A stretch of 64,000 nucleotides of DNA from Corallococcus macrosporus DSM 14697 (lineage in GTDB: Bacteria; Myxococcota; Myxococcia; Myxococcales; Myxococcaceae), in contig NZ_CP022203.1 in assembly GCF_002305895.1 (NCBI RefSeq), positions 4,442,501 through 4,506,500 on the forward strand, given 5' to 3'. Every line of letters starts with the position of its first letter. Positions within the stretch are counted from its first letter, which is position 1. This document shows, piece after piece, positions 1 to 64,000 of this stretch. The notes beneath the pieces are model-generated. The model did not search any database. It was not told the DNA's origin and saw only the letters and a program-made list of their open reading frames with translations. The position numbers were made by a program, and so were the translations under genes.

Positions 1-1
1 G

Positions 2-436
2 TCACGGGTGCTGGGGCGGCATCAGCCCATCGCCCGGCAGCAGCGGATCGCCCTGGAGAGCGGCGTGCCGGAGGCGGCCGTCCGGGTCCACGGGGACGTC
101 ACGCTCATCGAGCAGGCCGTGAGCAACCTCGTGTTCAACGGCATCCACCACGGCCGCGAGGACGGTCACGTCGCCGTGGTGTTGGAGCATTCGAGAGACC
201 AGCGCTTCCTCCTGCGCGTCATCGATGACGGGCCCGGCATCCCGGAGGAGGAGCGCGTCCGGCTGATGGAGCGGCGCTTCCGCGGGAACGCCGCGCGCAC
301 CCGGGGAATCCAGGGGCAGGGGCTGGGCCTGCACATCACTCAGCACGTCGCGCGGGTGCATGGCTGGAGCCTGACGCTGGCGCCGTCGGAGTATGGAGGG
401 CTGGAGGTCGTGCTGGAGGGGGCGTCCGCCAGTTAG
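2..436 (+). CDS. Sensor histidine kinase, C-terminal ATPase domain (5' truncated by window)
   Basis: Only the HATPase_c domain of a two-component sensor kinase is present; the frame is open from base 2 and the beginning lies outside the window. The N box (EQAVSNLVFNGIHHG), the G1 box (DDGPGIPEE) and the G2 box (GQGLGLHI) appear in the usual order and spacing, so the ATP-binding fold looks intact and the protein probably autophosphorylates a histidine upstream of the visible part. The phosphoacceptor helix and sensor domain cannot be seen. No partner regulator is encoded immediately downstream; the next gene is on the opposite strand. Family assignment is firm, the stimulus is unknown. Confidence 0.9.
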   Translation, partial: SRVLGRHQPIARQQRIALESGVPEAAVRVHGDVTLIEQAVSNLVFNGIHHGREDGHVAVVLEHSRDQRFLLRVIDDGPGIPEEERVRLMERRFRGNAARTRGIQGQGLGLHITQHVARVHGWSLTLAPSEYGGLEVVLEGASAS

Positions 437-526
437 AGCGCCGATCAGGCCATGGCGAGGGAATCGGCACGAGTTGTTCGACGAGGCTCTTCAGGACGAA
501 CTTGAGGCAATGTACCGCCCGGCACG

Positions 527-1405
527 TCAAGGCGCGCCGGGTCTGCGCGGGTCTGCGAGCTGGTGCTGGGCCCTGTAGGAGGGAGGTACGAGGTGACGAA
601 GCGCGTGCCACGCGAATGCGGACCACTGTGCTTCCGGGGTGAAGCTGTCCGCGATCAGTTGGTTCCACCGTTTGTGCGCCTCGGGGATACGGCCAGCGGC
701 CAGATGTTGCTCCACTTCTTCGATGATCGGCAGCAGCGATCTCACATGGCCCTGAGCCCGGCCCGCCAATTCGCTGAGCTGGAGGATTTCGATGGTTGCT
801 CTCCCCTCGTCCGTCAGGCCCAGGGGCGTCCAGAGCCAGTCTCGCCGGTTGAAGCGGGTGTTCGTGGGGTACCACTCGATGTGGTCGAGCGGGTCTTCGG
901 CTCCCGCCGGATCGAGCAACAGCGGCCGCTCCTTGGACACGTCCGAGATGGAGTCGGGCCGCGAGCGTGAAACGGGCGCCTTGGGTGCACGGGCTTTTCG
1001 AGTCTTGCGGCGCAGTGGGAAGTAGTTCGCCTTGTGGCCACGGTCATTACATCGGCTGCAGGAAAACAGCAGGTTCGACCAGCTCCAGGCCAGCCACCAG
1101 TAATGCCCCTTGTCGATACGAGGCTTCTGGCCAGGGAGGTGCCTCCAGGCACCATCTTTAGGGCGGTAATGCTCGACCGGCGAGCTGCTGAAATCCATCT
1201 GGCGCTCGCACCATGCGCACTTCTCGTGCTGGGCGAGGTACAGGGCCTGCTTGGTCGCGCGAGAGTTGTAGCCTTTGCTCAGGATTTCCTGCAGGGCGTC
1301 GGACATCCCCCTGTGTCGGTTGAAGACCTTCGCGGCGGCGGCTTGGTACCGGGGGGCGGATTTTTCAAGGCCGATGGGCGCGGCACCGCGAGCGATGCGG
1401 ATCAC
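527..1405 (-). CDS. ptuB: HNH endonuclease, PtuB-like (Septu antiphage system)
   Basis: 292 aa HNH nuclease of the TIGR02646/PtuB type. A zinc-type knuckle C63-x2-C66 is followed by the VEHYRPK segment with H79, then C116-x2-C119 with N111 and the H124/K125 pair, the layout of HNH proteins that pair with an AAA/SMC-like ATPase. It is the second gene of a two-gene unit: its ATG overlaps the stop of the ATPase gene by 4 bases (ATGA, 1402-1405), so translation is coupled. In Septu systems PtuA and PtuB act together against phage, with PtuB as the nuclease effector (family knowledge). The same gene pair also occurs with some retrons, but no reverse transcriptase lies nearby. Function in this organism is inferred. 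Confidence 0.8.
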   Translation of the reverse strand: MIRIARGAAPIGLEKSAPRYQAAAAKVFNRHRGMSDALQEILSKGYNSRATKQALYLAQHEKCAWCERQMDFSSSPVEHYRPKDGAWRHLPGQKPRIDKGHYWWLAWSWSNLLFSCSRCNDRGHKANYFPLRRKTRKARAPKAPVSRSRPDSISDVSKERPLLLDPAGAEDPLDHIEWYPTNTRFNRRDWLWTPLGLTDEGRATIEILQLSELAGRAQGHVRSLLPIIEEVEQHLAAGRIPEAHKRWNQLIADSFTPEAQWSAFAWHALRHLVPPSYRAQHQLADPRRPGAP

Positions 1406-2853
1406 TGCGCGCTCCCTCGGTTCGCCGAGAGGTCTTCAAAGGCTTTCGTGCCCTCGGCTCTTCCGAGCCGCTGAATGAGCTCTCTCCGCATCTGGCCGAG
1501 TAGTTCCTTCAGTTCCCGCGACTGAGCGCCTGTCGGCTTGGGGTGGGCCGCGAGGACCTGGAGCCGCCGGAGTTTTTCCCCCAGCGGATTGGGCGTCATG
1601 CCTTCGAGTCCGAACCACGTCCGGTACAACTCACCGCCAGTCATGAGCCGAGGATCCGGCTGATGCTCGGCGTCTTGAACCCCTGGACGGAACTGTCCTC
1701 CCTGCCGATCCCAGCCCCCCTGGACGATGTCGCCCGTCTCCTCGTCCACCACGAGCCGGACCACCTCATGGGGAGCCAGCGATGACAGCACGACAGGGGA
1801 GTGGGTGGTTGCCACGAACTGCATGCGGGGGAAGACGCGGCGCAGGGCTGGAATGAAGCGCGCTTGCCAGGTTGGATGCAGGTAGAGGTCGATCTCATCA
1901 ATGAGGACGAGTCCCTCCATGTCGGTGGTGTCCAACTCGGTCTTCGACTCCAGTAGAACATGGCCGATGAGATCCGCGATCCATGCGAAGGTCGACTGGT
2001 ATCCGTGGGAGAGCGCGACCCCCGCAATGGCGACCGGATCCTGGTTCCGGGCCATGACCTGGTAGAAGCGGTCGCTCTCGATGAGCGACATGCTGGAGCG
2101 GGTGCCTCCCTGGCCGCGCAACTCCAGGCGCGCCAGCCCCGGAAAGAGGTCGGCGCCCCCCAGCTTGACGGCTTGGTTCAGCATTCGGCTGAAGCGGCGT
2201 GATGTCTCTCCCAGCTTGCGGTTTTCTCGCTGATCCTTCTCAAGGAAGTGGTTCGCGAAGCCAATCGATGCGAGCTGTTTCTGCCGGAACAAAGGCTCCA
2301 GGCGCTCGATGGAAGGGCGAGTCAGGGTTGGCGTCTCATTCGCATCCGGCAGCGCGCGAGAGATGCCATAGCCCGCAACGAACCAGAGAGGCGCGTTGGT
2401 GGCTCGCGCCTCGGCGAGGGGATCACGCGTGTCCGACTTAGAGGGCACGCCAAGATAGTGGGCATCGGCATCCAGGGAGGTGGTGCCGAAAGGGAGGAGG
2501 ACGCGAGAGCGGAGTTCCAAGCCCGCTGGCCTGTGCCTGGCCTTTGGAGACGCCAGCGGGTGGATCTTGCTGCCTCCTGCGACTGAGCCGGGACCGAACA
2601 TGAACTCAACTTCGATCGACATGGATTCTTCTTTTCGCCGGTCGCACAGGTGTTTGACCGCGGATCCGGCGAGCCCGCTGACCTCTTTGTAACCTGCCGC
2701 TGCCAGCGCGATGGCTTGGAGGAGCGAGGTCTTGGCCGTCCCGTTTTCGCCAATGAGCACCGTCCACATGCGGGGCTCACTGCGGTGCGTGAAGTCGAGT
2801 TCGAAACGCCCGAGTCGTTTCAGGTTATCGACCGCAAGATGGCGGATGTACAT
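1402..2853 (-). CDS. ptuA: AAA/SMC-like ATPase, PtuA-like (Septu antiphage system)
   Basis: 483 aa from the ATG at 2853; this start is chosen because the family N-terminus (MYIRHLAVDNLKRLGRFEL) begins there, while the 51 codons upstream in the same frame look non-coding. The Walker A GENGTAKT is at 35-42, with Ala in place of the usual second Gly. The Walker B stretch LVLIDEIDLYLHP near 313 is followed by ATTHSP, typical of the OLD/RecF-like ATPases used in defence systems. It lies directly upstream of the HNH gene with a 4-base overlap. The expected role is a nucleotide-binding sensor that holds the HNH nuclease in check until infection (known for PtuAB, inferred here). No toxin or methylase gene accompanies it. 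Confidence 0.8.
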   Translation of the reverse strand: MYIRHLAVDNLKRLGRFELDFTHRSEPRMWTVLIGENGTAKTSLLQAIALAAAGYKEVSGLAGSAVKHLCDRRKEESMSIEVEFMFGPGSVAGGSKIHPLASPKARHRPAGLELRSRVLLPFGTTSLDADAHYLGVPSKSDTRDPLAEARATNAPLWFVAGYGISRALPDANETPTLTRPSIERLEPLFRQKQLASIGFANHFLEKDQRENRKLGETSRRFSRMLNQAVKLGGADLFPGLARLELRGQGGTRSSMSLIESDRFYQVMARNQDPVAIAGVALSHGYQSTFAWIADLIGHVLLESKTELDTTDMEGLVLIDEIDLYLHPTWQARFIPALRRVFPRMQFVATTHSPVVLSSLAPHEVVRLVVDEETGDIVQGGWDRQGGQFRPGVQDAEHQPDPRLMTGGELYRTWFGLEGMTPNPLGEKLRRLQVLAAHPKPTGAQSRELKELLGQMRRELIQRLGRAEGTKAFEDLSANRGSAQ

Positions 2854-3212
2854 GGATGCAAGGTCACATACACCTTTCCATGCTGCAAGAAGCATGGCGG
2901 TGGGCCTGGCCAGGCTCCGTACACCCGAGCGCGCCATTTCAACGCGGGAGCGGCGCGGATGGAGCCGCCAGGGCCCTTGCGAATGCTTCGCGCCGGGGCA
3001 AGCCACTCACGTTCAGGTTCGGGAGATACCAGGCGGCACTGCGCGAGTCGGGGGATGGTTCATGCCGCAAGCGCTGCCGCGTCGAACACCTCGTCAACCA
3101 CCTGACGCAAAATCGAAGGGCAGCGGCGCGCCATGTGAAGCCTGCCGCCAACCACCTGTCGATGGTGCACATCGCCACCATGGGCCTCTGGCGCTCATGG
3201 GTGGACACTCCA
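2854..3212. other. Non-coding gap upstream of ptuA
   Basis: About 360 bases between the pentapeptide-repeat gene and ptuA. The open frames here have no ribosome site and resemble no family. It must contain the ptuA promoter, but I could not pick out -35/-10 elements with confidence. No tandem repeat or clear hairpin array was seen. Confidence 0.4.
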
Positions 3213-3851
3213 CTAGCGGCCCTTCTTCCGTTCCGTCTTCGGCGCCGCCGGCCCGTCCCCGTAACCCGCCACCACCAGCCCCAGTGTCTGGACGAAGTTC
3301 ACCGCGGCGTCCACGGGGATGCGCGTGGCCTTCACCCGGTTGCGTGCGGGGTCGATGAACACGCCCTTCGCGGCCGCGAAGTCCGCCTTCGTGAGCGTGC
3401 AGCCCCGGAAGTTGCTGCCGGTGATGTCCGACTCGCTGAAGTCCGCTTCGGACAGGTCCGTGTCGATGAAGTTCATCTCCAGCGCCGTGCAGCGCAGGAA
3501 GGACGTCTTGCGCAGGCTGAGCCCCGCGAAGGTGCAGTAGCGCAGGTTCGAGCCGTCGAAGCTGACCTCGGGGAAGGTGCCCACGTCCGTCCAGTCGATG
3601 CCCATCAGCTTGGAGCTCTCGAAGCGCACGCCGCGCAGGGACGTGTCGGTGAACCGGGCCCGGGTGAGGTCGCAGCCGGTGAAGACGCAGTCCTCCAGCC
3701 TGGCCCGCGTCCAACGGCTCTCCTGGAGGGTGCAGTTCTGGAACGTGCAGCCGTAGAACTCCTTCCCGCTCAGGTCCGCCTCCTGGAGGCTCAGGTCGGC
3801 GAAGGTCTCGTGCTCGAAGCTGTCTTCTTCATGGATGCGGTGGGGGGCCAT
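3213..3851 (-). CDS. Pentapeptide repeat protein
   Basis: 212 aa made mostly of A(D/N)LXX-like repeats, for example LSLQEADLSGKEF, CDLTRARFTDTSL and TDLSEADFSESDITGSNF, running from about residue 15 to 165. Such repeats fold into a right-handed square beta-helix. There is no signal peptide or membrane segment, so it is probably cytoplasmic. The roughly 45-residue tail (DPARNRVKATRIPVDAAVNFVQTL, ending in a Lys/Arg-rich stretch) is outside the repeat. Similar proteins include Qnr-type gyrase protectors, but nothing in the sequence shows gyrase binding, so that role is not claimed. It stands alone, transcribed in the same direction as the gene to its right. Confidence 0.85.
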   Translation of the reverse strand: MAPHRIHEEDSFEHETFADLSLQEADLSGKEFYGCTFQNCTLQESRWTRARLEDCVFTGCDLTRARFTDTSLRGVRFESSKLMGIDWTDVGTFPEVSFDGSNLRYCTFAGLSLRKTSFLRCTALEMNFIDTDLSEADFSESDITGSNFRGCTLTKADFAAAKGVFIDPARNRVKATRIPVDAAVNFVQTLGLVVAGYGDGPAAPKTERKKGR

Positions 3852-3911
3852 GGCGGGCCCGTCACTAACGCCAGAAGGGCCGTGGTGACCAAGGCTTTTC
3901 GCTCCTGGTCG

Positions 3912-4268
3912 CTATCCGTAGCGCACCGTGAAGGCCGCCAGGATGGGGCCGCCGAGGCGCGCGTTGCCGGGCACCGACGGGCCGCCTTCGGGGAGCTGCG
4001 TGAGGAGCGCTTCGAGCGCGGGCTTCATCTCCTCGAAGGCGGCGCTGGCCGCGGCCGCGTTGTCGAAGAAGCGGTGGTAGAGGAGCCAGCCGGTGACGGA
4101 GCAGGAGAGGGCGTGGAAGGAGCGGCTGTCGTCCAGTTCGTAGGTGAGTCGCGCCAGCCCCCCGAAGTCTTCATCCCGCGCGATGGTGCCGCCCTGCGTC
4201 CCCATCCAGCCCAGGGAGCCGCCGTCTTCGTAAGGCCGCCACACCGCGTCGTCCGCACGTCCCACCAT
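3912..4268 (-). CDS. Hypothetical protein
   Basis: 118 aa, beginning MVGRADDAVWRPYEDGG at the ATG at 4268, which has an AAGAGG ribosome site close upstream (GCAAGAGGTGG-ATG). The frame stays open further upstream but that part lacks coding character. No signal peptide or membrane helix. I recognise no domain; the middle (AFEEMKPALEALLTQLPEGG) looks alpha-helical and the rest mixed. It reads in the same direction as the pentapeptide-repeat gene, 60 bases apart, so the two may share a transcript. Confidence 0.6.
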   Translation of the reverse strand: MVGRADDAVWRPYEDGGSLGWMGTQGGTIARDEDFGGLARLTYELDDSRSFHALSCSVTGWLLYHRFFDNAAAASAAFEEMKPALEALLTQLPEGGPSVPGNARLGGPILAAFTVRYG

Positions 4269-4463
4269 CCACCTCTTGCAAGGAAACCCGCGTGCCATCA
4301 TGCGCGGGCACACGCGGTGGCTCCAGGGCTCCGAGCCCCTCATGCCGTCCAATGGCGCACGTCGGTGCCACGCGGCGAAGGTAGGGAAGGGGAGGACGTC
4401 CCTCTCCACGGAACAGTTGCCGCGAGGCGGTTTGTACGTGGAAGCCCGCCGTCCTAACCTGCC

Positions 4464-5156
4464 ATGTCCATGAAGGCGATCCTCGTCTCCCTTTTCCTGT
4501 TGGGTTCGGCGCCGGACTCTCCCGCGCCCGTGATTCCGCCCGAGGCGCTCGCCGCGCCCCCTGTCGCGGATGAGTCTCCCACCGCCTGGTCCTGCACGGT
4601 GGACACCCTGCGCGCGGGGAAGGAGTGCGTCTTCGAGGCGGACCTGTCCGCTGGCGCGCCCAGCGATTCACAGGACGCGTCCAACAAGAAGCTCCTCCAG
4701 GACGTGGGCCGCGCGCTGTGCTCGGAGGCGGTGGGCAACATCCGCGAGGGCCGTCCGGACGCGACGCTGACCGCGCTGTGTGAGCGGCGCTACATCACCG
4801 CCGTGGACCAGTGCGGGCTGGACGGCACGTCCTTCGTGGTGGATTCGAAGGGGCGCTTCGCTCCCGCCGCCCGGGCCTGCTACCGCGCGCTGGCCAATGT
4901 CCTTCAAGAGGTGCAGTTCATGGCCACGGTGGCCTCGCCGTGCTGCGAGTGCGCCGCCCGCGCCAACTGCCCGGGCACCGCGGACCGCTGCTACGCGGAG
5001 GTGGCGCAGCAGGCGACCGCGCCCCAGACGCAGGCGTGCCTCAGCGACCGTTGCGCGGCTGCGTGCGCCGTCGTGCTGCCTGGCGCCGCTTCTCGGCCCT
5101 CGCCGACCGTCCAGCAGCGCACCCGCTCCTCCAGCCCTGGCTCCGCTTCCCTCTAG
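4464..5156 (+). CDS. Secreted Cys-rich hypothetical protein
   Basis: 230 aa with a short hydrophobic N-terminus (MKAILVSLFLLGSAPDSPAP), consistent with export. The mature part has about a dozen Cys, several paired (CSEAV, CERRY, CCECAARANCPG, CLSDRCAAAC), which suggests disulfides in the periplasm or outside the cell. The C-terminal 30 residues are Ser/Thr/Pro-rich and look disordered. The ATG six bases further in (MKAIL) is an equally good start. The lipoprotein gene begins 11 bases downstream, so the two probably form one transcript. No known family is recognised. Confidence 0.75.
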   Translation: MSMKAILVSLFLLGSAPDSPAPVIPPEALAAPPVADESPTAWSCTVDTLRAGKECVFEADLSAGAPSDSQDASNKKLLQDVGRALCSEAVGNIREGRPDATLTALCERRYITAVDQCGLDGTSFVVDSKGRFAPAARACYRALANVLQEVQFMATVASPCCECAARANCPGTADRCYAEVAQQATAPQTQACLSDRCAAACAVVLPGAASRPSPTVQQRTRSSSPGSASL

Positions 5157-5167
5157 GAGTTCCGCCC

Positions 5168-6100
5168 ATGCGCCGTCCTTCCTGGATGCTGTCCACCTGG
5201 GCCCTGCTGGGGCCGCTCGCCGCGGGCTGCGGTGCTTCGCACTCCCACGTGACGTGGTCGGAGGACGCGCCTCGCGAGGACGAAGCGGTGTTCGTCGCCC
5301 GGCGGCCGCCGCCGGAGCCGCCCGCGCCCAGTCCCACCGCGGACCCCAAGGCCTTCGCCGCGCGTTACGCGAACCCGGCCGTGTGTGAAGCCGCAGCGCG
5401 CCGGCTCCAGGGCGCTTCGCGCGACGAGGCCTGGGACGGGCTCAAGGCCTGCATCGAGCACACGCCTTTCACCCAGCTCAACGCGCTGCTGGGGGGCGCC
5501 TGGGCGCAGGACCTGCGCGTCCGCCCGGAGGGGGCGAAGCTCATCGCCCGCGTGGTGGCCCAGCGCGGCGGCAGCGTGACGGGCGAGCTGCGCTACCTCC
5601 AGGAGAAGCAGATCCCCATCTTCTCGCTGGCCTCCGCCATGGACCGGCCGGACACGTACAAGGGCCGCTATGTGCTGCTGCGCGCCCAGGTCGCGGACCA
5701 GCGCTCGGAAGGCGAGCGCCCCACGGTGTGGCTGGTGGAGCACGCCCTCAGCTCCGTCCAGACGGACGAAGTCGTCGGGTATGGCGAGCGCATCGACTCC
5801 GTCACCGCGTACTCGGGTGACGTGGGCGGGCGCGGCGCGGCGAGCACGGCCGAGCGCTCCAGCCGCAACACGACGCGGCGCTTCGTGGAGAACGTCTCCG
5901 ACGAGACGGGCCGTGAGGCGCTCGGGCGGCTGGCGGGCGCCGACCCGTTCCTGGAGACGCGGCGCGACTACGTCATCCTCGCGCGCTTCGACGGCGTGCG
6001 CCTGACTTCGGGCGGCGCGGAGACGGATGACGAGGCGCCGCGCATCCCGGTGCTCACCATCGTGAGCTACCACGCGCCGCAGGCGCTCGTCGTCTACTGA
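5168..6100 (+). CDS. Putative lipoprotein
   Basis: 310 aa. The N-terminus MRRPSWMLSTWALLGPLAAGCG is a signal peptide ending in a lipobox (LAAGC), so the mature protein should be lipidated at Cys. A Pro-rich linker (RRPPPEPPAPSPT) follows, then a folded part without recognised domains. It contains a stretch (DRPDTYKGRYVLLRAQVADQ) that reads like an OB or beta-rich fold and ends VLTIVSYHAPQALVVY. It follows the Cys-rich secreted protein by 11 bases. The start is fixed by the signal peptide, since upstream in-frame sequence overlaps the previous gene without coding character. Confidence 0.75.
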   Translation: MRRPSWMLSTWALLGPLAAGCGASHSHVTWSEDAPREDEAVFVARRPPPEPPAPSPTADPKAFAARYANPAVCEAAARRLQGASRDEAWDGLKACIEHTPFTQLNALLGGAWAQDLRVRPEGAKLIARVVAQRGGSVTGELRYLQEKQIPIFSLASAMDRPDTYKGRYVLLRAQVADQRSEGERPTVWLVEHALSSVQTDEVVGYGERIDSVTAYSGDVGGRGAASTAERSSRNTTRRFVENVSDETGREALGRLAGADPFLETRRDYVILARFDGVRLTSGGAETDDEAPRIPVLTIVSYHAPQALVVY

Positions 6101-6126
6101 GCGGCCTTCCGTACAGGCGGGCCCGG

Positions 6127-6165
6127 AAAAAAACGAGGCGCCGGGGAGGATGCCCCGACGCCTCG
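6127..6165 (-). terminator. Rho-independent terminator for the DUF4382 gene
   Basis: A near-perfect 13-bp stem (6134-6146 with 6153-6165, one G/T-type mismatch) is flanked on its left by seven A residues. Read on the minus strand this is a GC-rich hairpin followed by a run of seven T, so it should terminate transcription of the minus-strand gene ending at 6219. It may also shield the plus-strand lipoprotein gene. Confidence 0.8.
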
Positions 6166-6218
6166 CCATGGGAACCGACCCCGCGCCAGTCCCCACGTAA
6201 TCTTGTTCCGAGCGGGCC

Positions 6219-7151
6219 CTACCGCGGGCTCGCTCCCGTCACCGTGAAGTGGTGGGCCACGTCGCGGCCAGAGCCCACCTCCACCGTCACCGGGGCATCC
6301 GGCGTGGTGGTCGCGCTGACGGAGGCGGGCGCCTCCAGCTCCACCGTGAAGGTGCCCGGGATGAGGAACTTGAAGACGGCTTCGTAGGTGCCGTCGCCGT
6401 CCTCGTCGGTCAGCGCCAGCCGCTCCCGGCTGCCGGCCTCGTTCGTCATCACCGCGTTGAAGTCACCCAGCGTCACCTGACGGTCATCCACCACCGGCAG
6501 CGCCACGGTGGCGTCCTTGTCCGCCGTCACGCGGATGCTGCCGGACGCCGTCACCTCGGCGGACTTGATGACCGGGCGCATCACCCACCGGCCCGAGTTG
6601 CCCGCCTCCTTGCCGAAGCTCTGGCCCACGTCGAAGTCCACGAGCAGCACCTTCTGCTCACCTTCGATGGTCAGCTTCTCGGAGAACTTCACCTTCAGCC
6701 CGGACGCGCCGTAGCTGGGCATGTGCAGCCGCCCGCCCACCTGCGTCTCCGGCGGCAGCCCGAGGTAGTCATCCGACGACGCGAACACCGTGGTGGTGCC
6801 GTCCGTGTTCGCCACCTCGATGTAGCCGCCGGTGATGACGAAGCGAAGCTCGGAGTAGTCGCCGTTGGGGACCACGGCGTCGGACACCAGCTCGGACGTG
6901 CTGTTGGCGAGCTCCAGCAGGTTCACCGTGGCGGGCGTATCGCGCAGCACCACGCGGCCACCTTCGCCGTCGTTGCCGCCCTGAAGGTAGATTTCCGAAA
7001 TGGTGACAACGGCGGTGCGGATGTCGTCACCAGGGGCGTCCGTCAGCAGCACCGTGAGCTTGCCCTCGCTTCCACCGCAAGCCATCAGCGGGAGCAGGGC
7101 GACGGGGAGCAAGGCCCGCAGGGCCGAGCGCAGGCGCGAACGAAGAGTCAT
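6219..7151 (-). CDS. DUF4382 domain lipoprotein
   Basis: 310 aa from the ATG at 7151, where a signal peptide with lipobox starts (LLPVALLPLMACGG). Residues after the Cys match the DUF4382 pattern (KLTVLLTDAPGDDIRTAVVTISEIYL), a beta-sandwich domain seen in many bacterial exported lipoproteins, running to about residue 150. The C-terminal part (AVFKFLIPGTFTVELEAPASV) looks like a second Ig-like beta domain with a DEDGDG loop that could bind calcium. Likely anchored in the outer membrane; no enzymatic role is known. A clear terminator follows the gene on its own strand. Confidence 0.85.
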   Translation of the reverse strand: MTLRSRLRSALRALLPVALLPLMACGGSEGKLTVLLTDAPGDDIRTAVVTISEIYLQGGNDGEGGRVVLRDTPATVNLLELANSTSELVSDAVVPNGDYSELRFVITGGYIEVANTDGTTTVFASSDDYLGLPPETQVGGRLHMPSYGASGLKVKFSEKLTIEGEQKVLLVDFDVGQSFGKEAGNSGRWVMRPVIKSAEVTASGSIRVTADKDATVALPVVDDRQVTLGDFNAVMTNEAGSRERLALTDEDGDGTYEAVFKFLIPGTFTVELEAPASVSATTTPDAPVTVEVGSGRDVAHHFTVTGASPR

Positions 7152-7283
7152 GGTCGGCACGTCCCAGGCAGAGGCCCAGCGGAATGCCGGACCTTTGACC
7201 AGGAGAGACCCGGCCTGGGGGAAACCGGCCACGCCGAAGTGGACATGTCGCCGCGGAGGCACGGGGTCAGGCCCCGCGCCCAC

Positions 7284-8669
<1,386 letters not shown>

Positions 8670-8758
8670 GGCGCGGAAGATATCACAGCCGTCTTGCGGG
8701 GTTGGGCTCCGCAATCCCGGGTTATACGGTAAACTTTGAGAGGGGGTATTACCCGCGA

Positions 8759-10639
8759 ATGGCAAGCGCGCCACGAGAACGATTCGGCCGGTACGAACTC
8801 CAGGAGCGGGTGGGCCAGGGGGGCATGGCGGAGACCTGGCGCGCGCGGCTGAGGGGGGCGGCGGGCGTCACCAAGCCCGTGCTCATCAAGAAGGTGCTCC
8901 CGGAGCACGCCAACGACGAGGCCTTCGTATCCATGTTCATCAGCGAGGCGCGCATCTCCGCCTCGCTGTCGCATGGGGCCATCGCGCAGGTGTTCGACTT
9001 CGGGAAGGTGGACGGGCAGTACTTCCTGGCCATGGAGCTGGTGGAGGGCCAGCCGCTCCATCGTGTCCTCAAGCGGGCGCTGCGCTCCGGCTTCCACAGC
9101 CTGCCGGTGCCCATCGCCGTCTTCATCGCCATGGAGATGTGCCGCGGCCTGCACTACGCCCACACCCGCGGCGACGAGCGGGGCGAGCCCCTGGGCATCG
9201 TCCACCGCGACATCTCCCCCGACAACGTCCTCATCAGCTACGAGGGCCAGGTCAAGATCGTCGACTTTGGCATCGCCAAGGCGCGCTCGCTGCGCGGCTT
9301 CAACACCGAGCCCGGCGTCGTGAAGGGCAAGTACCTGTTCTTCTCGCCCGAGCAGGCGCGCGGGGAGGCGGTAGACGCCCGCACGGACGTCTGGGCCACC
9401 GGCGTGGTGCTGTTCCAGATGCTCTGCGGCCGGCTGCCCTTGGAGGGGCAGGTCCACGCGGTGCTGAAGCGGCTGAACGACGGCCAGCGGCTGCCGTCGC
9501 CACGGCAGGTGCGGCCCGACATCCCGGTGGCGCTGGACGCCATCCTCCAGAAGGCGCTGGCGCTGAACAAGGAGGCGCGCTTCGAGTCCGCGCACGAGCT
9601 GGGGGACGCCCTGGCCGGGTTCCTGTACTCGTCCACGCCGCGCTTCTCCCCCATGTCCGTGGCGTACCTGCTGCGGGAGCTGTTCCGCCAGGACCTGGAG
9701 GCGCTCGGGATGGACGCCCGGGTGCCGCCGTCCTTCGTCGAAGAGGTGTCCATCTGGCGCGAGGCGCCCCCACTGCCAGCGCCCACGCAGCATGGCGTGC
9801 CGGCCCTGGAGGCGCTGGACCTCCGGACCGAGGAGCGCGAGCCGGTGGACGTGGTGGCGCCGGAGCTGGAGGACGCGCCCCCCGCGCCGCGCCCGACCCG
9901 GTTGGGCCTGCTCGCCGAGGGCAGCCGCGCCTCGCAGTGGGTGTCCGGCGTCGGGCTGGTGTTGGCCGCGGTGCTCGTGGTGGTGGCGGTGACGTGGGTG
10001 GGGGCGGATCTGCGGGCCGCCGCCCTGGAGGCGCCTCGCGAGCCCGGGCCGCCCAGGGCGGTGCGGATGGGGCCGCCCCCCTCGCCACCCGCCGCGCCCG
10101 TGGCCGCGTCACCGCGGCCCGAGCCGGCGTCACCTGGCCGTGACATGGCCAGCGAGGACGATGAAGAGGTGGCGGGAAACGACGGCCTGTCGGACGGCGA
10201 GGCGCGGGCGGCGGCCGGGCGTGGCAGCGCGACGCGGACGTCCGCGGGCGCGCGGGGCGTGAAGGCCGTCCCGGTGAGCGGCACGGGCGCCCGGGGGCAG
10301 CCGCGGCCAGCCCAGGGGGCGCTGCTGGGGGAGGCGGGGCTCGCCCAGGCCCAGTCCCTGGTGCCGGCGCCGTCCGGGCCGGCGCAGCGGGTGCTCACCG
10401 CCGGCCGTGCCCACCAGCGCGCGGGGAACCACCCGGCCGCGCTGAGCTCCGCCCGGGAGTGTGCCCGGCTCGAGCCGGGCAACGCGGAGTGCTACCTGCT
10501 GATGGGCGCGGTGGAGGTCAAGCTCGGGCGGATGGAGGCGGGGGCCCGGAGCTATCACCGCTTCCTGGAGCTGGCGCCCTCGGACCACCCGCTCGCGAGC
10601 ACCGTCCTGCGCATCCTGCAGGAGTACGAAACGCGATAG
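8759..10639 (+). CDS. Membrane Ser/Thr protein kinase with C-terminal TPR-like region
   Basis: 626 aa; the ATG at 8759 follows GAGAGGGGG at good distance. The kinase domain spans about 11-280 with the Gly-rich loop GQGGMAETW, K44, E63, the HRD loop HRDISPDN at 149-156 and DFG at 169-171, so it should be active. A Pro-rich linker leads to one membrane helix at about 395-417 (VSGVGLVLAAVLVVVAVTWV), a disordered Pro/Ala/Arg segment, and a TPR-like end (AHQRAGNHPAALSSARECARLEPGNAECY, in two helical repeats) that would lie outside the cytoplasm. Divergent from the FHA-sigma54 activator, a plausible phosphorylation-dependent output. Confidence 0.93.
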   Translation: MASAPRERFGRYELQERVGQGGMAETWRARLRGAAGVTKPVLIKKVLPEHANDEAFVSMFISEARISASLSHGAIAQVFDFGKVDGQYFLAMELVEGQPLHRVLKRALRSGFHSLPVPIAVFIAMEMCRGLHYAHTRGDERGEPLGIVHRDISPDNVLISYEGQVKIVDFGIAKARSLRGFNTEPGVVKGKYLFFSPEQARGEAVDARTDVWATGVVLFQMLCGRLPLEGQVHAVLKRLNDGQRLPSPRQVRPDIPVALDAILQKALALNKEARFESAHELGDALAGFLYSSTPRFSPMSVAYLLRELFRQDLEALGMDARVPPSFVEEVSIWREAPPLPAPTQHGVPALEALDLRTEEREPVDVVAPELEDAPPAPRPTRLGLLAEGSRASQWVSGVGLVLAAVLVVVAVTWVGADLRAAALEAPREPGPPRAVRMGPPPSPPAAPVAASPRPEPASPGRDMASEDDEEVAGNDGLSDGEARAAAGRGSATRTSAGARGVKAVPVSGTGARGQPRPAQGALLGEAGLAQAQSLVPAPSGPAQRVLTAGRAHQRAGNHPAALSSARECARLEPGNAECYLLMGAVEVKLGRMEAGARSYHRFLELAPSDHPLASTVLRILQEYETR

Positions 10640-10726
10640 GTCGTCCGGAATTCGACGCGACACGTCATCCCGCGACGTGCCGGGGGCTTGGAAAAGCAAG
10701 GGGGCCTCCCGTAGAAGGAGGCTCGC

Positions 10727-12880
10727 ATGACGCACCTCCGCCTCCCTCGACTGCTGACCATCCCCGCGCTGCTGACCGCCGCCGCGTGTGGTGAGTCCGA
10801 CTCCATCCCTGTACGGACCTGCGACGTGACGTTGACCTACGCACCGCGGCAGTCCGTCGCGGACGCCGTGCAGGTTTCGGGGGAATGGAACAACTTCGCG
10901 TCCAGACCCCAGCTCATGACCGACCGCGGCGACGGCGTCTACACGCTGCGCCTGGAGGGCCTGGAGCCACGCGACTACGGCTACCGCTTCGTCGTGGGTG
11001 ACAAGGAGCAGCTCGACCCGGAGAACCCGTACTCGCGCTGGGTGCGCGCGGAGGAGTATTCGCGCCTCACCGTCCCGGATTGCCGTCAGCCGGCGCTGGA
11101 GCTGAACCGCTTCACGGCGACGCCCGAGGGGGCGCTGGAGGTGGACGTCTCCTACCTGGACGGCACCGACCGGGCGGGGCCCGCGGGTGAGGGCCTGGTG
11201 CTGACGCTGGATGGCACGCCCCGGCCGGAGGCCTACGATGCCGCCACGGGCCGCTTCCGCCTGCAGGTGACGGGGCTGGAGCAGGGCAAGCACCACGTGA
11301 AGGTGGTGGCCCGGGACAGCCAGGGCCGCGAGGCGGAGCCGCTCTACCTGCCGTTCTGGGTGGAGCCGGAGCGCTTCCGCTGGGAGTCGGGCCTGATGTA
11401 CTTCGCGTTCACCGACCGCTTCCACAACGCGAAGCCGGAGAACGACGGCCCGGTGGCGGACGTGGACCCCATCGCCAACTACCTGGGCGGTGACTTCGCG
11501 GGCATCACCCAGAAGATTGAAGAGGGCTACTTCGACGCACTGGGCGTGCGCACGCTCTGGATTTCGCCGGTGGACCAGAACCCGGAGGGGCGCTTCATCG
11601 GCACCGGCGGCAAGTACTACACGGGCTACCACGGCTACTGGCCGTCGAAGCCGCGGCAGACGCAGCACCGCTTCGGCTCGCTCGCGGAGCTGCGCGCCCT
11701 CACCGCCGCCGCGCACAAGCGGGGCATGCGCGTCATCGCCGACCTGGTGCTCAACCACGTCCACCAGGAGCACCCCTACTGGACCACGTACGGGCAGGAG
11801 GGCTGGTTCAACACCGCCGCGAGCTGCGTGTGCGGCACCCAGGACTGCGACTGGGAGGCCCAGCGCCTCATCTGCAAGTTCACGGACTACCTGCCGGACT
11901 TCAACTGGCGCTCCACGGACTTCGTGGACCAGTTCGCCGCGGACACGCTGTGGTGGCTGGAGCAGGCCGACTTCGACGGCTTCCGCCTGGACGCGGTGAA
12001 GCACATGGAGCAGGTGGCCGGGCGCACCATCCGCGGGAAGCTGAAGGAGATCACCGCGCGGACGGGCACCGAGTTCTACCTGGTGGGCGAGACGTTCGTC
12101 GGCGCGGACGGCCGGTCGCAGATCGCCCGCTACATCAGCCCGCGGGAGCTGGATGGCCAGTTCGACTTCCCGCTGTACTGGCCGCTGCGCGAGGCCTTCG
12201 CGGACGGCCAGGGCCTGCAGCGCGTGGACGACGCGGTGCGCGCCAACGAGGTCTTCTACGCGCCGGGGACGCTCAACTCGCCGTTCCTGGGCAACCACGA
12301 CGTGGCGCGCTTCATCTCCCAGGCCGCCGGCCAGCTCCAGGGCGACGGGAGCGACCCCTTCGGCCCCAACCGCCCGTCCACGGTGGTGACGGACGCCACG
12401 GCCTTCGAGAAGATGAAGTACGGCTTCGGCTTCGTGCTGACCCAGCCGGGCGTGCCCCTGGTGTACTACGGCGACGAGGTCGGCCTGCCGGGCGCGGGGG
12501 ATCCGGACAACCGCCGCCTCATGCGCTTCGGTGACACGCTGACGCCGCTGGAGCGGGAGCTGCTCGGCTTCGTCCAGAAGCTGGGGCAGGCGCGCATCGC
12601 GCACGAGGCGCTGCAGACGGGCGCCCGGCGGACCCTGCGCGTGGAGAGCGACCTCTACGTGTTCCAGCGCGACCTGCCGGACGGGCGGGGGGCGGTGGTG
12701 GCCATCAACCGCGGCGCGGTGGAGCGCTCGCTGGTGGTGGAGCTGATGGGGGGCCTGGCCGCGAGCACCGACACCTACGCGGACATCTTCACCGGGCAGA
12801 CGCTGCAGCTCGCCGGCACGGAGACCGTCCTGGTCGTCCCGCCGCGCGGCGTCGCCGTCTACGTGCCCCAGCCGGAGTAA
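10727..12880 (+). CDS. GH13 alpha-amylase family lipoprotein
   Basis: 717 aa with strong ribosome site GAAGGAGG before the ATG. A lipobox (LLTAAAC, Cys21) predicts a lipid-anchored, exported enzyme. Residues about 35-115 form a CBM48/early-set-like domain (VQVSGEWNNFASRP), 125-215 a second beta domain, and the catalytic TIM barrel follows. The four GH13 regions are intact: DLVLNH at 339-344, GFRLDAVKH with nucleophile D422, GETF with acid E455, and FLGNHD ending at D525. A Cys-containing insertion (SCVCGTQDCDW) is unusual. It should hydrolyse alpha-1,4-glucans such as starch or glycogen, or an oligosaccharide; exact specificity cannot be read. Confidence 0.93.
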   Translation: MTHLRLPRLLTIPALLTAAACGESDSIPVRTCDVTLTYAPRQSVADAVQVSGEWNNFASRPQLMTDRGDGVYTLRLEGLEPRDYGYRFVVGDKEQLDPENPYSRWVRAEEYSRLTVPDCRQPALELNRFTATPEGALEVDVSYLDGTDRAGPAGEGLVLTLDGTPRPEAYDAATGRFRLQVTGLEQGKHHVKVVARDSQGREAEPLYLPFWVEPERFRWESGLMYFAFTDRFHNAKPENDGPVADVDPIANYLGGDFAGITQKIEEGYFDALGVRTLWISPVDQNPEGRFIGTGGKYYTGYHGYWPSKPRQTQHRFGSLAELRALTAAAHKRGMRVIADLVLNHVHQEHPYWTTYGQEGWFNTAASCVCGTQDCDWEAQRLICKFTDYLPDFNWRSTDFVDQFAADTLWWLEQADFDGFRLDAVKHMEQVAGRTIRGKLKEITARTGTEFYLVGETFVGADGRSQIARYISPRELDGQFDFPLYWPLREAFADGQGLQRVDDAVRANEVFYAPGTLNSPFLGNHDVARFISQAAGQLQGDGSDPFGPNRPSTVVTDATAFEKMKYGFGFVLTQPGVPLVYYGDEVGLPGAGDPDNRRLMRFGDTLTPLERELLGFVQKLGQARIAHEALQTGARRTLRVESDLYVFQRDLPDGRGAVVAINRGAVERSLVVELMGGLAASTDTYADIFTGQTLQLAGTETVLVVPPRGVAVYVPQPE

Positions 12881-12940
12881 CGGGAAGCGGGGATGCGCCG
12901 GTGGAGGGGGGGGCCGTCCCCTTCCGCCGGTCCATCCCGC

Positions 12941-13150
12941 TCAGGACTGCGGCGCTGCCTGCTCACTCCTGCCGTGCTTGTAGAAGAGCACGAGGGTGTA
13001 GCAGTGGAATTCGTTGTCGGACGACTGACACACGACCCGGTCCACAATCTCCAGGTCGGAGTTGCTCTTCAGCCACCGGGTGACGTTCTCACCCAGCTCC
13101 TCGCGCTCCTTCGCCTTGGTGGCGGAGAAGACCTTCACGCCCGTGAACAT
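12941..13150 (-). CDS. Small hypothetical protein
   Basis: 69 aa beginning MFTGVKVFSATKAKEREELG; the ATG at 13150 is supported by AAGGAG ten bases upstream, while the longer frame has no such site. The composition is an alpha/beta mix (LGENVTRWLKSNSDLEIVDRVVCQSSDNEF, then YTLVLFYK), like a small two-layer domain. No signal peptide. Function unknown. It is convergent with the GH13 gene and divergent from the small gene at 13386. Confidence 0.7.
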   Translation of the reverse strand: MFTGVKVFSATKAKEREELGENVTRWLKSNSDLEIVDRVVCQSSDNEFHCYTLVLFYKHGRSEQAAPQS

Positions 13151-13385
13151 CGCCTGCCACTCCTTGTGCGGTGCTGATTCAGGACAATAGGAGGTTATCG
13201 CACGCGTCATTCCGGGGTGTCAAAAACCCGGCTTCCCCGTGGTGACGACGTTGATCGTCTCCGCCCGGGGGTTTGCAGCCTCTGTCGCATGCCTATGTTG
13301 CTCGGGTCGCACCTGAAGGCGTGGGGCGCTCGTGGCAGGGGGCCGCGAGTGGCGGCGGAGTGGGGAAGGGGGAAGGCCCGTGGAC

Positions 13386-13655
13386 ATGAAGACCAAGAAG
13401 GACCTGGCCGTAGACTTCATCAACACCATCCGGACGATGGAGCCCTCCGCGCTGAATGCGCTCATCGTCAAGGAGGCGGGTGAAGAGCTGGCCCAGTTCT
13501 TCCTCAACTACAGTGCGAATCTCATCTCCAAGGACCCGTCCCGGGTGCTGGAGAACACCTCCTCGCTGATGCTGATGGGCTACCTCATCCGCACCTACGA
13601 GGAGAAGAACACCCAGGCCGCCCAGGGCGCCTTCCAGTCCTACGCGTTCGCCTGA
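13386..13655 (+). CDS. Small hypothetical protein
   Basis: 89 aa, all-helical in appearance (MKTKKDLAVDFINTIRT, LIVKEAGEELAQFFLNYSANLI), no signal peptide or Cys. The ATG at 13386 is preceded by AAGGGGGAAGG; a GTG two codons earlier is possible but sits very close to that site. I recognise no family. It precedes the PHP-domain gene by about 60 bases in the same direction and may be cotranscribed with it. Confidence 0.65.
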   Translation: MKTKKDLAVDFINTIRTMEPSALNALIVKEAGEELAQFFLNYSANLISKDPSRVLENTSSLMLMGYLIRTYEEKNTQAAQGAFQSYAFA

Positions 13656-13717
13656 GTCGCAGGCAGGGCGTTGCAGGCTCGACAGGGCTCGGGGGGGCCT
13701 GTTAGGGAGCAGCGCTC

Positions 13718-14446
13718 ATGCTCATCGACCTGCACGCCCATTCCCACCTGTCCAAGGGTTGCGAGCTGGACCCTCGCGCCGTGCTGGAGCGGGCCGCCTT
13801 GTTCGGCCTGGACGGGGTGGCCTTCACCGAGACGAACACCCAGGATGGCTGCGACGAGCTCTTCGAGATTGGCGCGAAGTCCAAGCTGAAGGTCTTCGTC
13901 GGGCTGGAGCTGGTGACGGACCGCGGGCAGTACCTGTGCTTCTTCCCGAAGCCGGAGCTGGCCCCGGAGCCGGTGCAGATGTGGGGCAGCAACCGCGAGA
14001 AGCCGTGGAGCGCCGCCGAGTGCCTGCCGAAGGTGAAGGCCCTGGGCGCCGCCATCGTCGCCGCGCGGCCGTATGACAGGGATTCGCAGCACCCGGCCAT
14101 GGACTTCATCCGCTCGCTCAGCGTGTTGAGCGCCGTGGAGGGCTACAACGCCCGGGTGAAGCAGACGTCCAATGACCTGGCCGTGGAGGCCGCGGCCGCC
14201 ATGAAGCTGCCCTGCGTGGGCGGCAGCGACGCCCGCGGCTCGCTCGACGAGGTCGGCCGGGGCGCCACGCTCTTCAAGCAGCCCGTGCAGACGCAGGCCG
14301 AGCTGGTGGCCGAGCTGCTGAAGGGGGACTTCTGGCCGGTGATGGCCGGCGACCTCCCGCGCCTGACGCGCCCGGGCGAGGCCCAGGCGTCTCGCAAGTC
14401 GGGCGGGGGCGGCGGCCGCGGTGGTGGCAAGCGCCGCCGCCGTTAG
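13718..14446 (+). CDS. PHP domain metal-dependent phosphoesterase
   Basis: 242 aa. The first residues MLIDLHAHSHLSKG carry the PHP metal motif HxH (H6, H8), and further conserved elements include GVAFTETN, GLEL and GGSDARG near residue 170. Enzymes of this fold hydrolyse phosphoesters or act on nucleotides and short RNA/DNA, with two or three metal ions; the substrate here is not evident. The last 20 residues are a Gly/Arg-rich tail (GGGGGRGGGKRRRR), often seen in nucleic-acid-binding proteins and not part of the PHP fold. Cytoplasmic by lack of a signal. The neighbouring gene downstream converges with a 9-base gap. Confidence 0.85.
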   Translation: MLIDLHAHSHLSKGCELDPRAVLERAALFGLDGVAFTETNTQDGCDELFEIGAKSKLKVFVGLELVTDRGQYLCFFPKPELAPEPVQMWGSNREKPWSAAECLPKVKALGAAIVAARPYDRDSQHPAMDFIRSLSVLSAVEGYNARVKQTSNDLAVEAAAAMKLPCVGGSDARGSLDEVGRGATLFKQPVQTQAELVAELLKGDFWPVMAGDLPRLTRPGEAQASRKSGGGGGRGGGKRRRR

Positions 14447-14455
14447 CCGCCCAGC

Positions 14456-15202
14456 TCAGGGGATGACCTGCGCGCCGCCTTCTTCCGCGCGCGCGAGCCG
14501 TCCGTCGGTGAGGAAGACGCGGCGGCGGGCGCCCGGGTAGGTCCACGCCTCGTGCTTCGAGGTGCCCTCCAGGGAGCGCCGCACCGTCTCCGGCGGGCCC
14601 CAGGACATGCGCACCGCGTCCGCGGACATGTTCGCCACCAGCTTCTTCTCGCGGATGGCCTCCTGCACCGCGGGCGGCAGGGCGTCCAGCGTGGGCTTCA
14701 AGTCCCGCGCGGACAGGTACTTCTCCAGCTCGGTGCGGAAGGCCTCCGGGCGGTCCAGGTTGGGCGGCAGCACCAGGATGAGCGGCGGCGCGGACTCCGG
14801 CGCGCCCGCCTCCTGGAGGTACACCCAGGGCCAGGCGCGCGGGCTGTAGAGGACGCGCTCGGTGATGACCCACGAGGTGGGGAACTCCACGCGGGTGATG
14901 CGCAGCTTCGTCCCCGCGGGGAGGACGCGCTCCACGGCGCCGGGGTTGATGGGGTGGCCCTTCGTGTCGTCGAGCAGCTGGACGTCCTCGGGCGCGTAGG
15001 GCGTCAGCAGGCGCTTGGAGGCGTCACCGAACAGCGGCGTGACGTTGCTGGAGACGCGGAGGTACTGCTCCGCCTCCGGGCCGGTGAGGGCGTGGTTCAG
15101 GGACGTGCGCGCCTCGGGCGGCATGCGCGTCTGCGACGCACAGCCGGCGCCCAGGGCGGCCAGCAGGGACAGGGAGAGGGTTCGGAACGAGGCGAGCGAC
15201 AT
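14456..15202 (-). CDS. Putative lipoprotein
   Basis: 248 aa. The signal peptide MSLASFRTLSLSLLAALGAGC ends in a lipobox and the ATG is preceded by GGAGGTG. The mature part contains VLPAGTKLRITRVEFP, which looks like an SH3-like or beta-barrel element. A C-terminal segment (MSADAVRMSWGPPETVRRSLEGTSKHEAWTY) resembles the SmpA/OmlA-type fold used in envelope lipoproteins; this resemblance is by eye only. The probable location is the periplasmic face of the inner or outer membrane. Function unknown. Confidence 0.75.
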   Translation of the reverse strand: MSLASFRTLSLSLLAALGAGCASQTRMPPEARTSLNHALTGPEAEQYLRVSSNVTPLFGDASKRLLTPYAPEDVQLLDDTKGHPINPGAVERVLPAGTKLRITRVEFPTSWVITERVLYSPRAWPWVYLQEAGAPESAPPLILVLPPNLDRPEAFRTELEKYLSARDLKPTLDALPPAVQEAIREKKLVANMSADAVRMSWGPPETVRRSLEGTSKHEAWTYPGARRRVFLTDGRLARAEEGGAQVIP

Positions 15203-15246
15203 GGCACCTCCGCGGGGAACAGGGCGCGGCAGGTGTCCTGATTAGC

Positions 15247-15450
15247 TCACCGGGCGGGCTGCGTCAGCGCTGATGGCGCCAGCGCCTCGCGCTTGCCGCC
15301 GCGACAGCCGCGCTGGGGCGGGCAGACGGGGCCGCGGCCATGCGGGTCGGCGACGAGCAGGAAACGGCCGAGCCCGCGGGTGTCCGTCAGCTCCGGGTGG
15401 CCGCACAGCGCGCAGTGACGGGGAGGACGCTTGGAGGGGGGGAAGGGCAC
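15247..15450 (-). CDS. Small putative zinc-binding protein
   Basis: 67 aa from a GTG. CALCGHPEL followed by a second Cys pair (VCPPQRGCRGG) gives a Cys4 knuckle that could bind zinc. The rest is basic and Pro-rich. No ribosome site stands out, so the start and even the gene are uncertain, but the paired Cys and uninterrupted frame between two real genes argue for it. Same direction as the flanking lipoprotein and FmdB-like genes. Confidence 0.45.
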   Translation of the reverse strand: MPFPPSKRPPRHCALCGHPELTDTRGLGRFLLVADPHGRGPVCPPQRGCRGGKREALAPSALTQPAR

Positions 15451-15517
15451 GGGGCGTGAGTGTGCGCCGCTCCCATGCCCGGAGCGAATTTTCGGCGGGA
15501 CCGCCCCCCCGGCGGGC

Positions 15518-15841
15518 CTACTTCTTGTCGCTCGCGGCCGCCGCGGCGGGGGCCGGCGCCGGCGTGCTGGGCGCGCTGCTGGCCGACGTGGACGCGCTCG
15601 ACGAAGAGGAGGCGCCGCTGCTGCTCGATGACGAGCTGCTTCCGCCGTCCTTCTTGGTGGAGCTGTACAGGTCGGAGTACCAGCCGCCGCCCTTGAGGAC
15701 GAAGCTCGAGCGGCTGACGACCTTCTGCATCGACCCCTCGGCGCCGCACGCGCCGCACGTGGCGGGGGCGGGGTCGGAGATCTTCTGCAGCACGTCGATC
15801 ATCTTTCCACAGCTCTGGCAGGAGTACTCGTAGATGGGCAT
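15518..15841 (-). CDS. FmdB-family zinc ribbon protein
   Basis: 107 aa. MPIYEYSCQSCGKMIDVLQKIS followed by CGACG and the FVLKGGGWYSD motif is the standard FmdB/CxxC_CXXC_SSSS regulatory-protein domain, with four Cys for one zinc. The C-terminal 40 residues are almost only Ser, Ala and Pro and should be disordered, which is longer than in most relatives. The role of this widespread family is not settled; a regulatory or nucleic-acid-associated role has been suggested. It lies 29 bases downstream of the next gene on the same strand. Confidence 0.88.
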   Translation of the reverse strand: MPIYEYSCQSCGKMIDVLQKISDPAPATCGACGAEGSMQKVVSRSSFVLKGGGWYSDLYSSTKKDGGSSSSSSSSGASSSSSASTSASSAPSTPAPAPAAAAASDKK

Positions 15842-15870
15842 GGTTCTCAGTGCCTCGTCAGGGGGTTGTT

Positions 15871-17073
15871 TCAGCGGGAGCTGGCCAGGAGCTGCTTGCG
15901 CAGGCCCTCCGCCAGTCCCAGGCGCTCGAAGGCGCGGAAGACGAGCTCGGCGGGGGCGCCGTGCTTGCGGGCGACGGCATCCGCCAGGCCGTGCAGGTCC
16001 TCGGCGTCGGGCAGGGCCTCACCGACCAGCCGCTCCAGTTCCTTGCGGAGCGCGTCGGCGAACTTCCGCTGGATGCCCAGGTCGGCCAGGTACTTCTCGC
16101 GGCCGAGCAGGTCCAGCCGGTGCGTCAGGTGGGGCGTGGCCAGGGCCTCGCGGCGGAAGCGCTCGCGCAGGGCCTCCACCTCCTCCGTCAGCGACAGCAC
16201 GGAGACCAGCCGCTGCAGCTCCGGGGGGCTGAGCCCCAGGGCCCAGCCCACGCGGCCGGAGGCGCCCCGTTGGGTGGTGTAGCCGTCCAGCACCTGACGG
16301 CGCTCCTTCTCCACCAGCGCGTCCATCAGCGCGTGGTCGCGGAGCACGTTCTCCAGGTCCACCAGCGTCAGCTCGCCCCGGGCGCCGTTGAAGCGCTGGG
16401 ACAGGGCGCGCAGCAGCGCGAAGCGGTGGTCGGCGGACTCCAGGGCGGCCTCCAGCGTGGGCTTTCCGGACAGGCGCGTCAGCTCCATGAAGGACGCGCG
16501 CGGCGCCTCCACGCGGGTGAAGCGGCCCCGGGGGCGCGGCAGGTCCCTGCGTGAGAAGGCGGGCTCCTCGGCGAGGTCGGCGGGCGAGCCCACGGCGTCC
16601 TCCGCCGGGGCGCGCTTGCGCGGCGCGATGCGCTCCTTGACGGTGGCCTCCAGGTCCTCCTTCGCCCGGGCCTTCTTGCCAGGGGCGGCGTCCGGGGCGG
16701 GCGGCGGCGGGGCGAAGGTGAGCGGGGCTTCCGCGGGCGCCGGGGCGGGCGGCGGCGTCTTCTGATCGCGCACGTGGGCCAGCTCGCGGGCGACCTCGTA
16801 GAAGCCGCAGGCCTGCCGCTGGGCGGCCACGGAGGCCTGCGTCCCGCTCAGGATGTCGATGACCGCGAAGGGCCCCAGGGGGGAGGCCTCGGGTTCGGCG
16901 TCCGTCAGCGCGCGGACGCGGAAGTCATCCGCCTCCGCCAGGAGGGCCAGTGCCTCGCGGACCTCGGGTGCCGGGGCGGGGGCCTTCGCGCGCCGGCAGA
17001 AGTCCGAGACGGCAACCGCCACGGGGGTGGGGACGTCATCGGGCTGCCGTCTTCTCTGCCAGGGACTGTTCAT
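15871..17073 (-). CDS. Hypothetical cytoplasmic protein
   Basis: 400 aa from the ATG at 17073 (MNSPWQRRRQPDDVPTPVAV). There is no signal peptide. Residues about 100-190 are a Pro/Ala-rich linker (PPPAPAPAEAPLTFAPPPP), separating an N-terminal alpha/beta part (AVSDFCRRAKAPAPAPEVREALALLAEADDFRV) from an almost entirely helical C-terminal half (about 220-400) with heptad-like Leu patterns such as LEALRERFRREALATPHLTHRLDLLGREK. No family recognised. It shares direction with the FmdB-like gene downstream. Start and reality of the gene are well supported by codon bias, function is not. Confidence 0.7.
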   Translation of the reverse strand: MNSPWQRRRQPDDVPTPVAVAVSDFCRRAKAPAPAPEVREALALLAEADDFRVRALTDAEPEASPLGPFAVIDILSGTQASVAAQRQACGFYEVARELAHVRDQKTPPPAPAPAEAPLTFAPPPPAPDAAPGKKARAKEDLEATVKERIAPRKRAPAEDAVGSPADLAEEPAFSRRDLPRPRGRFTRVEAPRASFMELTRLSGKPTLEAALESADHRFALLRALSQRFNGARGELTLVDLENVLRDHALMDALVEKERRQVLDGYTTQRGASGRVGWALGLSPPELQRLVSVLSLTEEVEALRERFRREALATPHLTHRLDLLGREKYLADLGIQRKFADALRKELERLVGEALPDAEDLHGLADAVARKHGAPAELVFRAFERLGLAEGLRKQLLASSR

Positions 17074-17465
17074 GAATGTCGCGGAAAAATGCTCGTTTAC
17101 GAGGGCGGATGCCTCTATCTTCGCCCACAGACGGGTGTCAATGAGCCAGTCCGATTCCAATCTAAACAGCCTACGGCGAGTGCAAGTCGCGAGGACGAGC
17201 GGGCAGGTGGGGAGGCGCTCCCACGGGCCGCACGCCGGGCGTTGCGGGGAGGAAGGGACGGGAGTATCAGGCCCGCCGCGTCCGGAGGCCAACACATGCC
17301 GGTGACGTTTTCTTCGCCGGAGGGGCGGCGTTGGTGGGAAATGGCCGGGTCGCGGCGGCACGTCGGATTGGTTACAACAAGAGCGGAGGGCGGGGCAGCG
17401 GCGGGCCTCTACCCAGTGGCGCCGGAGACGCGGCGCGGACCCGCGGCGACTTTGAAGGATTTCAC
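17074..17465. promoter_or_regulatory. Divergent intergenic region upstream of fur
   Basis: About 390 bases between two divergent genes, so promoters in both directions must lie here. Two locally AT-richer patches stand out, around 17150-17167 and 17366-17380 (GGATTGGTTACAACAAG). The second is about 90 bases before the fur start and is the best place to look for an autoregulatory site. I could not identify a Fur box with confidence. No ORF here is convincing. Confidence 0.35.
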
Positions 17466-17948
17466 ATGAGCAACAGCCACCACCACCACCACGACGCCCA
17501 GGACAAGGATGAGGTGCTCGCCCGCTACATGGCCCAGCACGGCCTGAAGAGCACGCGTCAGCGCAGCCTCATCATCGACACGTTCTTCGAGGTGGGGGGC
17601 CATCTGTCGGTGGAGGAGCTGTGGAACAAGGTGCGTGAACAGGACACCAAGGTGTCCGTCGCCACCGTGTACCGGACCATGAAGCTGCTCAGTGAGTGCG
17701 GGCTGGCCCACGCGCGCAACTTCGGGGACGGGCAGACGCGCTACGAGGCGGCCGCCGGGCGCGACCACCACGACCACCTGGTGTGTACGCGCTGCGGCAC
17801 CATCATCGAGTTCGAGAACGAGCGCATCGAGGCGCTCCAGGACGCGGTGGCCCGCAAGCACGGCTTCAAGGTGACGTCGCACAAGATGGAGCTGTACGGC
17901 CTGTGCCGTGACTGTCAGCGGGCCGGGCCGCCCGCCTCGGAGGCCTGA
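17466..17948 (+). CDS. fur: Fur-family metal-dependent transcriptional repressor
   Basis: 160 aa; the ATG at 17466 has GAAGGA at good spacing. After a His-rich start (MSNSHHHHHDAQ) the winged helix (STRQRSLIIDTFFEVGGHLSVEELW, VSVATVYRTMKLL) and dimerisation domain follow. Metal-site residues are visible: RDHHDHLVCTRCGTIIEF and the second pair CRDC, giving the CxxC...CxxC structural zinc site. It should bind DNA with Fe(II) (or Zn/Mn for Zur/PerR relatives); which metal cannot be decided from sequence. The poly-His N-terminus is not typical of Fur and might bind metal on its own. A thioredoxin-like gene follows within 6 bases. Confidence 0.9.
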   Translation: MSNSHHHHHDAQDKDEVLARYMAQHGLKSTRQRSLIIDTFFEVGGHLSVEELWNKVREQDTKVSVATVYRTMKLLSECGLAHARNFGDGQTRYEAAAGRDHHDHLVCTRCGTIIEFENERIEALQDAVARKHGFKVTSHKMELYGLCRDCQRAGPPASEA

Positions 17949-17953
17949 GCGTC

Positions 17954-18469
17954 ATGACCCGCGCGCTGCGAGGGGCCGCTGTCGTGGCGCTGGTGGCGCT
18001 GGCGGGTTGCCGCGGCACCCGTCCGGTGGACGCGGGCCCCGCCTTCCTGAACGCGCTGGCCCTGCCGTCCGTGGGGCCCACGCCGCATGACGTGCGCGCG
18101 CTGGGCGGCAAGGTGGTGCTCGTCTCGTTCTTCGCCACGTGGTGTTTTCCCTGTCTGGCGGAGATGCCCACGCTGGAGGCGCTCCAGAAGGACTACGGCT
18201 CGCGGGGCTTCCAGGTGGTGGCGGTGGGCATGGACCTGGAAGGGGAGAAGGTCCTGGCGCCCTTCGCGGACCACTACGCGCTGCGCTACCCGGTGCTGGT
18301 GGCCGACACGGCGATGATCGAGGGCCACAGCGCGTTCGGCGTCATCCAGGGGCTGCCCACCACGGTGCTGTTGGACCGCCGGGGACGCGCGGTGGCCGGC
18401 TGGCACGGGGTGGAGTCCCACGCCGACATGGCCAAGGCCGTGGAGAAGCTGCTGGCCCAGCCCGAGTAG
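17954..18469 (+). CDS. TlpA-like thioredoxin-fold lipoprotein
   Basis: 171 aa with lipobox signal (VVALVALAGC). The thioredoxin fold carries the active site FFATWCFPCLAEMPTLE, the cis-Pro loop GLPTTVLLD and the central strand VVAVGMD, as in TlpA/ResA-type thiol-disulfide reductases. It is expected on the periplasmic side of a membrane, reducing Cys pairs for example during cytochrome c or copper-site maturation. It sits between fur and ftsB in one direction, with only 5 bases between fur and its start, so a common transcript is likely. Confidence 0.88.
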   Translation: MTRALRGAAVVALVALAGCRGTRPVDAGPAFLNALALPSVGPTPHDVRALGGKVVLVSFFATWCFPCLAEMPTLEALQKDYGSRGFQVVAVGMDLEGEKVLAPFADHYALRYPVLVADTAMIEGHSAFGVIQGLPTTVLLDRRGRAVAGWHGVESHADMAKAVEKLLAQPE

Positions 18470-18543
18470 CTCCGCGGCGTTGCTACAGGCCTGGAGCGGA
18501 AATCTTGCGAGGCAGGGGGCCACTGGTACGGTCCTCCGCGCTC

Positions 18544-18825
18544 ATGACGGCGAGGCGAAAGTTCCTGGTGGTGGCGGTGGGGGTGGCTGCGGCCCTCAGC
18601 CTCGTGTCCGTCGTGGACGCGAAGGGCTTCCGCCGCTACCTCTCGCTCCGGCAGGACGTGGAGTCGGTGCAGGCCCGCAACCGCTCCCTGGCCGCCCAGA
18701 ACGAGGCCCTGCGCAGCGAGATTGCCGCCCTGCGCAAGGACCCGGCAGCGCTGGAGCGCGCCGTTCGTGAGGAGCTCGGCTACGTGAAGCCGGGCGAGAT
18801 CGTCTTCCACCTGGAGTCCCCATGA
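18544..18825 (+). CDS. ftsB: FtsB/DivIC-family septum formation initiator
   Basis: 93 aa. One N-terminal membrane helix (FLVVAVGVAAALSLVSVV), a periplasmic coiled coil (LSLRQDVESVQARNRSLAAQNEALRSEIAALRKD) and the family end LERAVREELGYVKPGEIVFHL. FtsB forms a complex with FtsL and FtsQ that activates septal peptidoglycan synthesis. The ATG at 18544 follows the small gap after the TlpA-like gene. Its stop overlaps the start of the GAF/GGDEF gene by 4 bases (ATGA), coupling division and c-di-GMP genes in one operon. Confidence 0.88.
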   Translation: MTARRKFLVVAVGVAAALSLVSVVDAKGFRRYLSLRQDVESVQARNRSLAAQNEALRSEIAALRKDPAALERAVREELGYVKPGEIVFHLESP

Positions 18826-20987
18826 CGTCGCTTCCCGAGTTTCCGTCTCCCGGAAGGTTGCTGCGTCTCGCGGTCCGTTCCATCCCCGCCGCGGCCGCGC
18901 TCGCCACGTTCATCCACCTGGCGCGCGGCGGCTTCCGCGGACTCCAGACGCTGGGGTGGACCGAGGCGGCCCTGGTGGGCTGCCTCCTGGTGGGCATCGC
19001 CGTGGCCGCCTGGCGCCGGGCCATGCGCGGCGCGGTGGGCGCCGTCATTGATTTACGGGACGACCTGGAGCTGGGCGGCGCGCTCCTCTCCGCGGCCTTC
19101 GTGGTGGTGGCCATTGGCGGCGGGGATCTGTTCCCCATCGTCTACCTGCTGATGGCGTTCCTGGTGGCCTTCCTGCCGCGCAACGCGGGCCTCACGCTGC
19201 TGGGCGTGGCGCTGGTGTTCGACGCGCTGGTGACGCTGGGCGGGCCGGTGCCCAACGCCACGGGCTACCTGACGCACGCGGCCTTCCTGGCCCTGTTCTC
19301 CGGCCTCTACCACCTGGTGCTGGCGGCCCGCATCGCCGCGGCGCGCCGGGCGGAGAGCGACGCGGTGCAGAAGCGCATCCGCGAGGTGGAGGAGCGCGCG
19401 CGCACCTTCCGGCTGGTGTCCTCCGGCACGCAGGACAGCTTCAGCGGGATGAGCTCGGACGAGAAGTGGCTGGTGGCCTCGGTGAAGGAGATTGAGGGCG
19501 CCGTGCAGGCCGCGCTCGAAATCGCGGAGACGGGGCTGCGCACGAACACCTGCGCCGCCTTCCTGCTCACGTCGGATGACCGGAGCCTCAAGCTGTACGA
19601 CTGCCGCTCCGGCTCCGAGCGCGTGCAGCGCGAGCGCTTCAACGCGGGGGAGGGCATCATCGGCGGCGTGCTCAAGCGCCGCGCCCCGGTGCGGATGAAC
19701 TCGCCGAACGGGCTCAAGGGCGTGACGCACTACGAGAGCGGCGGCCCCGCGGTGCAGGCGCTGCTCGCGGTGCCCATCCTGGAGGCCAGCGGCCTGGTGC
19801 GCGGCGTGCTGGTGGCGGACCGGCTGGCGAACGAGCCCTTCAGCGACCAGGACGAGAAGCTGCTCTCCATCATCGCCGGCGAGGTGCTGCGCTCCATCGA
19901 GGTGGAGCGGGTGATGAGCTACATCCGCAAGACGCGCGACGAGAAGGACCGCTTCTTCCGCGCCATTGAAGAGCTCAACCGCGCGGGCAGCCCGGACCAG
20001 GTCTTCGTCGCGGTGCTGGAGAGCACCCGGCAGCTCGCGGGCCTGGACTTCTGCGCGGTGACGCTGGTGTCCGAGGTGGACGGCAAGCGGATGCACCGCG
20101 TGGTGCGCATGTCCGGTGTGACGGCGCAGGGCCAGGCGCTGTCCGGCCAGAGCTTCGAGGACAACAACGGCCTGGTGGCCAACGTGGTCCGCTACGGGGC
20201 GCCGCTGCCGGGCCGCGACATCAAGGCCATGGACCGGCAGATCATCTTCGACGACGAGACGCAGATTCGCGGCCTGGGCGCGCTGAAGATCTTCCCGCTG
20301 GTGGCGGGCGACCGCATCCTGGGCACGCTGGTGGCGGGCTCGCGCAAGAAGGCCGCGTTCGAGCAGGACGTGCTGCGGATGATTGAGGTCATCGCCATCC
20401 AGGCCGCCCAGGCGGTGCTGCGCGCGCAGCTCTACGAGCAGATGGAGCGCATGGCCACCACGGACGGCCTCACCGGCCTGTTCAACCACCGCACCTTCCA
20501 GGCGAAGGCGGACGAGGTGCTGGCCCAGTCCCGGCGCTACCAGCGCAAGTTCTCCCTCATCCTCACGGACGTGGACCACTTCAAGAGCGTCAACGACACC
20601 TACGGCCACCCGACGGGAGACCAGGTGCTCAAGGGCGTGGCCCGCATCATCAAGACGATGGCGCGCGACACGGACATCGTCGCCCGCTACGGCGGCGAGG
20701 AGTTCGTCATCATCATGCCGGAGACGGACGCCAAGGGCGCCTTCACCATCTCCGAGCGCATCCGCGAGGCCGTGAAGGCGGAGACGTTCCAGACGGAGAT
20801 GGGGCCGCTGAAGATCACCATGTCGCTGGGCATCGCCACCTTCCCCGACAGCGCCATGGAGAAGCAGCAGCTCATCGACCTGGCCGACCAGTGCCTCTAC
20901 CACTCGAAGCGCAACGGCCGGAACCAGTCCGTCACCGTGGCCATCATGCAGGGCGGCCGGAAGCTCCAGGCGGCGAACGCTTCCTGA
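18822..20987 (+). CDS. dmxA: Membrane GAF-GGDEF diguanylate cyclase, DmxA-like
   Basis: 721 aa. The N-terminal third has several hydrophobic helices (for example AALVGCLLVGIAVAAW, LLSAAFVVVAIGGGDLFPIVYLLMAF). Then come two GAF-like domains (about 210-380 and 390-540) and a GGDEF domain with TDGLTGLFNHRTF and an active-site GGEEF near 625. An RDTD I-site stands five residues before it, so the cyclase should be active and product-inhibited. Domain order and the overlap with ftsB match what I recall for Myxococcus xanthus DmxA, a cyclase recruited to the division site. The name is assigned by this resemblance, without alignment. It ends at a bidirectional terminator. Confidence 0.8.
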   Translation: MTSLPEFPSPGRLLRLAVRSIPAAAALATFIHLARGGFRGLQTLGWTEAALVGCLLVGIAVAAWRRAMRGAVGAVIDLRDDLELGGALLSAAFVVVAIGGGDLFPIVYLLMAFLVAFLPRNAGLTLLGVALVFDALVTLGGPVPNATGYLTHAAFLALFSGLYHLVLAARIAAARRAESDAVQKRIREVEERARTFRLVSSGTQDSFSGMSSDEKWLVASVKEIEGAVQAALEIAETGLRTNTCAAFLLTSDDRSLKLYDCRSGSERVQRERFNAGEGIIGGVLKRRAPVRMNSPNGLKGVTHYESGGPAVQALLAVPILEASGLVRGVLVADRLANEPFSDQDEKLLSIIAGEVLRSIEVERVMSYIRKTRDEKDRFFRAIEELNRAGSPDQVFVAVLESTRQLAGLDFCAVTLVSEVDGKRMHRVVRMSGVTAQGQALSGQSFEDNNGLVANVVRYGAPLPGRDIKAMDRQIIFDDETQIRGLGALKIFPLVAGDRILGTLVAGSRKKAAFEQDVLRMIEVIAIQAAQAVLRAQLYEQMERMATTDGLTGLFNHRTFQAKADEVLAQSRRYQRKFSLILTDVDHFKSVNDTYGHPTGDQVLKGVARIIKTMARDTDIVARYGGEEFVIIMPETDAKGAFTISERIREAVKAETFQTEMGPLKITMSLGIATFPDSAMEKQQLIDLADQCLYHSKRNGRNQSVTVAIMQGGRKLQAANAS

Positions 20988-21012
20988 GTCGAGTTCGTGG
21001 TCCGTGAAGAGG

Positions 21013-21043
21013 AAGGGGGCCGCCGGTGACGCGCGGCCCCCTT
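21013..21043. terminator. Bidirectional terminator between convergent genes
   Basis: An 11-bp perfect stem, AAGGGGGCCGC at 21013-21023 with GCGGCCCCCTT at 21033-21043, and a 9-base loop. It lies 25 bases after the GGDEF gene and 15 bases beyond the convergent diheme gene end. T-containing sequence follows on the plus strand; tails are short, so termination strength is uncertain. Confidence 0.7.
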
Positions 21044-21058
21044 TGTCGTTTCAGCGGA

Positions 21059-23299
21059 TTACAGCGAGCGCAGGAACGCCAGCAGCGCGTTGCGGTCCGC
21101 GCTGTTCATGTTGGCGAAGTTGTTCCGCGCCGCCTGGCCCTCGCCGCCGTGCCAGAGGATGGCCTCGGCCAGGTTGCGGGCGCGGCCGTCGTGCAGGTAG
21201 GCCTCGCCGCCGCTGACGCCCGCCGTCAGGCCAATGCCCCAGAGCGGAGGGGTGCGCCACTCGGCGCCCGTGGCCTGGCCGTCCGGCAGGTTGTCCGCCA
21301 GGCCCGCGCCCATGTCGTGCAGCAGCAGGTCCGTGTACGGACGGATGGTCTGCCCGCGCAGCTCGGCGTGCGGGTGGAAGTTGCTGGTGGTCAGCGTGGC
21401 GGTGTGGCACCGCGCGCAGCCCGCGTTGTGGAACAGCGTCTCACCGCGCTGCACCGTGCCGTCGGCCAGGCCGCGGCGCGCCGGCACGCCCAGCAGGGAG
21501 ATGTAGCGCGTGAGCTTGTCCAGCTCCGCGTTGGCCAGCTCGGTGCTGGTGCCGGAGCAGCCCTGCTGCGAGGGGCCGCAGTCCAGCGACGGGAAGACGG
21601 ACGTGGTGACGCCGAGGTCGCTGTTGAGGGCCTCGGCCACCTGGTGGCGCACGGTGGCGGTGCTGGCCTTCCAGCCGAAGCGGCCCAGCCGCGTCTGGCC
21701 CGTCTGCGGATCCCTCACCTGGTGCATGCGGCCGGAGATGCCGTCCCCGTTGCTGTCGTTGGGGTCCGCCAGCCCGGCGATGGTCGTCTCGGCGACGGCC
21801 TCCAGCAGGCCCATGCCCACGAGCTGCGGGGTGATGCGCGCGGAGAAGTTCGTGGGCGTGTTGTTGAGGAAGCTGTAGTTGGGCCGGCGCAACTGGAAGC
21901 TGGTGCCGTCGCCGTAGGTGCCGCTGGTGGTCGTCCAGCCGGAGATGCGGGCCTCGGCCTCGGGCGTGCCGCTGGTGCGGCGCGGCTGCAGCCGGAAGCC
22001 GAGGAACGGGTCCGCGGCGCCGTTGGACTGGCCCACCTTCACCACGTAGTTCGTCAGCGTCGTGTTGTTGCCCGGGGGCAGGCCGCGGCCGTTCTGCACG
22101 TGGCAGGCGACGCAGGACGGGGCGACGTAGTTGGGGCCCAGCTTGCCCTGGTGCTGGGTGAGGGCGGGGTTGCCCGCCTCGGAGTGGCTGCCGTCACCGA
22201 AGTGCGTGTGGTGGATGCGGCGTCCCTCCACGAAGGGCTGCGCGCTCACCGGCGCCAGGTTGTTGGCCATCTGGAGGAAGCGGTTGTCGGGCTCGTTGGA
22301 CTGCGGCGAGCTCAGGGTGGTGCGGCCACCGCTCCAGCCCGCCTCCGGCATGGGGATGGAGTCCCGGATGGAGCCCGTCACATCGAAGGGCACCACGCCG
22401 CCCGAGCCGACCATGTAGAGGTACGTGGTGGCGTAGTAGTTGAAACGGCCTTCCACCGGTTGACGAAGGAAGACACCCACTTCCAGTTCCATGCGGTCAC
22501 CCACGCGGATGGCCCGGCCTTCCTTGGCGTTGAAGTTCACGCTGGACGTGAAGTGGTAGTCGTTCACCCGGGTGAACTGGGCGTTGTGGAAGTACTCCGC
22601 CACGGTGCCCAGCCCGCGGAAGAAGGCGCGGAAGTCGGGGCGCTCGTAGGGGGCGACGGGGTACAGGTTCACCGTGATGCGGTTGCCGCCCTTGGCGACC
22701 TCGTCCACGATTTCGATGTGGTGCGTGCGCGCCTGGAAGTACAGGGGCAGGTAGTGGTCATACGCCTGGAACATGTCCTCGCGGGCGTGACGGTCGCGGA
22801 CGCGATCTCCCACGCGGGTGATGATGGCGGACGACGTGTCCTGCACCGTGGAAGGCTCCAGCGCCGTGCTGCTGCTGTACAGCGGGACGATGGGACCAAT
22901 GGGGCCCGGCGGAGGCGTCCCCGCGTCCGTGGGCGGCGGCGTGCCCGAGTCCGGCGGGGGAGGCGGAGGGTTGGTGCCCGAGTGCGTGTAGCGCGTCCAC
23001 GCCGTGTCCCGCGCACAGTTGCAGGACACGTCCCAGTACGTGAATGAGTAGTCGATGGTGTCGCCGGCGGAGAGGCCCGTCACCGTGTACTGGTTCCGGC
23101 CGTTGACGATGCCCATCCGATAGTTGAGCTGCCCCTGGTTGTTGCGGACGTAGTGGATGTCCGCCCAGGCGTTGGTGTCGACGAAGAAAACCGCGGACGA
23201 ACCCGAAGGCGTGACTCCGTAGGTGGCGGCGAACGCGTCGCCCACCAAGAGGGTTGCGACCAGTACGGCAACGGCCATTCCTGTTGTTCTGTTGCGCAT
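21059..23299 (-). CDS. Secreted CBM56-like domain fused to diheme oxidoreductase (DUF1111 family)
   Basis: 746 aa; the ATG at 23299 has GGAGAGG seven bases upstream and starts a signal peptide (MAVAVLVATLLVGDAFA). Residues about 25-105 resemble CBM56, a beta-1,3-glucan-binding module (YGVTPSGSSAVFFVDTNAWA and SFTYWDVSCNC). A Pro-rich linker follows. The rest is a diheme thiol/peroxidase-like family with two haem-binding CxxCH motifs, CVACH near 396 and CARCH near 628, plus the GLG(L)LEAVPE-like segment GMGLLEAVAETTI. It should act in the periplasm or outside the cell with two c-type haems. The sugar-binding domain at the front is unusual and suggests binding to a polysaccharide. Confidence 0.88.
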   Translation of the reverse strand: MRNRTTGMAVAVLVATLLVGDAFAATYGVTPSGSSAVFFVDTNAWADIHYVRNNQGQLNYRMGIVNGRNQYTVTGLSAGDTIDYSFTYWDVSCNCARDTAWTRYTHSGTNPPPPPPDSGTPPPTDAGTPPPGPIGPIVPLYSSSTALEPSTVQDTSSAIITRVGDRVRDRHAREDMFQAYDHYLPLYFQARTHHIEIVDEVAKGGNRITVNLYPVAPYERPDFRAFFRGLGTVAEYFHNAQFTRVNDYHFTSSVNFNAKEGRAIRVGDRMELEVGVFLRQPVEGRFNYYATTYLYMVGSGGVVPFDVTGSIRDSIPMPEAGWSGGRTTLSSPQSNEPDNRFLQMANNLAPVSAQPFVEGRRIHHTHFGDGSHSEAGNPALTQHQGKLGPNYVAPSCVACHVQNGRGLPPGNNTTLTNYVVKVGQSNGAADPFLGFRLQPRRTSGTPEAEARISGWTTTSGTYGDGTSFQLRRPNYSFLNNTPTNFSARITPQLVGMGLLEAVAETTIAGLADPNDSNGDGISGRMHQVRDPQTGQTRLGRFGWKASTATVRHQVAEALNSDLGVTTSVFPSLDCGPSQQGCSGTSTELANAELDKLTRYISLLGVPARRGLADGTVQRGETLFHNAGCARCHTATLTTSNFHPHAELRGQTIRPYTDLLLHDMGAGLADNLPDGQATGAEWRTPPLWGIGLTAGVSGGEAYLHDGRARNLAEAILWHGGEGQAARNNFANMNSADRNALLAFLRSL

Positions 23300-23482
23300 C
23301 GTTGTCCTCTCCAAGCGATCCACTCCGGGCGCGGATTGGGGAGATTCTCCATCGTCCGAAGGAAGTCTGATTCTGAGGCACGGAGGCGCGAATTCCTATG
23401 GAGTTCGTTAAATCCATCTAATCCTGTCGGCTCGGCGACGGTGGCTGGCAGGGCCTTCCACGATTGACGCGACAGGCCAGAG

Positions 23483-24346
23483 GTGGGTTGGCGCGCGGCG
23501 TCGTGGATGGCGGAAACCGTTGCTCCTTCGCTGCGGGCATGGTGGATGCGAGGCAGGAGGGTGGCCCTGGTACCGCTGGCGGTGACGACGAGCACGAAGG
23601 TGGACGCGGCGTTGGTGCGCGAGGCCCGCGCCGTGGCGGCGCGGTGGAGCGTGCCCTTCCTGCCGCGCCGCGCGAAGGAGAGCGTGGCGCCGTGGCTGGG
23701 GACGAAGGCGGCGGCGCTGCTGGTGGTGGGCGGTGACGGCGTGACGCTGTGGGACGCGGAGGGCTCGTTCGGCTTCCACGCGGGCATGGCGCACCTGCGG
23801 CGGATGCGGCTGCGGGAAGGGGAGCAGGATGCCTTCGTTCGGGTGGCGGAGCTTCGCGCCGGGGACGCGGTGCTGGACTGCACGTTGGGGCTGGGGCAGG
23901 ACGCCATGGTGGCGTCGCTGGCCGTGGGACCCACGGGGCGCGTGGTGGGCCTGGAGGCGAGCCTGGCGCTGGGCGCGGTGGCGGGGGAGGGGCTGCGGCG
24001 CTACGCGCTGGGCGAGGACTCGGGGCCCATCGAGGTGGTGCACGCGGACGCGCGCGCGTACCTGAAGACGCTGCCGCCGCGCTCTTTCGACGTCGTCTTC
24101 TTCGACCCGATGTTCGCCAGGCCGCGCAAGGCGCAGCCGGCGTTCGACATGCTCCGCCGCTTCGCGGAGCACGCGCCGCTGACGCAGGAGACGCTGGCGG
24201 AAGGCCGGCGCGTGGCGCGGCGGTGGGTGGTGGTGAAGGGCGCCAAGTACACGGATGACCTGCGCAAGCTGGGCCTGGCGGATGAGCCCGGCTCGCGCTT
24301 CACCGATGTTGTCTGGGGGCGCGTGGGGCCCTTGCCCGAGCCATGA
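23483..24346 (+). CDS. Class I SAM-dependent methyltransferase (RsmJ/YpiP-like)
   Basis: 287 aa from a GTG; later starts (ATG 23507 and others) are possible and no ribosome site decides. SAM-binding motif I is visible as VLDCTLGLGQDAMVAS near 130, with GRVVGLEASLAL after it, and a FFDPMF motif near 212 matches the (D/N)PP(Y/F)-like segment of RsmJ-type rRNA methyltransferases and the Bacillus YpiP group. The target (16S rRNA guanine is one possibility) cannot be proved from sequence. The N-terminal 100 residues are an extra domain. Divergent from the CBM56 gene and convergent with the Uma2 gene. Confidence 0.75.
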   Translation: MGWRAASWMAETVAPSLRAWWMRGRRVALVPLAVTTSTKVDAALVREARAVAARWSVPFLPRRAKESVAPWLGTKAAALLVVGGDGVTLWDAEGSFGFHAGMAHLRRMRLREGEQDAFVRVAELRAGDAVLDCTLGLGQDAMVASLAVGPTGRVVGLEASLALGAVAGEGLRRYALGEDSGPIEVVHADARAYLKTLPPRSFDVVFFDPMFARPRKAQPAFDMLRRFAEHAPLTQETLAEGRRVARRWVVVKGAKYTDDLRKLGLADEPGSRFTDVVWGRVGPLPEP

Positions 24347-24355
24347 GGGAAGGGC

Positions 24356-24952
24356 TCACGGGTGGACCGGCGGGCCTCCCGCGCGCGGTGTCCACAGCAT
24401 GCCCAGTTGCAGTGGCACGGCCTCGAAGGGCTCGGCGTTCACGGTGACGTCCCCCGTGAACAACTGACTGCGGACCCAACTCGCCTTCCCGCGCCGATAG
24501 ACCTCCAGCGACTGCCGCACCGGGTCGATGAGCCAGACGTTTCCGACGCCCTCGCGGAAGTACAGCGGCATCTTTCGGGTCCGGTCCAGGCTTCGCGTGG
24601 AAGGGGAGAGGACTTCGCACAGCCAATCCGGGGCGATGGTCAGCCAGGGCAGTTCGGGGTCCGAGGGCTCCGGCACTCGGTCGCGGCGCCAGCCAGCCAC
24701 GTCGGGCACCAGCACGTCGCGAGCGAAATGGAGCTCGGGTTCAGCGAGGAACCACCAGCCGCCAGGACCCTCAGGCGAGAGTTCGAAGGGCGGTGAGAGG
24801 AGGCTGGCCAGCCGGTAGGCCGCCCGCAGGTGCCCAAAGGCGGGCCGGGGCGAGGCATACAGCGCGTCGTCGACAATTTCCCCAACCCAGCCGACCGGAA
24901 GCTGCTCGATGTCCTCGTAGGTCGCCGGCTTCCGACTCTTTCCCCTGCCCAT
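24356..24952 (-). CDS. Uma2-family (DUF820) restriction-endonuclease-like protein
   Basis: 198 aa. MGRGKSRKPATYEDIEQLPVGWVGEIVDDALYASPRP and the segment FARDVLVPDVAGWRR then DWLCEVLSPSTRSLDRTRK are the Uma2 pattern: PD-(D/E)xK fold with PDVA and CEVLSPST motifs, normally with Glu at the E-V-S-P position as here. Uma2 proteins occur in many copies in cyanobacteria and sporadically elsewhere; their role is unclear, though a nuclease function is predicted from the fold. No partner gene or toxin is adjacent. Confidence 0.85.
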   Translation of the reverse strand: MGRGKSRKPATYEDIEQLPVGWVGEIVDDALYASPRPAFGHLRAAYRLASLLSPPFELSPEGPGGWWFLAEPELHFARDVLVPDVAGWRRDRVPEPSDPELPWLTIAPDWLCEVLSPSTRSLDRTRKMPLYFREGVGNVWLIDPVRQSLEVYRRGKASWVRSQLFTGDVTVNAEPFEAVPLQLGMLWTPRAGGPPVHP

Positions 24953-25068
24953 GCCCGCACCTCTCCCTGGATGGAACCCTTTTCATCCTCAGGCTAGCAC
25001 CCAGCCCTGTGGGTCGGCTACCTGACAGGTTCCCATCCTAATGGAGGGTCTGACACGTCACCCGCGGC

Positions 25069-26778
25069 CTACTCGTTCTCCGCGCCCCGCGGGGGGCCTT
25101 CGCCGCCCATGGGGGACAGGCGCGCGGACAGGGCTCCGGCCTGTTCGTGGGCCATCTTGTCCCGGGGCGAGCGGTAGTACTGCATGGGCGAGTGGTGCAG
25201 GAAGTTCGACACCCGGCTCGTGTAGAGACAGGCGTACTGCTCCACCTGGTAGCCAAAGCGGCTGTTCTCGTTGCCTTCCTTGAACAGCAGCCCCCAGTAC
25301 GGGTTGAAGCCTTCCTCCACGTCGTGCTCCAACGTGTCGGCGACCTCGTTGGCCTCCTTCAAGGCCCGCCGCATCCGGTCCAGCTCCAGCTTCGTCTGCT
25401 TGCGGAGCTCCTCCACGCCCAGGCGCTCGTCCGGCGCGAGCTGCTCGCGCTCCAGCCGCCGCTCCAGGAGGTTGAGCAGCGTCTTGTGGTGGTTCACCTC
25501 GTCATCCAGGCGCTCGCGGAGCACCTCCACCTGCGACAGCGTGCCGATGTCCTCCTGGCGCGTCGCGGTGTACGTGATTTCGTCTTCAATCTCCTGCACC
25601 ACCATGCACGTGCGCCACAGCGACGACTTCTTCGACTTCAAGATGTCGCCGTAGATGTGGTCGCCCACGTACAGGATGTTCTCCCCGCGGTAGCCCGTCA
25701 GCTCCTCGAAGCGCGCCAGGTTGCCGCCCGAGTACACCTTGCCGCGATCCAACGACGTGGCCTCGCCCACCACGCGGCCTTCCTCCGTGGACGCGTCCAG
25801 CTCCAGGAAGGGACGTGAATCCGTGAAGAAGCCCGGCTTGCCCGCGGACGTCACCACCACGTCGAAGTAGTTCCGCCAGCTCGGGTACTCCGCGAGCTGC
25901 CCGTCCAGCAGGTACTTCATCACCGCGTCCGTGTAGTCCCACGCGGAGTTCGTCAGCAGGAACAGCCGCTTGCCGCCCGAGCGCAGCTTGTGCAGCGCCG
26001 GCCCCAGCTCCGGGTCCAGGAACACGTAGCGCGCCAGGTCCTTGCGCACCTCGCGCTTGAGCGAGTTGTCCCGGTGCACCGTGTCGATGGCCTCGCGGAT
26101 GTCGTCGTACAGCTTGCCGTACCGCACCGTGTGGCCCAGCGACTCCAGCAGCTCGATGATGCCCGCGTACAGGCACGTCTCCGGCAACGCGAACAGCGTG
26201 TCGTTCCAGGCGAACTGCGGGTTGCGCAGCCGCACCCGCTTGTTGCGGTACAGCTCCCGCCACACCTCGCGCTTCAGCGGACGCAGCCCGTGATAGGCGC
26301 GCCCCACGTGGCCGAAGCGGTCCATTTTCAGGATGTTGCCGTTCACCCGGTCCACCGCCAGGCCGCGCATCACGAAGTGGTGGTCGTACAGGAGCCCGCC
26401 CACCACCGGCGGATAGCCGTACTCGCTCACCAGCTTCGCCAGCGTCATGTCGAACGAGAGCTGCTCCAGCCGGCGCATGTGATAGATGGCCAACGTGTAA
26501 TCCATGTCGAAGCCGAACAGCTCGACACTGGCCATGCGCAGGTTGCGGTTGACGAAGATCTCCCGCGCCCGCTGCACCACCTCCCGGCGCTCGCGGGGGG
26601 ACGTGAGCAGCCGCGTCAGCTCCTCATCGGCGAGCAGCCCACCGGCCCTGCGCGCGGCGTCCTCGGCGCGGGCTCGATTGAGGGGAGAGCGGAAGCTCCC
26701 GTGAAGCGGGTCCGGCGCGGGCCCACCCGGGATGGGACGAAACGGGGAAAGTGACGGTGCCAAGGGACCACGACTCAT
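25069..26778 (-). CDS. HAD-IG family 5'-nucleotidase
   Basis: 569 aa. The nucleophile motif FGFDMDYTLA has D91 and D93; LFLLTNSAWDYT and GDHIYGDI further on are HAD motifs II and IV. The total length and these inserts fit the eukaryotic-like cytosolic purine 5'-nucleotidase (IMP/GMP) group PF05761, also common in myxobacteria. The C-terminal 130 residues are largely helical (VEELRKQTKLELDRMRRALKEA). The ATG at 26778 is chosen over an upstream frame that overlaps the divergent gene; a ribosome site is weak. It should hydrolyse nucleoside monophosphates in the cytoplasm. Confidence 0.88.
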   Translation of the reverse strand: MSRGPLAPSLSPFRPIPGGPAPDPLHGSFRSPLNRARAEDAARRAGGLLADEELTRLLTSPRERREVVQRAREIFVNRNLRMASVELFGFDMDYTLAIYHMRRLEQLSFDMTLAKLVSEYGYPPVVGGLLYDHHFVMRGLAVDRVNGNILKMDRFGHVGRAYHGLRPLKREVWRELYRNKRVRLRNPQFAWNDTLFALPETCLYAGIIELLESLGHTVRYGKLYDDIREAIDTVHRDNSLKREVRKDLARYVFLDPELGPALHKLRSGGKRLFLLTNSAWDYTDAVMKYLLDGQLAEYPSWRNYFDVVVTSAGKPGFFTDSRPFLELDASTEEGRVVGEATSLDRGKVYSGGNLARFEELTGYRGENILYVGDHIYGDILKSKKSSLWRTCMVVQEIEDEITYTATRQEDIGTLSQVEVLRERLDDEVNHHKTLLNLLERRLEREQLAPDERLGVEELRKQTKLELDRMRRALKEANEVADTLEHDVEEGFNPYWGLLFKEGNENSRFGYQVEQYACLYTSRVSNFLHHSPMQYYRSPRDKMAHEQAGALSARLSPMGGEGPPRGAENE

Positions 26779-26851
26779 AACACGCGTGTGGGCGGGACCG
26801 GCTCTCTCCTTGCCGGGTTCCGAGCGGGCATGGCACGCTCCGGGGTCTGCG

Positions 26852-27166
26852 ATGCGCTCGCCCACCCGACGACAGCCCTCGGAGGCCCCCGAGGCGGTTC
26901 AAGCTCGCCTGTCCGCCCGGATCGCCGCGCTCGAAGACCGGGTCCGCCGGCTGGAGGCCCGGCTGCGCCTGAAGGCCGCCCCGGAGTCCGCTGCCCGACG
27001 GACGGCCCAGCGCGCGGCCGAGCCCGCCCGCCCGGCCCGGGCCCGCCCCCGGTGCCCGGGTTGCACCCTGGAGCTGCCTCGCGGGCGCCGCGGCGAGTCG
27101 TGCGTGTGGTGTGGCTTCGTCTTTTCCGCCGTCACGCGGCGCCGTCCGGCGCGAAAGAAGCGATGA
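26852..27166 (+). CDS. Small coiled-coil zinc-ribbon protein
   Basis: 104 aa. An N-terminal helix with heptads (RLSARIAALEDRVRRLEARLRL) is followed by a basic linker and a C-terminal Cys4 element, CPGCTLELPRGRRGESCVWCGF, then a Lys/Arg tail. It resembles a zinc ribbon attached to a dimerising coil. The stop overlaps the start of the pseudokinase gene (ATGA at 27163), so both are translated together. No known family. The ATG at 26852 is used because the preceding 40 codons overlap the divergent promoter area. Confidence 0.65.
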   Translation: MRSPTRRQPSEAPEAVQARLSARIAALEDRVRRLEARLRLKAAPESAARRTAQRAAEPARPARARPRCPGCTLELPRGRRGESCVWCGFVFSAVTRRRPARKKR

Positions 27167-29235
27167 GCGCGACGTACCGGCTGACGGGCAAGGTCGAAGG
27201 CGGCGAGCTGGCCGAGCTGTACCAGGGCATCGAGCTCCCCGGCATCCCGGTGGTGGTGAAGCTGTTCCACCCCCGGACGTCCGATCCGGCCTATGCCCAT
27301 GACCTGGCGGAGACGACGCGGCTGCTCCAGCCCGTGCGGCACCCGGGCATCCTCCACGTCGTGGACCTGGGCGTCGTCCGCCAGCGCCTGGCCGTGGTCC
27401 GCGAGGACGTGGACGGCTTCACGCTGGGCACGGCGCTCCAGCGCCTGCACTCCAAGGACGTGATGCTGCCGCCCACCGTGGCGCTCCACATCGTCATCCA
27501 ATTGCTGGAGGCGCTGCACCAGGCGCACGAGGCGGGCGTGGTGCACGGCGCCATCACCCCGGGCAACGTGGTGCTGTCGCAGGACGGCCTGCCCGCGGTG
27601 TGCGACTTCGGCGCGCTGCGCGCCCTGATGGCCGTACCCCAGCTCCGCAAGTCCTTCGGCCACCGGGGCCGGGGCACCTACCGCGCGCCGGAGGTCACTC
27701 GCGGGGAGCCGCACTCCGCGCAGTCGGACATCTATTCGCTGGGCGCCATCGCCTACGAGCTGCTCACGCAGCGCGAGCCCGTGGTGTCCGGCAGCGGTGG
27801 CGTGTCCACGCGGCGCAGCGAGTCCCTGCCTCCGCCCAGCCGGGTGGACCGGCGCATCAACTCGCGGTTGGATCCGCTCATCCTCCGCGCGCTGGAGCCC
27901 ACGCCCCAGCGCCGCTTCCGCTCCTGCGGCGAGTTCGCGGCGTCCCTCCGCAACCACCTGGCGGCCAGCGGCGGCATGCCCACGGCGGACGACGTGCGCC
28001 GCTTCGTGCGCGAGCTGTTCCCGAATGAGATGAGCCTCGTCAGCGCGGGGGCGCCGCCGTTCAAGGAGCCCTTCACGCTGGAGCCCATCTCCGGGGCGGA
28101 GATGGACGACCTGCGCGCGGAGGAGCTGGAGAAGTCCGTGGTCCAGCGGGCGCCGTACAGCCGCTCGCTGACCGCGGAGGACGAGGCCGACGCGGAGACG
28201 GAGCAGGCCTCCGGCCCCATGTTCGAGGACTACCGCCCGGAGCTGTACGAGCCGGACATCGCGGACGTTGCCACCCGGCTGCGGCCGCCCGCTCGCGCCA
28301 GCGCGGCCCCGCCCGCGGACGAGGAGACCGGCCCCGCTCCCGCCGGGCCCCTGGAGCAGGGCTGGGAGGCGCCGCCCGGAGCCGCCCCGCCCAAGCCCCG
28401 TCGCCAGCAGGCCGCGGCGGGGAGCGGCCACACCCGCATCGGGCGCAACCCGCGCCTGAAGGTGGTGGAGGACTTCTCCTCGCCGGAGCCGTCCGAGGAC
28501 GACGAAGGCTCCGTGTCCGTCTCCGCGCCCGGGCGCCGGGGCGCCCGCGTTCGCCGGGCGCCCGCGGAGGCCAAGGGGCCCAAGACGATTCCAGACGCGC
28601 TGCCCGCGGTGCATCCAGCCAGGCCGCGGGGGCGCGACGACATCGCCATGCCGCCCTCGGATCCGGCGCTGCCTTCGACGTCGGACGTGCACCGGCGCCT
28701 GGTCAGCGCGGAGCGGCGCCTGTCCGTTGCCCGGCACCGGTACGGCCGGCGGCTGGGCATCGCGGCGGCCATCGCCGGGGTGGGGCTGGTCTCCTTCCTG
28801 TTCGCCGCCTGGCAGCGCGACGGGAACGACGCGAAGGCGCTGGAAGAGGCCCCGGTGGAGGCGCCGGCCGCGAAGGCCGCCGAGGGGCCTCCGCCGCCCA
28901 TGCCCATCGCGCCGCCAGAGGAGGCCCGGCGGCCCCCGCCGCCAGCGCCGGCGCCGCGCGAGGACGCGGAGGACGCGGCCGTCGAGCCCAAGGTGCCTCC
29001 GAAGTCCCAGCGCGCCTATGTCACCATCACCACCAACGTGCCGGCGACCGTCTATGTCGACGGCGCGCGGCTGAACCGCCGTACGCCCCTCAACCGATAC
29101 CCCGTCAGGATGGGCACCCGGCGCATCAAGCTGGTGTCCGTCGCCACCGGTGAGCCCAAGGAGCTGGACCTGCGCCTCAGGCGCGGACAGCACCTCAAGG
29201 TGCTGGTGGATTCGTTCACGCTCCCGAGGCGCTGA
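27163..29235 (+). CDS. Pseudokinase with membrane helix and C-terminal PEGA domain
   Basis: 690 aa. Residues about 5-260 have the Ser/Thr kinase fold with Lys33 (VVVK) and the DFG triplet at 148-150. The catalytic loop reads HGAITPGN instead of HRDxxxxN (residues 128-135), so the catalytic Asp is missing and it is probably a pseudokinase. A long disordered acidic/Pro-rich middle follows, then one membrane helix near 530-550 (LGIAAAIAGVGLVSFLFAAW) and a PEGA beta-domain at the end (VYVDGARLNRRTPLNRYPVRMGTRR). The PEGA would face the periplasm. The response regulator starts 4 bases downstream, so the two may work in one pathway. Confidence 0.85.
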   Translation: MSATYRLTGKVEGGELAELYQGIELPGIPVVVKLFHPRTSDPAYAHDLAETTRLLQPVRHPGILHVVDLGVVRQRLAVVREDVDGFTLGTALQRLHSKDVMLPPTVALHIVIQLLEALHQAHEAGVVHGAITPGNVVLSQDGLPAVCDFGALRALMAVPQLRKSFGHRGRGTYRAPEVTRGEPHSAQSDIYSLGAIAYELLTQREPVVSGSGGVSTRRSESLPPPSRVDRRINSRLDPLILRALEPTPQRRFRSCGEFAASLRNHLAASGGMPTADDVRRFVRELFPNEMSLVSAGAPPFKEPFTLEPISGAEMDDLRAEELEKSVVQRAPYSRSLTAEDEADAETEQASGPMFEDYRPELYEPDIADVATRLRPPARASAAPPADEETGPAPAGPLEQGWEAPPGAAPPKPRRQQAAAGSGHTRIGRNPRLKVVEDFSSPEPSEDDEGSVSVSAPGRRGARVRRAPAEAKGPKTIPDALPAVHPARPRGRDDIAMPPSDPALPSTSDVHRRLVSAERRLSVARHRYGRRLGIAAAIAGVGLVSFLFAAWQRDGNDAKALEEAPVEAPAAKAAEGPPPPMPIAPPEEARRPPPPAPAPREDAEDAAVEPKVPPKSQRAYVTITTNVPATVYVDGARLNRRTPLNRYPVRMGTRRIKLVSVATGEPKELDLRLRRGQHLKVLVDSFTLPRR

Positions 29236-29239
29236 GACC

Positions 29240-29905
29240 ATGGACCCGACCCGTATCTTCGTCGTCGAGGATCAACCCCAGCTCCTGAAGAACCTGGTGA
29301 AGGTGCTGGCCACCTTCCCCGAACTGGAGGTGGTGGGCACCTCCCAGGAAGGGGAGGCCGCGGTGGAGGACATCGTCCAGCTCCGGCCCCAGCTCGTCCT
29401 GTTGGATTTGGAGCTGCCCGGCATCAACGGCATCCAGGTGACGCAGCGGGTGAAGCGCCGCGCCCCGGAGGTGGAGATCCTCATCCTCACGTCGTTCGAC
29501 GACGAGACGAAGGTCTACGAGGCCATCCAGGCCGGGGCCTCCGGCTACCTCGTGAAGCGGGTGGGGCCGGAGAAGATCCGCTCCGGCATCCAGGAGGTGA
29601 TGGAGGGCGGCACCGTCCTGGAGCCCATCATCGCCCGGCGCTTCTGGAACTACTTCCAGTCCGTCCAGGCGAAGTCCACCCAGGAGGAGCAGAAGCCGGA
29701 GAACCCCTGGAACCTCACGCCGCTGGAGTTCGAGGTGCTCCGCTACGTGGCCAAGGGCCTGTCCAACGCCGAGGTGGGGCACGTGATGACGCTGGAGCGC
29801 CGGACGGTGCGCACGCACCTGTCTCATATCTACCGGAAGATGGGCGTCAACTCGCATGTGGAGGCCGTGGTGATGGCCTTGCGTGCGGGTGTCGTGGATC
29901 TATAG
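29240..29905 (+). CDS. LuxR/NarL-family response regulator
   Basis: 221 aa. The receiver domain (1-120) has E10/D11, phosphoacceptor D56 (VLLDLELPG), T84 and K106, all intact. A C-terminal LuxR helix-turn-helix (LTPLEFEVLRYVAKGLSNAEVGHVM, with the recognition helix TVRTHLSHIYRKM) closes the protein. There is no sensor kinase gene in the vicinity; the neighbour with a PEGA domain is a pseudokinase, which cannot phosphorylate it. The start ATG at 29240 lies 4 bases after the stop of that gene, so coupling is likely. DNA target unknown. Confidence 0.92.
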   Translation: MDPTRIFVVEDQPQLLKNLVKVLATFPELEVVGTSQEGEAAVEDIVQLRPQLVLLDLELPGINGIQVTQRVKRRAPEVEILILTSFDDETKVYEAIQAGASGYLVKRVGPEKIRSGIQEVMEGGTVLEPIIARRFWNYFQSVQAKSTQEEQKPENPWNLTPLEFEVLRYVAKGLSNAEVGHVMTLERRTVRTHLSHIYRKMGVNSHVEAVVMALRAGVVDL

Positions 29906-29933
29906 CCACGCTCTGGCTAGGTTCGGGGGACCT

Positions 29934-31247
29934 ATGCCCAAGGCTTCCCCGAGCAAAGTGCCCACGCGCGTGGCGGACCCCGCCCTCGAGTCGCTGTTCG
30001 ACGTCCACGAGGCCACGCTTCCCAACGGCCTCCAGGTGCGGCTGGTGGCCAACCACCAGGCTCCCGTCGTCAGCCTCTACACCGTGTTCCAGGTGGGCAG
30101 CCGCAACGAGCGGCCCGGCATCACCGGCATCAGCCACCTGTTCGAGCACATGATGTTCAACGGGGCGAAGAAGTACGGCCCCAAGATGTTCGACAAGACG
30201 CTGGAGTCCAACGGCGGCCGCTCCAACGCGTACACGTCCAACGACTTGACGGTGTACTACGACGACTTCTCCGCCGACGCGCTGGAGACGGTGTTGGATC
30301 TGGAGTCGGACCGGATGCGCTCGCTGCGCATCTCCCAGCAGACGCTGACCAGCGAGCGCGAGGTGGTGAAGGAAGAGCGCCGCGTCCGCGTGGACAACGA
30401 CATCTTCGGCCTCATGGACGAGGAGCTGGGCACGCTCGTCTACAAGGCGCATCCCTACCGCTGGCCCGTCATCGGGTGGATGGCGGACATCGAGGCCATC
30501 CGCCGCGAGGACTGCCAGGAGTACTTCCGCACGTACTACGCGCCCAACAACGCGGTGCTGTACATCGTGGGGGACATCGACCCGAAGAAGACGCTGGCGC
30601 TGGTGCGCAAGTACTACGGGAACATCCCCCGGGGCCCCGCGCCCGCGCCGGTGCTCAACGCCGAGCCCGAGCAGAAGGGCGAGCGCCGCGCCGAGGTCCG
30701 ACACCCCGCGCAGTCCCCCGCGCTGATGCTGGGCTTCCGGGGCCCCGCCGCGAGCAGCGACGACACCTTCGTGCTGGACGTCATCCAGTACGTGCTGACG
30801 AAGGGGGAGGGGAGCCGGCTGGTGCGCTCGCTGGTGTACGAGCAGAAGCTGGCCGTGTCGCTGATGCTCGACTGGAGCTGGCGCATCGACCCGGGCACCA
30901 TCCTCTTCTACCTGGCGCTGAAGCCGGACTCCGACCCGAAGCAGGTGGAGGCCGCGCTGTACGCCGAGCTGGAGAAGGTGGCGCGCGAGGGCATCACCGA
31001 GCGGGAGCTGCAGAAGGCGCAGAACAACCTGCGCTCGGACCATCTGCGCGAGCTGGCCACGAACAGCGGCCGGGCGCATGCCCTGGGGCACTACGAGGCG
31101 CTGCTGGGTGACTGGCGCCGCCTCCTCACGTTGCCCGCCACCTACGCCTCCATCACCAACGACCAGGTCAAGGCCGTGGCCGCGAAGTACTTCGCGCCCG
31201 AGGCCCGCTCCGTGGTGACGCTGGTTCCCGCGCCCACCGAGGCCTGA
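29934..31247 (+). CDS. M16-family metallopeptidase, catalytic
   Basis: 437 aa. The zinc motif HxxEH is present as HLFEH at 68-72, with the downstream Glu in SEREVVKEERRVR, as in mitochondrial processing peptidase-like M16 enzymes. No signal peptide is visible, so it is taken as cytoplasmic. The following gene is a second M16-like protein without the zinc motif, the usual two-subunit arrangement (PqqF/PqqG-like, or alpha/beta of MPP). It follows the response regulator by 28 bases. Substrate is not evident. Confidence 0.93.
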   Translation: MPKASPSKVPTRVADPALESLFDVHEATLPNGLQVRLVANHQAPVVSLYTVFQVGSRNERPGITGISHLFEHMMFNGAKKYGPKMFDKTLESNGGRSNAYTSNDLTVYYDDFSADALETVLDLESDRMRSLRISQQTLTSEREVVKEERRVRVDNDIFGLMDEELGTLVYKAHPYRWPVIGWMADIEAIRREDCQEYFRTYYAPNNAVLYIVGDIDPKKTLALVRKYYGNIPRGPAPAPVLNAEPEQKGERRAEVRHPAQSPALMLGFRGPAASSDDTFVLDVIQYVLTKGEGSRLVRSLVYEQKLAVSLMLDWSWRIDPGTILFYLALKPDSDPKQVEAALYAELEKVAREGITERELQKAQNNLRSDHLRELATNSGRAHALGHYEALLGDWRRLLTLPATYASITNDQVKAVAAKYFAPEARSVVTLVPAPTEA

Positions 31248-31278
31248 GCCCGGCCCGCACAAGGAAAGTCCACTCGAT

Positions 31279-32718
31279 ATGGCCTCTCGCAAGAGCCCCT
31301 CCCGCAAGTCTCCCGCCCGCGCGGCGAAGCGCCCCGTCCGCAAGGCGCCCGCCGCCCGCAAGGCCGCGACGAAGCGCGCCGCGCCGCGCGCCACCACGAG
31401 CGCCCTCACGCTGCCCTCGCTGCATGAAAGCACCACGTCCAGCGGGCTGAAGGTCATCGCCGCCGAGCGTGGCCCCCTGCCCCTGGTGGCCGCGCGGCTG
31501 GTGATCCGCGCGGGCAGCGCCACCGACCCGGACGGCAAGCACGGCCTGGCGGACTTCACCGCCCGGCTGCTGCGCCGGGGCACCCGCCTGCTGGACGCGC
31601 AGGCCATCGACGAAGCGGTGGAGTTCGTCGGCGCCAGCCTGGGCGTGGCCGTGAGTGAGGACACCATCTCGGTGGCCATCACCACGCCGTCCGAGCACTT
31701 CGCGCAGATGCTCGGCATCCTGGGCCAGTTGGTGCGTGAGCCCACCTTCCCGCAGTCCGAGGTGGACGACGCGCGCGAGCGGGAGCTGGCGCACTTCGCC
31801 AACGATCTGGACGACCCGTCCGTCATCGCCGACCGGGCCATGGTCCGCGCGCTGTGGGGGAACCACCCCTACGGCCACGACGTGGGCGGCTCGTCGAAGA
31901 CGGTGAAGACCTTCACGCGCGACGACGTGGTGCGCTTCCACCAGGAGCGCATGGGCCCCAAGGTGTCCATGCTCATCGTGGTGGGCGCGGTGGACCCGGG
32001 CCGCGTGGCGGCCGCGGCGGAGGAGGCGTTCGCGGAGTGGTCGGGCGGGCCGGACGCGCCCGTGGCCGTCCCCTCGCCGGAGCGCATCGCCCAGGGCGGG
32101 CGGGTCATCCTCGTGGACAAGCCGGACCAGACGCAGTCCCAGGTGCGGCTGGGCGGCCCCGGCATGCGCATGGGCCACGAGGACTACTTCCCGGCCACGG
32201 CGATGAACATTGCCCTGGGCGGTGGCTTCACCTCGCGGCTGATGAACGAGATTCGCGTCAACCGCGGCCTCACCTACGGCGTCAGCTCGTGGTTCGACTC
32301 CATGAACGCGGCCGGCGTCTTCGCGCTGTCCACGTTCACCAAGACGGAGTCCACGCGCGAGATCATCGACGTGGCGCTGGCGGAGATTGGCGGCGTCCGG
32401 GAGAAGGGGCTCAAGCCGCGTGAGCTGGCGGATGCCCAGTCGTACCTCGCGGGCCTCTATCCGCTGCGCACGGAGACGAACGAGTCCATCGCCGGCAGCA
32501 TCGCCGAGGCCCGCCTGCACGGGCTGGGGGATGACTGGGTGGAGAAGTTCAGGGATCGGCTGCGCGCGGTGACGCCCAGGCAGGTGGCCGCGGCCGCGAA
32601 GAAGTACTGCTTCGCGCAGGCGCCCGCCGTGGTGGTGCTGGGCAAGGCGGACGCGGTGAAGAAGCAGCTCAAGGGCCTGGGCCCCATCACCGTGGTCCCG
32701 GCGTCGGAGTACGAGTGA
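31279..32718 (+). CDS. M16-family protein, non-catalytic partner
   Basis: 479 aa. The M16 fold is clear (AARLVIRAGSATDPDGKHGLADFTARLL), but the HxxEH zinc motif is replaced by GLADF, so it should not be catalytic itself. The substrate-site R/Y segment of the partner is retained (RVNRGLTYGVSSWFD). The first 40 residues are an unusual Lys/Arg/Ala/Pro/Ser-rich histone-tail-like extension, absent from most family members. The gene follows the catalytic subunit by 31 bases and the two probably form a heterodimer. Confidence 0.9.
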   Translation: MASRKSPSRKSPARAAKRPVRKAPAARKAATKRAAPRATTSALTLPSLHESTTSSGLKVIAAERGPLPLVAARLVIRAGSATDPDGKHGLADFTARLLRRGTRLLDAQAIDEAVEFVGASLGVAVSEDTISVAITTPSEHFAQMLGILGQLVREPTFPQSEVDDARERELAHFANDLDDPSVIADRAMVRALWGNHPYGHDVGGSSKTVKTFTRDDVVRFHQERMGPKVSMLIVVGAVDPGRVAAAAEEAFAEWSGGPDAPVAVPSPERIAQGGRVILVDKPDQTQSQVRLGGPGMRMGHEDYFPATAMNIALGGGFTSRLMNEIRVNRGLTYGVSSWFDSMNAAGVFALSTFTKTESTREIIDVALAEIGGVREKGLKPRELADAQSYLAGLYPLRTETNESIAGSIAEARLHGLGDDWVEKFRDRLRAVTPRQVAAAAKKYCFAQAPAVVVLGKADAVKKQLKGLGPITVVPASEYE

Positions 32719-33488
32719 CCGACGTCCGCATCCTCTTCGAGGGCGGCGGTGTGCTGGTGGTGGACAAGCCGCCCGGGATGCTCGTCATCCCCGGGCGCGA
32801 GGGGGGCCCCTCGCTCCGGGAGCTGCTGGAGACCCAGCGGCGCCAGAAGGTCTTCGTGGTGCACCGGTTGGACAGGGACACCTCGGGGGCCCTGGTGTTC
32901 GCGCTGGACGCGGCGGTGCACCGGGCGCTGTCCGGGGCCTTCGAGACGGGCAAGGTGCGCAAGCGGTACGTGGCGCTGGTGGAGGGCCGGGTGGAGGCGC
33001 CTCGGATGGTCGATGCGCCGCTGGTGGCCGCGCGCAAGGGACGCATGCGCGTGGCCCGGCCCGGGGAGGCCGACGCCAAGGCCTCGCGCACCCGCGTGCG
33101 GCCCGTGGAGACCTTCGAGCGCGCGTCATTGGTGGAGGCCGAGCCCCTCACCGGCAGGACGCACCAGATTCGCGTGCACCTTCTGTCCCTGGGGCACCCG
33201 CTCCTGGTGGACCATCAGTACGGCCGCGAGGCGCCGCTGACGGAGAAGGACCTGGGCGGGGAAGGGGACGCGGTGGTGATCGCGCGCACGCCGCTTCATG
33301 CCGCGCGCGTGGAGTGGCCGGCCCTGCCGGGGGTCGAGGCGCGCGCCGTGGACGCGCCGATGCCGGGGGACATGGCTCGGGCCCGCGAGCTGCTGCGTTT
33401 CATGGTCGTCCAAATGTCTGGGCGATTTGCGTTCATGGGCGCACCGCTTGAAGGGGAAGATGGGAAGACAGAAGAGGAGCCGAAGTAG
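32715..33488 (+). CDS. RluA-family pseudouridine synthase
   Basis: 257 aa from a GTG that overlaps the upstream stop (GTGA). The catalytic motif HRLDRDTSG is at 50-58 with the nucleophile Asp53, and EAEPLTGRTHQIRVHLLSLGHPLL is the second family motif. There is no S4 domain, as in the RluA/RluC-type shorter forms. It should isomerise uridine in rRNA or tRNA; specificity is unclear. The last 30 residues are acidic. It is the last gene of the M16 operon and is followed by the gap that opens the accessory region. Confidence 0.92.
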   Translation: MTDVRILFEGGGVLVVDKPPGMLVIPGREGGPSLRELLETQRRQKVFVVHRLDRDTSGALVFALDAAVHRALSGAFETGKVRKRYVALVEGRVEAPRMVDAPLVAARKGRMRVARPGEADAKASRTRVRPVETFERASLVEAEPLTGRTHQIRVHLLSLGHPLLVDHQYGREAPLTEKDLGGEGDAVVIARTPLHAARVEWPALPGVEARAVDAPMPGDMARARELLRFMVVQMSGRFAFMGAPLEGEDGKTEEEPK

Positions 33489-33938
33489 GCGATTTCGGGT
33501 AACGCCGCCCGCCCGGTGCGTGGTGGCAACCGGGGTCCACTCCGAGCGCCAGGATTGGTGCTGACATGGCAGGCTTCCCTTTACACCTTGCCCTTCAAGC
33601 GGCCCTGGTACACGTCCCCACCGTGCAGCGAGGCGTGCGCCACCTTCTCCCGGCTGGCGCCCGAATAGGCCGCCGCCGCGGTGCGCCCATGCCCCGGGGC
33701 GCGGGACTTCTCTTCCGTCTGGTGATGGGGGCCGAAGACGATACCGGGGTGCGCCAGGGCCTTTCACGCACGTCTGCCGGAAGGACACGGTGGAAAGGTG
33801 TACCGCTGAGCTGCGGCGGCTCGGACAGGATGCACTCGGTTCTGGCTCACCAGGGGGCCGCGCTGCGGGACTGGGAGCGGTCCGAGCACCCTCGCTGTCG
33901 TGTGTGGCGGGCGGAACCCCATTTGTAAGGACGTGACC
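33489..33938. other. Non-coding gap with a possible gene remnant
   Basis: About 450 bases between the pseudouridine synthase and the DUF6310 lipoprotein. The plus-strand frames here are not convincing. On the minus strand a short coding-looking stretch without a start is described separately. The promoter for the toxin-like operon should lie in the last 100 bases; AAGGAC before 33939 is its ribosome site. No repeats or recombination sites were recognised. Confidence 0.4.
33581..33763 (-). pseudogene. Possible decayed gene fragment
   Basis: A 60-codon open stretch on the minus strand ends at a TAA at 33581 and reads naturally (GIVFGPHHQTEEKS, then GASREKVAHASLHGGDVY), with good codon bias. 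It has no start codon and is cut off by a TGA at 33764. A one-base shift would join it to the MSFRQTCVK frame upstream. It may be the 3' end of a deleted or frameshifted gene. No family recognised; low certainty. Confidence 0.25.
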
Positions 33939-34847
33939 ATGCGACTCCGCGCCTGCGCCACACTTCTGCTCTTTCTCTCAGCCTGCGCTACGTCGTCGCC
34001 GAGCCCGAAAGGCCCAGCGGCTCGGAACCAGAGGGTCGCCAACCTCCAACGGGCGGCGACGCTACCGTGGGCGGATGGCGGGCGATGCGTGGTGCGGGAG
34101 GCATCCAACGAATGGGCCGTGCTTGTGGAGCGGTGCTATCACGCGCTCGACCATGACCGAATTGAGTTCCGCGATGTCACGGGAAGATGCAGTGTCGCAT
34201 CTGCGGGGGGCGCTGCTCTTGGATTGGGCGTCTGCATACTGATAGCACCCGAGATAGTCATTGGAGCCATGATTGTTGTTGGCGTGGTGGTAGTGGCAGT
34301 CGCCATCAAAGAGGAGTTGGATGCATACCGGAGGGAATCTCGTGAGCGAGCCAAGCCCGAGACTCAAACACGGCCATCCAATGAGCAGGTTCGTTTGACG
34401 CACCGCAAACCCAATTCCGAGCCATCAGGGCAGGACTTGTTTCCTCCGGTGCCTACCACTCCATTGGAGCGAGAGCGCCGCCCCGAGTGCAGGCCCGTCC
34501 CTGTGCCGCGCGCCTCCAAAGATGGTCCGCATAACGAGTGTGCCGACAAGTTTCCGCCCAACCGTTATCCCGGCATGGACGTGAGCGTGGGCGGAGTACG
34601 CTTCGATGCACTGCAGGTCGGCGTGCGCGTGCTGTGGGAGATCAAGACTCATCAATTTGATGAGTACAATGCCTTTGTCCAGGACATGGAGATCAAGAAG
34701 GAACTCAAACAAATTAAGAAGGAGCGAAACATGGCAGTGGCGTGTGGATATGGCTTTGTGATCGGAGTTAGCACCCAAGCGCACAAAGACGCTCTGCTCG
34801 CCGAGGATGAGTCCCTCAATATCAGCGTCACGGGATGCCCACGATGA
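33939..34847 (+). CDS. DUF6310 nuclease-like lipoprotein, putative polymorphic toxin
   Basis: 302 aa; AAGGAC precedes the ATG. Lipobox LFLSAC (Cys16) predicts a lipoprotein. A hydrophobic segment at about 92-122 is followed by a linker and the C-terminal DUF6310 domain (about 195-302). There RFDALQVGVRVLWEIKTHQFD shows D223 and E234-x-K236, the PD-(D/E)xK nuclease spacing. The gene is visibly more AT-rich than its neighbours, a hint of transfer. Its stop overlaps the next gene by ATGA. Domain architecture (lipoprotein carrier plus C-terminal nuclease) resembles Myxococcus Sit toxins moved by outer-membrane exchange; activity is inferred, not shown. Confidence 0.8.
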   Translation: MRLRACATLLLFLSACATSSPSPKGPAARNQRVANLQRAATLPWADGGRCVVREASNEWAVLVERCYHALDHDRIEFRDVTGRCSVASAGGAALGLGVCILIAPEIVIGAMIVVGVVVVAVAIKEELDAYRRESRERAKPETQTRPSNEQVRLTHRKPNSEPSGQDLFPPVPTTPLERERRPECRPVPVPRASKDGPHNECADKFPPNRYPGMDVSVGGVRFDALQVGVRVLWEIKTHQFDEYNAFVQDMEIKKELKQIKKERNMAVACGYGFVIGVSTQAHKDALLAEDESLNISVTGCPR

Positions 34848-35599
34848 CTAAGCAAAGAACCCTCAACCTTATCGCCTACGCGCCTGCGCTCGTGGGCAAA
34901 GACGGTCGCGCGGTCGACGTCATCCATGGAATGGAACAGGCACTATCCGGCTTGCGGCTGAAGTGGCGGCTCTCAGACAGCGGGCGCCCCATCTCATTAC
35001 CACAGCGTGATGCATGGATCCTGGAGAACATTGAGGACGGGGAATTTCCTATTGTCTGCAACGGGGACGTGAATTACCCCGTGACGGTTGATGGAAGGGA
35101 AAAGCCGGGACTCTTCAGTCCAGGCGGTCAGCCCCTTTTGGAAGTCCATGCGAAAATGCCACTGTGCGAGGCTGTGATTGCGGCAGCGGCGGCTGTGCTT
35201 GAAGCCGTGGCGGAGGGCGCACGCGCCTTCTGGGGGAGTGCAACGCCGTACGCCGCCAAGGTGGACATCGCGTATCAGACAGCACCCACGCTGCAAGGTC
35301 CGCCTTCTCCACGCCGGGGTCTGCCCGCCCTGAAACTCCCCCCGCACATACGCTCGCCCGAGATTCCCTATTACCTTGGTTGGATGAACTACTGGTCTGC
35401 CGCTGCCGCACAGGCCATCGGGTTCCCAGACCCCGCCCGCGACGCCGACCTGCTCTCACGAGCGCGGCGCACGGCGACGGGGGGATGGGTCGTGCAGCTC
35501 TCGGACGCGCCGCTCGACCTGGACAACCCCGCCCACCTGGACGCGCTGAAGCGGGCCTATGAGCGCTTCCCGGAGATTGGCGGACGTGCAGCGCCTTGA
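34844..35599 (+). CDS. DUF5953 protein, putative immunity partner
   Basis: 251 aa from the ATG at 34844, which overlaps the stop of the DUF6310 gene (ATGA). Typical DUF5953 features are LNLIAYAPALVGKD at the start, HGMEQALSGL, and the strongly conserved end (NYWSAAAAQAIGFPDPARDADLL and LDLDNPAHLDALKRAYERFPEIG). There is no signal peptide, so it is cytoplasmic, where an immunity protein against a nuclease would be needed. The two families are recurrent neighbours in myxobacteria (as I recall), which supports a toxin-immunity role; this remains an inference. The N-terminal part keeps the lower GC of its partner, the end is GC-rich. Confidence 0.75.
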   Translation: MTKQRTLNLIAYAPALVGKDGRAVDVIHGMEQALSGLRLKWRLSDSGRPISLPQRDAWILENIEDGEFPIVCNGDVNYPVTVDGREKPGLFSPGGQPLLEVHAKMPLCEAVIAAAAAVLEAVAEGARAFWGSATPYAAKVDIAYQTAPTLQGPPSPRRGLPALKLPPHIRSPEIPYYLGWMNYWSAAAAQAIGFPDPARDADLLSRARRTATGGWVVQLSDAPLDLDNPAHLDALKRAYERFPEIGGRAAP

Positions 35600-35699
35600 C
35601 TCGATTCGGGGGCTTGGGCGGCCGCGCCGGCGGTAGGAAAGAGCCCCACTGCGCGTGCGTTGGTGATGGTAGCGTGCCCATTCGGGAGGTCACGTACCA

Positions 35700-36575
35700 T
35701 TGTTCCAACCTTTGAGATTGGCTCTTCCTCTGGCGCTGGTTCTCGAGTGGGGAGCTACCGCGAGGGCTGAACCGGCACCGGGGGCGCGTGTCAGGCGCGA
35801 GCGTTCCGTTACAGTCGCCAGCGCTCCCGCCGACTCGCCGCCCATCATCCACGTCGCGCGGGACACCATGACGCTGCTGTTCTTTCCCTCGCCAATCCAG
35901 CGGAAGACCCTCACCTTCGATGAGTCGCGGCTCCGCGTCCTGGATGCCGGCGAGCGCTCCGTCATCGTTCAGCCCCTGACCGATCTTCCCGCTGGCGAAC
36001 GACAGGAACTCGGAGTCTTCTTCTCGGACGGCAAGGTTCCGGCACGGGCGGCGTTTACGCTCGTGACCGATCCGGCTGAAGTGGATATCCGGATCGAGGT
36101 GCAGCGCCCGGCGCCACCGAACGAGACCTGTCCGACGGACGCTCGCGCCCCGACGCCGAAGCCCGAAGATTTCGTGCTGCTTGGCTACTTGGATGCGGAG
36201 GGTGTCTCAATTTCCCCCATCAAAGCGACATGGACCGGCGCACGCGGACTTGAACCAAGCCGTGCCGTGTCTTTTCGGGGGAAGGGTTGGATCCTCGTAG
36301 ACATGATGATCGTCAACGGGGCCGGACAACCCGCCTGGGCACCGCTGGAGGCGACCTTCACAGGTCGGGTTGGCGTGCCTTTGCGTGCGCGGATCGTGAC
36401 CGACAAGAAGCTCCCGGTTCCTCCCGGAGAAAGCAGGCGCGTTCTCGCGGTCGCCGAAATCCAGGAGGCTGATGCAAGCTTTGTCGCCACCTTGGAGATT
36501 CGCGGGGATGGAGGCCGGCATTTGTCGATTCCGGACGTGCAGTTTCCGAAGCCTGGAGCGGGGGTTGCCCAGTGA
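35700..36575 (+). CDS. DUF2381 family exported protein
   Basis: 291 aa from a TTG start, chosen because GGGAGG stands about ten bases upstream and a signal peptide (LRLALPLALVLEWGATARA) begins there. DUF2381 (TIGR02268, a Myxococcus paralogous family) is recognisable in LTDLPAGERQELGVFFSDGKVPARAAFTLV, LGYLDAEGVS and the C-terminal beta part. It is probably periplasmic. The stop overlaps the start of the kinase gene (GTGA), the usual family neighbourhood, suggesting the DUF2381 protein and the kinase's extracytoplasmic region act together. Function not known. Confidence 0.85.
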   Translation: MFQPLRLALPLALVLEWGATARAEPAPGARVRRERSVTVASAPADSPPIIHVARDTMTLLFFPSPIQRKTLTFDESRLRVLDAGERSVIVQPLTDLPAGERQELGVFFSDGKVPARAAFTLVTDPAEVDIRIEVQRPAPPNETCPTDARAPTPKPEDFVLLGYLDAEGVSISPIKATWTGARGLEPSRAVSFRGKGWILVDMMIVNGAGQPAWAPLEATFTGRVGVPLRARIVTDKKLPVPPGESRRVLAVAEIQEADASFVATLEIRGDGGRHLSIPDVQFPKPGAGVAQ

Positions 36576-38389
36576 CCAAGCCGATTGCGGTGCCGGCAGT
36601 CTCGCTCATTGACGGGTGGCAGGTTTCCAAGACGCTTGGTGGCGGCGGTTTCGCGGTTGTCTTCCTTGGTGAAAAGAACGGCGTTCAGCGTGCCCTCAAA
36701 GTAGCCAGGCACCGGGAGACCAGCGGCGACGCCAAGCAGACGCACGCGCGCACGTTGCGTGAGGTGACGTCGCTGCTCATGCTGGACCACCTGAATATCG
36801 CCCAGCCGCGAGGGTTCGGGGTCGCGGAGAGTGGCCACCTCTACCTCGCGCTCGACTACGTGGACGGCTGGACGCTCGCGGAGTGGGCCGAACGCAAGCA
36901 CCCGACGATTCGCGAGCTCCTGAGCGTCTTTGAAAAGCTCGCGAGTGCGCTGGCGTACATGCACAGGATGGGCGTCCTGCATCGGGACCTGAAGCTGCTC
37001 AACGTCCTGATCCGGAAGAGTGATGGTGAACCTGTCATCATCGATTTCAGCTGCGCGACCTATACCCTCGCCGAGGACCTGACGGGAGGCGGGTTGCCCC
37101 CGGGCACCGAGCGCTATCGGGCCCCCGAACAGTTTCAATTCATGCGGGAACACAGGGACGAGCCCCGGGCTCGCTACGCCTCCCAGGTCTCCGATGAAAT
37201 CTTCGCGATGGGCGTCATGCTCCACGAACTGCTGACTGACCCGCGCCCTACGGCGCACCGGGCGCGCTTCGACTTGAACAACCCCGCCCTGATGACGCCG
37301 TCTCCCCGAACGGTGAACGCGCGTGTTCCCGACGGGGTGAGTGACCTCGTTCTGAGCATGTTGTCCCATGAGCCTTCCCAGCGCCCGGTGGACACCGAGG
37401 CGCTCCGTCGCGAGCTGGCGGATCTCCGGGCCCATCCCTCTGACGCCTACGACGTGACGTGCCACCCACCATCGGAGCAGCGACAGGTGGAGTCCGCGCG
37501 AGGCGCCCCCCTCGCGGCACTGGCCGTGCTGCCCACGCCCGTTCCCCTCAAGCGGCCGGTTGCCTTGCTGGACCGCCCGCGTCGGCAGGTGTGGCGCCTT
37601 GCCGCCATCACTGGCGTCGTCGCGCTCGCAGTCGGTGCGGGCCTCTGGAGTTACTCAGGCGAGGTTGAGGCCCCTGCCACCGAGCCGCACGTCGCGGCGA
37701 GCCCGCGTCCTCTCAGCCCCCACCGTTCGGCACCGCCTGTAAAAGCCTCTCCTGCTATGTCACCTCCTGCCCCCACTCCCGTGGCTCCCTCGGGGCCGGA
37801 GAGCGCTGCCGCACAGAAGGAAGGATCCACCTTGAAGACCCCGCCGCCTGAAGCGATGACCCAAGGACGCACGTCTCGCGCATCGAAGAAGTCTCCCCCT
37901 GCCGTCAAATGCGCGTCGCTGTCGCTCGCCGCGGCGTTGATGGCCGGTTGTCCCAGCGCCCAGATCCGGCCCGAGTCCTTCACCTGCCCGTCAGGGGCGA
38001 TTGAGGCCATGCAGGAGCACCTGCACTGGACGTCCGGCCAAAGGTTCTTGGTTCAGTTCGACGATCGCTACGCGCAAATGGAAAACGTGTGGTTCACTCC
38101 TGGTGCCGATGTGGTGGGGATCGTCCCGAAGGGCATGGACCAAGGCATGCGCCAGTGGGAGCTCGCCCCCGCCGGGACCCGCTTCTACGGCAAGGCCTAC
38201 TATCTGTCCGACAAGATGGGCCGCGCGGACGGACCGGCGCTCGTCGTCCGGTATGACCGCGTGAAGCTCCCAGGTCAGGACGAGCAGCCCATTTGCTTCG
38301 TGGTCGAGGGCGTTGCCCAGGCCTTCACGGACGGCAAGGTGAAAGCGCGCAACTGGGACGTTGGGTCTGTCGTCTACCGCTGGCCTTGA
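36572..38389 (+). CDS. Ser/Thr protein kinase with C-terminal lipoprotein-like tail
   Basis: 605 aa from a GTG overlapping the DUF2381 gene. Kinase domain about 15-290: Gly loop LGGGGFAVVF, K43, E64, HRDLKLLN at 137-144. The metal-binding triplet is DFS (158-160) rather than DFG, which is tolerated in some kinases. One membrane helix lies at about 340-360. A Pro-rich spacer follows, then an internal lipobox-like sequence (SLAAALMAGC near 450-462) and a beta-rich domain (GQRFLVQFDDRYAQMENVWF). The tail looks like a stand-alone lipoprotein fused to the kinase. Substrates unknown. Confidence 0.85.
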   Translation: MTKPIAVPAVSLIDGWQVSKTLGGGGFAVVFLGEKNGVQRALKVARHRETSGDAKQTHARTLREVTSLLMLDHLNIAQPRGFGVAESGHLYLALDYVDGWTLAEWAERKHPTIRELLSVFEKLASALAYMHRMGVLHRDLKLLNVLIRKSDGEPVIIDFSCATYTLAEDLTGGGLPPGTERYRAPEQFQFMREHRDEPRARYASQVSDEIFAMGVMLHELLTDPRPTAHRARFDLNNPALMTPSPRTVNARVPDGVSDLVLSMLSHEPSQRPVDTEALRRELADLRAHPSDAYDVTCHPPSEQRQVESARGAPLAALAVLPTPVPLKRPVALLDRPRRQVWRLAAITGVVALAVGAGLWSYSGEVEAPATEPHVAASPRPLSPHRSAPPVKASPAMSPPAPTPVAPSGPESAAAQKEGSTLKTPPPEAMTQGRTSRASKKSPPAVKCASLSLAAALMAGCPSAQIRPESFTCPSGAIEAMQEHLHWTSGQRFLVQFDDRYAQMENVWFTPGADVVGIVPKGMDQGMRQWELAPAGTRFYGKAYYLSDKMGRADGPALVVRYDRVKLPGQDEQPICFVVEGVAQAFTDGKVKARNWDVGSVVYRWP

Positions 38390-38549
38390 GCCCCTTGGGG
38401 GACGTGGCGGGTAGGGGGGCGCTTCCGGCCGTCCCTCGGCGGACCGGACAGGACCTCTTGGGGTAGTTCCCTTGCCGACTATCTCCCAGGTAAGGTTCCG
38501 GCACGACGCGTTGGCTTCGGGGCCCGCGCGAATGTGAGGAGGGACGATC

Positions 38550-39707
38550 GTGTCGGCAATCGAGTTCGGGGTTCCAAGAGGGGCGATTCTCTTCGTCCAG
38601 GATGGCTTCCAGTACGAGTTCCGCGACAACCTGGGCGAGGCCCACCACGGGCTGAGCCTCCTTCTGGCGAGGCGCCGCACCCTGGAAGGCCACGTCGAAA
38701 AGCAGGTGCTGCTGAAGGCGGTCGGGGTCCCCCGCGATGGGCAATCGTGGGCACGTATCGAGCGCGCCCGGTTGAAGCTCGAAGAGCAAGTGCGGCTCGC
38801 GGCGTATCTGGATCACCCCGGAATCGTTCGCGTCCACGGGATACACAAGGGCGAGGGCGGCTGGTACGCCATCACCGACCGGCCGTTGGGGAACAGCGTG
38901 AACGACCTGGTAACGGTCGCGGGTGAATGCCGGCGGCGTCTATCGCCCCTCTTCGTGCTGTACGTGGGGGCGCAGGTGGCAACGGCGCTCGCGCACGCTC
39001 ACGAAGCCGCGGACGAGAAGGGGAGGCCCCTGAACATCGTTCATCGGTCGCTCGACGCGGGGCACATCTTCGTGGACTGGAATGGCGCCACGCAGATCGC
39101 CGACTTCGGGCTCGCCCTTTCGGACCTGCCTGGTCGCGTGGCGTCCACCGTGCACCGCTCTCAGGGGGATGCGTTCTACTCGTCCCCGGAGATGCTCCTG
39201 ACGGGCCGCGTGGATGCGCGCTCGGACCTCTTCGCGCTGGGCAACGTCCTGCTCGAACTGGCGACGGGGAAGAACCTCCTCGACGCCCCCGATACCCTGA
39301 CCGAGGACGTCAAGGACTCCGTGTCGGTCCGGCAGCGCCGGCGCGTCCGGCAGGCCATCAAGCGGGCCCGGCTGGCGGGGAGTCCGGCCGTGGTCGAAGA
39401 CGCGATCTGGCGCGCGGCGACCTACACACAGGCGGAGTTGGAGGCGATGACGGATTCGCTCCCGCAGGGGCTGGCCTTGCCGCTGCGCAAGCTCCTTCAA
39501 CCCCGGCCCGCTGACCGCTACCAGACGGCCCGGGAGCTGGCGATGGACCTGCGCGCGTGGTTGGGCGACGGCGAGTTCTTCGGGCCGGCCGAAGCGGAAG
39601 CCGAGCTGAAGGCGCTGATGCAGCAGGCGGGCGAGATGCTCGCGGAGCTGGACATTCGCGCCCCCCGGCGATTGACGGCTTCACATGACGAACTCAGCAC
39701 GAACTAG
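38550..39707 (+). CDS. Pseudokinase
   Basis: 385 aa from a GTG with GAGGAGGGA upstream. The Ser/Thr kinase fold covers about 15-370. Lys56 (VLLK) and DFG at 185-187 are kept, but the catalytic loop reads HRSLDAGH (165-172), so both the catalytic Asp and the metal-binding Asn are replaced. It is therefore a probable pseudokinase. No membrane helix. It follows the DUF2381/kinase pair by 160 bases in the same direction, and may regulate or scaffold that kinase (inference). Confidence 0.8.
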   Translation: MSAIEFGVPRGAILFVQDGFQYEFRDNLGEAHHGLSLLLARRRTLEGHVEKQVLLKAVGVPRDGQSWARIERARLKLEEQVRLAAYLDHPGIVRVHGIHKGEGGWYAITDRPLGNSVNDLVTVAGECRRRLSPLFVLYVGAQVATALAHAHEAADEKGRPLNIVHRSLDAGHIFVDWNGATQIADFGLALSDLPGRVASTVHRSQGDAFYSSPEMLLTGRVDARSDLFALGNVLLELATGKNLLDAPDTLTEDVKDSVSVRQRRRVRQAIKRARLAGSPAVVEDAIWRAATYTQAELEAMTDSLPQGLALPLRKLLQPRPADRYQTARELAMDLRAWLGDGEFFGPAEAEAELKALMQQAGEMLAELDIRAPRRLTASHDELSTN

Positions 39708-39839
39708 CACGCTGTCCGGGTCTTGGCCCCCACGGCCCGGGGGGCTGGCGCCATGTCGCACGGATGGCGCACGCGCCCGCGGAACGGCTTGGGAGGAGGC
39801 CGGCGGCGCCAGAGGCGTGCTCGTGGGTGTCCGCCCCCC

Positions 39840-40307
39840 TTATTGCTCCGGCAGCCAGAACCAGCGCCCATCGGAGCGCAGCGCGCCCGCCAGAAACTCC
39901 GAGAATGAGCGCGCGATCTGACGGCAGTACGCCGGGTCCGGGAACGCTTCGTTGTAGCCGTCACGAATCGGGTAGCGGCCGTCCAACTGGTGGCTCACGT
40001 CGAGCAGGATGTAGTTGCTGTCTCGCACGTCGCAGAGGGCGTACCAAGACGCGGGCCCCGCCTTGTCCGTGTCCTTCTTCCTCATGGTCACTCGGGCGCG
40101 GCGTATCTCCGCGAGCGGGAAGAAGGAGAAGGCGGGGGCATCGGTTCCAAAGAGGTCAGCGCCATCGCAGTGCAGGTAGAAGGCGCGGAGGTCTGCGTCC
40201 AGGCGCCACCCAGCACGTTGCTCGAACGCGTCGATTTGAGCTGGCGTCGCAGGGGGCCGCGCGTGGTGGGCGCGGGACACCTCTTCGAGCAACGCGGGCA
40301 TCTGCAT
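39840..40307 (-). CDS. SMI1/KNR4 family protein
   Basis: 155 aa from the ATG at 40307, preceded by GGAGAGTG. The SMI1/KNR4 fold is indicated by TPAQIDAFEQRAGWRLDADLRAFYLHCDGADLF near the start and ISRSFSEF-type helices at the end (IARSFSEFLAGAL). Family members include immunity proteins of bacterial toxin systems; no toxin gene is adjacent to it, so it may be an orphan immunity gene left in the accessory region. Cytoplasmic, no signal. Confidence 0.85.
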   Translation of the reverse strand: MQMPALLEEVSRAHHARPPATPAQIDAFEQRAGWRLDADLRAFYLHCDGADLFGTDAPAFSFFPLAEIRRARVTMRKKDTDKAGPASWYALCDVRDSNYILLDVSHQLDGRYPIRDGYNEAFPDPAYCRQIARSFSEFLAGALRSDGRWFWLPEQ

Positions 40308-40452
40308 CGGGTCACTCTCCCTGGAAGGGCTCCTGTTACGACTGTATGCGCTACTGCGAGGGCCAATAGGAATGGCCAGCTCGAAGACCTTGAAGTCGAG
40401 CCGTGAGCGCAGCTCGTTGGGTCTGGGTAAGGCTCGGCGCGGGAAGCACGGC

Positions 40453-41868
40453 TCATGGCTCGAACCGCATGCCCAGGTACATGGCCAGTCCGCCAAGCTG
40501 TGTGTCCAGCCAGGGCGTATGCACGGGGGCCCAGGCGCCTCGCGCTTCCGCCAGGGCGCTCCAGCGGCCGAAGCGGTGGGACGCTTGGAGGGCCACGAAG
40601 CCCATGCCGGAGACCTTGCTCTCTTTCACCTCTCCCTGGAAGTCGCTGGGTAGGAGGTGGTGGTGGATGGGGACGGGCCCGGCGCCTGCCCGCCCGTGCA
40701 GCGAAAAGGCGGCACGGCGGAACAGCTCCGCGCGGACGGAGACGAGCAGCGGCAGGGCGAGGACCTGCGACCGGACCGCGCCCAACGCGCCCACCGCATC
40801 GCTGAGCGTGGAGCTTCGGGCGCCGACCTCCAACTCCGCCGCGAGCCGTTGGCGCCACAGCGGCGTGAGGACGGAGACGCCCACGCCGCCCGAGGGGCCG
40901 GTGTTGGAGCCGCCCGCGAGGACGCCGCCCGCGAGCAGGAAGAAGGAGCTCCGCCACGAAGCGTCCATTCCGGGAGGGTGCACGGCGACGGGCGTCGACA
41001 GCATCGTGACTTCGGCGTCGGCGCGTGACGCGGGGTTATTGTCCCGGCGGCGGACGCTCACTCGGACTCGCTCAGCCCCCGCCACGGGGATGACGCGCAT
41101 CCGCACCACGTCGTGGGGCGCGGCGCTGCTCGCGTGGGGCGGCGCGAGGTGCGAAGTCGTCCGCGCGTCCTGGGCCACGACGACCGCGCCTTCGACCTCC
41201 ACGTCCAGGTCGCCGCCGCGCAGGGGCGCCTCGCCCGCCATCAGCAGCCATCCTCCCGCCGAGGGGGGCAGGGGGCTTGGGGTGAGCACCGCGGCCAGCG
41301 GCGAGCCCGGCGGCGGATCCAGCGGCGCCGTCGCATCGGTGCGGAGCGTGCCTCGCGTGGCCAGCACGCGCGCCTTCCGGACGCCGGGAGGCACCTCCAC
41401 CGGGACACGGGCCCGTCCCCGGCCATCGGCCTTCACGGGGCCGAAGCGCCGGTCCGCGACCTCCACCTCGACGTTCGCGCCCGCCGCCGTGGCGACATCC
41501 AGCTCCGTGAGGCCCACCAGGGGCAACCGGACCACCGTCACCTGGGGCGGCGAATCGGGACGCGGCGCAGCGGCCCAGAAGAGCAGCACGGCCACCAGCG
41601 GATAGCGCACCGAAGGGGGCCGCCACTGGAAGAGACGGACGGTGCCCCCCTCCACGCGGTCCGCCACGAAGGCGCCGGTGGAGGCCGCGGCGTGAAGGGG
41701 GCCCGTGCCGGCGGGGACCTGGAGCTTCAGCTCCACCAGCGTGTCGGCGCCGAGCACGATGCGCTCGGGCGACCAGGACACCCCGGAATCATTCGGAACA
41801 GGCGCGGCCGTCCCCGCCACGGGCGTGGCGAGGACCATCAAGAGGAGGGGCAGCGCGCGCAGTCTCAT
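40453..41868 (-). CDS. Exported protein with beta-rich C-terminus
   Basis: 471 aa with signal peptide (MRLRALPLLLMVLATPVAGTAA). The N-terminal half consists of Ig/carboxypeptidase-regulatory-like beta segments (VEVEVADRRFGPVKADGRGRARV). The C-terminal 180 residues have alternating hydrophobic strands ending in an aromatic-rich terminus (GLAMYLGMRFEP), the look of a small outer-membrane beta-barrel. The family is not recognised. It lies 36 bases downstream of the zinc-ribbon gene on the same strand. Confidence 0.7.
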   Translation of the reverse strand: MRLRALPLLLMVLATPVAGTAAPVPNDSGVSWSPERIVLGADTLVELKLQVPAGTGPLHAAASTGAFVADRVEGGTVRLFQWRPPSVRYPLVAVLLFWAAAPRPDSPPQVTVVRLPLVGLTELDVATAAGANVEVEVADRRFGPVKADGRGRARVPVEVPPGVRKARVLATRGTLRTDATAPLDPPPGSPLAAVLTPSPLPPSAGGWLLMAGEAPLRGGDLDVEVEGAVVVAQDARTTSHLAPPHASSAAPHDVVRMRVIPVAGAERVRVSVRRRDNNPASRADAEVTMLSTPVAVHPPGMDASWRSSFFLLAGGVLAGGSNTGPSGGVGVSVLTPLWRQRLAAELEVGARSSTLSDAVGALGAVRSQVLALPLLVSVRAELFRRAAFSLHGRAGAGPVPIHHHLLPSDFQGEVKESKVSGMGFVALQASHRFGRWSALAEARGAWAPVHTPWLDTQLGGLAMYLGMRFEP

Positions 41869-41904
41869 CGTCCGGCCCCTCCTCTGGATTCATCCGGGTG
41901 TGCG

Positions 41905-42486
41905 TCAATCCTCCGACGCGGGAGGCGGCTCCACGGCCTCTTCAGCCGCCGGCTCGGTGGTGTCTCCGACGGGCTGGGGCTTGTCCGCGGGCCCGGTGGC
42001 CTGGCGGACCGGCGGGCTGAAGGCCGGCTTCTCGGCCGGCGCGCCGCCGCGGCCGTGCACCAGCGTCTTGGTGTCGCCGCGGAAGGTGATGTCCACCTTG
42101 TCGCCGCGAACGGCCGACACGTAGCCCGTTCCAAAGGTGGGATGCTGGATGACCTGATCCATCCGGTACGTGTCCTTCGGGCTGTAGCGGGGCGCGTTGG
42201 CCACGTCCTTGCCCGCGAGCTGCTCCTCGAAGGAGATGATGATCTTCTCCGCCTTGGACGCCGCGCTCGAGCCGCTGGACGTGCGCGTGGCGCGGGTGGT
42301 GCTGCTGCTGGAAGAGGGGCGATCCGTCGCGCCCGGAGCCCCGCGGTAGGCGTGGTCTCCACCGCAGGTGTTGCAGCGCACCCGGGCAATCTTCGTTCCC
42401 ACCATCGCCAGGATGGTGTGCGCCAGGGTGAGCTTGCAGCGGGTACAGAGCGCATCCACCTCGCCGCCGACCTTATGAGTTGCCAT
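41905..42486 (-). CDS. Zinc-ribbon protein with Ser-rich linker and KOW/SH3-like domain
   Basis: 193 aa. An N-terminal Cys4 ribbon (ALCTRCKLTLAH and RVRCNTCGGDH) is followed by a Ser/Thr-rich disordered stretch. Then comes a compact domain (PKDTYRMDQVIQHPTFGTGYVSAVRGDKVDITFRGDTKTL) resembling the KOW/SH3-like elements in nucleic-acid-binding proteins. The tail is acidic and Pro-rich. Cytoplasmic. Recognised only as a myxobacterial-type architecture; function unknown. Divergent from the Mla operon, with about 160 bases between. Confidence 0.65.
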   Translation of the reverse strand: MATHKVGGEVDALCTRCKLTLAHTILAMVGTKIARVRCNTCGGDHAYRGAPGATDRPSSSSSTTRATRTSSGSSAASKAEKIIISFEEQLAGKDVANAPRYSPKDTYRMDQVIQHPTFGTGYVSAVRGDKVDITFRGDTKTLVHGRGGAPAEKPAFSPPVRQATGPADKPQPVGDTTEPAAEEAVEPPPASED

Positions 42487-42650
42487 GTTCGTTCGTCTTT
42501 ATCTCGGCCCGGCAGGGGACGCCGCCGGGCATGGGAGGAAAGGGGCGCGGAACATAACGGCATCGCTTCCAAGGGAGGAAGTGTCTTCGTCGCCTGCCTC
42601 CCCGGGCCTTGTGCCGACCTCCGGGCCGCCATAAGAGTAGCCCCGAACGA

Positions 42651-43466
42651 ATGACCACGCAGACCCCCAGCAAGCCGGCACGCGAGCCCGGGCTCATCAC
42701 CCAGGCCATCACGGGCTTCGGCCAGGGCCTCATCGACGTCGTCAGCACCCTGGGCGGCATCATCACCATGGGGCTGGCCGTCTTCCGCTGGAGCGTGCGG
42801 CGCCCCTACCGGCTGGCGAACCTCTTCGGCCAGCTCGACTTCGTGGGCGTGGGGTCCATCTTCATCGTGTCGCTCACCGGCACCTTCACCGGCATGGTGT
42901 TCGCACTCCAGACGTCCACCGCCTTCCAGCTCTTCGACGCGGAGAGCCTGGTGGGCCCCACGGTGGCGCTGACGCTCACCCGCGAGCTGGCGGCGGTGTT
43001 CTCCGCGCTGATGGTGACCATGCGCGCCGGCTCCGCCATGTGCACCGAGCTGGGCACCATGCGCGTCACCGAGCAGGTGGACGCCCTGGAGACCATGGCC
43101 GTCAACCCGGTCCAGTACCTGCTGGTCCCCCGGGTGCTGGCCGGCCTCTTCATGGTGCCGGCGCTCACCATGCTCTTCAACACCACGGGCATGGGCGGCG
43201 CCTACGTGGTGGCCGTGGGCGGCCTGGGCATCTCCCCCGGCACCTTCCTCTCCCGCACCCAGCAGTGGTTGGCCCCCGAGGACATCTTCCAGGGCCTGCT
43301 CAAGGGCGCCGTGTTCGGCCTGGCGGTGTCGCTCATCTGCTGCTTCAAGGGCTTCAACGCCTCGGGCGGCGCCAAGGGCGTGGGGCAGGCCACCACGGAG
43401 GCCATGGTGGCCAGCGCCCTGTCCATCTTCATCCTCGACTTCATCCTGGGCGTCCTCTTCTTCTGA
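42651..43466 (+). CDS. mlaE: MlaE-type ABC transporter permease
   Basis: 271 aa. MlaE/YrbE permease with FTGMVFALQTSTAFQLF, ELAAVFSALMVTMRAGSAMCTELGTMRVTEQVDAL and five or six hydrophobic helices. It is the inner-membrane part of a lipid transporter that keeps outer-membrane asymmetry. The ATPase gene begins within its stop codon (TGATG). The sequence preceding residue 1 in this frame lacks coding bias, so the ATG at 42651 is chosen. Confidence 0.95.
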   Translation: MTTQTPSKPAREPGLITQAITGFGQGLIDVVSTLGGIITMGLAVFRWSVRRPYRLANLFGQLDFVGVGSIFIVSLTGTFTGMVFALQTSTAFQLFDAESLVGPTVALTLTRELAAVFSALMVTMRAGSAMCTELGTMRVTEQVDALETMAVNPVQYLLVPRVLAGLFMVPALTMLFNTTGMGGAYVVAVGGLGISPGTFLSRTQQWLAPEDIFQGLLKGAVFGLAVSLICCFKGFNASGGAKGVGQATTEAMVASALSIFILDFILGVLFF

Positions 43467-44230
43467 TGGCGCCCCCGGCCTCCAGCACGCCGATGATCCA
43501 GGTCGTGGACCTGCACAAGACCTTCGGCGACCACAAGGTGCTCACCGGCATCAACCTCACCGTGCCGGCCGGCAGCACCTGCGTCATCCTGGGCGGCTCC
43601 GGCTCCGGCAAGACGGTGCTGATGAAGCACATGATTGGCCTGCTCAAGCCGGACAGCGGCCAGGTCATCATCGACGGGGAGGACATCGTCCCCATGGGCG
43701 TGGAGGCGCTCCAGCGGGTGCGCAACAAGTTCGGCATGGTGTTCCAGGCCGCCGCGCTGTTCGACTCCATGACCGTGTTCGAGAACGTGGCCTTCCCGCT
43801 GCGCGAGCACACGAAGGACCCGGAGGACGTCATCCGCCAGAAGGTCCGCGCGCGCCTGGACCTGATGGGGCTGAAGAAGGACGTGGAGGACCGCTTCCCC
43901 GCGGACCTGTCCGGCGGCATGCGCAAGCGGGTGGGGCTGGCGCGGGCCATCGTCATGGACCCGAAGGTGGTGCTCTATGATGAGCCCACCACCGGCCTGG
44001 ACCCCATCACCACGGACTCCGTGGACGAGATGATCCTCGCCGCGCAGAAGGAGCTGGGCGTCACCAGCGTGGTCATCAGCCACGACATCTCCTCCGCCTT
44101 CAACGTGGCGGACCAGATCGCCTTCCTCTCCAAGGGCGTCATCGTGGCCAGCGGCTCGCCGGAGCAGCTCCGGGAGGCGGACCACCCCGCGGTGAAGGTG
44201 TTCCTGGAGACCTGGTTCGGGAAGAATTGA
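43466..44230 (+). CDS. mlaF: MlaF-type ABC transporter ATPase
   Basis: 254 aa. ABC ATPase with Walker A GGSGSGKT, signature LSGGMRKRVGLARAI and Walker B VVLYDEPTTGLDP, all standard for MlaF. The ATG overlaps the permease stop, so the two subunits are made together. It powers lipid movement through the MlaE permease and the MCE protein encoded downstream. The gap to that next gene is about 100 bases and holds a small hairpin. Confidence 0.95.
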   Translation: MAPPASSTPMIQVVDLHKTFGDHKVLTGINLTVPAGSTCVILGGSGSGKTVLMKHMIGLLKPDSGQVIIDGEDIVPMGVEALQRVRNKFGMVFQAAALFDSMTVFENVAFPLREHTKDPEDVIRQKVRARLDLMGLKKDVEDRFPADLSGGMRKRVGLARAIVMDPKVVLYDEPTTGLDPITTDSVDEMILAAQKELGVTSVVISHDISSAFNVADQIAFLSKGVIVASGSPEQLREADHPAVKVFLETWFGKN

Positions 44231-44261
44231 TCCGGCGTCAGGACGGTGGGGGGAGGGGAGG

Positions 44262-44279
44262 GCCACAGGAAAATGTGGC
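44262..44279 (+). other. Small hairpin between mlaF and the MCE gene
   Basis: GCCACA (44262-44267) pairs with TGTGGC (44274-44279) over a 6-base loop (GGAAAA). It lies 31 bases after mlaF and 57 bases before the MCE start, without a T run, so it might be an RNA stability or processing element rather than a terminator. Confidence 0.3.
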
Positions 44280-44336
44280 ACTCCGGATGCAAAACGTTAG
44301 AGTCGCGGCGGCCGGTCGCGCTCGGAGTCACATCAG

Positions 44337-45866
44337 GTGAAGAAGCTCGTCACGCCCTTCCGTGTGGGCCTGCTGGTCATCGCGGCGGGGGCTTTTTTCG
44401 TCACCTTCGTCCTGTTCGCTCGCAAAGGCGGTTTGAGCGACAGCGAATCCACGAGGGTGTGGGCCTATTTCCGGGACGCGTCCGGCCTGGCCGTGCGTGG
44501 CCGCGTGCAGATCGCCGGCATCCCGGTGGGTGAGATTGACGGCATCTCGCTCGAGGGCACCCGGGCGAAGGTGTGGCTCAAGATTCGCGACGACGTGGAC
44601 CTGCGCGAGGACGCCGTCGTCACCAAGCGCTCCGAGTCGCTGCTGGGCGACTACCTGCTGGACCTCAACCCCGGCACGGAGGGCGCCCCCAGCCTGGAGA
44701 CGGGCGGGCAGATCCGGCGCGTCATCGACACGCAGGGCATGGAGGCCGTCTTCGAGTCGCTGTCGCAGATCACCGCCGACATCCAGGAGGTGACGGGCGC
44801 GCTGCGCGAGGTCCTCGGCGGCGAGCGCGGCGCGGGCTCGCTCCAGCGCATCGTGGAGAACCTGGTCCGGCTGTCGGACTCCGTGGACGCCACGGTGCGG
44901 CGCAACGCGGACCGCCTGGACACCATCGTCGGCAACGTGGAGGCCATCTCCCAGGACGTGCGGGGCATCACCCAGGGGAACCAGGCGGAGATCACCCGCA
45001 TCATCGACAACATCGAGTTCATCACCCGCGACGTGCGCCAGGTGCTCGGCAGCGTGAAGAACATCGTGGGGACGGGTGAGGGCGACGTGAAGGAGACCGT
45101 CGCCAGCCTCAAGGACACGCTCAAGAAGCTGGACGGCGCCCTGGGCAACATCGAGGAGATCACCCGCAAGGTGAAGGAAGGGGAGGGCGCCGCGGGCGTG
45201 CTGCTGGCCGACGAGTCCGTGGGCCGCGAGCTGCGTGAGACGGTGCAGGACGTGTCCCGCTTCGCCTCGCGCCTGACGGACCTCCAGGCGGAGATCGGCA
45301 TCCAGAGCACGTACCTGGCCGCGCAGGGCAACTCGAAGAACACCTTCTCCGTGCGGCTCATCCCCAAGCCGGACAAGTTTTACCTGCTGGAGCTGGTGGA
45401 CGACCCGCGCGGCACCGTGACGACCGAGGTGCTGCAGACCAACCCGCCCTCCGAGGGCGACCCGGTGGTGCAGACGCGCAAGGTGACGCGGGAGAGCCTC
45501 AAGGTCAGCGCGCAGTTCGCCAAGCGCTGGTACTTCACCACGCTGCGCGTGGGCCTCATCGAGTCCACCGGTGGCGTGGGCGCCGACCTGCACTTCTTCA
45601 ACGACGCGCTCCGCTTCCAGGTGGACGCGTTCAACTTCGCGGACGATGAGCTGCGTTATCCGCGCCTGCGCGCCAGCCTGCGGGCCCAGCCCATTGACCA
45701 CCTCTATTTGATCGCGGGCATGGACGACATGCTCAACGCCCAGCAGCGGGACCTGGCGACGCGCCGCCTGGTCGCGGGCCGCGACTTCTTCGTGGGCGGC
45801 GGGCTCTTCTTCACGGATGACGACCTGAAGGCCATCCTCACCTTGACAGGCATTCCAGCGCCCTGA
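44337..45866 (+). CDS. mlaD: MCE (MlaD-like) protein with long C-terminal extension
   Basis: 509 aa from a GTG. An N-terminal membrane helix (FRVGLLVIAAGAFFVTFVLF) and one MCE domain (about 40-120: SGLAVRGRVQIAGIPVGEIDGI) match MlaD, but the usual length is near 180. A long helical region (about 140-310, repeated L/I heptads such as IVENLVRLSDSVDATVRRNADRLDTIVGNVEAI) is followed by a beta-rich end (about 330-509, KFYLLELVDDPRG, WYFTTLRVGLIE, RDFFVGGGLFFTDD) resembling an outer-membrane barrel. A protein that crosses the periplasm is a plausible reading (inference). Confidence 0.88.
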   Translation: MKKLVTPFRVGLLVIAAGAFFVTFVLFARKGGLSDSESTRVWAYFRDASGLAVRGRVQIAGIPVGEIDGISLEGTRAKVWLKIRDDVDLREDAVVTKRSESLLGDYLLDLNPGTEGAPSLETGGQIRRVIDTQGMEAVFESLSQITADIQEVTGALREVLGGERGAGSLQRIVENLVRLSDSVDATVRRNADRLDTIVGNVEAISQDVRGITQGNQAEITRIIDNIEFITRDVRQVLGSVKNIVGTGEGDVKETVASLKDTLKKLDGALGNIEEITRKVKEGEGAAGVLLADESVGRELRETVQDVSRFASRLTDLQAEIGIQSTYLAAQGNSKNTFSVRLIPKPDKFYLLELVDDPRGTVTTEVLQTNPPSEGDPVVQTRKVTRESLKVSAQFAKRWYFTTLRVGLIESTGGVGADLHFFNDALRFQVDAFNFADDELRYPRLRASLRAQPIDHLYLIAGMDDMLNAQQRDLATRRLVAGRDFFVGGGLFFTDDDLKAILTLTGIPAP

Positions 45867-45916
45867 ACACGCCGCTCGGCGCTTGACGGAAAACAGGAAA
45901 CGACGTACCCGGCATG

Positions 45917-45944
45917 GGCACGGGGCCCCGGGGAGCGCCGTGCC
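45917..45944 (+). other. Hairpin after the Mla operon
   Basis: GGCACGG at 45917-45923 pairs with CCGTGCC at 45938-45944, with GGCCCCGGGG inside, and the short stretch TGTCTT follows. It may be a weak terminator for the Mla operon or a structured leader of the PfkB gene at 45978. Confidence 0.3.
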
Positions 45945-45977
45945 TGTCTTCACGGCATCTCCCCCCAGGAAGCTCGC

Positions 45978-46904
45978 ATGTCCCTGCTCGTCGTCGGCTC
46001 CGTTGCCCTGGACTCGGTGGAAACCCCCTTCGGCCAGAAGGAGGACATCCTCGGGGGCTCGGCCACCTATTTCTCCACGTCGGCCTCCTTCTTCAGCCCC
46101 GCGCGCGTCGTCGCCGTGGTGGGCGAGGACTTCCCCGAAGGGCACCTCAACTTCCTGCGGGGCCGGGGAATCGACCTGGAGGGCCTCACCCGGGAGACGG
46201 GCCGCACCTTCCGCTGGAAGGGCCGCTACGGCTACGAGCTGAACGAGGCGCAGACGCTGGACACCCAGCTCAACGTCTTCCAGGCCTTCTCCCCGAAGCT
46301 GCCGGAGTCGTACCGCGACACGCCCTACGTCTTCCTGGGCAACATCCACCCGGAGCTGCAGGCGCAGGTGTTGGACCAGGTGAAGGCGCCCAGGCTGGTG
46401 GCCGCCGACACCATGAACTTCTGGATCCAGGGCAGCCGGGCGGCGTTGCTCAAGACGCTCTCCCGCGTCAACCTCCTCTTCGTCAACGACTCGGAGGCCC
46501 GCCAGCTCGCCGGTGAGCACAACGTGGTGAAGGCCGCGCGCGCCATCATGGGCATGGGCCCGCAGCGCGTGGTCATCAAGCGCGGTGAGTACGGCGCGCT
46601 CCTCTTCGAGGCCGAGCACATCTTCGCGTGCCCCGCCTTCCCCCTGGCCGAGGTCTTCGACCCCACCGGCGCGGGCGACACCTTCGCCGGCGGCTTCATG
46701 GGCGCCCTGGCCACCTCCAACGGCGTGTTGGACCAGGCGTTGCTGCGCCGCGCCATGGTGATGGGCAGCGTCATGGCCTCCTTCACGGTGGAGAAGTTCA
46801 GCCTGGAGCGCCTGCGCGAGGTGACGCGGCCGGAGATCCACGCCCGCTTCGCCGAGTTCCGCAACCTGACCCACTTCGACGACCTGGGCCCCCTGGAGCG
46901 CTGA
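45978..46904 (+). CDS. PfkB-family sugar kinase
   Basis: 308 aa. The first motif is LGGSATYFSTSASFFSPARVVAVVGED, and the second DPTGAGDTFAGGFMGAL carries the catalytic Asp of the GAGD turn near residue 234. Overall it is the ribokinase/adenosine-kinase fold. It phosphorylates a sugar or nucleoside using ATP; the substrate cannot be read from sequence. It stands alone in the same direction as the Mla operon, 111 bases after it. Confidence 0.9.
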   Translation: MSLLVVGSVALDSVETPFGQKEDILGGSATYFSTSASFFSPARVVAVVGEDFPEGHLNFLRGRGIDLEGLTRETGRTFRWKGRYGYELNEAQTLDTQLNVFQAFSPKLPESYRDTPYVFLGNIHPELQAQVLDQVKAPRLVAADTMNFWIQGSRAALLKTLSRVNLLFVNDSEARQLAGEHNVVKAARAIMGMGPQRVVIKRGEYGALLFEAEHIFACPAFPLAEVFDPTGAGDTFAGGFMGALATSNGVLDQALLRRAMVMGSVMASFTVEKFSLERLREVTRPEIHARFAEFRNLTHFDDLGPLER

Positions 46905-46992
46905 GCCCCGGGACCTCATGCCCTCATGAACTTGACGGTGGAATCAGGCCGTCCGTAGGCTGTGGATTCGGGTGACGCAAGAAGGTTCCGGG

Positions 46993-47346
46993 TTGAGCGA
47001 AAACCGAAAGTCCACACGGATTCCCACGCAGCTTCGATGCTGGTGCGAGGGTGACAACGTCACGCTCTATGCGCGGATCGCGAACTTGAGCGAGGGAGGC
47101 CTCTTCCTCCGGACGAGCACGCCCCTGGCCCGGGGCGCCTGCGCGGTGGTGAAGCTGACCCCTGCGGGCCACCCGGACATCCAGGCCCGGGCCACGGTGG
47201 TGTGGTTGCGGGAAGCGGAGGATCGAGCGCTTCCGGCGGGGATGGGGTTGCGTTTCGAGTCCCTGGACAGCGATACCCTGGGACGGCTTCGCCAGATGAT
47301 TTCGCAGCAGCAGCAGAACCAGGTGAAGGCCGGCTGGGCGGGTTGA
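46993..47346 (+). CDS. PilZ domain protein (Myxococcus paralogous type, TIGR02266)
   Basis: 117 aa from a TTG with AAGAAGG seven bases upstream; a GTG at 46972 gives seven more residues but has no good ribosome site. The c-di-GMP binding motifs are present: RxxxR as RKSTR at the start and (D/N)xSxxG as NLSEGG, so it probably binds c-di-GMP. The remainder (LRTSTPLARGACAVVKLTP, VVWLREAEDRALPAGMGLRF) is the PilZ barrel. A single-domain receptor, it could regulate motility or envelope processes; two GGDEF proteins in this window could supply the ligand. Confidence 0.85.
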   Translation: MSENRKSTRIPTQLRCWCEGDNVTLYARIANLSEGGLFLRTSTPLARGACAVVKLTPAGHPDIQARATVVWLREAEDRALPAGMGLRFESLDSDTLGRLRQMISQQQQNQVKAGWAG

Positions 47347-47373
47347 GCCCACGCCACCGGACCGAGGCCCCGC

Positions 47374-48105
47374 ATGCGCATCGCCGTCATCTCCGACATC
47401 CACTCCAACATCGAGGCGCTCACCGAGGTGCTCCGGGCCGCCGAGCACCAGAAGGTGGACCGGTTCGTCTCGCTGGGGGACATCGTCGGTTACGGCGCGT
47501 CACCCAACCCCTGCTGTGAGCTGGTCCGCTCGGTGGCGGAGGTGACGCTCCTGGGCAACCACGACGCCGCGGTGGCGGGGCGGATGGACTATTCGTACTA
47601 CTACGACGCCGCCCGGCACGCGCTGGACTGGTCCGCCAACGTCCTCACCGACGAGAACATGGCCTGGCTGCGGAGCCTCCCGTACACGTACCGGATTGGC
47701 GACGTGGGCTTCTGCCATGGGTCGCCCATCGACCCGAAGGCGTACGAGTACATCTTCGCGCTGGAGCAGGCCCGGGAGCTGACGCCCTACGTGGCGGAGC
47801 TGCCGGAGGTGACCTTCATCGGCCACAGCCACCTGTGCCGCGCCTTCGCCATTGGCAATGGCGAGGTGAACGACGTGGTGGCGCAGAAGTTCGGCATCCG
47901 CCGGGGCTACAAGTACATCATCTCCGTGGGCAGCGTGGGCCAGCCGCGCGACTACGACAACCGGGCCTGCTTCGTCATCTGCGACACGGACGCGCGCACG
48001 GTGGAGTACATCCGCGTCGAGTACGACATCGAGACGTCGGCGCAGAAGATCTTCGACGCGGACCTGGCGCTCAACTTCGGCAAGCGCCTGTTCCTGGGCG
48101 TTTGA
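47374..48105 (+). CDS. Metallophosphoesterase family protein
   Basis: 243 aa. Calcineurin-like metal motifs are complete: SDIHSN at the start, GDIVGYGA, GNHDAAV and GHSHLCRAF. It is the YfcE/MJ0936-like phosphodiesterase type, probably acting on a small phosphodiester or nucleotide. No signal peptide. It starts 27 bases after the PilZ gene and may share its transcript. Confidence 0.9.
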   Translation: MRIAVISDIHSNIEALTEVLRAAEHQKVDRFVSLGDIVGYGASPNPCCELVRSVAEVTLLGNHDAAVAGRMDYSYYYDAARHALDWSANVLTDENMAWLRSLPYTYRIGDVGFCHGSPIDPKAYEYIFALEQARELTPYVAELPEVTFIGHSHLCRAFAIGNGEVNDVVAQKFGIRRGYKYIISVGSVGQPRDYDNRACFVICDTDARTVEYIRVEYDIETSAQKIFDADLALNFGKRLFLGV

Positions 48106-48163
48106 GGCGGCTTCCGGGGCACAAAAGGCGGACAGGCGCGGGGAAATGACATAAACCCGTGGC

Positions 48164-48886
48164 GTGCGCACCCCGGTCCTTCGAGCGTCCCTCAGGCCCC
48201 TTGTGGGCGTCCTCTCCGCCGTGCTGCTGACGCTGGCGCCCACCGCCTGCCGCCGGGAGCCGCCCGCGCCCTCCGCCGAGTACGAGGAGGCCGCTCGCCG
48301 CTTCCGCGAGCTGTACGCGCAGAAGCTGGATGACGCCTTCCTGGACCCGCGGGTGGGTGAAATCGAGGCGCAGCTCCAGCGCGTCCCGGCGGACAGCCTG
48401 GACGCGGAGGGCGCGCGCGAGCTGCTCCAGCGCATCAAGGACGGACGCCAGCGGATGGCGGCCGCCGCGAACGAGCGGGAGGCGGCCGTGGCCAGCGCGC
48501 GGGAGCTGCCGCCGGGCTTCGCGACGGCGCCCAGCACGGAGGCGCCGCCGCCTCCGCCCGTGGCCGAGGAGGCTCCGGACGCCGGGGCACCGGACGCGGG
48601 GGAGGGCGCTGGCCCGCGGGCCGGGACGGCCGCTTCCGAGCTGGTGGCGGGCTTCCGAGGGTGCTTCCAGCGGGGCACCCCCATCGACGTGCAGGGGCGG
48701 GGCATGCGGGAGACCTGGCAGCTCGCCGACCGCACCGCCTGCCGCCTGGAGTACCCCCAGCATCAGGACACCTTCCTCCTCATCGAAGAGGGCAAGGTCC
48801 TCACGTTGTTACCCAAGAGCGCCGTGCAGACCGTCCCCGTCACTCCCGACGGCGGTCCGGCGCCCGCGACCGACGCCGGTCGTTAG
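48164..48886 (+). CDS. Putative lipoprotein
   Basis: 240 aa from a GTG. The signal (LVGVLSAVLLTLAPTAC) ends in a lipobox Cys followed by RREPP. A helical stretch (YEEAARRFRELYAQKLDDAFL and EGARELLQRIKDGRQRMAAAANERE) leads to a Pro-rich linker and a small C-terminal domain with two Cys (FRGCFQRGTPIDVQ, ACRLEYPQ). Family not recognised. It precedes psd by 18 bases. Confidence 0.75.
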   Translation: MRTPVLRASLRPLVGVLSAVLLTLAPTACRREPPAPSAEYEEAARRFRELYAQKLDDAFLDPRVGEIEAQLQRVPADSLDAEGARELLQRIKDGRQRMAAAANEREAAVASARELPPGFATAPSTEAPPPPPVAEEAPDAGAPDAGEGAGPRAGTAASELVAGFRGCFQRGTPIDVQGRGMRETWQLADRTACRLEYPQHQDTFLLIEEGKVLTLLPKSAVQTVPVTPDGGPAPATDAGR

Positions 48887-48904
48887 AAGAACCGAATCGC
48901 CGCT

Positions 48905-49747
48905 ATGAACGACCAGACTTTCATGAAGTTGATGCAGGTGTTGCCCAAGTCCGCGCTCTCCACCGTGGTGGGGATGGCCACGCGCCTGCCCGTGCCCGCG
49001 CCGGTGCACCAGGCCGCGATGCGCGCCTTCGCCAAGGCCTACGACGTGGACATGGAGGAGGCCGAGCACTCCTTCGACCACTACCCGACCTTCGCCCAGT
49101 TCTTCACCCGTGGCCTCAAGCCCGGCCTGCGTCCGGTGGACGCGGGCGAGAAGGTGGTGGTGTCCCCGGTGGACGGCCGCGTGTCCCAGGTGGGCTACTC
49201 CGACCAGGGCCGCTGCCTGCAGGCCAAGGGCATCGAGTACACGGTGGACGAGCTGCTGAGGGACGCCGAGGCGGCCAGGCCCTTCCACGGTGGCGCCTGG
49301 ACGACCATCTACCTGTCGCCGCGTGACTACCACCGCATCCACGCGCCGCTGGGCGGGACGATTACGGGCTACGCGTACATCCCCGGTGAGTTCTGGCCGG
49401 TGAACCCCGCGTCGGTGAAGAACAAGCAGGCCCTGTTCTGCGTCAACGAGCGGCTGGTGACATACCTGGACACCGTGGCGGGCAAGTGCGCCGTGGTGAA
49501 GGTGGGCGCCACCTGCGTGTCGCGCATCAAGGCGGCCTATGACGAGGTGACGACGCACACCGGGCAGCCCGGCAAGGTGCACCGCTACGACGCGGCCAAA
49601 ACGGTGGAGAAGGGCGGCGAGCTGGGCCGCTTCGAGATGGGCTCCACCGTCATCCTGCTGTTCGAGCCCAAGCGGGTCATCTGGGATGACAGCCTCCAGG
49701 AAGAGGCCGTGGTGCGGCTGGGCAAGCGAATCGGAGTCATCGCGTGA
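48905..49747 (+). CDS. psd: Phosphatidylserine decarboxylase
   Basis: 280 aa. The autocleavage motif GST near 246-248 (RFEMGSTVILLFEP; Ser becomes the pyruvoyl group) and the FxRxLKPGLRPV and SPVDGRVSQVG segments identify Psd, which makes phosphatidylethanolamine in the inner membrane. Length fits the short bacterial form. The usual L of LGST is M here, a mild variation. Its stop overlaps hisS (GTGA). Confidence 0.95.
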   Translation: MNDQTFMKLMQVLPKSALSTVVGMATRLPVPAPVHQAAMRAFAKAYDVDMEEAEHSFDHYPTFAQFFTRGLKPGLRPVDAGEKVVVSPVDGRVSQVGYSDQGRCLQAKGIEYTVDELLRDAEAARPFHGGAWTTIYLSPRDYHRIHAPLGGTITGYAYIPGEFWPVNPASVKNKQALFCVNERLVTYLDTVAGKCAVVKVGATCVSRIKAAYDEVTTHTGQPGKVHRYDAAKTVEKGGELGRFEMGSTVILLFEPKRVIWDDSLQEEAVVRLGKRIGVIA

Positions 49748-51021
49748 GCCAGAAGGTCGCGGGCGTCAAGGGCATGAATGATCTCCTCCCGGGGGAGATC
49801 GAGATCTGGCAGCACGTGGAGGGCGTGACGCGCGAGCTGTTCGGCCGCTTCGGCTACGGCGAGGTCCGCACGCCCATGGTGGAGAACACCGCGCTGTTCG
49901 TGCGCAGCGTGGGCGAGGAGACGGACATCGTCGGGAAGGAGATGTACACCTTCAACGACAAGGCGGACCGCAGCCTGTCCCTGCGCCCGGAGGGCACCGC
50001 GCCCGCCGCGCGCGCGTACATCGAGCACTCCATCGCCACCCAGGAGCCGCTCACCCGCTGGTTCTACATGGGGCCCATGTTCCGCTACGAGCGGATGCAG
50101 ACGGGCCGCTACCGCCAGTTCTATCAAATCGGCGCGGAGGCCTACGGCGCGAAGGAGGCCGCCCAGGACGTCGAGATGATGGACATGGTGGTGCAGTTCC
50201 TGGAGCGGCTGGGGCTCAAGGACATCACCCTGAACGTCAACTCGCTGGGAGACGAGGCCTGCCGGCCCGAGTACCACGCGAAGCTGGTGGCCTACCTCCA
50301 GGCCCACCGCGAGGAGCTGTGCGGGGACTGCCAGAAGCGCATGGAGAACAACCCCCTGCGCGTCCTGGACTGCAAGAACGAGAAGTGCCAGGGCATCGCC
50401 GCGGCGGGCCCCAACGTCCTGGAGACCCTGTGCGAGCCCTGCCGCGCGCACTTCGACGACGTGCAGCGGAAGCTGACGGCGCTGGGCATCCGGCACGTGG
50501 TGAATCCGCGCATGGTGCGCGGGCTGGACTACTACACGCGCACCGTCTTCGAGTTCATCGCCGCGCACCCCGTCCTGGGCACCGGCAGCACCGTGGGCGG
50601 CGGTGGCCGCTACGACAAGCTGGTGAAGAGCCTGGGCGGGCCGGACACGCCCGCGGTGGGCTTCGCCTGTGGGCTGGACCGGCTGGTGCTGCTGCTCAAG
50701 GAGAGCGGGCAGCAGTTCGCCGTCCGTCCGGACGTCTTCGTCGCGGTGGCGGATCCGGGCTCGCATGACGCCGGCCTGGGGCTGGCCAGCCGGCTGCGCC
50801 GCGAGGGCCTCCGCGTGGAGTTCGACACCCGCGGCGGCAGCCTCAAGAGCCAGATGAAGCGCGCGGACAAGAGCAGCGCGGACTTCACCCTGGTGCTGGG
50901 CGAGGCCGAGCGCACCAGCGGCCAGGCGAAGCTGAAGCCCATGGCCGGAGGGGAGCCCATCCCCGTGTCATTGGACGAGGTCGCGCAGACCGTGCGGGCC
51001 CGGAAGGCCGCTGCCTCCTAG
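49744..51021 (+). CDS. hisS: Histidyl-tRNA synthetase
   Basis: 425 aa from a GTG that overlaps the psd stop. Class II synthetase motifs are clear: KGMNDLLPGE at the start, motif 2 TRWFYMGPMFRYERMQTGRYRQFYQIGAE, the histidine-specific GLDYYTRTVFEF, and motif 3 GFACGLDRLVLLL. A C-terminal anticodon-binding domain completes the protein. It charges tRNA-His. It is followed by the regulatory stretch before the S24/S26 peptidase gene. Confidence 0.97.
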   Translation: MSQKVAGVKGMNDLLPGEIEIWQHVEGVTRELFGRFGYGEVRTPMVENTALFVRSVGEETDIVGKEMYTFNDKADRSLSLRPEGTAPAARAYIEHSIATQEPLTRWFYMGPMFRYERMQTGRYRQFYQIGAEAYGAKEAAQDVEMMDMVVQFLERLGLKDITLNVNSLGDEACRPEYHAKLVAYLQAHREELCGDCQKRMENNPLRVLDCKNEKCQGIAAAGPNVLETLCEPCRAHFDDVQRKLTALGIRHVVNPRMVRGLDYYTRTVFEFIAAHPVLGTGSTVGGGGRYDKLVKSLGGPDTPAVGFACGLDRLVLLLKESGQQFAVRPDVFVAVADPGSHDAGLGLASRLRREGLRVEFDTRGGSLKSQMKRADKSSADFTLVLGEAERTSGQAKLKPMAGGEPIPVSLDEVAQTVRARKAAAS

Positions 51022-51036
51022 GGCGATGTGGGGTTG

Positions 51037-51112
51037 AGAACAGTATTCCGTGCTGTTCTTGCCAAATCTGAGAAACTGAGGCAGGCGTGTAACCCCTGAT
51101 AAACGCTGGGGT
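51037..51112 (+). promoter_or_regulatory. Inverted repeats upstream of the RiPP-like operon
   Basis: Between hisS and the peptidase gene lie two inverted repeats. AGAACAG-N9-CTGTTCT at 51037-51059 is perfect. ACCCC at 51092-51096 pairs with GGGGT at 51108-51112. The second ends about 55 bases before the start codon at 51167. They look like operator sites or hairpins in the leader; which protein or RNA uses them is unknown. Confidence 0.45.
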
Positions 51113-51166
51113 AATGGGGCGGCGGGAACTCGCGGGCGCAGGTCGGGTCGGGTAGACTGGCCTGCG

Positions 51167-51574
51167 ATGCCGCCCAATACTTCCGTCCAGGCTGTGCCTC
51201 CGGACCTGCGCTGGATCCCCGTCCAGGGGGACAGCATGTGGCCTTCCTTGCGCTCGGGCGACCACGCGGGGGTGGAGCCGCTGGAGGGAATGCCACGGCC
51301 CGGTGACGTCCTGCTGGCCCGCTTCGATCACGCCCTGGTGCTGCACCGGCTGCGGCGGTGGGAGCCCGGCGCGGTGGCGCTGCGCGGGGACAACGCGGCC
51401 CACGAGGATCCGCCGCTGCCCGCGTCGCGCGTGCTGGGACGCGTGCGCCGGATCCGCCGCGGGGGTGTGGTCCTGGAGTCGGGCTGGGACGTGGGCCCCC
51501 GGTGGCTGGGGCGGCTGCGGGTGGCCGTGAAGTGGCGCCTGGCCGCGCTGCTGGGCCGGCGAGGTGGACGATGA
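51167..51574 (+). CDS. S24/S26-family peptidase-like protein
   Basis: 135 aa. The motif VQGDSMWPSLRSGDH contains the catalytic Ser23 of signal peptidase-type S24/S26 proteases. H60 in LVLHRL stands where ER-type (SipW-like) signal peptidases use His in place of Lys, and RGDN follows. No N-terminal anchor is visible; the C-terminal end (WLGRLRVAVKWRLAALLG) may attach to the membrane. It is the first of seven closely overlapped genes and could process a peptide (inference). Confidence 0.75.
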   Translation: MPPNTSVQAVPPDLRWIPVQGDSMWPSLRSGDHAGVEPLEGMPRPGDVLLARFDHALVLHRLRRWEPGAVALRGDNAAHEDPPLPASRVLGRVRRIRRGGVVLESGWDVGPRWLGRLRVAVKWRLAALLGRRGGR

Positions 51575-51867
51575 GCCCGCCTTTCGCCGCGGACCATGCG
51601 CCGCGCTGGCGCGAGGGCGTCTCCGGGCAGCCCTTCGGGGCGGACTACATCATCCTGGACGCCGAGGGCCGCACCCTGCGCGGGCTCAACGGGACGGCGA
51701 TTGAAATCTGGAAGTTGTGTGACGGGACGCGCACCGCGCGGGCCCTGGTGGAGCAGGTGGCTCAGCGCCGCGGCTGGGACGTGGAGCAGGTGCTGACGGA
51801 CACGCTCAAGTTCCTCACGGACCTGGCGCGGCTTGGGCTCATCGACGAGCTCGAGGAGGCACGGTGA
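51571..51867 (+). CDS. PqqD-like RiPP recognition element protein
   Basis: 98 aa, a PqqD-type winged-helix domain by itself: ADYIILDAEGRTLRGLNGTAIEIWKLCDGTRTARALVEQV, with the N-x-A-x-x-I-W signature and the following helices. PqqD proteins bind leader peptides of ribosomally made, modified peptides and present them to enzymes. It overlaps the upstream peptidase gene (ATGA), and precedes the lipoprotein with a GTGA overlap. That a PqqD protein sits in an operon with a small peptide and a kinase supports a peptide-modification role. Confidence 0.85.
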   Translation: MSPPFAADHAPRWREGVSGQPFGADYIILDAEGRTLRGLNGTAIEIWKLCDGTRTARALVEQVAQRRGWDVEQVLTDTLKFLTDLARLGLIDELEEAR

Positions 51868-52412
51868 TGCGGACCCGCATGGCGTTGCTGGCGGCGGCGG
51901 TGTTGCTGGCCTCGTGTACGGAGGGCGTGGCGCCGTATGCCCCTGGGAATGGGCCCCCGGCGCAGGGCGAGGAGCCGCTGCCGCCCACGGACGTGCTGCC
52001 TCCGCGCGAGGGCTCGGGGGCCACGCCGCCTCCCGCGCCGGTGGACGAACCCGGACCGGAGCCGGAGGTGCCTCCGCCGGCGGTGGGGCCTCGGGGCTCG
52101 GCGTCCGTCGTCGGCCTGGGTGCCGGCGACCGGGGGCTTCTGTCGGTGGAGCAGGTGGACGTCGACGTGACGGTGAGCGGCGTGCGCGGCCGGCACCGGG
52201 TGTCGGTGGAGTTCGTTCCGCCTTCCGGCCTGCCGTATGAGCGCCGCTCCGCGGAAGTGGAGGCCCGCGTGGACGAGACGCGCACGGTGCGCTTCTCGCT
52301 GCCCGTGGCCGGTACCGCCGTGGCGACGTCCGGCATGAGCGGGACGTGGCAGGCCCGGTTCTTTCTTGATGGGGCGCCGCTGACGGCGGCGTCCTTCACC
52401 CTGGATCCATGA
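51864..52412 (+). CDS. Putative lipoprotein
   Basis: 182 aa. The signal with lipobox (MALLAAAVLLASC, Cys18) is followed by a Pro-rich region and a C-terminal beta domain (VSGVRGRHRVSVEFVPPSGLPYE). No family recognised. The GTG start overlaps the PqqD gene and its stop overlaps the next gene by 4 bases, so it is translationally coupled in the operon. Likely a lipid-anchored envelope component that works with the large secreted protein next to it. Confidence 0.7.
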   Translation: MMRTRMALLAAAVLLASCTEGVAPYAPGNGPPAQGEEPLPPTDVLPPREGSGATPPPAPVDEPGPEPEVPPPAVGPRGSASVVGLGAGDRGLLSVEQVDVDVTVSGVRGRHRVSVEFVPPSGLPYERRSAEVEARVDETRTVRFSLPVAGTAVATSGMSGTWQARFFLDGAPLTAASFTLDP

Positions 52413-55400
52413 GGGCTCTTTTCATGCGTCCCTTTTCCGCGCCCCTCGTCGCCGCCGCGCTCCTGGTGCCCTCGCTGGGGTGGGCGCAGTCGCTGTTCCC
52501 GACCTCCGTCCTGACCACGCAGCCGCAGGGTGGGGACACCCGCGCGCGGGTGGTGATGGACGAGGCCTCCGAGCTGACCGTCGACGTGCGCAACGACACC
52601 TTCAGTTGGTCGCCGTGGTTCCGGCGCATCAACGAGGTGTGGTTCGAGCTGCCCTCGGGCTACATCCCGCTCGCGTCCATCCCGCCGCCGGGGTGGACGG
52701 TGGACTACATCGCCAGCGAGCGATGGATCATCTTCTACAACCAGGACCCCTGCAACGGGAGTGGGGACTACGGCCTGGGGCAGAACGACACGGCGCGCTT
52801 CATCCTCCGCGTGGTGCCGCCGACGTCGAACAGCGACCAGAACACCGAGCGCTTCGTGTCGGGGCAGACGCAGGCGCGCGACACCTGCATGGGTGGTGAC
52901 TTCTCCACGTCGGTGACGGGGTCGAGCGCGAGCTGGATCCGCTCCGGCCTCTACACCCAGGTGGACGTGCGGCCCCGGGTGATGGGGGTGGGCGGCGACG
53001 TCGATGCCCGGATGGTGGTGGAGAACCGCGCCGGCGCGAACCAGAACAACACGACGATTGAAGGGCCCTCCACGGGCGCGGGCGCCGTCACCTTTCAGGT
53101 GGTGGACACCGAGCCTGCGTCGTTCAGGCGCAACATCCGCCGCGGCGAGGCGGGCGTCTATTCCGCGCTGGCGCGGACGGGCTCGGCTGGGACGCTGGTG
53201 GCCCAGGTGCGGGGCGTCAGCGGGAACGGGAACACCGTGTCGCCCGTCGTGGACACGCAGATGGTCAACGTGGGCGCGCTGCCCGTGGCCGTGGACGTGG
53301 ACACCGAGGACGCGTTCAACAACGAGACGGTGCGCGTGCGCCTCACCGTGACGAACCCGTCGTCGACGGACACGTTCCTGGACGTGACGCCGCGCGCGCC
53401 CGTGTTCGAGGGCTCGGCGGCCGCGTCGCTGGTGTCGGGGCCCGGGCCCGTGAGCGTTCCCCGGTTGGATCCGGGCGCCTCCGCGCACTTCGTGTGGACG
53501 TACCAGGTGTCGGGGTCGCAGTTCGCGGACTACCGGTTCCGGGGGCAGGTGGATGCCACGCGCAACGGCGCGTCGGTGACGTCGAGCCTGGTGGAGTCGA
53601 ACCGGGGGCGCATCGTGCAGCACCGCGTGCGCACGAACATCAGCGCGGTGGCCGCCAACTCCACGAACCGCTCCATCATCTACACCATCCAGAACCGGGG
53701 CCCCATGCCGCTGCATGAGGTGACGCTGCTGCGGCCCGCGCTCAACTACTTCGACATCGCGGGCGCGATGGGGACGCCCACCGGCTGGCGCCTGGCGGCC
53801 AACAACACCCGGGGCCTCACCTGGGAGTCCACGAACGCCACCGGCATCCCGGTCAACGGCGAGCGCTCCTTCACGGTGGTGTACTCCGACTTCGGGGCGG
53901 GGGCGTCGCTGTCCGGGCCCACCACGTTCCGGCACCGCTTCCACCTCATCGACGACTACGGCGGACCGCAGATTCGCGTCGAAACCCCCGTGACGCTGGT
54001 GCAGGGCACCGTGCCCGAGGTGAACCGCCTCACGGCCGTGGCCCGCGACGGCCGCGTGACGCTGACGTGGGACAACCCGACGGTGCACGGGGGCGTGCTG
54101 GTGCTCCGCTCGGAGGAGGCGCCGCCGAACCTCGCCCCCACGCAGGGGTTGACCTACGGCGTGGGCGCGGCCCTGGGCAATGCCCAGGTGGTGTACGCGG
54201 ACGACGTTGGCGCCACCACGACGTTCACCGACACGGCCGTCTCCAACGGCACCACGTACTACTACCGCGTCTTCAATTCGGATGACGTGCGTTGGTACTC
54301 GCCGGGCAACCAGCCCACGTCGGAGGGCCTGGTGGCCACGCCCCAGGCCCGCCTGGCCGGGGCGCCGCTGTGGTGCTACTCCGTGGGCCTGAGCGCCCTG
54401 CAGCAGCCCATCACCGAGCTGGGCACGGGCATCTTCAGCGCCTACAACGACTCCGTCGTCGCCAACCTCACCCAGGTCACCAACCCCGCGCAGGACGGCG
54501 CCGAGCGCTGGCGGCCGCGCCCCCTGTCGGGCCTCATCGGCAGCCGCTTCCCGGTGGTGCCGCTGCACGGCCTGTCCGGGCAGTACATCCTCGTGGGTGA
54601 CCAGGGTGGGGTGGCCAGCGCGCTCCACGCCGCCACCGGCCAGGTGCTGTGGCGCTGGGACAACGGCGGCCAGCCCATTGGCACCATCCAGTCGTTCCCC
54701 GTCACGCAGCTCTACGACTACGCGAACGCGGCGTACCGCGCCGCGCACCCCAACCGGGACCTCGTCTTCTTCGCCACGCGGCTGGCGGACGCGTCGCGCA
54801 ACCGGGTGGTGGCCCTGAATGCCGCCACCGGCGCGCTGGTGTGGACCTACCAGCCCGGCGACCTGGGCATGGTCGCCGGCGGCATGGTGGTGGACTACAC
54901 CCAGAACCGGCTCTTCGTGGCGACGCGCGCGCACGCGGGCTCGCCGAACACGCTGCGCGTGCTGGACTCGCTCACGGGCCAGCAGGTGGGCGCGCTCCCG
55001 GTGGGCGACGTCGAGCTGAGCCTGGTGCGCAACGCGTACAGCAACCTCATCCTGGTGACGGACAGTGACGGCCTGGTCCACGGCGTTGACGGGGCCACGG
55101 CGCAGCTCGCCTGGAGCCTGCCCGTCACCACGCGCCCGGCGCCCAATACGCCCGCCTTCACCAGCTTCGTGCGGCCCCAGGGCACGGGCTTCGTGGCCAG
55201 CCTCGCGGCCGGGCAGGTGGCGCTGTACGACGTGAGCGGCCCGGCCCAGTCGCCGCCGGTGCTGCGGTGGAGCACGCCGATTGAGTCTCCCTCCGGGACC
55301 TTCTCCTTCAATCGGAATGGGGTGGCGCGCCTCTACGTTGGCAGCTCCGACGGGCAGGTCCATCAGTTGGAGCTGCTGGATGGCACCGACTCCGCCCAGG

Positions 55401-55516
55401 TCTCGATTGGCGGCGCTCAGCGAATCGGGACGCCCACCATCGACCACACCGTGAGCCGCCTCCACGTGGGCTCGGAAGACGGCCGCATCTGCGCCTTCCC
55501 CGTTCCCTTCCAGTGA
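52409..55516 (+). CDS. Large secreted protein with FN3 and PQQ-like beta-propeller regions
   Basis: 1035 aa. Signal peptide (LVAAALLVPSLGWAQS). Residues about 30-500 are several Ig-like beta domains with aromatic and charged faces. One FN3 domain lies around 540-620 (VNRLTAVARDGRVTLTWDNP to YYYRVFNSDD). The rest, about 650-1035, has repeats typical of PQQ-like beta-propellers, such as SALHAATGQVLWRWDNGG, ALNAATGALVWTY, VLDSLTGQQV and GVDGATAQLAW. It should be exported and could bind a ligand or modify a surface product. It is the largest gene of the overlapped operon. Confidence 0.85.
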   Translation: MRALFMRPFSAPLVAAALLVPSLGWAQSLFPTSVLTTQPQGGDTRARVVMDEASELTVDVRNDTFSWSPWFRRINEVWFELPSGYIPLASIPPPGWTVDYIASERWIIFYNQDPCNGSGDYGLGQNDTARFILRVVPPTSNSDQNTERFVSGQTQARDTCMGGDFSTSVTGSSASWIRSGLYTQVDVRPRVMGVGGDVDARMVVENRAGANQNNTTIEGPSTGAGAVTFQVVDTEPASFRRNIRRGEAGVYSALARTGSAGTLVAQVRGVSGNGNTVSPVVDTQMVNVGALPVAVDVDTEDAFNNETVRVRLTVTNPSSTDTFLDVTPRAPVFEGSAAASLVSGPGPVSVPRLDPGASAHFVWTYQVSGSQFADYRFRGQVDATRNGASVTSSLVESNRGRIVQHRVRTNISAVAANSTNRSIIYTIQNRGPMPLHEVTLLRPALNYFDIAGAMGTPTGWRLAANNTRGLTWESTNATGIPVNGERSFTVVYSDFGAGASLSGPTTFRHRFHLIDDYGGPQIRVETPVTLVQGTVPEVNRLTAVARDGRVTLTWDNPTVHGGVLVLRSEEAPPNLAPTQGLTYGVGAALGNAQVVYADDVGATTTFTDTAVSNGTTYYYRVFNSDDVRWYSPGNQPTSEGLVATPQARLAGAPLWCYSVGLSALQQPITELGTGIFSAYNDSVVANLTQVTNPAQDGAERWRPRPLSGLIGSRFPVVPLHGLSGQYILVGDQGGVASALHAATGQVLWRWDNGGQPIGTIQSFPVTQLYDYANAAYRAAHPNRDLVFFATRLADASRNRVVALNAATGALVWTYQPGDLGMVAGGMVVDYTQNRLFVATRAHAGSPNTLRVLDSLTGQQVGALPVGDVELSLVRNAYSNLILVTDSDGLVHGVDGATAQLAWSLPVTTRPAPNTPAFTSFVRPQGTGFVASLAAGQVALYDVSGPAQSPPVLRWSTPIESPSGTFSFNRNGVARLYVGSSDGQVHQLELLDGTDSAQVSIGGAQRIGTPTIDHTVSRLHVGSEDGRICAFPVPFQ

Positions 55517-55695
55517 AGCACGTCCTCTCCTCCTCGCTCGTACGCCCTATGACCTCGGACGACTTCCAGACGACGCCCCCTCCCGACGAGGCCCGTGCCT
55601 ATGAGGCTCCGGCCATCCTGTGGGAGCAGCCCTTCGTGGCGCTGGCGCAGATCTCCCAGTGCCAAATCCCCGGTGAGTCGGAGTGCATCCCCTGA
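55513..55695 (+). CDS. Small Cys-containing peptide, candidate RiPP precursor
   Basis: 60 aa from a GTG overlapping the previous stop; an ATG 12 codons in would give 48 aa. The sequence divides into a leader-like half with the motif YEAPAILWEQPF at 30-41 and a short C-terminal end containing two Cys (C50, C58), Ser48 and Ser56 (AQISQCQIPGESECIP). This is the organisation of many peptide precursors recognised by PqqD/RRE proteins: conserved aromatic leader, variable Cys/Ser-containing core. It sits between the propeller gene and the HprK-like kinase. No modification has been shown; the assignment is inference from context. Confidence 0.65.
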   Translation: MKHVLSSSLVRPMTSDDFQTTPPPDEARAYEAPAILWEQPFVALAQISQCQIPGESECIP

Positions 55696-56534
55696 GCCTC
55701 CCGCCGGAGGGCCCCGCGCAGGACGCGGGGCTCTGCCTGTGCATCGCCGGTTGGACAAGCATGGTGGAAGTCGCCGAGGCGGGCCTGCGAGACTCGCTCC
55801 GGCGCATGTTCTCCCGGTTCGTGGTGTCCCATCCTGTTGAGGGCGGCGAGGTGGCCCGGCTCGTGGCCGTGGGCCCCGCCGTGGTCCGCCCCGCTCCGGA
55901 CATCCGTGCGCTGCCCCGAATCCTGCGTGCCCCGGACGGCTCGCTGAGCCTGGCGGGCGAGGACTACGACGCGACGCTGTCCGCCGACGGCCTCCAGGCC
56001 CGCGTGGAGGGGCGGGGGCGCTTCCCCGTGGAGACGGTGCTGAAGGTCATGCTCGCCCGGGCGCTGGCCCGGCGCGGGGGCCTGCTGGTGCACGGCGTGG
56101 CGGTGGCGCACCAGGGCCGGGCCGCGCTCTTCACGGGGCCGTCGGGCGCGGGGAAGAGCACGCTCGGGGCCTTGTGGGCCCAGGCGGGCGGCGAGGTGCT
56201 GTCCGATGAGCTGGTCGCCGTGTGGCCGGCGCCGGGCGGTGGCTGGCGCGCGGCGGGGACGCCGTGGAACGTGGGGCTCGCGGCCGAGGCCCGCTTGAGC
56301 GCCGTGGGCACGCTGGCGTGGGAGGGCGTGTCCCGGTGGGAGGCCCAGGCCGCGGGGGAGGTGGGGCGGATGCTGCTGCTCAATGCCTTGTTGCCCGAGG
56401 CGACCCCGGCGGGGCGCGGCGGCCTGCTCGCGGCGGCGGGGCGGGTGCTGTCGGACGTCACTCCGGTGCGGCTGGTGTTCGCGCGGGATGCGTCCGCGGC
56501 GGCGGTGATTCAGGGAGCGCTGGCGCATGGGTGA
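55683..56534 (+). CDS. HprK-like P-loop kinase
   Basis: 283 aa from a GTG that overlaps the peptide gene by 13 bases. The Walker A motif GPSGAGKST lies at about 152-159 (GRAALFTGPSGAGKSTLG), followed by EVLSDELVAVW, as in HPr kinase/phosphorylase-related proteins (serine kinase of RiPP and exopolysaccharide loci). The first 100 residues vary and contain no membrane helix. Related kinases phosphorylate a Ser on a small protein or lasso peptide (family knowledge), so the small peptide next door is a natural candidate substrate. Overlaps miaA by 8 bases. Confidence 0.75.
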   Translation: MHPLSLPPEGPAQDAGLCLCIAGWTSMVEVAEAGLRDSLRRMFSRFVVSHPVEGGEVARLVAVGPAVVRPAPDIRALPRILRAPDGSLSLAGEDYDATLSADGLQARVEGRGRFPVETVLKVMLARALARRGGLLVHGVAVAHQGRAALFTGPSGAGKSTLGALWAQAGGEVLSDELVAVWPAPGGGWRAAGTPWNVGLAAEARLSAVGTLAWEGVSRWEAQAAGEVGRMLLLNALLPEATPAGRGGLLAAAGRVLSDVTPVRLVFARDASAAAVIQGALAHG

Positions 56535-57450
56535 GGGTGGAGCAGGGCGGCCTCCGTTGACGGTGATTGCCGGCCCCACGGCGTCGGGGAAGACGGCGCT
56601 GGCCATCGCGCTGGCCCGGCGGGCCGGCGGTGAGATTGTCAGCGCGGACTCGCAGCAGGTGTACCGGCACTTCGACATCGGCACGGCGAAGCCCTCCGCG
56701 GAGGAGCTGGCCGCGGTGCCCCATCACCTGGTGTCCGCCGTGGACCCGCTGGAGCCGTTCTCCGCCGTCGAGTACCAGCGGCGCGCCGACGCCGCCATCG
56801 CGGACATCTCCGCGCGGGGCCGGCCCGTCTTCGTCGTCGGGGGCACGGGCCTGTACCTGCGCGTGCTGCTCCACGGCGTGCTCGAGGCCCCCGGCGCGCT
56901 GCCGGAGCTGCGGGCGGAGCTGGAGTCGCTCGCCGCCAGCGAGGGGCGCGAGGCCGTGCACCGGAAGCTGGCGGAGGTGGACCCGGAGACGGCGGCGAAG
57001 CTGCCCCCGCAGGACCTGCTCCGCGTCATCCGCGCGCTGGAGATTCACGCGCAGACGGGCGTGCCCGCCTCGGTGTTCCGGAAGGCCCATGCCTTCGCGC
57101 CGGACCGCTATCCCTTCCGGCTCCAGGTGCTGTCACCGCCGCGAGACCTGCTGTACCGGCTCATCAACACGCGCACGCGGGCGCTGTTCGAGCGCGGGCT
57201 CGTCGAGGAGACCCGGGCGCTGCTGGAGCGCGGCTACGCGGACGCGGCGCCCATGCGCAGCGTGGGCTACGTGCAGGCGCGCGCCGTCGTCGAAGGCCGG
57301 ATGACGCGCGACGAGGCCCTCCACGACACCGCGCAGGAGACGCGCCGCTACGCCAAGCGTCAGTTGACGTGGTTCCGCAAGGAGCCGGGCGCCGTCTTCC
57401 TGGCCCCTCCGTACGAGGACGCGCTCCGCGGCGCGGACGGCACGCCCTGA
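56527..57450 (+). CDS. miaA: tRNA dimethylallyltransferase
   Basis: 307 aa. P-loop VIAGPTASGKTALAIALA, SADSQQVYRHFDIGTAKPS and GGTGLYLRVLLHG are MiaA hallmarks, with the C-terminal helical domain. It transfers a dimethylallyl group to A37 of tRNAs reading UNN codons. Its ATG overlaps the kinase gene, so it is probably co-expressed with the peptide block although its housekeeping role is unrelated. Confidence 0.95.
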   Translation: MGEGGAGRPPLTVIAGPTASGKTALAIALARRAGGEIVSADSQQVYRHFDIGTAKPSAEELAAVPHHLVSAVDPLEPFSAVEYQRRADAAIADISARGRPVFVVGGTGLYLRVLLHGVLEAPGALPELRAELESLAASEGREAVHRKLAEVDPETAAKLPPQDLLRVIRALEIHAQTGVPASVFRKAHAFAPDRYPFRLQVLSPPRDLLYRLINTRTRALFERGLVEETRALLERGYADAAPMRSVGYVQARAVVEGRMTRDEALHDTAQETRRYAKRQLTWFRKEPGAVFLAPPYEDALRGADGTP

Positions 57451-57598
57451 CGGCTGGGGCAGCCGGGGGGCGGAGCGGGGCCGGCGGTCGTTGTGGCCCG
57501 GTCTCCGTGGGCCCATGTTCGGTGATGGATGTGCCGGGGCCCGGCGTGACGCGGGGCCGCCCGGCCTCCGAGGTGCTCACACTTCGGGAGCTGTCGCC

Positions 57599-58216
57599 AT
57601 GGCCTTCACCGATGAACGCAGACCGGAAATCCTGACCCCTGAGCCGCATCCGAGGGCGAACTCGGCCGCCTGGGGCGGCCCCTTCGTCATGGGCCTGCTG
57701 ATGACGTTGTTGGGGATTGTCGCGCTGGGGGCGGCCTTCTTCACCAGCATGGTGACGGCCATCCTCTTCGGCGCGATGCTGGCGGGCGCCGGCGTCGTGG
57801 AGGTCATCTCCGCCTTCCGGACGCGCAAGGAGGGCGGCCCGTTCTGGCTGTACCTGCTCAGCGGCATCCTCTCCGTCGTGGTGGGGCTCTTCGTCCTCGT
57901 GTACCCGGCGGCGGGCCTGGGCGCGCTGACGCTGCTGCTGGCGGGCTACTTCTTCGCCAGCGGGCTCTTCCACGCCATCACCTCCGTCATGGACCGCTAT
58001 CCCCGGTGGGGCTGGGACTTCTTCTACGGCGCGGTGTCCATCGTCCTGGGCATCCTCGTGATGCGGCAGTGGCCCATCTCCGCCGTCTGGCTGGTGGGGA
58101 CCCTGGTGGGGATCGGCATCTTCTTCCGGGGCGTGGCGCTGATGGCGGGCGCGTTCGCCGTGCGCAAGGTGCTCCGCACGGGCGGTCCGACGACGCCGGC
58201 CACCGTCGCGCGCTGA
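57599..58216 (+). CDS. HdeD-family (DUF308) membrane protein
   Basis: 205 aa from the ATG at 57599, preceded by GGGAGC. Six hydrophobic helices in three hairpins (for example GLLMTLLGIVALGAAFFTSMVTAILFGAML, ILSVVVGLFVLVYPAAGLGALTLLLAGYFFASG) are the HdeD arrangement. Family members are linked to acid or general stress; that is not shown here. It has an intergenic gap of about 150 bases before it and 118 bases after it. Confidence 0.88.
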   Translation: MAFTDERRPEILTPEPHPRANSAAWGGPFVMGLLMTLLGIVALGAAFFTSMVTAILFGAMLAGAGVVEVISAFRTRKEGGPFWLYLLSGILSVVVGLFVLVYPAAGLGALTLLLAGYFFASGLFHAITSVMDRYPRWGWDFFYGAVSIVLGILVMRQWPISAVWLVGTLVGIGIFFRGVALMAGAFAVRKVLRTGGPTTPATVAR

Positions 58217-58256
58217 CGGGCGGGCGGCCGAGGCCCCCCTCGCGCCCCTCCAGGGT

Positions 58257-58275
58257 GGACACATCTGATGTGTCC
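58257..58275. promoter_or_regulatory. Perfect palindrome upstream of the bestrophin gene
   Basis: GGACACATCTGATGTGTCC, two 8-base arms around a 3-base centre, ends 60 bases before the bestrophin start codon. This is a typical layout for a dimeric repressor or activator site; the cognate regulator is not known. Confidence 0.55.
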
Positions 58276-58334
58276 CCTTGGATTGGCCCTTGCCATGCCC
58301 CGCGCTGGCGCGGCAGCGTACGCGGCCGGCGAAC

Positions 58335-59261
58335 ATGATCGACTACGACCCGCACCGTTGGTGGAGCTACTTCCATTACCTCCGCGGCTCCATGGTCCGC
58401 GAAATCGTGGCCCGGGTCCTCGTCTGCGTGTTGTGGGCCGTGGGCGTCACCGCGGCCCACCACTACCTGAAGCCCCTGGACGTCCCGCCCACGGTGCACA
58501 CGCTGGCGGGCATCTCCCTCAGCTTGCTGCTCGTCTTCCGGACCAACGCCTCCTACGACCGCTTCTGGGAGGGCCGGAAGCTGTGGGGCGGCATCGTGAA
58601 CGAGACGCGAAACCTGGCCCGCGCCTCGGGCGTCTTCCTGCGCCAGGACGCCGCGCTCTACGGCACGCTGCTGCGGTGGATCAGCACGTTCCCCTACGCG
58701 GCCACGGCGTCGCTGCGCGGGGAGCGGGACCTGGGCCCCGTCGCCAGCGAGCTCTCGCGCGACGAGGCGGACGCGGTGCTGGGCAGCCAGCACGTCCCGC
58801 TGGCCGTCTCCCAGAAGATGTCCGCGCTGCTCGATGAGGGCCGGCGCCGGGGCTACTACCCCGAATACGTGCAGATGCAGCTCGACCAGAACGTCCAATT
58901 GCTCATCGACTACATCGGCGGCTGCGAGCGCATCCACAAGACGCCCATCCCGTTCGCGTACATGATGCACCTGCGGCGGGCGCTCCTCGTCTACTGCTAC
59001 ACGCTGCCGTTCGCGCTGGTGGCCTCGTTCGGATGGCTGACGGTGCTGGCCACGTTCATCGTCGCCTACATCTTCTTCGGCATCGAGGAGATTGGCGTGG
59101 AGATCGAAGACCCCTTCGGCCACGACGACAACGACCTGCCGCTGGAGCGCATCTGTGAGACGATCCGCGCCAACCTCAAGGCGCTGACGCCCGGGAGCGC
59201 CGAGGCGATCCACGCCCCGGTCTCCGCGGTGGCCATTCCCGGCGGCGGTCAGGACGCGTAG
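58335..59261 (+). CDS. Bestrophin-family (UPF0187) membrane protein
   Basis: 308 aa. N-terminal IDYDPHRWWSYFHYLRGS and the segment TNASYDRFWEGRKLWGGIVNETRNLAR with GIEEIGVEIEDPFGHDDNDLPLE are bestrophin/UPF0187 motifs; four hydrophobic helices are visible. Bacterial bestrophins form pentameric ion channels. The gene stands alone behind a palindrome that may control it; it overlaps the end of the convergent FAD-receiver gene by 13 bases. Confidence 0.92.
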   Translation: MIDYDPHRWWSYFHYLRGSMVREIVARVLVCVLWAVGVTAAHHYLKPLDVPPTVHTLAGISLSLLLVFRTNASYDRFWEGRKLWGGIVNETRNLARASGVFLRQDAALYGTLLRWISTFPYAATASLRGERDLGPVASELSRDEADAVLGSQHVPLAVSQKMSALLDEGRRRGYYPEYVQMQLDQNVQLLIDYIGGCERIHKTPIPFAYMMHLRRALLVYCYTLPFALVASFGWLTVLATFIVAYIFFGIEEIGVEIEDPFGHDDNDLPLERICETIRANLKALTPGSAEAIHAPVSAVAIPGGGQDA

Positions 59262-60994
59262 CGGTCCGTGGCGTGCTCGCGCGGGGCCTCCTCCGGGAGC
59301 GGCGCGGTGGGCGCGTGCTCCAGCTCGGGCAGCAGGGGCGCGCGCCCGGTGAGGATGCGCAGGAGCCGGTCCGGGTCCACGGGCTTGGGCAGGAAGGCCT
59401 CCGCCCCTGCGTCCAGGGCCCGCTGCCGCACATGCGGCCGGTTGAGCCCGCTCATCACCAGCACGCGGGTGTGGCGGGTGAGGGGATGCTGCTTCAGGCC
59501 CTCGGCCAGCCGCAGGCCGTCCACCCAGTGCAGCACCACGTCCAGCAGGATGGCGGTGGGCGGCCGGCGAGCCACCGCGCAGAAGAGGGCGAGCTCGTCC
59601 GCGAAGGACACCACCTTCGCCCCCGTGCTCTCCAGCAGCGCCGTCATGGCCTCGCGCGCGTCGGGGTCGTCATCCACCACGTAGTAGAGGTCCGGCTCCA
59701 GCTCCGGCACCACCGAGGGCACCGGCTCCACCGTGGTGCGCAGCCACGAGCCCACCAGCGCCTTCAGGCCCTCCCAGCGCGCGGCGCCCAGGAGCGCGAT
59801 GGGCGTGGGGCCACTCAGGCCCAGCACGCCGCCGTCGAAGCTGCCGCTCAGCGTCCGCCGGCCCTTCGCCTTGATGAAGGCCTCCGGCGCCCGAGCGCCC
59901 GCGCGGCGCAGCCAGGTGAGCGTCCGGGCTCCCGCCGCCGAGTCCTCCAGCAGCTCGCCCAGGCCCTCACGCACGTAGCGGCGCTCCAGCGTGCTCGCGT
60001 CCAGGCCGCCGTCCAGCAGCGCCACCGCGGCGCGGCTGCACGAGGCCAGCGTCTCCGACAGGCCCACCTGGAGCGGGTGGCCGAAGGCCGCGGGCCCCAC
60101 CGCGAGCTGCCCGGGGGCCACCAGCGTCCGGCCCGGTCCGTAGGGCAGGCGCGTGGTCTCCAGCGCCGCCAGCTCGAAGCCTTCCTCCACCAGCCCGTCG
60201 CGGGCGGCCATCATCAGCACCTGGCACAGGTCCGCGGGCGTCACGGCGGGCCCGAAGGCCAGCGCGTACACCGAGCTGGCGCCCGGCAGCAGGAAGAGGG
60301 CGTCCACCGTCGGAAGGGGCGCGATCCAGAGCCGGGCCACCGGGGCCAGCTCCAGCCGGGGCGCGGCGTGGCGCAGGCGGGCCTGCACCGCCGGGACGGT
60401 GGGGGCGGGGCGGAAGCCCTTGAAGAAGGCGTCGCCCATCATCGGTCCCGCCCCGGCCGCCAGCGCCACCGCGTGGAAGCGATCACCGCTGCCCTGGGCG
60501 CGCACCACCAGCGAGCCCGCGCCCCGCACGGAGGCGGGCGCGTCCGGCGCGGGGGCCTGCCGCTCCACGCGCTCGACGTGGCGGGGCAGGAAGCGGGCCC
60601 CCTGGGCGCTGGCCGCGGTGGCGAGCACGTCCCGCACCTGCTCCAGGCCGCCCAGGCCCTGGGGCCAGCCGTCCACCACCCAGAGGCCTCCGGGCGTGGA
60701 GGACAGCAGCTCGCGCCGGCCCTCGGCGATGACTTCAATCCCGCGCAGCTCGTGGGTGCGCCATTCGGGGGGGATGCGGCAGCCCAGCGCGGCCAGGCGG
60801 GAGCGGCACTCCGGCGTCAGCACCGCGGGCGGGGCCGTGCGGTCCGACATTCCTCCGGAGTACACGCGCACGTCCAGCGCCAGCCCGCGTGCCCTCCCGT
60901 TGAAAAGGAGCGAGGCGGCAAGCCCCGCTCCGGCAATGCCGCCCCCCACCACCGCCACCCTCGAGCCTGTCGCCAGTCTGTTCGCCAGCATCAT
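59249..60994 (-). CDS. FAD-dependent oxidoreductase fused to a response-regulator receiver domain
   Basis: 581 aa. Residues 1-425 are a flavoprotein of the monooxygenase/geranylgeranyl-reductase type: Rossmann motif VVGGGIAGAG (16-24) and a second nucleotide-site region (VAPGQLAVGPAAFGHPLQVGLSETLASC, similar to the GD motif but lacking the Asp). From about 435 a complete receiver domain follows: YYVVDDDPDAREAM, phosphoacceptor in ILLDVVLHWVDGL near 482, and LPKPVD near 535. Such a fusion is unusual, suggesting that a flavin reaction is controlled by phosphorylation, or the reverse. The adjacent minus-strand gene is a receiver-GGDEF protein. Confidence 0.85.
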   Translation of the reverse strand: MMLANRLATGSRVAVVGGGIAGAGLAASLLFNGRARGLALDVRVYSGGMSDRTAPPAVLTPECRSRLAALGCRIPPEWRTHELRGIEVIAEGRRELLSSTPGGLWVVDGWPQGLGGLEQVRDVLATAASAQGARFLPRHVERVERQAPAPDAPASVRGAGSLVVRAQGSGDRFHAVALAAGAGPMMGDAFFKGFRPAPTVPAVQARLRHAAPRLELAPVARLWIAPLPTVDALFLLPGASSVYALAFGPAVTPADLCQVLMMAARDGLVEEGFELAALETTRLPYGPGRTLVAPGQLAVGPAAFGHPLQVGLSETLASCSRAAVALLDGGLDASTLERRYVREGLGELLEDSAAGARTLTWLRRAGARAPEAFIKAKGRRTLSGSFDGGVLGLSGPTPIALLGAARWEGLKALVGSWLRTTVEPVPSVVPELEPDLYYVVDDDPDAREAMTALLESTGAKVVSFADELALFCAVARRPPTAILLDVVLHWVDGLRLAEGLKQHPLTRHTRVLVMSGLNRPHVRQRALDAGAEAFLPKPVDPDRLLRILTGRAPLLPELEHAPTAPLPEEAPREHATDRYAS

Positions 60995-61042
60995 CCGCGC
61001 CCTCGTTGCTGCCCCGCCGTTGCCTGCCCCACCGCGCCCCGT

Positions 61043-61999
61043 TCAGTGCCGCTGCGCCGGAGGCGAACTCGCGGGCCTGCCGAAGACGACGACCCGGTCC
61101 CGCCCCTCGCGCTTCGCCTCGTAGAGGGCCGCGTCCGCCGCCTTCATCAGCGACTCCGTGTCCTCGCGAGGCCCTTCGAAGGTATGGTCGGCGATGCCCA
61201 CGCTCACGCTCAGTCCGAAGGGGGCGGGGCGGCCGTCGCTCTTCTGCACGCCGACGGCGCGCAGCCCGCTGCGGATGCGCTCGGCGAAGACGGCTGCCTC
61301 CATCGCCGTCTGGTGCGGCAGCAGCGCGACGAACTCGTCGCCGCCGAAGCGGGCCGCGAAGTCGGACTCGCGCAGCTCGTTCTTCAGTTGGGCGGCCAGC
61401 GCGAGGATGGCCCGGTTGCCCACGTCATGGCCCATGCCGTCGTTGATGGCCTTGAGGTGGTCCAGGTCGATGATGACGACGCTCAGCGGGTACTGGTAGC
61501 GCTGGGCCCGGCGGAACTCCTCGTCCATCCGGATGGTCAGCGCCCGGAAGTTGGCCAGCCCCGTGAGGCCGTCCGTCTGCGCCAATACCTGCAGCCGGCG
61601 CTGCTGCTCGCTCGTGCGCAGCGCCCGGTCAATGCGCGCCAGCAGCTCCCGCGCGCTGGCCGGCTTGTGGATGAAGTCCACGGCGCCCATCTCCAGGCAG
61701 CGCTCCAGGGTGGCCTCGTCCGCGTCGCCCGTGAGGAAGATGACGGGCAGGGCCTCCGTGCGCGGCTCGCGCTGGAGCAGCTCCAGCACCGCGAGCCCGT
61801 CCCCGCCGGGAAGGAACCTGTCCAGGAGGATGAGGTCGGGGCGGTGCTCCCGCGCCAGCTCCAGCCCCTCGTCCGAGTCCGGGGCGGCCAGGACGTCGAA
61901 GCGCGCGGCGAGCAGGTCCACGAGGCTCTCGCGGACCTGTGCGTCATCCTCGATGATGAGCAGAAGGGACCGCTCCGAGGTCCGGCCGCGCCGTTCCAT
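61043..61999 (-). CDS. Receiver-GGDEF diguanylate cyclase
   Basis: 318 aa from the ATG at 61999; the frame remains open far upstream but only this part has family similarity. The receiver domain (1-125) has E17/D18, D60 (LILLDRFLPG), T90 and K112. The GGDEF domain has TDGLTGLANFRAL and RFGGDEF at 219-223, with an RESD I-site five residues before. PleD/WspR-like: phosphorylation should activate c-di-GMP synthesis. It reads towards the FAD-receiver gene, 48 bases upstream of that gene's start, and may share its transcript. Confidence 0.93.
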   Translation of the reverse strand: MERRGRTSERSLLLIIEDDAQVRESLVDLLAARFDVLAAPDSDEGLELAREHRPDLILLDRFLPGGDGLAVLELLQREPRTEALPVIFLTGDADEATLERCLEMGAVDFIHKPASARELLARIDRALRTSEQQRRLQVLAQTDGLTGLANFRALTIRMDEEFRRAQRYQYPLSVVIIDLDHLKAINDGMGHDVGNRAILALAAQLKNELRESDFAARFGGDEFVALLPHQTAMEAAVFAERIRSGLRAVGVQKSDGRPAPFGLSVSVGIADHTFEGPREDTESLMKAADAALYEAKREGRDRVVVFGRPASSPPAQRH

Positions 62000-62397
62000 G
62001 CACCACTCCGCTTCACTCGGCTGCTGCGAAATGGCAGGCCGAAAGTCTCGGGTGCCACGCCCTGTCGTGTGCTCCCAACGCCCCTGCGCCCCACGCGCAT
62101 CCGCCGCCGCCCGGTCCTGCAAGCACACCCCAACGCCCACAACCTTCACCCGAGACCTCCGGCTGCCAAGCCTGTCAGGCTCCGCGAGACGGGGCCTTTC
62201 CCCGTATCCGTGAGCACGGTGCGGGAGCAAGCAGCATGCCCTTCGGTGGGGGAGGGCAGTCAGAGTGTTTCCGGGCGGTTGCGCACCCTTCGCGTCACCC
62301 TGTTGTACAGGGTCGGAAGACGTTGCAGCGCGCCGAGGGGCGAGGCGGTAGATATTCCCGTGCGAGGGCGGACGCTCGCGGGCCGCGCGACGGGGGG
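62000..62397. other. Non-coding gap upstream of the receiver-GGDEF gene
   Basis: About 400 bases between two minus-strand genes. The promoter of the receiver-GGDEF gene must lie in the first 150 bases, but no element is clear. No small gene, repeat or hairpin was convincing. Confidence 0.35.
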
Positions 62398-63141
62398 CTA
62401 GCGTCGGGTGTTGAACTGCATGCGGCGGCCACCCATGGGCGGCATGACCGGCGGCGGCGCCTCGAGCCCGAACTGCCACCACATGGGCTCGTACGGCTTC
62501 ATCTTCAGCCGCTTGTCGTTCTGGAGCTGCGCCAGGCTGCCCTTGAGCTTCTCGTCCTTGGGGTTCTCCTCCACGCCCCGGGCGAGCACGCGCAGCGCGC
62601 CTTCCTTGTCCTTGTTCTGCAGCAGGCACCAGGCATAGGCCGCCCAGACGATGGACTCCTTCTTGCCGCTCTTGGTGGCGGACTCGAACGCCTTCTTCAT
62701 GGCGTCGAAGTCCTTGCGCTGGAAGTACAGGGCGCCCTCCATGGCCTTGGCCATGTAGTTGCGGGTGCTGCCCTTGGCGAAGGCGGCCTTGGCGCCCTCG
62801 TGGTCCTTCACCATGTACTTCAACATGCCGATCTGCGAGTGCAGCTCCGGACCGACCAGGAACTGCCACTTGTCGTAGACCAGCCCCTGCTCCAGCGTCT
62901 TCACGGCCCGGTCCACCCGCGCCTGGGCGTCCTTCTGGCTGGAGGGCTGGGACTGGAGATCCTTCTGGACCACCGTCATCAGGGCCTGGACGCGGCTGGC
63001 CACCCTGCGGGCGAGCACGACGTAGGCGCCAACGAGGGCCAGGATTCCGGGGACGAGCCCTGCCCAGATGGAGAAGCCGGCGACCTTCACGAGGAGCGCG
63101 ACGGCGATTCCCACACCGAGGGAGATGAGAAGGTTGTACAT
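62398..63141 (-). CDS. Membrane-anchored TPR-like protein
   Basis: 247 aa. Two hydrophobic helices (LLISLGVGIAVALLVKVAGF and SIWAGLVPGILALVGAYVVLA) anchor the N-terminus. The rest is helical with TPR-like spacing (HEGAKAAFAKGSTRNYMAKAMEGALYFQRKDFDAMKKAFESA, KDKEGALRVLARGVEENPKDEKLKGSLAQL). The end (WWQFGLEAPPPVMPPMGGRRMQF) is Pro/Met-rich. Probably a scaffold at the inner membrane; partners are unknown. Divergent from the tRNA gene. Confidence 0.82.
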   Translation of the reverse strand: MYNLLISLGVGIAVALLVKVAGFSIWAGLVPGILALVGAYVVLARRVASRVQALMTVVQKDLQSQPSSQKDAQARVDRAVKTLEQGLVYDKWQFLVGPELHSQIGMLKYMVKDHEGAKAAFAKGSTRNYMAKAMEGALYFQRKDFDAMKKAFESATKSGKKESIVWAAYAWCLLQNKDKEGALRVLARGVEENPKDEKLKGSLAQLQNDKRLKMKPYEPMWWQFGLEAPPPVMPPMGGRRMQFNTRR

Positions 63142-63237
63142 GGGGGGCCCCTCTTAGCGATGTGCGTGGACCACCGCAATCTTCGGATGCACTTGGCATC
63201 AACTCGCGGTATACGTCTGCCCGTCGCGACAGCAGGG

Positions 63238-63323
63238 GGCCCTCTGTCGAAATTGGTAGACGAGGCGGACTCAAAATCCGCTGCGGCTGACCCCGCGTCC
63301 CGGTTCGAGTCCGGGGAGGGCCA
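63238..63323 (+). tRNA. tRNA-Leu (CAA)
   Basis: 86-nt tRNA. Acceptor stem GGCCCTC pairs with GAGGGCC, with discriminator A; D-arm region AATTGGTAGAC, anticodon loop CTCAAAA (anticodon CAA, decodes UUG), long variable arm GCGG-CTGAC-CCCGC typical of Leu, and T-arm CCCGG-TTCGAGT-CCGGG. The 3' CCA is not encoded. It lies between the TPR gene and the response regulator. Confidence 0.95.
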
Positions 63324-63334
63324 TATCCGAAGGG

Positions 63335-63377
63335 CAGGACCGGCGAGGTCGTCTTGCGCTGGACGCGCCCGGTCCTG
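63335..63377 (+). other. Inverted repeat downstream of the tRNA
   Basis: CAGGACCGG at 63335-63343 pairs perfectly with CCGGTCCTG at 63369-63377 over 25 bases, 12 bases after the tRNA. There is no T run; it may be a terminator, an RNA processing signal or an operator for the next gene. Confidence 0.35.
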
Positions 63378-63424
63378 ATAAAGGACAGGCTCCAGCAGGT
63401 AGGGGCGGCGGAGGTCCCCCGGTA

Positions 63425-64000
63425 ATGAGGGTGTTGCTGGTCGAGGACGACGCGAGCCTTCGGGAAGGCATGGGCGAGCTCATCTCCGAGCTGGCGGAGG
63501 TCCATGCGGTCAGCACCGGAGAGGATGCCGTCGCCGCGCTCCAGGCGGAGCGTTTCGTCCTGGTCATCACCGACCTGCGCATCTCGGGCGGTGAGCAGGG
63601 AGGCCGCACCGTCGTGGAGGCGGCGCGCCAGCGTCAGCAGCCGGTGGCGGTGGTCAGCGCGGCGACGCCGGAGGAGGTCACCCAGGCCGTCCTGCCCCAC
63701 GTGGCGGACGCCATCCTCCTCAAGCCCTTCCAGATCGACGACATCGTCGCGCTGGTCGAGCGCTTCATCGCGCTGCGTCAGGACGTGGAGCGTCTGGCCA
63801 CCCAGGGGGGCCGCCCGCCCGCGAGCGCCTGGTCGTCTCAAGGCACCCATGTGCGGCTCGCGCGCGAGCCCGAGCCGCCCACGGTGTGGGTGTCCTTGAC
63901 GGCCGGGGCGGACGTTGACTGGACGTTCCACCCCACGTCCGAGGGCGCGGGCGTCCAGGTGGTCGGAGGCTCCCTGCAGGTGGAGGGCGTGACGTACGCC
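63425..64000 (+). CDS. Response regulator (3' truncated by window)
   Basis: 192 codons to the window end, still open. The ATG at 63425 follows GGAGG. The receiver domain has E7/D8/D9 at the start, D50 (VLVITDLRISGG) and K100 (AILLKPF), intact. From about 130 a linker (RPPASAWSSQGTHVRLAREPEPPTV) leads to an unidentified domain (VWVSLTAGADVDWTFHP and later) that is not a known DNA-binding or GGDEF module as far as seen. No sensor gene is in the window. Confidence 0.85.
   Translation, partial: MRVLLVEDDASLREGMGELISELAEVHAVSTGEDAVAALQAERFVLVITDLRISGGEQGGRTVVEAARQRQQPVAVVSAATPEEVTQAVLPHVADAILLKPFQIDDIVALVERFIALRQDVERLATQGGRPPASAWSSQGTHVRLAREPEPPTVWVSLTAGADVDWTFHPTSEGAGVQVVGGSLQVEGVTYA

Follow-up and report, generated by a model that had tools for sequence, protein, structure and literature searches.

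Six open reading frames (ORFs) lie on the forward strand of the window, i.e. the 64,000-nucleotide stretch of Corallococcus macrosporus DSM 14697 analysed here (NZ_CP022203.1, positions 4,442,501 to 4,506,500). The source genome is a single contig of 8.97 Mb, and the cassette is located at 4.49 Mb. All six ORFs were present at the positions given in Table 1. They overlapped in series, and the chain continued into miaA. From the S24 gene to the kinase gene, the successive overlaps were 4, 4, 4, 4 and 13 bases, confirming the 4–13 bases reported in the first-pass annotation. The 13-base overlap between the peptide and kinase genes is uncertain because the start codon of the kinase is uncertain. 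The PqqD and lipoprotein genes overlap by 4 bases with a GTG start and by 1 base if ATG is used. Upstream, hisS ends at 51021, 145 bases before the S24 gene; downstream, miaA (56527–57450) overlaps the HprK-like kinase gene by 8 bases. In the operon region, no sigma-70 promoter-like sites and no terminators above chance were found, and no Rfam family matched within the window.

Table 1. Features of the six-gene cassette (positions in the window)
Feature	Position	Strand	Evidence
S24/S26-type serine peptidase, signal-peptidase-like, candidate leader peptidase (LppS-like)	51167–51574	+	Pfam S24 1.5e-11
Discrete PqqD-family RRE	51571–51867	+	Pfam PqqD 7.1e-15
Lipoprotein	51867 (ATG) or 51864 (GTG) to 52412	+	Lipobox LLASC by eye
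FN3/propeller secreted protein, 1035 aa	52409–55516	+	PQQ_2 9.1e-14, AF2, Foldseek
Precursor peptide, 60 aa, GTG start	55513–55695	+	Conservation, profile search
Putative RRE-binding leader motif Y30-E-A-P33-A-I35-L36 (YxxPx[LVI]L)	55600–55620	+	Invariant residues, match to known motif
Predicted core Q46-ISQCQIPGESECI-P60 after A45/Q46 cut	55648–55692	+	Inferred by register with LppA (Y-16, T-1, S3); conservation
Ser48, predicted phospho-acceptor (core position 3)	55654–55656	+	+18 from Tyr, like LppA S3
HprK-like kinase, GTG start, start codon uncertain	55683–56534	+	AF2 fold, Foldseek, invariant motif
Kinase P-loop GPSGAGKS (G152-S159)	56136–56159	+	Sequence, conservation

The arrangement was highly conserved in Myxococcaceae. 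Twenty-three sampled loci from five genera carried all six genes in identical order, mostly between hisS and miaA, and in most Myxococcus, Corallococcus and Pyxidicoccus loci the hisS–miaA interval consisted of these six genes. Every Myxococcus/Pyxidicoccus and Corallococcus genome examined had the locus, mostly adjoining hisS and miaA; its named near relatives are Myxococcus species, and M. xanthus has it (L039). In the g3 genomes, miaA was 2–3 kb further away or outside the examined stretch, and the cassette was intact. Hence, the unit runs from the S24 gene to the kinase gene. The lipoprotein and the 1035-aa secreted protein accompanied the cassette in Myxococcaceae loci. The HprK-like kinase was found in essentially all peptide-bearing genomes, and the exception (G087) is a fragmented assembly. 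The conserved synteny points to vertical descent of the cassette.

The ORF of the 60-aa peptide is a genuine gene and evolves under purifying selection. With a profile of 20 homologues, the peptide was found in 56 of 195 Myxococcota genomes (E≤0.01), 54 of which belong to the window's own family and two to other families. The homologues almost always adjoined the same partner genes, so the search suggested in the first-pass annotation did recover a conserved neighbourhood. Peptide and partners co-occurred in relatives, and the reading thus survived the case that the annotation had raised against it, a peptide absent from relatives with the other genes. The median dN/dS of the C-terminal 31 codons was 0.23 (833 pairs, 42 unique sequences), and the values of the window peptide with respect to its nearest relatives were 0.19–0.41 across all 60 codons. 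For two distant sequences (L072 and L010), the full-length dN/dS exceeded 1, a meaningless value as the variable N-terminal halves were aligned ungapped. Conservation and dN/dS together rule out a spurious ORF. The peptide start overlapped the stop codon of the FN3 gene (NTGA: ATGA, GTGA or TTGA) at roughly half of the loci sampled and, at most of the remaining ones, lay no more than a few codons from it.

The N-terminal half of the peptide varied freely, and the part from Y30 to P60 was nearly fixed. Y30, P33 and I35 were invariant in the 42 unique close sequences, and Ser was found at position 48 in 41 of them. Val (L080) and Thr (L084) occupied the column aligned with Ser48. The two Cys and two Ser noted earlier in the C-terminal part are S48, C50, S56 and C58. 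In M. xanthus, the predicted core is of the QISQCNIPGESECIP type. Neither the peptide nor the lipoprotein matched a Pfam or NCBIfam family, and searching the peptide profile against PDB sequences gave a chance match only; the LppA leader was not reached.

LppA belongs to the linear polyphosphorylated peptides (LPP; lppAKBSDN) of Paenibacillus alginolyticus, published in Nat Commun in May 2026 (PMC13381572). The first-pass annotation had regarded the operon scheme as undescribed, and owing to this publication it is not undescribed in principle. A signal-peptidase-like protease (LppS), a discrete RRE (LppB) and an HprK-like kinase (LppK) act on the LPP precursor: LppK adds phosphate to core residue Ser3, and LppS, aided by LppB, cleaves behind T-1 (PMC13381572). 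The window leader matches the RRE-recognised motif [Y/W]xxPx[L/V/I/A/F/Y] (PMC13381572). Moreover, the stretch Y30EAPAILWEQPFVALAQIS48 aligns without gaps to the LPP precursor motif YxxPxVLxHQxIxFETxxS (PMC13381572), with identical Y, P, L, Q and S and conservative V/I and I/F exchanges; the H, F-3, E-2 and T-1 of the LPP leader are absent. The Tyr-to-Ser spacing of +18 is exactly that of LppA. By register, we infer cleavage at A45/Q46 and Ser48 as the phosphosite; the residues at -3 and -1 of the cut are small, a preference of signal peptidases.

The PqqD of the operon was the sole PqqD match in the genome and is therefore probably dedicated. Its best PDB relative was LppB (9x8z, E 0.0073); PqqD and lasso RREs ranked lower. 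In LppB, N33, D70 and F74 fix the Tyr leader motif, and D70 hydrogen-bonds the leader Tyr (PMC13381572). The equivalents of LppB L32, N33, D70, F74, M78 and L83 were kept in 27–28 of 28 orthologues (M78 as Leu). In window numbering, N40 and F81 were found in 28/28 orthologues and D77 in 27/28, and L85 and L90 were also conserved. Synthesis of a PQQ-like cofactor was rejected: the cassette has no radical SAM partner of the PqqE type, and its PqqD scores below the cut-off of the PQQ model.

S23, H60, D75 and D81 of the protease were invariant in 24/24 orthologues. Either Asp is a candidate catalytic residue, and the spacing differs from that of LppS. The protease weakly matched the Ni-SOD maturation protease and archaeal-type signal peptidase I.

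The kinase was weak by sequence (TIGR04352 2.8e-7, 30 bits, not reaching the curated cut-off of 200 bits). Its AF2 model (pLDDT 92) matched HprK/P and PEPCK in Foldseek with a probability of 1.00, so that the predicted structure clearly has the HprK/PEPCK fold. Positions invariant among orthologues included H137, SGxGKS, D175-E176 and GTPW. H137, G152, G155, G157, K158, S159 and D175 are spaced exactly like H148 to D186 of BsfK, a kinase proven to phosphorylate a precursor peptide with the help of an RRE (PMC10368454). The difference is in the last acidic residue, which is an invariant Glu (E176) in the window kinase and Asp187 in BsfK.

The two remaining genes encode exported proteins. The lipoprotein has a proline-rich linker and a C-terminal beta domain. 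The 1035-aa protein comprises a signal peptide (by eye), Ig/FN3-like beta domains and a C-terminal BamB-like propeller, and its AF2 model (pLDDT 86) showed beta-sandwich domains and a propeller. In Foldseek, the propeller model matched BamB (3q7m) with an E value of 4.6e-15 and a TMt of 0.75, suggesting the same fold. Unlike BamB, however, the window propeller is part of a secreted protein with Ig/FN3 arms and not of a BAM lipoprotein. Display at the envelope, as proposed before, is plausible.

The window cassette shares with LPP the signal-peptidase-like leader protease, the discrete RRE, the HprK-like kinase, the YxxP leader and the lack of a cyclase. By this analogy, it looks like a system that works as LPP does, in a new and strongly conserved variant. 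In contrast to LPP, there is no LppN or LppD gene. No NTP-transferase was found in the cassette, the nearest PF14907 genes above the cut-off being located at 1.28 and 1.30 Mb (~3.2 Mb away), and no MsbA-like exporter was found among the six genes or the scanned flanking genes. The core is short and near-invariant with two Cys, and a constant lipoprotein and BamB-like propeller protein are present. LPP have been called Bacillota-restricted, with a patchy and transfer-rich history (PMC13381572), whereas the window form occurs in Myxococcota and is syntenic. We do not class the cassette as an LPP member, since it lacks two defining genes and retains only part of the motif.

Further cassettes were found elsewhere in Myxococcota. 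Other HprK-like loci held a PqqD, a secreted FG-GAP/Ig protein of 1.6–2.0 kaa, a YxPPxVRSE...S...C peptide, the kinase and an S24 protease. In this FG-GAP lineage, the S24 gene comes after the kinase gene, and in some cassettes the protease carries a fused GNAT domain. Beside 18 of 46 Myxococcota HprK-like kinases there was a strict YxxP motif followed by Ser/Thr at +18 or +19, compared with 0 of the 1172 control windows; with a looser YxxP motif, the numbers were 26 of 46 kinase loci and 3.6% of the controls. At some kinase loci in other genera, no such peptide was seen. The absence of a radical SAM gene nearby, as stated in the first-pass annotation, holds for the window but not for some distant cassettes: such a gene adjoins the kinase in L086, L109, L147, L158 and L173. 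This links these cassettes to SynChlorMet-like cassettes.

The SynChlorMet cassette presumably pairs an HprK-like protein (ScmC) with a PqqD-like protein (ScmD), resembling the pairing in the window. The window proteins scored far below the cut-offs of the SynChlorMet and HPr-rel-A/B models (NCBIfam TIGR04248-51, TIGR04352/53/55), and the window cassette lacks the radical SAM gene. A search of the open-licence literature on HPr-rel-A, SynChlorMet and PqqD with FG-GAP found nothing. Only tentatively, and at less than even odds, we propose a Myxococcota-wide RiPP-like class. In this class, RRE, HprK-like kinase and signal-peptidase-like protease would make a near-invariant phosphopeptide, which would serve the co-encoded giant secreted beta-propeller (BamB-like or FG-GAP) as a dedicated ligand, cofactor or structural component and would not be a free natural product.

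For the operon itself, the RiPP-like reading of the first-pass annotation is supported by conservation, homology and fold. We consider it a RiPP pathway for a short linear phosphopeptide with a secreted partner (probability about 0.68). The leader (Y30xxP33xI35) would be bound by the PqqD/RRE, and Ser48 would be phosphorylated by the HprK-like kinase, possibly repeatedly. With the leader end presented by the RRE, the S24/S26 protease would then cut at or near Ala45/Gln46 and release a core of ~15 residues with pSer at position 3. The two Cys of the core could pair as a disulfide once exported. More speculatively, the core might be exported via an unlinked transporter and act together with the lipoprotein and the BamB-like propeller protein, e.g. 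as a ligand or cofactor. The peptide might undergo no modification other than phosphorylation and proteolysis, as suggested earlier, and the same chemistry has been shown for LPP in Bacillota.

The window might also hold only part of a pathway, with further modifications (by an NTP-transferase, glycosyl or oxidative) made by enzymes encoded elsewhere. We regard this as possible, if distinctly the less probable reading. Two NTP_transf_5 genes elsewhere in the genome and the radical SAM genes beside some kinases fit it, and the final LPP product eluded the LPP authors, who suspected further modification (PMC13381572). On the other hand, the hisS–miaA interval is in most cases filled by the six genes, and nothing closely related to the L086 radical SAM was found when the source genome was searched, without a positive control.

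It is unlikely that the peptide is instead kept in the cell as a phospho-regulator, i.e. an HPr-like switch controlling the protease or envelope genes. A near-invariant core is unusual for antibiotic-like RiPPs, HprK is classically regulatory and the locus is retained beside hisS/miaA. However, RRE, leader architecture and protease favour a cleaved product, and the two conserved Cys fit an extracytoplasmic peptide.

Less likely still, the S24/S26 protease would be a dedicated signal peptidase of the propeller protein (cf. SipW and biofilm matrix proteins), with the peptide, RRE and kinase as a separate regulatory unit. The protease is S26-like and shares its operon with the genes of two exported proteins, and LppS is a homologue of SipW (PMC13381572). 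Against this, no obvious membrane segment was seen in the protease, and the lipoprotein would need signal peptidase II. Furthermore, L079 has S24, PqqD and the peptide but no FN3, and the gene order of the FG-GAP lineage places S24 behind the kinase.

A lasso ring requires an acidic residue at core positions 7–9; the predicted core begins with Gln and has no acidic residue there. A lasso pathway whose cyclase and B2 protease are encoded at distant loci is very improbable and was rejected as the identity of the peptide. In its favour, lasso clusters can likewise have a YxxPxI leader, an RRE and an HprK-like kinase; in those of the Bsf/paeninodin type, a discrete RRE works together with such a kinase on a YxxPxL precursor (PMC10368454). 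Asn_synthase (PF00733) genes do occur in the genome, but at 0.38, 3.2 and 4.96 Mb only, none of them near. The window has neither macrolactam cyclase nor B2 protease, no B2 (PF13471) match above the cut-off was found in the genome, and the Tyr-Ser spacing is +18 as opposed to +19 in BsfA.

Under the preferred reading, a linear phosphopeptide with a secreted partner, the chemistry described for LPP in Bacillota would extend to Myxococcota. Both the core and the propeller partner are fixed and the locus has a housekeeping setting, which speaks against a peptide used in warfare and in favour of a role at the envelope, be it structural, in signalling or as a cofactor. The near-invariant core and the constant link to the propeller point to a basic physiological role. 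As the locus is also present in the genetically tractable Myxococcus xanthus, the function of phosphorylated RiPPs would therefore be testable.

A second lineage of the cassette combined PqqD, a giant FG-GAP/Ig secreted protein, a YxPPxVRSE...S...C peptide, an HprK-like kinase and S24, the last fused to a GNAT acetyltransferase in some loci of this lineage. A radical SAM gene adjoined the kinase in cassette versions L086, L109, L147, L158 and L173.

In genome G051 (loci L079 and L148), S24, PqqD and the peptide were grouped, the kinase was on a different contig and no propeller gene was seen. One genome, G087, held two distinct lipoprotein–propeller–peptide triplets (L082 and L083); the kinase was not found in this fragmented assembly.

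Positions and loci of further features
Feature	Location	Loci
FG-GAP/Ig lineage		L085, L102-L108, L110, L150, L151, L153, L154, L163, L166, L176-L179
Long ORF	window 61043-63931 (-)	
NTP_transf_5 genes	G000:C1, 1.283 and 1.296 Mb	L143, L144

The long ORF had a low third-position GC (0.71), overlapped other ORFs and is probably not a gene. We take LppN, the NTP-transferase of the linear polyphosphorylated peptide cluster, to be an NTP_transf_5 member. The window's own genome carried two NTP_transf_5 genes remote from the cassette, and these are possible unlinked partners of it.
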